Below are positions 1 through 23,187 of a stretch of DNA of 23,187 nucleotides, one piece after another. Location: NCBI GenBank assembly GCA_026985515.1, contig JALSQH010000255.1, positions 1 to 23,187 of the forward strand, given 5' to 3'. The stretch comes from a bacterium. GTDB taxonomy: Bacteria > JALSQH01. Made by a program: the position numbers and the translations under genes. The number at the start of each line of letters is the position of its first letter. The stretch's first letter is position 1. The notes under the pieces were generated by a model. The model did no database searches, was not told the origin of the DNA, and saw only the letters and a list, made by a program, of their open reading frames with translations.

Positions 1-681
1 AGGAGGATAAACTCCGTCAAATCCTGAAGTTATCCAGAGATCTCCCACCTTAACATCCTGATCAGATGTGACATACTTCACCTTTCCCAGCATACCCCCC
101 TCTCCCTGAAAAACGCCTCTCACACCACTTCTTGCATCCATCACATCCACGGCGGAATTTATATTCGTTATCAACATCACCTTTGCTGAAAGAAGTTCAC
201 TTTCAACTACCATACCCACCACTCCATCCTGATAAAGAACAGGGGTTGATGGAGGCAACTTTTTTCCCCCTGTATATATTAAGAAAGAATCAAAAAGAGA
301 TGAAGGATCCCTCCCAATCAGCGGCACTATTTCCCCTTTCCAGGTTACCGGATTGAAATAGAAGGAAAATTTTGAGATCTCCTCCATCTCCCTCAAATGT
401 TCCCTGCAGGACAACAACTTCATTCTGAGAGTATTAATCTCTTCAATAAGTTTTTCGTTTCTTTTCTCCACACCAACCAAAAAGATGTACCTTTTCCACA
501 ATGAAACCACATCCTCCTCCACCCCAACAATAACCCTGACAGGAAATGTTACAACAGGTTCCAGAATCTCACCAGGTCCTGAAAAAAAGGATGGTTTGAG
601 AAAAAAGACCACCTCAAGAAAGATAAAGAAAAGGGAAAAGTAAATTATCGGCTTCTTAAACTTTCTCCAGACATTTCTCAT
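1..681 (-). CDS. mreC: Rod shape-determining protein MreC (3' end cut by the window)
   Basis: The visible 227 codons read open from an ATG at 681 to the window edge. MreC is a periplasmic, membrane-anchored scaffold that links the MreB filament to the peptidoglycan elongation machinery. Residues about 11-29 form one membrane segment, residues about 70-103 are Glu/Arg/Leu-rich and look like the coiled coil that mediates dimerisation, and the rest is the beta-rich MreC domain, ending near a TSGFDGVYPP segment typical of its C-terminal half. The family is usually 270-300 residues, so roughly 50-70 are missing. The ATG lies 3 nt after the mreB stop, so translation is probably coupled to mreB. I see no strong ribosome site of its own. 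mreD would be expected beyond the left edge. Confidence 0.88.
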   Translation of the reverse strand, partial: MRNVWRKFKKPIIYFSLFFIFLEVVFFLKPSFFSGPGEILEPVVTFPVRVIVGVEEDVVSLWKRYIFLVGVEKRNEKLIEEINTLRMKLLSCREHLREMEEISKFSFYFNPVTWKGEIVPLIGRDPSSLFDSFLIYTGGKKLPPSTPVLYQDGVVGMVVESELLSAKVMLITNINSAVDVMDARSGVRGVFQGEGGMLGKVKYVTSDQDVKVGDLWITSGFDGVYPP

Positions 682-684
682 CAA

Positions 685-1743
<1,059 letters not shown>

Positions 1744-1750
1744 TTATACC

Positions 1751-1778
1751 ATTATATTCACTGGAAATATTTATTCAA
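1751..1778 (-). promoter_or_regulatory. Predicted sigma70 promoter of mreBC
   Basis: On the minus strand a TTGAAT -35 box (1773-1778) is followed by a 16-nt spacer and a perfect TATAAT -10 box (1751-1756). The predicted transcript would start near 1744, about 37 nt upstream of the mreB ATG. The -35 box lies immediately after the stop codon of the upstream lipoprotein gene. The call is by consensus match only. Confidence 0.6.
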
Positions 1779-1779
1779 C

Positions 1780-3744
1780 CTACAATCCCGACGAAAGCGA
1801 TGGGAGGATGTGTCCAAGTCTCGTAATAAGTGCATTTAGGTCAGCATTAGTCATAGCTTTGCCCGTTTCCCTGTAAGTCAATTTTTCCTTATTAACCTCA
1901 ACCGGCACCAGAACCCCATGGAAAGTGGGATCTGGAAAGAAGAGATAATAGTTTTCTTCCACAACTCCATCTGATGGATCATTCCTGCTTCCATCTGGCC
2001 ATTTATGACCAAGAATCTCTCCCACCTTCAGATCAGTATCATCAAACTTATCATTTCCAGTATTGAACTTACCATCTCCAGCCCCATAAAGATACCCCTC
2101 ATAACCTGCATCTGGCAATCCATCCCTGTCTCTGTCAATGAAAGTTCCCAGAATTCCTGTATCATCGTAAGTTTTATTCCAGTTTGAAGCTGAGCATGTA
2201 CCGGCCACATTTACAAAACATGGTTCCCTTTCTGGCTGAGATATAAAATCCCCCGCCTGATCCCATTTTCCATTTTTATTCAAATCAACCCATTCTCCGT
2301 AACTATCGATTCTCCCATCCCCATCTTTATCTCCTATTACGGGCTCGCTTTCAAGATACCATTTAGGCAAAACAGTCTTCAGATCTGAAATGGGGGTCTC
2401 AAAGAGACCGGCAAGCCTTATTCCGGGAAGATTGAGCTCTTCAATATTAACACTGAGCAGTGAAGGAAGAACAGAATCCAGTTTCAGACGGTAAATATAA
2501 TAGGTTATTGAAAATGGTGGTGCTTCAAGAGAAACAGTTGAATTCCTGAGGTCCTCAAACATATCAATAATGACATTGAGGTTAATGTAAGATGATATTG
2601 CAGACCATGTACTTTTCAGGGTTTCAATATTGCTCTGAAGAGATGTTACCGATGCCGGGTCACCGGCAACTTTAAGCATCTCTATACTGTTCAGAAGGTT
2701 GGATCCCCATGGCATTCCAGCGGCGTAAGAGGTCACAGGTGGAATTTCTGGCTTGCTATTACTCTTCTCATTTCTGTTTATTCCCTCCCCAAGATTGATA
2801 AGATCATTCCACTGTTCCGGATCAATCAGAACTTCATCTGTAATTAGATAAGAGAAACCATCCCTCAAATCAGCAAACATACCAGCAAGTAATTCCTGAG
2901 CTTTTCTAAGTGAATCAAGACCATCTTCAGCAAATACTCCAAACTCTGGATCGAGCAGAGGATTGGTCCTTCCTGGAATCATATTGAAAATTTTAGTTTT
3001 ATCGTACACATCTGAAAAGTATTTCGAGTAACTCACAATAACATCGATCAGCTTGTTGTAGGCAAGGAGCAACTCTGCAATTCCGCCAATCCCCTTAAGA
3101 AGACCATTTATGAGGTAGGCATCAGTGTTATCTACCTCCAGATGGGAGAGGTTAAGCACAAATCTCCCTGCAGATGCTGAAACGAGAGAGGAAAAATCTA
3201 TCCATGCATTTTTAAATGTGTAACTGAAATCCCCATAACTTAGAGCCTCATCATAATTCTTTATGATGGGGAGAAGCGAAGTCTCGAGTACCTGTTTAAT
3301 AAGGCTCCCATATTTACTCAGGTCAAGACCTGATGAACCTTCTCCCGATTGGCTCTTCAGCAATCCACCCAGTTTTTCCATGAAATCTATTGTCCTGAGA
3401 AAAGCTATGGCGAAGTTTGCCTTTGCCTTCATCCTGTTTATTTCATCAAGAGTGTACCCCTCAACTTCACCACTCTCTATTTTTCGCAGCACCTGGTCAT
3501 AAAGCTCTTCTATCCTCTCTCGTTTTCGTGTCATCTCTCCAAGATACTTCTCAACTATCTTTGCTTTATTTTTATCCTTGCAGTAACTCATATACTCATC
3601 AAGTGACTTAATGGGGTAGAGATCCGACACATTCATATTTACAAAGAGATCATCAGCCTCGCGCATAATCTGATCCACACTTTTCTCGCTGCATCCAGCG
3701 ATAAAAAAGATTGCAACAAGTATCAGTGAGAGAACTTTTTTCAT
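1780..3744 (-). CDS. Large orphan lipoprotein with Asp-rich calcium-binding-type motifs
   Basis: I do not recognise the family of this 654-residue protein. It begins with a clear lipoprotein signal: MKK, a hydrophobic stretch, and lipobox FIAGC with Cys18, so it should be lipidated and probably sits in the outer membrane. There is no Asp at position +2 that would favour inner-membrane retention. Residues about 20-460 look largely helical, without cysteines or recognisable motifs. Residues about 470-600 contain several Asp/Asn/Gly loops of the EF-hand, dockerin or thrombospondin type 3 kind: DKDGDGRID from residue 472, then DLNKNGKWD, then DRDRDGLPD from residue 537, then further DG and ND pairs. 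Such loops generally bind calcium; here that is inference. It has its own promoter (3767-3795) and a monocistronic look. It is not an operon partner of mreB by any evidence beyond adjacency. Confidence 0.85.
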   Translation of the reverse strand: MKKVLSLILVAIFFIAGCSEKSVDQIMREADDLFVNMNVSDLYPIKSLDEYMSYCKDKNKAKIVEKYLGEMTRKRERIEELYDQVLRKIESGEVEGYTLDEINRMKAKANFAIAFLRTIDFMEKLGGLLKSQSGEGSSGLDLSKYGSLIKQVLETSLLPIIKNYDEALSYGDFSYTFKNAWIDFSSLVSASAGRFVLNLSHLEVDNTDAYLINGLLKGIGGIAELLLAYNKLIDVIVSYSKYFSDVYDKTKIFNMIPGRTNPLLDPEFGVFAEDGLDSLRKAQELLAGMFADLRDGFSYLITDEVLIDPEQWNDLINLGEGINRNEKSNSKPEIPPVTSYAAGMPWGSNLLNSIEMLKVAGDPASVTSLQSNIETLKSTWSAISSYINLNVIIDMFEDLRNSTVSLEAPPFSITYYIYRLKLDSVLPSLLSVNIEELNLPGIRLAGLFETPISDLKTVLPKWYLESEPVIGDKDGDGRIDSYGEWVDLNKNGKWDQAGDFISQPEREPCFVNVAGTCSASNWNKTYDDTGILGTFIDRDRDGLPDAGYEGYLYGAGDGKFNTGNDKFDDTDLKVGEILGHKWPDGSRNDPSDGVVEENYYLFFPDPTFHGVLVPVEVNKEKLTYRETGKAMTNADLNALITRLGHILPSLSSGL

Positions 3745-3766
3745 ATTTCAGCCCCGTTTTTTATTG

Positions 3767-3795
3767 ATATTAGTTAAAAGAAGAAGGAATGTCAA
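3767..3795 (-). promoter_or_regulatory. Predicted sigma70 promoter of the lipoprotein gene
   Basis: On the minus strand a perfect TTGACA -35 box (3790-3795) is followed by a 17-nt spacer and TAATAT (3767-3772), a 4/6 match to the -10 consensus. Transcription would start near 3760, giving a short leader with a GGGG ribosome site about 8 nt before the ATG at 3744. The call is by consensus match only. Confidence 0.55.
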
Positions 3796-3816
3796 GAAGT
3801 GGCAGATCTTTTATTT

Positions 3817-4374
3817 TCAATCTTTTCCATAGAGAACAGCAAGGATTTTCAGGGGAGCATCACCATGGGCCTTTACTAAATGGGGAATACTCGCCCGGTA
3901 GTAAATGCTGTCTCCAGGATATAGAATGTCCCTGAACTCACCAAGGATGACCTCCATTTCCCCCTCAAGGACATATATAAATTCTTCACCCTCATGAACA
4001 GAAGGAGATTCCTTTGAGGCAGAAGGCTCAATGGTAACTATAAAAGGCTCCATGTGCCTGTCAGAGAAACCGTAACCAAGGGATTCGTAGGTGTATCCAT
4101 AAAATGATCCATCGCTTGATCCATATCTGGCAACCTGCTTCCTCTCATCCTTCCGCACAATTGTGAAATCACCACCACTCTCTTCTCCGAAAAAGGCACT
4201 CAGGGGAACCTCAAGGGCTCTTGAAAGTTTAAGCAACATCCCGAGAGATGGAGATTCCATATGATTTTCAACCTGAAGGAGCACAGAGGGAGATATCCCG
4301 GTCATCTTTGAAAGTTCCTCTAACTCAATCCCCTTATCTTCCCTTATCATCCTTATTCTTTCGCCTATCCTCAT
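3817..4374 (-). CDS. XRE-family regulator with C-terminal cupin sensor domain
   Basis: This 185-residue protein has an N-terminal XRE/Cro-type helix-turn-helix (residues about 1-60, ending in the usual LSRALEVPLSAFF helix-5 region) and a C-terminal cupin-2 domain (about 108-180). The cupin shows the HEGEEFIYVLEGE strand pair and the PGDSIYY...PH second motif, with His and Glu residues that could hold a metal. Proteins of this architecture sense a small metabolite and act as local repressors or activators. The chosen start is the ATG at 4374, which overlaps the pyrD stop as TGATG and has AGGAGG 7 nt upstream. A TTG three bases earlier is possible but too close to that site. It is the last gene of the rsmI-to-pyrD run; its targets cannot be read from the sequence. 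Confidence 0.88.
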   Translation of the reverse strand: MRIGERIRMIREDKGIELEELSKMTGISPSVLLQVENHMESPSLGMLLKLSRALEVPLSAFFGEESGGDFTIVRKDERKQVARYGSSDGSFYGYTYESLGYGFSDRHMEPFIVTIEPSASKESPSVHEGEEFIYVLEGEMEVILGEFRDILYPGDSIYYRASIPHLVKAHGDAPLKILAVLYGKD

Positions 4375-5294
4375 CAAAAATCCTCCTGTATTTCAATCGA
4401 CCCTGAAAAGGACTGCACTGAGTCTATTTTATACTTTTTCATCTTCGCTGGCAAATCTTCAATGATTTCTTCTATGATGGATGGATTTCTGAATGTGGCA
4501 CTTCCAATCTGGACAGCTCTGGCACCAACCATAATAAACTCAAGTACATCTTCAGCACTGGTTATCCCTCCCACCCCCACAACATCAATATTGCAGTTTG
4601 ATGCTACCTCCCAGACAAGCTTCAGAGCCACCGGTTTGATGGCGGGACCAGATAACCCACCGGTTACATTTGCAAGTACTGGCCTCCTCGTTGCAAGATC
4701 AACAGCCATAGCAGGAATGGTGTTTATCAGAACAACTGCACTTGCACCCCCTTCCCGGGCTGCCCTGGCAATTGTAAGAATATCTGTTACATTGGGAGAA
4801 AGCTTGACCCATACATCCTTATTTTTCGCTTTTTTCTTTACCCTGCTGACCACCTTTTCAACACTTTTTGGAGAGGTACCAAAATGGATTCCCCCTTCAT
4901 GAACATTGGGACAGGAAACATTAACTTCCAGGGCTGAAACGCCTTCCTCGGAAGATAATATATCTGCCAGTTCCTGAAAATCTTCATAGGATGTGGCAAA
5001 AATATTTGCAATCACAGGCACACCATATTTCCTCAGGTGGGGCAGTTTCTCTTTTACAAAAGCCTCAACCCCGATATTTTCCAGCCCTATTGCATTTAAC
5101 ATTCCACAGCATGTTTCAACAATTCTTGGAGGCGGATTCCCGTGTATGGGTTTCAGAGACAGACCTTTTGTGACTATTGCCCCCACCTTCTCCAGATTCA
5201 CCCACCTCTCCATCTCCACACCATATCCGAAGGTGCCTGAAGCTGGCATTACAGGATTTTTCAGTGTTAACGAACCAACTCTGGTTTCAAGCAT
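4374..5294 (-). CDS. pyrD: Dihydroorotate dehydrogenase B (NAD+), catalytic subunit
   Basis: PyrD oxidises dihydroorotate to orotate, the fourth step of de novo pyrimidine synthesis, in the cytoplasm. The 306-residue protein is an FMN-binding TIM barrel of class 1B. The active-site base is Cys128 in NVSCPN, where class 2 enzymes have Ser. Other family features are the N-terminal NPVMPASGTFG segment, the INT motif near residue 192, and the phosphate-binding GVGGI and VQIGSA segments near the C-terminus. A GGAGG ribosome site lies about 4-5 nt before the ATG. The gene starts 11 nt after the stop of pyrK, its electron-transfer partner, which is the usual pairing for class 1B. It overlaps the following regulator gene by 1 nt. 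Confidence 0.96.
   Translation of the reverse strand: MLETRVGSLTLKNPVMPASGTFGYGVEMERWVNLEKVGAIVTKGLSLKPIHGNPPPRIVETCCGMLNAIGLENIGVEAFVKEKLPHLRKYGVPVIANIFATSYEDFQELADILSSEEGVSALEVNVSCPNVHEGGIHFGTSPKSVEKVVSRVKKKAKNKDVWVKLSPNVTDILTIARAAREGGASAVVLINTIPAMAVDLATRRPVLANVTGGLSGPAIKPVALKLVWEVASNCNIDVVGVGGITSAEDVLEFIMVGARAVQIGSATFRNPSIIEEIIEDLPAKMKKYKIDSVQSFSGSIEIQEDF
4382..4387 (-). promoter_or_regulatory. Ribosome binding site AGGAGG deciding the regulator start
   Basis: A perfect AGGAGG lies within the last codons of pyrD, 7 nt before the ATG at 4374. It supports the ATG over the TTG at 4377 and indicates independent but coupled initiation of the XRE/cupin gene. Confidence 0.7.
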
Positions 5295-5305
5295 ATTGCC
5301 TCCAT

Positions 5306-6085
5306 TTAAAAGAAGTAATCTCCAGGAAAAACTGGACCATCCTTACAAACCTTCAGGTAACCAAGTTTCCTGAAATACTTTTCCTTTGGTTTCACAGTAC
5401 AACCCAGACAAATTCCTATGCCACACGCCATGGTGGTTTCAAGAGACACATAGGAGGGTATCCTGAGATTTCTCGTGATTTCCACAACACCCGACATCAT
5501 TGCATTTGGACCTACAGCATAGGCCCTCGCAGGAAGAGGAATATCTCCAATCTCATCAATGAGAAGATCCGTAATAAGACCATGAAATCCTTCACTTCCA
5601 TCATCTGTTGAGAAGAAAAGATTGACACCCATCTCTTTTAGCTCATTCTTCAAAATAAGACTCTCGCCCGTTCTCGCCCCATAGAAGAAAAAAATCTTCC
5701 TTCTTTGAAACCCTTTTTTTATCAATCTCTTTGTAAAGAAATAGAGAGGCGGAATTCCTATTCCCCCGGCAACTATTATTACGCTTTCCCCCTGCTCAGG
5801 AAAGGGAAAAGAATTTCCCAGAGGTCCTGTAATAAGAAGTTCAGTACCTGTTTCCCACCGGGATAGAATGCCGGTCCCCCTTCCCCTGACTTCATATATG
5901 ACATCCACCCTGTTTTCATTCACATCGGCAATGGAGAAAGGTCTCGGTAAAAAAGGGTCACGGTACTCGGAAACTCTTACCATTACAAACTGTCCCGGCT
6001 CTGCGTCAAATCTCTGCGGCGCCACCATCCTTAAACGGAAAAATTTTTCTCCCAGCATTTCATTAAAAGCAATTCTAACCTTCAT
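5306..6085 (-). CDS. pyrK: Dihydroorotate dehydrogenase B electron transfer subunit
   Basis: PyrK carries FAD and a 2Fe-2S cluster that pass electrons from the PyrD FMN to NAD+. The 259-residue protein shows the FAD-binding RPFSI motif (residues 48-52), the NAD-binding VAGGIGIPPLYF segment (105-116) and four cluster cysteines at 221, 226, 229 and 247 in the expected C-x4-C-x2-C spacing plus a distant fourth. I take the ATG at 6085 as the start because the family begins right before this MKVRI strand. An in-frame ATG at 6175 would add 30 residues made of antisense-like rimI sequence. With this start pyrK overlaps rimI by 11 nt and pyrD follows after 11 nt. Confidence 0.94.
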   Translation of the reverse strand: MKVRIAFNEMLGEKFFRLRMVAPQRFDAEPGQFVMVRVSEYRDPFLPRPFSIADVNENRVDVIYEVRGRGTGILSRWETGTELLITGPLGNSFPFPEQGESVIIVAGGIGIPPLYFFTKRLIKKGFQRRKIFFFYGARTGESLILKNELKEMGVNLFFSTDDGSEGFHGLITDLLIDEIGDIPLPARAYAVGPNAMMSGVVEITRNLRIPSYVSLETTMACGIGICLGCTVKPKEKYFRKLGYLKVCKDGPVFPGDYFF

Positions 6086-6560
6086 TCTCCAGCACCCTTT
6101 CCATAACAATTGCATCTTCGCCGTTTTTGTAATACCTCTTCCTGACCCCCACCTCTCTGAAGCCACACTTTTCATATAATCCCCTTGCAGGAAGATTGCT
6201 TTTTCTCACTTCAAGTACCACCCTTTTAACACCCCTCTCTTTCGCAAAATCAAGAAAATACCGCAGAAGCTTTTCTCCCAGTCCCCTCCTGCGAAAGTCC
6301 GGATCAACAGCGAAATCACCGATGTGAGCTTCATCTGAAACAATCATGGCAAAAATGAAAGCAACCACTCTGCCTTCAATCTCAATGACGAAACCCTTTG
6401 AATATCTGTAAACAATTTCAAAGAGTATCTGAGAAGGAGTCCATGGATCTGAAAATGAACGTTTCTCAATGGAGTAAATCTCCTTTAAATCAGCAGGCTC
6501 AGCCTCTCTGATTCTGAAAGAAACACCGGCACCTACCAGATCATTGCCGCTGATGCCCAT
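6075..6560 (-). CDS. rimI: GNAT N-acetyltransferase, RimI type (ribosomal protein S18 alanine acetyltransferase)
   Basis: RimI transfers acetyl from acetyl-CoA to the N-terminal alanine of ribosomal protein S18. This 161-residue protein has the GNAT acetyl-CoA loop RRRGLG (residues 90-95), and the EVRKSN...LYEKCGF block in which Glu117 and Tyr129 match the catalytic Glu103 and Tyr115 of the E. coli enzyme in identity and spacing. The first about 15 residues precede the conserved domain and overlap the fabH end by 28 nt. No internal ATG or GTG offers a better start, so the ATG at 6560 is kept with some doubt. Substrate is inferred from motif similarity; a different N-terminal acetylation target remains possible. 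Confidence 0.87.
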   Translation of the reverse strand: MGISGNDLVGAGVSFRIREAEPADLKEIYSIEKRSFSDPWTPSQILFEIVYRYSKGFVIEIEGRVVAFIFAMIVSDEAHIGDFAVDPDFRRRGLGEKLLRYFLDFAKERGVKRVVLEVRKSNLPARGLYEKCGFREVGVRKRYYKNGEDAIVMERVLENEG

Positions 6561-7528
6561 GTGAACCCCGCTCCAAATGAAGCCATTATTACAAGATCCC
6601 CATCCTTTATCTTTCCCTCCTGCAGTGCCTCAGTCAGGGCTATGGGAATGGTGGCGGCAGTGGTATTTCCATATTTGTGAATGTTGTTGTACATCTTCTC
6701 ATCAGGTATGCCCATCTTCCTCGCAACCATCTGATTGATCCTGAGATTGGCCTGATGGGGAATTACCATGCCTATATCCTCCACAGTATACCCATTAAAT
6801 TCAAGAGCCTCATTTATAACCTCAACCATCCTCTTTACAGCATGTTTGAAAACGAACTGTCCGTCCATATAAGGATAGTGACCTCCATTATCAAGAATCT
6901 TATGAGTAATCCTTGGAATGCGCTTGCTTGACGGCCATTCAGTCCATAGTTTATCAAAGTATTTCCCCTCAGCATGAAGATGAGTCGAAAGAATACCTTT
7001 ATTTTTCTCCTCAGTGGCTGTAAGAATAACTGCACCCGCCCCATCACCAAAAAGGACCGTTACATCTCTTCCCCCTGTGGAGAAATCAAGTCCTGTAGAA
7101 TGCACCTCAGCACCAACCACAAGGACATTTTTGTACTGGCCCACCCTTATGGCATTATCAGCCACCATGAGAGAATAGAGAAATCCGGTACATTGATCCC
7201 TTATATCAATGGCTCCCACATTCCTTGCTCCAATGTAATGCTGCAGCAGGACGCCTGATCCGGGCAAGGCATAATCTGGAGAAAGTGTTGCAAAGACAAT
7301 GAAATCAATATCTTCAGGCTTCATTCCCGCCGATTGGAGTGCCCTTTTTGAAGCTTCATAGGCAAGATCAGCAGCACCCACTCCATCTTCAACATAGTGT
7401 CTTTCTTTAATTCCTGTCCTCTGCTGAATCCACTCATCAGAGGTATCCATCAACTTCTCAAGATCATGATTGGTAACAACTCTGGGAGGTACATAAAAAC
7501 CGGTACCCACTATTTTTGACCTGTACAT
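6533..7528 (-). CDS. fabH: 3-oxoacyl-[acyl-carrier-protein] synthase III (KAS III)
   Basis: FabH condenses an acyl-CoA, normally acetyl-CoA, with malonyl-ACP to start fatty-acid synthesis. The 331-residue protein has the catalytic triad of the family: Cys113 in IRDQCTGF, His in IPHQANLRI, and Asn in HKYGNTTAATIP. The early segment DEWIQQRTGIKERH is the family hallmark. The start is the ATG at 7528, supported by GGAG 6 nt upstream (7535-7538). A TTG at 7588 in the same frame would add 20 non-conserved residues and would lie inside the predicted promoter. The gene follows rsmI after 40 nt and overlaps rimI. Variation in the acyl-binding region (residues about 195-225) leaves the starter-unit preference open. 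Confidence 0.94.
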   Translation of the reverse strand: MYRSKIVGTGFYVPPRVVTNHDLEKLMDTSDEWIQQRTGIKERHYVEDGVGAADLAYEASKRALQSAGMKPEDIDFIVFATLSPDYALPGSGVLLQHYIGARNVGAIDIRDQCTGFLYSLMVADNAIRVGQYKNVLVVGAEVHSTGLDFSTGGRDVTVLFGDGAGAVILTATEEKNKGILSTHLHAEGKYFDKLWTEWPSSKRIPRITHKILDNGGHYPYMDGQFVFKHAVKRMVEVINEALEFNGYTVEDIGMVIPHQANLRINQMVARKMGIPDEKMYNNIHKYGNTTAATIPIALTEALQEGKIKDGDLVIMASFGAGFTWASAAMIW

Positions 7529-7534
7529 CTTCTT

Positions 7535-7538
7535 CTCC
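7535..7538 (-). promoter_or_regulatory. Ribosome binding site GGAG of fabH
   Basis: AAAGGAG on the minus strand ends 6 nt before the ATG at 7528. It fixes the fabH start at that ATG rather than at the upstream in-frame TTG. Confidence 0.65.
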
Positions 7539-7559
7539 TTTCGGGGTTTCCAGTTTAAA

Positions 7560-7588
7560 ATTGTATTACTAATCTCTCCTTTTATCAA
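7560..7588 (-). promoter_or_regulatory. Predicted internal promoter upstream of fabH
   Basis: On the minus strand TTGATA (7583-7588, 5/6 match) is followed by a 17-nt spacer and TACAAT (7560-7565, 5/6 match). The -35 box and spacer lie in the last codons of rsmI. Transcription would start near 7553, 25 nt before the fabH ATG and upstream of its ribosome site. The call is by consensus match only. Confidence 0.45.
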
Positions 7589-8249
7589 CTATGATAACAA
7601 ATTCCCTCTTTCTGTCATGCTCCCTGAAATAATTGAGGGCATCCTTTACTCTTCCTCTGAAGATAAACTCATTTTCAGTTGTTAAATCACATGCAACAAC
7701 CACTCTCCTTGCGGGGCCAAAGACTCTTTTTATGTCATGAAGAACAGAGATCAGGCGATAAGGTGTATCCATAAAAACAATGGGATACTTGAAGGAGAGA
7801 AGTTTTTTAAGAGCCTTTCTCCTCTCCTCCTTTTTTCTGGGGAGTAATCCATAATAAAAAAATCTCTTAAAATCAATTCCACTCACAACGAGAGCTGCCA
7901 TCAGTGAGGAAGGACCTGGAACAGCCGTCACCTCTATTCCCTCTTCAATTGCCCTCTCCACAAATTTCCTCCCCGGGTCTTCAAAAAGGGGGGTACCTGC
8001 ATCGCTTATGAGAGCAATGGATTTCCCATTCTTGAGAAATTCTATGAAAACAGGTGTCCTTGCATCCTCATTGTGCTCATTGAGATTATCAATTGGGGTA
8101 GGAATACCAAGTGAATTCAAAAGCTTCCTTCCCTCTTTTAGTTCTTCACACACCACCAGGTCAACACTCTTCAGAACCTTTATTGCTCTGAGAGTAATAT
8201 CCTCAGGGTTTCCTATAGGGACTGAGACAATGTAGAGTTTTCCAGCCAT
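7569..8249 (-). CDS. rsmI: RsmI-type ribosomal RNA small subunit (cytidine-2'-O)-methyltransferase, short form
   Basis: RsmI uses S-adenosylmethionine to 2'-O-methylate C1402 of 16S rRNA in the decoding centre. The 226-residue protein has the tetrapyrrole-methylase fold with the family motifs LYIVSVPIGNPEDIT (residues 5-19), SDAGTPLF (82-89) and VPGPSS (110-115). Two features are odd. It ends right after the catalytic domain, whereas E. coli RsmI (286 residues) has about 55 further residues forming a C-terminal helical domain. The usual EDTR motif is replaced by EELKEG (35-40). A related rRNA or unknown target is therefore possible. I prefer the ATG at 8249 over a TTG at 8258 that falls inside a predicted -10 box. 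No ribosome site is visible; see the leaderless finding. Confidence 0.82.
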   Translation of the reverse strand: MAGKLYIVSVPIGNPEDITLRAIKVLKSVDLVVCEELKEGRKLLNSLGIPTPIDNLNEHNEDARTPVFIEFLKNGKSIALISDAGTPLFEDPGRKFVERAIEEGIEVTAVPGPSSLMAALVVSGIDFKRFFYYGLLPRKKEERRKALKKLLSFKYPIVFMDTPYRLISVLHDIKRVFGPARRVVVACDLTTENEFIFRGRVKDALNYFREHDRKREFVIIVDKRRD

Positions 8250-8257
8250 TGCTCTCA

Positions 8258-8285
8258 ATTATAACTTTAAAGCAAAATCTTGCAA
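8258..8285 (-). promoter_or_regulatory. Predicted promoter of the rsmI-fabH-rimI-pyrK-pyrD-XRE run
   Basis: Minus-strand TTGCAA (8280-8285), a 16-nt spacer (8264-8279) and a perfect TATAAT (8258-8263). Transcription would start near 8251, almost at the rsmI ATG (8249). The -35 hexamer is its own reverse complement and is shared with the opposite promoter. The call is by consensus match only. Confidence 0.5.
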
Positions 8286-8307
8286 AACTGCAACAATAAA
8301 CTATAAT
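8280..8307 (+). promoter_or_regulatory. Predicted promoter of the trmH-ade-hpt operon
   Basis: Plus-strand TTGCAA (8280-8285), a 16-nt spacer (8286-8301) and a perfect TATAAT (8302-8307). The start would be near 8314, leaving a leader of about 38 nt before the GTG at 8352 that ends in GGGGGA. The -35 box is the same palindromic hexamer used in the other direction. The call is by consensus match only. Confidence 0.55.
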
Positions 8308-8351
8308 TTTAAAGGTGAAGTGCAATCATCTACATATTTTCGGGGGATTCA

Positions 8352-9158
8352 GTGGAAATTAGAAGTGTCTCAAATGACAGGATAAGATTGCTGAGGAAGG
8401 CATATACCCACAGGAAGGTTGCAAGAGAGGAAAATATTTTTTTCCTGCCAGGGATAAATCTCTTTCGCGAATTTATCGACTCGGGAAGAAATTTCAGATA
8501 TATCCTCTACGCTCCCTCACGTCTGATAGAGAAAAATGAGAAATCTCTCCTGCGAAAACTTGAAGAAATGGAAAGGAGTTATACGGAAAAGGTCCTGAAA
8601 GTTACCAGGGTGATTCTTGAAAAATTTTCACCTGTTGCAGAGGATCAGGGTGTAATGGTGGTTGGCGAGAGGTTTCAATACACTCTGAAGGATATACTTA
8701 CAAGAAAAAACATTATCTTCCTCTACGATGTTCAGGATCCAGGCAATGTTGGCACAATCATGAGACTGGCTGAAGGCAACGAGGCTTCACTGATTCTGAC
8801 TGAAAATTCTGCCTCGCCTTTCAATGAAAAGGTTGTCAGGGCAAGTATGGGTAGCATTCTCAGGACACCTTTTTTTGTAGCAGGGAAACCAGAAGAAACA
8901 CTGGAGTTGTTAAGAAAGGAAAATTTCAAACTCATTTCCACCTCAACTGTGGGGGATAAGCCCTTTACAATTTCAACCAGTTTTGAGAAAAGAGCCTTTA
9001 TACTCGGAAATGAGGGACACGGAATTCCGGAAAAAGTAATGAAACTTTCAGATGTGGTGGTAAATATCCCGATGAAAGGCAAAATAAATTCCTACAATGT
9101 AGCAATCAGTGCCGCTCTTCTTCTTTGCCCACTACTTGCAGAGGAGGTAAAGAGTTGA
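8352..9158 (+). CDS. TrmH/SpoU-family RNA 2'-O-methyltransferase
   Basis: The 268-residue protein is a SPOUT-class methylase that 2'-O-methylates a ribose in rRNA or tRNA. Residues 1-100 match the small substrate-binding domain placed before the catalytic domain in RlmB/TsnR-like members. The knotted domain carries motif 1 with GNVGTIMRLAEG (131-142, catalytic-type Arg138), motif 2 ILGNEGHGI (217-225, Glu221) and motif 3 with VNIPMKGKINSYNVA (237-251). The RNA target cannot be told from sequence; 23S rRNA is the commonest for this layout. The start is a GTG at 8352, the first in-frame start after the promoter, with GGGGGA just upstream. It ends in a 4-nt TTGA overlap with the next gene. Confidence 0.9.
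   Translation: MEIRSVSNDRIRLLRKAYTHRKVAREENIFFLPGINLFREFIDSGRNFRYILYAPSRLIEKNEKSLLRKLEEMERSYTEKVLKVTRVILEKFSPVAEDQGVMVVGERFQYTLKDILTRKNIIFLYDVQDPGNVGTIMRLAEGNEASLILTENSASPFNEKVVRASMGSILRTPFFVAGKPEETLELLRKENFKLISTSTVGDKPFTISTSFEKRAFILGNEGHGIPEKVMKLSDVVVNIPMKGKINSYNVAISAALLLCPLLAEEVKS
9141..9147 (+). promoter_or_regulatory. Ribosome binding site GAGGAGG deciding the adenine deaminase start
   Basis: A strong GAGGAGG lies inside the last codons of the methylase gene, 7 nt before the TTG at 9155. It selects this TTG over the earlier in-frame TTG at 9125, which lies upstream of it. Confidence 0.75.
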
Positions 9159-10888
9159 AGTATCCCGGTTACAGAAAGATAAAAGAAATTCTGGCTGTGG
9201 CAAGGGGGGAGAAAAAGGGCGATATCCTTCTTACAAACTGCAGAATTGTGGATTTTTTCAGGGGTGAGATACTGAATTCAGATGTGACAATAAAAAATGG
9301 AATAATCGCAGGGACAGGAAAGGATTATGAAGGGGAAGAAACACTGGACTGCAAAGGTAAATTTTTGACGCCCGGGTTTATAGATGCCCATATTCACATT
9401 GAAAGTTCTCACCTGCTACCCTCCTTCTTCGGCGCAGAAGCGGCGAAGCATGGCACAACCACAATCATCACCGATCCTCATGAAATAGGAAATGCTCTGG
9501 GAAAGAGGGGTATAAAGTTTTTTATAAAAAACTCACAACTATCACCCATTGATATTTTCTTTCTCGTTCCATCCTGTGTTCCCGCAATAAAATTGTGGGA
9601 TATTTACGGGAATGAAATTGGAGAAGAGGAGATAAGGGAACTTCTTTCCAGCGAAAAGGTTTTAGGACTGGCGGAGATGATGAACTTTCCCGGCGTAATA
9701 AACGGTGACCGTGAAGTATGGGGGAAATTAGCTGCTGCGTGGGAAAGGATAAAAGATGGTCATGCACCCCTCGTATCAGGAAAAGCACTCAATGCATACC
9801 TGATTGGAGGAATTGGTTCTGACCATGAATCAACCCGGGTAGACGAGGCTCTGGAAAAGATTTCTCGTGGAATGATGGTGATGATCAGAGAAGGTAGTGC
9901 CGCCAAAAATCTTGACATTCTTCCCGGTGTGGTAAACAGGTACAACTTTGACAGAATAAGTCTTGTAAGTGATGACCTCTTACCCACAGAGCTTTTCAGG
10001 GAAGGACATATTGACAGGATAATGAGGAGGGCCAGAAAAAAGTATAATCTTGACCCCTATCTGCTGATTCGGATGGTAACATTTAACCCTGCCATCTACA
10101 TGCAGCTTACAGATAGAGGGATTGTGGCTCCAGGAAAAATCGCCGACCTTGTGATTCTTGAGGATCTCGATGATTTCAGGGTTTCAGTTACCATAAAAAA
10201 TGGAAAAATAGTCTATGATGCAGAAAAGGGGTATTTCTATCAGCCACCTAAACCATCCATTCCATCATATGTGGCAAAAAGCGTTAAACTTCCTCTGCTG
10301 AGGAAGGAGGATTTTATCTACAGCTGTGATAAAAATATGGTCAGGGCCATAGAAATAATTCCTGATCAGATCATAACCAGAGAAATAAAAATTGAACCTT
10401 CCAGAAAAGATGGGAAGATCGTTGCTGATCCGGAAAGGGACCTCAACAAAATTGCAGTGATAGACAGATACACCGGGAGGGGAAAAAGAGCCGTTGGACT
10501 CGTAAAGGGACTTGGCCTGAAGAGGGGAGCCATAGCTTCAACATACGCCCACGATACACACAATCTCATAATTTCAGGGGTCAACGATGAGGATATGGCT
10601 TTTGCAGGCAACAGAGTAAGGGAGATGGGTGGAGGCATGGTGGTCGTTGAGAATAAAAGAATTTTAGCAGAGTTTCCCCTCCCCGTTGGAGGGGTTGTTT
10701 CAGACCTGCCAGCAGTAAGTGTTGCAGAAAAAATGGAAAAATTGAATTCAGCAGCGAGGAAACTTGGCACCCACCTTCCTGATCCCTTTGTTACCCTTTC
10801 TTTCCTCTCATTGAGCGTTATTCCTGAATTGAAAATAACCCCTGCAGGACTGGTTAATCTTTCAAAAATGGAGAGGTCAGACTGCTGA
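9155..10888 (+). CDS. ade: Adenine deaminase
   Basis: Ade hydrolyses adenine to hypoxanthine and ammonia using a binuclear metal centre, in purine salvage. The 577-residue length fits the bacterial Ade family. The amidohydrolase metal motif DAHIHIESS is at about residues 78-86 (His79, His81), followed by TDPHEIGN (about 106-113), the NGDREVWGK segment, HAPLVSGKALNAY, and GIGSDHE. The C-terminal Ade domain contains AHDTHNLI and GGMVVV. The start is taken as TTG at 9155 on the strength of the GAGGAGG site; it overlaps the preceding stop as TTGA. The gene ends in a 1-nt overlap (TGATG) with the hypoxanthine phosphoribosyltransferase gene, whose enzyme consumes the product: a metabolic pair. Confidence 0.95.
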   Translation: MKYPGYRKIKEILAVARGEKKGDILLTNCRIVDFFRGEILNSDVTIKNGIIAGTGKDYEGEETLDCKGKFLTPGFIDAHIHIESSHLLPSFFGAEAAKHGTTTIITDPHEIGNALGKRGIKFFIKNSQLSPIDIFFLVPSCVPAIKLWDIYGNEIGEEEIRELLSSEKVLGLAEMMNFPGVINGDREVWGKLAAAWERIKDGHAPLVSGKALNAYLIGGIGSDHESTRVDEALEKISRGMMVMIREGSAAKNLDILPGVVNRYNFDRISLVSDDLLPTELFREGHIDRIMRRARKKYNLDPYLLIRMVTFNPAIYMQLTDRGIVAPGKIADLVILEDLDDFRVSVTIKNGKIVYDAEKGYFYQPPKPSIPSYVAKSVKLPLLRKEDFIYSCDKNMVRAIEIIPDQIITREIKIEPSRKDGKIVADPERDLNKIAVIDRYTGRGKRAVGLVKGLGLKRGAIASTYAHDTHNLIISGVNDEDMAFAGNRVREMGGGMVVVENKRILAEFPLPVGGVVSDLPAVSVAEKMEKLNSAARKLGTHLPDPFVTLSFLSLSVIPELKITPAGLVNLSKMERSDC

Positions 10889-11406
10889 TGAGACTTGAAA
10901 AGGTAATTGACAGGAAAGAAATTGAGAAAAGAGTTGCAGAACTGGGAAGAGAAATATCTGAATTTTATGGTGACAGGGAAATAGTTGTGATTGGAATATT
11001 AAAAGGGGCTTTCATCTTCATGGCTGACCTTGTTCGAAACATTTCAATTCCCATGAAGTTAGACTTCGTAAGAGCATCAAGTTACATTGGAGACAGAAGC
11101 TCGGGGAGTGTGGAAGTTGTATACACACCCTCAATAAGCATAAAAAATGAAGATATTCTCCTCGTAGAGGATATCCTTGACACAGGTCTCACAGCACACG
11201 TCATTAAAAATCAACTGATTAAATGGGGAGCAAGATCAGTCAAACTGTGTGCCCTGATTGACAGAAAAACCAACCGGAAGGAAATCACCGCTGACTTTCT
11301 GGGGTTTGAGCTTGAGGATAGCCGGTTTCTGGTTGGATACGGCCTTGATGTAAATGAGAAATTCCGGTATCTACCCGATGTTTTTGCAATTGTAAACGAG
11401 GATTAA
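10888..11406 (+). CDS. hpt: Hypoxanthine phosphoribosyltransferase
   Basis: Hpt joins hypoxanthine (or guanine) to PRPP, giving IMP or GMP. The 172-residue protein has the type I PRTase fold: the PPi loop ILKGAF (37-42), the flexible-loop region SSYIGDR (64-70), the PRPP signature LLVEDILDTGLTA (91-103) and the base-binding end VGYGLDVNEKFRYLPDV. Its ATG overlaps the ade stop by one base, so the two are translationally coupled and together convert adenine to IMP. It is probably the last gene of the operon starting at 8352; 127 nt separate it from the next plus-strand gene, but I see no clear terminator hairpin there. Confidence 0.95.
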   Translation: MRLEKVIDRKEIEKRVAELGREISEFYGDREIVVIGILKGAFIFMADLVRNISIPMKLDFVRASSYIGDRSSGSVEVVYTPSISIKNEDILLVEDILDTGLTAHVIKNQLIKWGARSVKLCALIDRKTNRKEITADFLGFELEDSRFLVGYGLDVNEKFRYLPDVFAIVNED

Positions 11407-11533
11407 CACCAAGATCAAGCTCGTGAAAGTGGTGAACATCTGGAATTGTGGCAAGGAACAGGAGGATGAGAATTAAAAGAAACCTTCTCCACTTCATAAT
11501 TTCATTAAAACAGACAGGGAAAATTTTTTCCAG

Positions 11534-12454
11534 ATGCCTCTTTTAGCAAGAATTTTACTTGAAAAAGGTTTCATTACCAGGGATGACCTTCAGAAGGCTC
11601 TTCTCAATCAGATTATTTCAGGTAAGAGGCTTGGCAGGGTGCTGGTTGAGGAGAAAATCATCTCTGATGTCATGCTCAACAAAGCGCTCAGCATCAGATT
11701 TGGAGTTGAACCCATCCCTCCTGAACTTTACATCAATCCGGTAAGGCCTCTTTTCCCCGAAATAATGGAAGAATACCCTGTGTACCCATGGGAAAGAACC
11801 CCACGCTTTTTAAAAACAGCCATGCTTGATCCCACCGATAGAAAAACAATGGCAAATATCACATACAAAACTGGATTAATTGTAAAAGCTTATTCCATCC
11901 CGGAAGTTACCCTGAGAAAAATATACTCAGCATTCGGTATCCCCATCCCAGAGAAAAAATTCTACAGGGAATCAATTCCAGAAAAGATCGAAACAATCCC
12001 TGAAGGTAAAAGAAAAATAAGTGAGGCTAAAAATTCACGGGAAGTACTGGAGGCACTCCTGAAAACTTCGGAGCTTTTTATGAAAAATCCCATTATTCTC
12101 ATAGTCTTTGGAAACAGGATAGAAATATTTGGCAAAGAGATTGCGATTCCCCTGGAATCCGATAATGGAATGATCACAACAGTAATTGAGGGCAAAAGCG
12201 TCTACATTGGGACCCCGAAAATAGGGAAACTGGCAAGAAAAGTATTTTCCCTCACAGCCCATGCTGAAATTCCTGATCAGGTATGTCTGATTCCTGTGAG
12301 ACTGAAAAACAGGGTGGTCAACATTATTGCGGGAGGAATCTGGAAAGGAAGAGAGGAGATAATCCCCGAATTTATCGTTATTGCAGATAAGGTGGAAAAA
12401 ATTTACAACACTTTTCTCCAGAAAAAATGGGAAAAAATAAAATCCTCTACCTGA
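11534..12454 (+). CDS. Stand-alone MshEN (GspE N-terminal) domain protein with GAF-like C-terminus
   Basis: The 306-residue protein begins with an MshEN/T2SSE-N domain (residues about 2-60): a tandem of the roughly 24-residue motif that in MshE-type ATPases binds cyclic di-GMP. Repeat 1 reads LLARILLEKGFITRDDLQKA and repeat 2 starts KRLGRVLVEEKI. Both are degenerate: repeat 1 lacks the RLG, and repeat 2 lacks the Gly after the LVEE and the final Gln. Residues about 165-300 (FMKNPIILIVFGNRIEIFGKE onward, then LIPVRLKNRVVNIIAGG) resemble the GAF-like domain seen after MshEN in myxobacterial-type proteins. There is no secretion ATPase domain. It leads a run of overlapping genes to 17912. No strong ribosome site is visible; the start is the first in-frame ATG at the domain edge. 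Confidence 0.75.
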   Translation: MPLLARILLEKGFITRDDLQKALLNQIISGKRLGRVLVEEKIISDVMLNKALSIRFGVEPIPPELYINPVRPLFPEIMEEYPVYPWERTPRFLKTAMLDPTDRKTMANITYKTGLIVKAYSIPEVTLRKIYSAFGIPIPEKKFYRESIPEKIETIPEGKRKISEAKNSREVLEALLKTSELFMKNPIILIVFGNRIEIFGKEIAIPLESDNGMITTVIEGKSVYIGTPKIGKLARKVFSLTAHAEIPDQVCLIPVRLKNRVVNIIAGGIWKGREEIIPEFIVIADKVEKIYNTFLQKKWEKIKSST

Positions 12455-14349
12455 TAATTCTGCTCACCCTGGTGGGAAGGCATCTGCCCGCTGAAGAAGA
12501 AATCTACTTCATCGGAGAAAACCGTGAAATAGTTACCCTGACACGAACTCCACTGCCTCTGTGGGCAACGCCATCCAGAACAGTAATTATAAAACAATCA
12601 GCCATTCAGCAGGAGGGTGCCCTCAACCTCGCAGACATTCTGTCCCTCCTGCCCACCTTCCAGGTGAAACATGAACCAGATACCATCAACTTTTACTTTC
12701 GTGGAATGAAAAATGGTATGCTTTTGATGATTGATGGAATTCCCATTTATGAAATACCATCACCCCTAAGTTACGAAATTCCCATCTCACCGGTGAAGCA
12801 GGTCGAAATAATCTATGGACCATTCACATCAATATGGGGTTTCAACGCACCTGGAGGAGTGATAAACATAAACACGAGAGAAGGGCAACTATTCAGCAAT
12901 GAAAAATTCTACTGCTCAAGTTATGGAAGATGCGGAAATTCTCTATCAATGGGCATTAACAAAAAACATGTGCAGATCATCGCTTCCCTGGATGGACACT
13001 ATGGAAAGGAGATCAACAGACTTCCAGGCAAATATCCATTGCTTATCAAACCGGGGGGATCACTATCCTCACCGGGTAATATCTTATCAACCAGAACTTT
13101 CTCCATTACCGATGCTGATGACTTTTTTGGATCACTCTTTATAAAAGGCTCCACCCCCTTCCTTTCCGGGGAAATACTGATAAGTGACAGCAGGAGAAAT
13201 TTTTCCATTTCACCATTCAGCTCCATGCCTCTTATAAAGAGTGGACATATGGAAAAACCTTTCTCAATTTTCATACTCAGGAAGCAGTTTTATACAGGCA
13301 ACAATCAGGTAACAGCGAAGTTTTTTTACAAGAAGGTAAATATAAAAAGCAATACACCGCTTTTCAGACAAACTTCTCTCACCCCTTTTAATGGTGCAAT
13401 TGTTGACACTGAAAACAGCAGAAGTACCGGCATAGACATTAACGCAGTTCTTCCTCTCAATAAATTTGCTAATCTCAACCTGGGAATTGTTGAATCATAC
13501 CAGATAAAAAATTCCTTTGTAAATGGTAGCGGTATTCTGACAGGAAAAAGATACAGAATTTTTTCTGAAAGGGAAAGGATCTGGACTCACTCAATTTATG
13601 TGCAGGCTTCGACTATATGGAAAAATATGGCAATGATGGGTGGTTTGAGAATACACAAACAGGGAATTTATCCGGTTGTGTTGAGTCCATTTGCATCAAT
13701 TGTTTTCAGATATGGAAATTTTTCATCCAAAACAATGGGGGGAGTTTCATACAGTACGCCGGAAAAGATAGACAAAACTCTTCTCGGAATTTCCCTTGTA
13801 AAACAGCAGGTTACAGAGATTGTTGACTGTGCTAAAAGACCGGAGAAAATTGAAACCATTTCTGAGGATATTCTCTACAGGGAAGGTTTATTTTCAGCAG
13901 GCATTTCCCTGTATTACAACAGATATCTGGACAGGATAGTAAACAGTATTGAAAATGGATATTTCAGGATATTCAATTCCACCCCGGAACAGTGGTGGGG
14001 AGTAACAGTAAATGGTGAAATAAAGTTGAAAAAAGGGATGCGATTTTCACTGGATGCCGATTACACTTCACGAAAAAATCCTGAAATTTTTCCCCTCAAA
14101 ATACAGAGCAACCTGAGACTGGAGAAAGGAAATCTATCGATGAATCTCATCCTTCAGGATTTTCTCTCCACTGGAAAGAACCTCAACTCATGGTTAAGAG
14201 GGGAATTTATAGGGAGGGTGAAAATCGCAGACAAAATTGATCAGCAAATTATCGTAACAAACATATTTAACTCAGACTATCCTGCTTATAAGGAATCACT
14301 TCCTCCTCCAGCCAGGGAGATAAAATGGATTTTCACATACAGATGGTAA
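12427..14349 (+). CDS. TonB-dependent outer-membrane receptor, BtuB-like
   Basis: The 640-residue protein has a signal peptide (hydrophobic residues 6-18, likely cleavage after LPA at 22) and then a TonB-box-like strand REIVTLTR (33-40) similar to the VVTATR of BtuB. The plug domain covers about 47-150, with LADILSLLPTFQV, the FRGMKNGMLLMIDGIPI segment and APGGVININT closing it. The rest is a beta-barrel, ending in an aromatic-rich strand with terminal Trp. Such receptors import scarce ligands such as cobalamin, metal chelates or sugars using TonB energy; the ligand is not readable here. The ATG overlaps the preceding gene by 28 nt and the end overlaps the binding-protein gene by 25 nt. No carboxypeptidase-like N-terminal extension is present. 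Confidence 0.88.
   Translation: MGKNKILYLIILLTLVGRHLPAEEEIYFIGENREIVTLTRTPLPLWATPSRTVIIKQSAIQQEGALNLADILSLLPTFQVKHEPDTINFYFRGMKNGMLLMIDGIPIYEIPSPLSYEIPISPVKQVEIIYGPFTSIWGFNAPGGVININTREGQLFSNEKFYCSSYGRCGNSLSMGINKKHVQIIASLDGHYGKEINRLPGKYPLLIKPGGSLSSPGNILSTRTFSITDADDFFGSLFIKGSTPFLSGEILISDSRRNFSISPFSSMPLIKSGHMEKPFSIFILRKQFYTGNNQVTAKFFYKKVNIKSNTPLFRQTSLTPFNGAIVDTENSRSTGIDINAVLPLNKFANLNLGIVESYQIKNSFVNGSGILTGKRYRIFSERERIWTHSIYVQASTIWKNMAMMGGLRIHKQGIYPVVLSPFASIVFRYGNFSSKTMGGVSYSTPEKIDKTLLGISLVKQQVTEIVDCAKRPEKIETISEDILYREGLFSAGISLYYNRYLDRIVNSIENGYFRIFNSTPEQWWGVTVNGEIKLKKGMRFSLDADYTSRKNPEIFPLKIQSNLRLEKGNLSMNLILQDFLSTGKNLNSWLRGEFIGRVKIADKIDQQIIVTNIFNSDYPAYKESLPPPAREIKWIFTYRW
14314..14319 (+). promoter_or_regulatory. 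Ribosome binding site AGGGAG of the binding-protein gene
   Basis: AGGGAG lies 5 nt before the ATG at 14325, inside the end of the receptor gene. It favours that ATG over the in-frame ATG at 14343, which has no comparable site. Confidence 0.55.
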
Positions 14350-15194
14350 AAAAGTGCTTTTTTGTAATAACTTTCCTTCTTCTTCCTGTCTCCCCGCTTA
14401 TCTCTGAACCACTCGTTCTCATATCGGCAAAGATAAAACCCTACTTCGAAGTTATTGAGGGTATGGAGAAAGTTCTGGGAAATCATATTCATGTTGAGGC
14501 CATAGAGGATGAACCCCAGGATATATTCTTATATACACCCTGGATTGCTCTCGGGAAAAAAGCAGTTGATTATTTCATCAGATACGGTAAAGATGAAGAA
14601 ATTTTCTTCGCTCTGGTGGAAGATCCCGAATCAATAAAAACCACCCGGAGTAAAATTTGTGGAATAAGAATAGAACAATCCCCGGAAAGGATAATCAGAG
14701 GTCTGAAATTGATAAGGGAGAAAATGAAGATAAAGAAATTCTCCCTTTTTTTCACTCCCAACTCACCTGCTTACATAAAAAATGTAGTGAAAACAGCTGA
14801 AAAGAGTGGTGTAAATATAGAAGGGATAGAATTAACTGACCTATCACAACTTCCATTACGTATGGGGATGGTGGAAAATTACTCCGCACTTCTCATCCTG
14901 CCAGATCCCTCACTCATTAATCCCGCCACAGTCACGTTTATTCTCAAGGAATCTGTTAAAAGACATATTGTTGCCATAGGATATAACAGATGGTTCGTTC
15001 AGGAGGGAGCACTTTTTGCCATCCATATTCCATATAGAGAAACAGGTGTGATGCTGGGGAAAATAATAAAAGGCGGATGTTACGGGAAAATTTTTTATCC
15101 CCCATCTGAAATAGCGGTGAACTATACTCTTGGTAACAGATGGAAAATCAATCCCGATGTGTTGAAAAGTCTTGATGGTTTGAGGTTAAAATGA
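14325..15194 (+). CDS. Periplasmic binding protein, ABC_sub_bind-like
   Basis: The 289-residue protein has a Sec signal peptide (basic VKK, hydrophobic core CFFVITFLLLPVSPL, likely cleavage after LIS or ISE), then a two-lobed binding-protein fold resembling the ABC transporter substrate-binding family PF04392. Family-like elements are the GLKLIREKMKIKKFSLFFTP segment between the lobes, LLILPDPSLINP, and the C-terminal ETGVMLGKIIKGG...VNYTLGN...INPDVLKSL. No permease or ATPase gene is adjacent. Instead it sits between a TonB receptor and a histidine kinase gene, the latter overlapped by 4 nt (ATGA). A role in presenting ligand to the kinase is inferred from this context. Start chosen by the AGGGAG site; the ATG at 14343 is the alternative. 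Confidence 0.7.
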   Translation: MDFHIQMVKKCFFVITFLLLPVSPLISEPLVLISAKIKPYFEVIEGMEKVLGNHIHVEAIEDEPQDIFLYTPWIALGKKAVDYFIRYGKDEEIFFALVEDPESIKTTRSKICGIRIEQSPERIIRGLKLIREKMKIKKFSLFFTPNSPAYIKNVVKTAEKSGVNIEGIELTDLSQLPLRMGMVENYSALLILPDPSLINPATVTFILKESVKRHIVAIGYNRWFVQEGALFAIHIPYRETGVMLGKIIKGGCYGKIFYPPSEIAVNYTLGNRWKINPDVLKSLDGLRLK

Positions 15195-16561
15195 GATTCA
15201 GAACAAAGATTCTTCTTCTTGTGACGGGAAGTATTTTTCTTGCAATCATAATAACCTCCTCTCTCATTTATCATGATGTCACAGGTGCACTCTTTTCCCG
15301 GTTCAGAAAAAGTGCAGAAGAAATCGCCATAAGATTGAGTGATGACCTTTCATATCCACTTTACATAGGAAATTTCGAAGGAATCAGAAGCGTAATTGAG
15401 CAGTACATCAAATTCACTCCAATCACAGGGGTAACTGTAAACTCCCGTGATGGAAAAATTATGGTGAAGGTGGGTAAAAAGGGGGAACTTACAATTAAAA
15501 AAGAGATCTTCTTTAAGGAAGAGAAAAACCCCTATTTCCTTGGCGAAGATAAAGGATGCTATGTGAAAAACATTGGTGAGGCAACAATTTACTTCTCTGA
15601 AAGGGAAATTTCAGCACTCCACCAGAAAATTTTAAAAAGGTTACTGTATGTTACACTACTTCTTATTCTTTCCCTGGGATTGCTTTCCTACATGGTGACC
15701 GACCTGCTTTTGCAACCCATTCAGATGCTCCGAAAAGGAATGGAGGAAAGCAAGAGGAGCAAGGAACCTATCAAAATAAAAATCTTGAAAAATCAAAAGG
15801 ATGAGCTGGGGGAACTGCTGAATCTCTACAACGAAATGGTGGAAACCCTTCGTGAGACAAGGGAACAACTGCGAAAAACCTATGAGGAACTATCGAGGCA
15901 GGAGAAACTTGCCTACCTTGGAAAAATTTCCGCCACAATAGCCCATGAACTGAAAAATCCCCTCGGGATTATTCACTCATCCGCAGAACTTCTGAGAAGC
16001 AAAATCGGTAAAAATGAACTTCTGGACTTTATCATCAGTGAGACAGAAAGACTGGACAATGTGATAAAGGAATTCATGATGCTGGCAAGAACAAAGGAAC
16101 CCGAACTCAGAAAAATTAAACTTTCAGACATTGTTGAAAGAGCTGTCACACTGTGGGAGAGCAGTCACGATGCTGAAGTAGTCAGAAAATGCGAAGATGG
16201 AGAAGCACTCATTGATGTGGACCTCTTTACACATGTAATCACAAACCTTCTTACCAATGCCTACGAGGCAAAAAGTGAGGAGCGGGAGCTGAAAATAGAA
16301 ATAGAATGCAAAAAAGAAGAGGATCATGTAAAATTAATTGTCAGAGATAACGGTAAAGGTATTGAAGAGGAAACAATTGAAAGGATTTTTGAACCCTTTT
16401 TCACCACTAAAGAAACAGGAACCGGGATGGGGCTTGCAATTGTTTATGACATTGTTAAGAAACATCGGGGAAATGTTTTTGTAAGGAGTGAAAAAAACAG
16501 GGGGACTGAGGTTACAATCATCCTTCCAGGTGTCACCGATGAAAAAAGTCCTGGTAGTTGA
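15191..16561 (+). CDS. Membrane sensor histidine kinase, NtrB-like
   Basis: The 456-residue protein has a membrane segment at about 7-27, a periplasmic sensor of about 120 residues, a second membrane segment at about 151-174 and a HAMP linker (about 171-225). A coiled region leads to the HisKA domain with phospho-acceptor His252 in AHELKNPLG, then a HATPase domain with N-box Asn356 (NLLTNAYEA), DNGKG (386-390), FEPFFTTK and GTGMGL (410-415). The sensor is small and Cache-like at best; I cannot name its ligand. The downstream overlapping gene encodes its cognate sigma54 activator. Overlaps of 4 nt upstream and 23 nt downstream indicate coupled expression with the binding protein and regulator. 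Confidence 0.93.
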   Translation: MRFRTKILLLVTGSIFLAIIITSSLIYHDVTGALFSRFRKSAEEIAIRLSDDLSYPLYIGNFEGIRSVIEQYIKFTPITGVTVNSRDGKIMVKVGKKGELTIKKEIFFKEEKNPYFLGEDKGCYVKNIGEATIYFSEREISALHQKILKRLLYVTLLLILSLGLLSYMVTDLLLQPIQMLRKGMEESKRSKEPIKIKILKNQKDELGELLNLYNEMVETLRETREQLRKTYEELSRQEKLAYLGKISATIAHELKNPLGIIHSSAELLRSKIGKNELLDFIISETERLDNVIKEFMMLARTKEPELRKIKLSDIVERAVTLWESSHDAEVVRKCEDGEALIDVDLFTHVITNLLTNAYEAKSEERELKIEIECKKEEDHVKLIVRDNGKGIEEETIERIFEPFFTTKETGTGMGLAIVYDIVKKHRGNVFVRSEKNRGTEVTIILPGVTDEKSPGS

Positions 16562-17912
16562 CGACGAACCAAAATTGAGAAAAATTCTTCAGCTTATCCT
16601 TTCTGAAATGGACACCATTCCTCTTTCTGCAGGAACGGGGGAAGAGGCATTAACAATTGTAGAAGAGGAGAATCCTGACCTGATAATTACTGATCTAAAA
16701 ATGCCAGGTATGGATGGAATGGCCCTTCTTCAGGAAATAAAAAATAGGGAACCTGACCTTCCCGTGGTAATTCTCACAGCCTACGGTACAATTGACTCCG
16801 CCGTTGAAGCAATAAAAAAAGGGGCAGAGGATTACATAACAAAACCATTTAAGGTGGAAGAAATAAAATTACGAATAGGACGTATTCTTGAGCTGATAGA
16901 AGAAAGAAGAAAAGCTGAATATTTCTTTGAAGAATTCAGAAAAGGAAAAGAGTTTGGAGATATTGTGGGGAATTCTCTCCCCCTCCGTGAAGCTATAAAA
17001 CTGGCAAAACAGGTTGCACCCACTCCTGCCCCGGTGCTTTTACTGGGAGAAAGTGGAACGGGAAAAGAACTCTTTGCAAGAGCCATACATCTCTCATCAC
17101 CCCGCAAAAAAGGTCCTTTTATTGCCATAAATTGTGCATCCATACCGGAAACTCTGCTTGAAAGTGAATTATTCGGGCATGAAAAGGGAGCATTTACAGG
17201 AGCAGAAGAAAAAAGAAAGGGGAAGATAGAAATTGCATCAGGAGGAACTCTTTTCTTAGATGAAATCGCTGAGATGCCCTTATCTCTCCAGGCAAAACTC
17301 CTCAGAGTAATTGAGGAAAAGCAGTTCTACCCACTTGGATCAACTACTCCCGTTTCAGCTGACTTCAGATTGATAACGGCCACCAATAAAGACATCAGAA
17401 AACTGGTTGAAGAGGGAAAATTCCGGGAGGATCTCTTCTACAGGATCAATGTTTTCACAATAAAGCTTCCCCCTTTAAGAGAAAGGGGCGACGATGTAAT
17501 TACCCTTGCAAGGTACTTCATAAAAAAGTATTCTTCGGAATTAGGGAAACATCCACCGGAACTGACGCCTGAGGTGGAAGAAGTTTTCAAAAAGTATCAC
17601 TGGAAAGGAAATGTTAGAGAGCTTCAAAATGTCATTGAACGAGCATGCATCATCGCAGAAGATAAGATCACCCTTTCACATCTTCCTCCCGAACTCGTGG
17701 AGCAGACCCCAGCATATGAGGGGAAAATAGGAAAAATCGACTTCCATCTTCCCGATGAAGGAGTAATGCTTGAGGAACTTGAAAGACAGCTCATCATTGA
17801 GGCGCTGAAAAAAAGTAACTATAATGTATCAAAGGCAGCGAGACTCCTGGGACTCACCAGACCCACCCTCCGCTACCGGATTGAAAAGTATGGAATACCT
17901 GTAAAGGAGTAA
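16539..17912 (+). CDS. Sigma54-dependent response regulator, NtrC family
   Basis: The 457-residue protein has a receiver domain (about 1-118, acidic Asp8/Asp9, phosphorylation site Asp52, Thr80, Lys102), a sigma54-interacting AAA+ domain with Walker A GESGTGKE, the GAFTGA loop that contacts sigma54 and Walker B GTLFLDEI, and a C-terminal Fis-type helix-turn-helix (NVSKAARLLGLTRPTLRYRI). It should activate -24/-12 promoters when phosphorylated by the kinase encoded just upstream. I take the ATG at 16539 as start, directly before KKVLVVDDE and 6 nt after an AGGTG. An earlier in-frame start would add 17 residues of kinase-overlapping sequence. I found no convincing sigma54 promoter in the window, so its targets are probably elsewhere. 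It ends 2 nt from the convergent hydrolase gene. Confidence 0.95.
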   Translation: MKKVLVVDDEPKLRKILQLILSEMDTIPLSAGTGEEALTIVEEENPDLIITDLKMPGMDGMALLQEIKNREPDLPVVILTAYGTIDSAVEAIKKGAEDYITKPFKVEEIKLRIGRILELIEERRKAEYFFEEFRKGKEFGDIVGNSLPLREAIKLAKQVAPTPAPVLLLGESGTGKELFARAIHLSSPRKKGPFIAINCASIPETLLESELFGHEKGAFTGAEEKRKGKIEIASGGTLFLDEIAEMPLSLQAKLLRVIEEKQFYPLGSTTPVSADFRLITATNKDIRKLVEEGKFREDLFYRINVFTIKLPPLRERGDDVITLARYFIKKYSSELGKHPPELTPEVEEVFKKYHWKGNVRELQNVIERACIIAEDKITLSHLPPELVEQTPAYEGKIGKIDFHLPDEGVMLEELERQLIIEALKKSNYNVSKAARLLGLTRPTLRYRIEKYGIPVKE

Positions 17913-17914
17913 GC

Positions 17915-18661
17915 TCACAAAAATCTCTTAAAAAAATTTATCATTTTCCTTATCAGGCATTCCCTGTCTATGTCAAGGGGGATAACATGGTAGGAATCGT
18001 GGAAATATACCAGTTCTTTCACTTTCGAGGATACTCTGTTGTAAATAATTTTTGCACTCTCGGGATGAGCGGTGTTATCCTTCAGGGAATGAAAGATTTG
18101 AACTGGATTCGTTACATAATTCAGGTGTAACTTTGTCTCAAGAATCAATCTGTACAGCTCCACAACAGCAGAGAGTGGCATCCATCTGTAATCATCAAAC
18201 TCCAAATCTGGAGGGGGGAAATGAATATCCCTTTCCTTTTTCTCATGATGATATGGAGGTTTAATACCTGAAACTGCAAGAAATTTTAAAAAACTATCCG
18301 TCACTCTGTTTTTCAACTTCATGGGAATTGAAATTGTGACAATAGCAGGAATACTTCTGTACTTCATTGCCAGATTAAGGGTAATAAGTCCACCCATAGA
18401 TAGACCAGCGATAAATACTTTTTCAATCTTTTCCCTTTCTTCAATATAAACACTTTCCACCTTCCTGATCCACTGACTTCTTTCAATCTTCTCAAGATCA
18501 TAAGGAGTGGTACAGTGACCGGGCAAACATGGTATTACCACTCTCCATCCCTCTCTCCGGTTGAGTTCACTGCCCACATACTCCATCTCCGAAGGGGTAC
18601 CCGTAAAACCATGAACAAGAATAACGCTCGCCCTTTCCCCTTCGATAATCCTGTCTTTCAT
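17915..18661 (-). CDS. Alpha/beta hydrolase (carboxylesterase / monoacylglycerol lipase-like)
   Basis: The 248-residue protein is an alpha/beta-fold serine hydrolase. The oxyanion segment HGFTGTP is at 17-23, the nucleophile elbow GLSMGG places Ser88, and Asp195 (SLKDNTAHP) and His225 (DSYHVIPLD) complete the triad. The layout matches Est30-like carboxylesterases and monoacylglycerol lipases, which are soluble enzymes acting on medium-chain esters. There is no signal peptide. A GGAG about 8 nt before the ATG is the likely ribosome site. It diverges from ugd and converges on the response-regulator gene with a 2-nt gap, and has no partner on its strand. The natural substrate is unknown. Confidence 0.9.
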   Translation of the reverse strand: MKDRIIEGERASVILVHGFTGTPSEMEYVGSELNRREGWRVVIPCLPGHCTTPYDLEKIERSQWIRKVESVYIEEREKIEKVFIAGLSMGGLITLNLAMKYRSIPAIVTISIPMKLKNRVTDSFLKFLAVSGIKPPYHHEKKERDIHFPPPDLEFDDYRWMPLSAVVELYRLILETKLHLNYVTNPVQIFHSLKDNTAHPESAKIIYNRVSSKVKELVYFHDSYHVIPLDIDRECLIRKMINFFKRFL

Positions 18662-18674
18662 AACCAGACTCCGT

Positions 18675-18703
18675 TTGTTATTTTCCTTAAAATTATATAA
18701 AAT
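18675..18703 (+). promoter_or_regulatory. Possible promoter of the ugd operon
   Basis: In the 68-nt divergent gap, TTGTTA (18675-18680), a 17-nt spacer and TAAAAT (18698-18703) face ugd, whose ATG at 18730 is preceded by GAGG 7 nt upstream. A TATAAT facing the hydrolase gene (minus strand, 18692-18697) overlaps it, but has no good -35 box. Both are AT-rich consensus matches and could be chance. Confidence 0.33.
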
Positions 18704-18729
18704 GTATTGACAAAAAGCGAGGTTAAAGA

Positions 18730-20055
18730 ATGAAAATTGCTGTTATTGGCACAGGGTATGTGGGATTAGTTGTTGGGACATGTCTCGCTGACAGTGGAAA
18801 TGATGTTATATGTACAGATAAAATTAAAGAAAAAATCGACATGCTAAATGAGGGAAAGGTCCCCATATATGAGCCTGGTCTGGAAGAGTTGATCGAAAAA
18901 AATGTGAAAGAGAAGAGACTCTCCTTCACAACAGATATTGGTGAGGCGGTCAGAAAATCAGACATAATCTTCATAGCCGTCGGTACCCCTCAATCCCTTG
19001 ATGGAAGTGCAAATCTTGAGTATGTTTTTGAGGCAGCCGAAACAATCGCAAAAAATATGAATGGATATAAACTGATTGTCACAAAATCCACCGTCCCCGT
19101 GGGAACACAGAAAAAAATCAAGGAAATAATTTCCAGATACACCGATTTTCCTTTTGACGTGGCGTCCAACCCCGAATTTCTCAAAGAAGGAGCGGCAATT
19201 GAAGATTTTATGAAACCCGACAGGATAATAATTGGTGTGGAATCGGAAAAAGCCGAGAAAATTCTCAAAGAGCTCTATGCACCCTTCGTAAGAACCGAAC
19301 ATCCCATAATAATTATGGACCCTGAAAGTGCTGAAATGACCAAATATGCATCAAATGCAATGCTCGCAACCAAAATTTCCTTTATCAATGAGATTGCCAA
19401 TCTCTGTGAAAAGGTTGGAGCAGATGTTGAACTGGTGAGAAAAGGTATGGGGTTTGACAGAAGAATTGGTTTCCTCTTTCTCTTCCCGGGTGTTGGATAT
19501 GGTGGATCATGTTTTCCAAAGGATATAAGAGCAATAATAAAAATGGGGGAAGAAAGGGGGTACGAACCTGAACTCATAAAAGCAGTTGACCATGTAAATG
19601 AACGGCAGAAGAAAAAGCTTGTGGAAAAAGCCGTCGCACACTTTGGGAGTCTTGAGAAGAAACATTTTGCAGTGTGGGGACTTGCCTTCAAACCAAGGAC
19701 CGATGATATGAGGGAGGCACCGTCCATCACAATAATCAACATGCTCCTGGAAAGAGGAGCGACCATAACTGCCTTTGACCCTGAAGCAATGAAGACAGCC
19801 AGAGAAATTTTTGGCGATAAAATTTCATACGCAGAAACACCCTATGATGCATTGAAGGAAGCTGACGCTCTCTTCATAGTTACCGAGTGGAATGAATTCC
19901 GCAATCCAGATTTTGAAAGGATGAAATCTCTGATGAAAAAACCAGTCATATTTGATGGAAGAAACCTCTACAAGCTTGAAACAATGAAAGAGTACGGATT
20001 TACTTACTATGCAATAGGAAGACCACCAGTTATAAATGGAGAGAAGATAAAATGA
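18730..20055 (+). CDS. ugd: UDP-glucose 6-dehydrogenase
   Basis: Ugd oxidises UDP-glucose twice with NAD+ to UDP-glucuronate. The 441-residue protein has the N-terminal Rossmann motif GTGYVG (7-12), the central helix with Lys205 in EMTKYASN, and the catalytic Cys261 in [10 protein letters not shown]. The C-terminal UDP-binding domain has [13 protein letters not shown]. Length and motifs match the bacterial Ugd/TuaD family. GDP-mannose dehydrogenase is a relative, but the active-site context favours UDP-glucose. GAGG lies 7 nt before the ATG. It heads an operon; the stop overlaps the next ATG as ATGA, and the next enzyme uses its product. Confidence 0.95.
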
Positions 20056-20996
20056 GCAGAGAAACCGTTGTCATAACCGGTGGAGCTGGATTCCTTGGTT
20101 CACACCTTGCAGATTACTTTGTGAAGCAGGGACTGATGGTATATGTGCTTGACAATCTGATAACCGGAAGTATAAAAAACATTGAGCACCTTTTCGGGAA
20201 AGAGAATTTCGTTTTCATGCACATAGATGCAACAAACTACATTCATGTCCCCGGGAGAGTGGATTATGTTCTTCATTTTGCCTCTCCCGCCAGCCCGGTG
20301 GACTATATGAGATACCCCATCCAGACTTTAAAGGTTGGTGCTCTTGGAACACATAAAGCTCTGGGGCTTGCAAAGGATAAGAAAGCAGTTTTTCTTCTGG
20401 CATCAACATCTGAAGTTTATGGTGATCCCCTTGTAAATCCTCAGCCTGAAACATACTGGGGGAATGTGAATCCCATTGGTCCCCGTGGAGTTTACGACGA
20501 GGCAAAGAGATTCGCTGAAGCCCTGACAATGGCTTATTATAAAAATCATGGTGTAAACATAAGGATAGTGAGAATATTTAACACCTATGGTCCCCGCATT
20601 AAACCCAATGATGGAAGAGTGGTTCCAAATTTCATTTATCAGGCACTGAGAGGAGAGGACCTCACAGTTTATGGAGATGGAACGCAGACGAGAAGTTTCT
20701 GCTATGTTGACGATCTTGTTGAAGGAGTGGTCAAACTTCTCCAGACAGATTATCATGAACCGGTAAACATTGGGAATCCAGAAGAGTACAGAATAATCGA
20801 TCTTGCAAAAATTGTTTTAAAATTAACCGGTAGCAAGAGTAAAATAACTTTTCATCCCCTACCCCAGGATGATCCCAGAGTGAGAAGACCTGACATAACA
20901 AGGGCAAAAAAGATTCTCGGGTGGGAACCCAGAATACCTCTTGAAGAGGGATTGAAAAGAACAATCAGATACTTCAAAGAGGAGTATAGTTTATGA
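20052..20996 (+). CDS. UDP-glucuronate decarboxylase (UDP-xylose synthase)
   Basis: This 314-residue extended short-chain dehydrogenase converts UDP-glucuronate to UDP-xylose with bound NAD+. It shows the [10 protein letters not shown] dinucleotide loop (9-18), the UXS-typical [11 protein letters not shown] stretch (116-126, with Glu121) and the [14 protein letters not shown] stretch (140-153), which carries catalytic Tyr148 and Lys152. The [21 protein letters not shown] and [10 protein letters not shown] segments are also characteristic of UXS rather than of GalE or dTDP-glucose dehydratase. The preceding gene supplies its substrate, and overlaps of 4 nt on both sides make the order ugd-uxs-epimerase a metabolic sequence. 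No transmembrane segment is present, so the product is cytoplasmic. Confidence 0.92.
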
Positions 20997-21913
20997 GGAT
21001 AATCTTAACTGGTGGAGCTGGCTTCATTGGGTCTCATGTGGCAGAGGCATACCTTTCTGAAGGCCATGAGGTACTAATTATTGACAATCTATCAACTGGC
21101 AAGGAAGAAAATATCCCGGATGGTGCAAAATTTGAAAAAATTGACATTAGAAGCGGGAAAATAAAGAAAATTTTCAGAGATTTTAAACCAGAAATTCTGA
21201 ATCACCATGCTGCCCAGATAAATTTGAGATACTCAATTGACCATCCTGTGGAAGATGCAGAAATCAATATACTTGGAATGGTTAATCTGTTAGAAGCATT
21301 CAGGGAAGTTAACGGAAAAAAGGTAATATTTGCCTCATCAGGTGGCGCAATGTATGGGGAAACAGAAAAAATTCCCACACCGGAAGATCACCCACCCAAA
21401 CCAACAAGTCCCTATGGAACCGCAAAGGTAACAGGCGAAATGTACCTGTACAATTATTACTACATCCATGAAATTCCATACATAGCACTGAGGTATGCAA
21501 ATGTTTATGGTCCCAGGCAGGATCCATCAGGTGAAGCTGGTGTTGTTGCAATCTTCATTTCAAGGATTCTGGAAGGTAAAACTCCCAGAATCTATGGCGA
21601 CGGTGAACAGACCAGGGACTTCGTGTTTGTTAAAGATGTTGCTGAAGCCAACCTCAGAGCACTGAGTTCAGACTTTGTGGGAGGTATAAACATTGGTACT
21701 GGTAGAGAAACATCTGTTAACGCACTCTTCAGTGAAATAGCCTCGCTACTCAACTATAAAGAGAAACCCATATATGATGATCCAATTCCCGGTGAGCTGA
21801 GAAGAAGTGCCATAGATAATTCCATTGCAAAAAGGGTCCTGGGATGGGAACCCCGATGGAGACTGAGAGAGGGGCTCGGCGAAACAATCCAGTTCTTCCT
21901 CCACAGGAGATGA
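20993..21913 (+). CDS. NAD-dependent nucleotide-sugar epimerase, short GalE-like
   Basis: The 306-residue protein is an extended short-chain dehydrogenase resembling the compact UDP-glucose 4-epimerases of thermophiles and archaea. It has [10 protein letters not shown] (6-15), DNLSTG (31-36), and catalytic Tyr141 and Lys145 in SPYGTAK. The usual SS-A-V-YG segment reads SSGGAMYGE, with Ser115/Ser116 kept. The [14 protein letters not shown] and [14 protein letters not shown] segments are as in GalE. Possible substrates are UDP-glucose/galactose, UDP-glucuronate/galacturonate or UDP-xylose/arabinose. Given the upstream genes any of the three is plausible, so I give no symbol. It overlaps the upstream gene and the downstream kinase by 4 nt each. 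Confidence 0.87.
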
Positions 21914-22851
21914 AAACATTTCTCATAATTGATGTTGGTGGAACATCAATCAAAATCCACTTACTTTATGAAGAAAAAAAGGGACAATTAAAGGTAAAAA
22001 GAGAAATCTTTCCAACGAAAAAGGCGGAGAATGTTAACAGGCTAATTGAACACATAAGAAATTTCTTCCACAAATATCCTCTGCCAGATACAGTAATTCT
22101 GGGTATCCCCGGGGAGTATGATCACAAAAAAGATACTCTTCTCACCTCTCCCAACATACCCGCGTGGAAAAACCTGGAGCTGAAAGATACTCTCATAAAA
22201 GGTGGGCTTGGAAGAAAAATAATAGTTGAAAATGATGTGAATCTACAAACCCTTGGAGAACTGGAAAAGGGATATGGAAAGAAATGGATGAACTTCATAT
22301 TCCTGGCCATTGGAACAGGCATCGGGAGCGGAATTGTTATAGATGGTAAGTTAGTGAGGGGAAGTGGTGGAGGAGCAGGAGAAATCGGTCACATACTCAT
22401 ACATCCAGAAGGAGAAATGTGTGGATGCGGGAGAAGGGGGTGTCTGGAAGCCTACGCATCTGGGAGCGGAATTGTAAAAAGTTATAAACGACTTGGTGGT
22501 AAAAAAGATGTTAAAACTTCTGAAGAAGTTTATACTCTTGCTGTAGAAGGTGACGAAACTGCTGTAAAAGCCTTTGAAATAATGGGCAGGTACCTCGGAT
22601 GGGGGATAGCCAGCGTGGTAAATATCCTTGAACCTGAGGGAATAGTTCTCTCGGGCGGAGTGACAGAGAGCAGAGATTTATTTGAGAAGAAAATGGTAGA
22701 AGCTTTCAAAGAAAGGACCTTCACCCATCAGGGAAGAAACACACCCATTAAATTTTCACTTCTCAAATCTCATGCCCTATGGGGAGGCATAAACATTTTG
22801 AAAAAGGAGGGGAAAATCCCCTCCCTGGTGTCAATCACCCTTTCCTGGTAA
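21910..22851 (+). CDS. ROK-family sugar kinase, glucokinase-like
   Basis: The 313-residue protein has the ROK features: phosphate-1 loop IDVGGTS (7-13), catalytic Asp109 in ENDVN, phosphate-2 GTGIGSG (135-141) and the zinc site His161 with Cys171, Cys173 and Cys178 in CGCGRRGC. Glucokinases that make glucose 6-phosphate are the commonest ROK kinases of this kind, but N-acetyl-sugar kinases and, since no N-terminal DNA-binding domain is present, other hexokinases remain possible. The start at 21910 overlaps the epimerase stop as ATGA and directly precedes [10 protein letters not shown]. An in-frame ATG at 21844 would add 22 residues read inside the epimerase gene. The 3' end overlaps the convergent dehydrogenase gene by 17 nt and contains that gene's terminator. 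Confidence 0.9.
   Translation: MKTFLIIDVGGTSIKIHLLYEEKKGQLKVKREIFPTKKAENVNRLIEHIRNFFHKYPLPDTVILGIPGEYDHKKDTLLTSPNIPAWKNLELKDTLIKGGLGRKIIVENDVNLQTLGELEKGYGKKWMNFIFLAIGTGIGSGIVIDGKLVRGSGGGAGEIGHILIHPEGEMCGCGRRGCLEAYASGSGIVKSYKRLGGKKDVKTSEEVYTLAVEGDETAVKAFEIMGRYLGWGIASVVNILEPEGIVLSGGVTESRDLFEKKMVEAFKERTFTHQGRNTPIKFSLLKSHALWGGINILKKEGKIPSLVSITLSW
22801..22824 (-). terminator. Intrinsic terminator of the minus-strand dehydrogenase gene
   Basis: On the minus strand a perfect 8-bp stem GGAGGGGA / TCCCCTCC (22806-22824) with a 3-nt loop is followed at once by TTTTT (22801-22805). It begins 10 nt after the dehydrogenase stop. It lies within the coding end of the opposing kinase gene; in the plus direction the stem has no T-run after it, so it should act in one direction only. 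Confidence 0.75.
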
Positions 22852-23187
22852 TCTCCTCAAACTTTTCTTTTATTTCCTGCGGTGTCCACTTCCCTTCCTG
22901 TAAAACATTCTTGTACACACCGGATGTCTGTGCCATATAGAACTCGTAGATCTTTCCACCTTCCACAGCAAAGATTCTTCCGGTGATATCAGCAGCGAGA
23001 TCAGATGCAAGGAAAACCACCATGGGTGAAATGTTTTCAGGGGCATACTCTTCCTTATTGAGAGCCTGAAATAATGGAAGATCCTCCGTCATTCTCGTGT
23101 AAGCAATGGGTGCTATGGCATTGACAGTTATTCCATATCTCTGAAGTTCAAGTGAAGCGGTTCTGGTAAAACCATAGATGCCCGCCT
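22835..23187 (-). CDS. Short-chain dehydrogenase, multifunctional-enzyme (MFE-2) type, C-terminal part
   Basis: The gene enters from the right edge; 116 codons are visible and the reading frame stays open to the boundary, so the true start is outside. The visible part begins at KAG, just after where the catalytic Tyr-x3-Lys should be (the Lys codon straddles the edge), then GFTRTASLELQ and VNAIAPIAYTRMT, both typical of the family. The tail differs from plain FabG: PENISPMVVFLASDLAADITG, then EGGKIYEFY, then WTPQEIKEKFEEI resembles the dehydrogenase domain of peroxisomal MFE-2/17-beta-HSD4 and bacterial (3R)-hydroxyacyl-CoA dehydrogenases. A role in acyl-CoA metabolism is inferred from that tail. 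It converges on and overlaps the kinase gene by 17 nt and has an intrinsic terminator. Confidence 0.85.
   Translation of the reverse strand, partial: AGIYGFTRTASLELQRYGITVNAIAPIAYTRMTEDLPLFQALNKEEYAPENISPMVVFLASDLAADITGRIFAVEGGKIYEFYMAQTSGVYKNVLQEGKWTPQEIKEKFEEITRKG

Follow-up and report, generated by a model that had tools for sequence, protein, structure and literature searches.

A palindromic TTGCAA between rsmI and trmH-ade-hpt as the probable common -35 box of two back-to-back promoters

We analysed a stretch of bacterial DNA of 23,187 nucleotides, referred to here as the window, in which two runs of genes diverge from a short intergenic gap. On the minus strand the first gene is rsmI (7569-8249), encoding the 16S rRNA (cytidine-1402-2'-O)-methyltransferase (TIGR00096, 198.6 bits; cut-off 167.9), and it is followed in order by fabH, rimI, pyrK, pyrD and an xre/cupin gene. 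Family scans confirmed FabH, PyrD and RimI in this run, and the XRE-cupin (HTH_3/cupin) protein is encoded at 3817-4377. On the plus strand, the first gene of trmH-ade-hpt extends from a GTG start at 8352 to 9158; its product is a TrmH/RlmB-like RNA 2'-O-methyltransferase of the SpoU type, scoring 112 bits with TIGR00186 and thus falling below the RlmB cut-off of 160. Genes for adenine deaminase (ade) and hypoxanthine phosphoribosyltransferase (hpt) occupy 9155-11406, in end-to-start overlap with trmH, and both products score over their cut-offs (TIGR01178 and TIGR01203). The longest minus-strand open reading frame would begin rsmI at a TTG at 8258; this start was rejected in favour of the ATG at 8249-8247, from which translation gives the RsmI N-terminus, MAGKLYIV. 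No Rfam match to an RNA element was found within 7000-9500. A second RsmI-like protein (41% identical) is encoded elsewhere in the host genome (G000:C71:8613-9218, in L113).

The gap between rsmI and trmH contains a 50-bp element at 8258-8307 whose layout can be read directly. Positions 8258-8263 read ATTATA, which is TATAAT on the minus strand (8263-8258) and forms the -10 box of the putative rsmI promoter; positions 8302-8307 read TATAAT and form the plus-strand -10 box of the putative trmH-ade-hpt promoter. Midway, at 8280-8285, lies the palindrome TTGCAA, which reads the same on both strands and is the only hexamer that starts with TTG on each of them. The intervening spacers, 8264-8279 on the rsmI side and 8286-8301 on the trmH side, are 16 nt each, exactly the TATAAT/TTGCAA/TATAAT symmetry with 16/16 spacing set out in the preliminary description. 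One hexamer on both strands therefore stands at a legal distance from two -10 boxes in a divergent gap. A consensus scan recovered both promoters, and when tested each half carried the features of a sigma-70-type promoter, namely a TATAAT-like -10 box and a TTG-type -35 box 16-18 nt apart. Both -10 boxes are perfect; TTGCAA agrees with TTGACA at 4 of 6 positions, so neither -35 box is strong. The scan also found the minus promoter in an alternative register, with TTTGCA at 17 nt, and if that register is the one used, the two -35 boxes would overlap by five bases rather than coincide. The -10 boxes are 38 bp apart. Transcription is predicted to start at 8313-8315 on the plus strand, 7 nt after the -10 box, and at 8249-8251 on the minus strand, overlapping or just before the rsmI ATG.

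Both halves fit the promoter grammar of the lineage, which we derived from samples of the host genome (G000; about 0.85 of 2.36 Mb) and of a relative (G001; 0.21 Mb), leaving the rsmI/trmH locus and 17 contigs fetched for carrying the motif out of the enrichment counts. Among 118 gene-facing TATAAT boxes, a TTG preceded the box at 16 nt in 30 cases and at 17 nt in 15, the other counted spacings having 0-6 each. Hexamers enriched as -35 boxes with near-consensus -10 boxes included TTGACA (28 observed, 1.2 expected), TTGCAT (11 and 1.05) and TTGCAA (7 and 0.6), and both genomes encode RpoD-like sigma factors. Promoters of the lineage thus most often have a 16-nt spacer and regularly use TTGCA(A/T) as a -35 variant, so that each half of the element has the form of an ordinary sigma-70 promoter.

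The arrangement is not random. A search of the window for the 50-bp pattern with at most 3 mismatches gave a single occurrence (0.01 expected), and in 400,000 simulated gaps of 93 bp, with the composition of the lineage's divergent gaps, the pattern was absent in its exact form, with 15-18 nt spacers, and with relaxed -10 boxes. Among 386 genomes, a version with 15-17 nt spacers is present in five, two of which are accounted for by the rsmI/trmH locus and its ortholog. The other three are unrelated to one another and to the host, which shows that isolated occurrences do arise among that many genomes and counts in favour of a mere chance alignment of A/T-rich hexamers. Given the simulation and the conservation described below, we regard such an alignment as extremely unlikely.

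Conservation in relatives had been named beforehand as a check that could refute the shared box, and the element came through it in the single relative available. This relative, G001, belongs to another genus of the same family and is the sole family member among the 386 genomes, with none of intermediate rank; its RsmI is 74-76% identical to that of the host, and a contig scan for further RsmI relatives returned only homologs of up to 43% identity. The rsmI/trmH gap of G001 aligns without indels across the 50 bp, with 39 of 50 positions identical overall, 18 of 18 in the three boxes and 21 of 32 in the spacers, and both 16-nt spacings are kept. The architecture is thus maintained while the spacers diverge, in one relative. 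By comparison, the rsmI orthologs of the two genomes are 41% identical at third codon positions and match at 32 of 72 four-fold sites (44%), a rate at which all 18 box bases would match with a probability of 0.44^18 = 5e-7. From the difference between the boxes and the four-fold sites in this single comparison, the boxes and the 16/16 spacing are very probably under selection. Gene order, with rsmI-fabH...pyrD-xre facing trmH-ade-hpt, is likewise kept in G001 to the contig limits. The TATAA(C/T)TTTAAAG direct repeat that spans both -10 regions of the window (8260-8272 and 8302-8314) is not kept in G001 and was dropped as a feature. In the trmH ortholog of G001, the predicted GTG start is immediately followed by a run of 16 A residues (L112 2843-2858), a candidate slippage site or assembly artefact.

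The distance between the minus-strand -10 box and rsmI bears on how this gene may be expressed. Between the end of TATAAT and the rsmI ATG there are 8 nt in the window and 9 nt in G001, too few for a leader with a Shine-Dalgarno sequence. With the start codon at 8249-8247, a transcription start near 8250 would leave a leader of about 0-3 nt, and from these distances the rsmI mRNA is probably leaderless or nearly so. In sampled genes of G000 and G001, -10 boxes lie at two preferred distances from the start codon, one peaking at 7-9 nt (plus another 6 at 11) and the other at about 21-31 nt; leaderless mRNAs thus appear to be common in the lineage beside genes led by AGGAGG. It has been previously reported that in leaderless genes of other bacteria the start codon is preceded, at about 10-12 bp, by a TA-like signal (PMC3160421; also PMC12340547). 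The rsmI -10 box at 8-9 nt in both genomes, within the lineage peak, resembles that arrangement, although here the divergent partner of the gene has a conventional leader.

One loose end for a leaderless rsmI is found in G001, where a GGAG lies between TATAAT and the ATG, 5 nt before the latter, and would be a wasted Shine-Dalgarno sequence if the mRNA began at the predicted position. The same GGAG would be expected if only the trmH promoter were real, the minus-strand TATAAT being merely A/T-rich sequence beside the start of rsmI, and rsmI being transcribed from further upstream and translated with a Shine-Dalgarno sequence. However, the minus TATAAT and its spacing are conserved as well as the plus ones, a consensus scan found no other minus promoter within the gap, only GAGAG stands directly ahead of the rsmI ATG in the window, and the 7-9 nt arrangement is seen in many genes of the lineage. 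We therefore consider a trmH promoter acting alone very unlikely.

We also weighed whether the symmetry could reflect a binding protein instead of two promoters. Outside the boxes, the spacers match their own mirror at 4 of 16 and 5 of 16 positions, as expected by chance; extended dyad symmetry is lacking, and the element was rejected as the dimer operator of a repressor. Symmetry limited to the boxes fits two promoters better than it fits one such operator. There is, nevertheless, a conserved core around the -35 box, CAGTTTTGCAAGATTTTG on the minus strand (8273-8290), which is identical to G001 at 18 of 18 positions and so exceeds the hexamer, more than plain sharing of a -35 box requires. 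The flanks past the hexamer are candidate upstream contacts or a regulator site, and their conservation makes an additional contact or a regulator possible. The core might even be mainly the site of a regulator that sits between or over the two promoters and governs them jointly, such as the XRE-cupin protein whose gene lies downstream in the minus run; an ORF of similar size occupies the corresponding place in G001. Against this, the dyad symmetry of the core is limited to TTGCAA, no operator that would match it was identified, and conserved -35 flanks are also found at other shared loci that have no known regulator. On balance, a core devoted mainly to a regulator seems unlikely.

Taken together, these findings identify the element as a real and conserved divergent promoter, compact in layout, and as a variant on an already known type. 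We consider it likely, with good though not full confidence, that two sigma-70-type promoters of ordinary form stand exactly back to back in it, with TTGCAA as the -35 box of both; promoter grammar, conservation and gene order all support the earlier proposal that this one hexamer serves both operons. From these features we infer transcription from both sides. Polymerase would dock in either orientation on the same TTGCAA. Facing left, it would begin the rsmI transcript at the AUG or no more than about 3 nt from it, which would make the mRNA leaderless, and continue toward fabH-rimI-pyrK-pyrD; facing right, it would start near 8314 and transcribe a leader of about 38 nt before reaching trmH-ade-hpt.

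The footprint of RNA polymerase usually extends from about -55 to +20. With start sites near 8250 and 8314, some 63 bp apart, a polymerase bound one way would cover the opposite -10 box, and docking would be exclusive. Mutual exclusion at 8258-8307 is near-certain on this geometry and the usual footprint, in agreement with the preliminary description, which had held that two polymerases could not occupy TTGCAA together. Its further proposal, that the shared -35 box is a regulatory device in which competition for polymerase trades off the pyrimidine/lipid and purine-salvage operons as a built-in switch, fared differently. Mutual exclusion and the conservation of the arrangement in G001 favour such a device, and in E. 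coli bidirectional promoters, raised transcription in one direction can repress the other (PMC12825309). In that work, however, all five promoters had mutually exclusive binding and yet a basal transcription too low for competition; repression of one direction by the other required strong activation of the latter, and the constrained direction also showed less noise (PMC12825309). Nothing at the present locus supplies feedback, cooperativity or bistability, several of the genes (rsmI, trmH and rimI) are unrelated to nucleotide balance, and other conserved pairs that share TTGCAA (MCP/hypothetical and MFS/LapA-like, described below) have no such metabolic logic. A switch between the two operons is accordingly unsupported and quite unlikely. 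Since no feedback is visible, the element is more plainly read as a fixed two-way promoter, and the likely outcome would be mild competition between two housekeeping operons, of weak effect, rather than on/off control.

Back-to-back or overlapping divergent promoters of neighbouring operons are a textbook class, exemplified by lambda PR/PRM. The element resembles them in having two outward promoters in a short intergenic gap with overlapping polymerase footprints, and differs in that its -35 hexamers coincide exactly in one palindrome with equal spacers. A second comparison is offered by the bidirectional promoters described by Warman, Grainger and colleagues, which share a -10 element and have start sites 7-25 bp apart, most often 18 (PMC12825309, PMC10268837). 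Near-symmetric core DNA, two mutually exclusive polymerase orientations and divergent transcripts are common to both; here, in contrast, it is the -35 box that the two promoters have in common, each has its own -10 box and the predicted starts lie much further apart, which places the element outside that class as defined (PMC10268837). A literature search for a shared -35 box found nothing relevant, and subscription journals, mostly outside its scope, may hold earlier examples. The interest of the locus is that the shared element is the -35 box, conserved base for base in a sister genus, where known bidirectional promoters share the -10 box. Furthermore, such promoters can be picked out by a simple sequence rule even where a genome has no RNA data, and, if transcription is confirmed, they would provide natural minimal constructs for studying the effect of exclusive polymerase docking on paired output and noise.

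Sharing of the -35 box recurs, with conservation, elsewhere: other gene pairs show it, including one from an unrelated family. The sampled divergent gaps contained a second TTGCAA common to two divergent promoters; it lies where an MCP gene and a small gene with no match in Pfam diverge, and this pair is conserved in both genomes with spacers of 17/18 nt (L238 ~7874-7949, L247 ~2701-2847). In G014, one of the five genomes counted above and from an unrelated family, the exact pattern with 15-17 nt spacers lies between MFS and LapA-like genes, and in a second genus of that family, whose MFS protein is 76% identical, the boxes are kept while the spacers diverge (L256, L295, L297 ~1501-1550). A further TTGCAA match, in G396, was rejected because it lies inside an ORF. 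When compared with centres of equal composition (WWSSWW), independent TTGCAA loci fell in divergent gaps in 3 of 4 cases, as against about 2 of 25 for the others (Fisher P-value 0.01; small numbers, with group sizes counted by eye), which also argues against chance alignment at the rsmI/trmH locus. Offsets of 0 or -1 between the -35 boxes of divergent pairs turned up in three gaps of the unbiased sample, representing two independent loci, and numbers this small do not allow a firm statement for the whole genome. On a broader reading, TTGCAA would be a hub around which divergent promoter pairs of A/T-rich bacteria form again and again under selection, with independent origins at several gene pairs, kept because exclusive docking fixes the output ratio of two operons or lowers noise; we offer this tentatively and think it rather doubtful.

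A related layout is seen in the perR-like/peroxiredoxin gap of G000 (L120 ~10342-10419), where both promoters lie on the near-palindrome AACTTGACAAGTT and have TTGACAA in common, offset by one base. This gap was not counted as a conserved sharing pair: in G001 (L290 ~340-415) the promoter of the divergent partner is absent and only the perR side is kept, with the perR promoter and ACTTGTCAAG.
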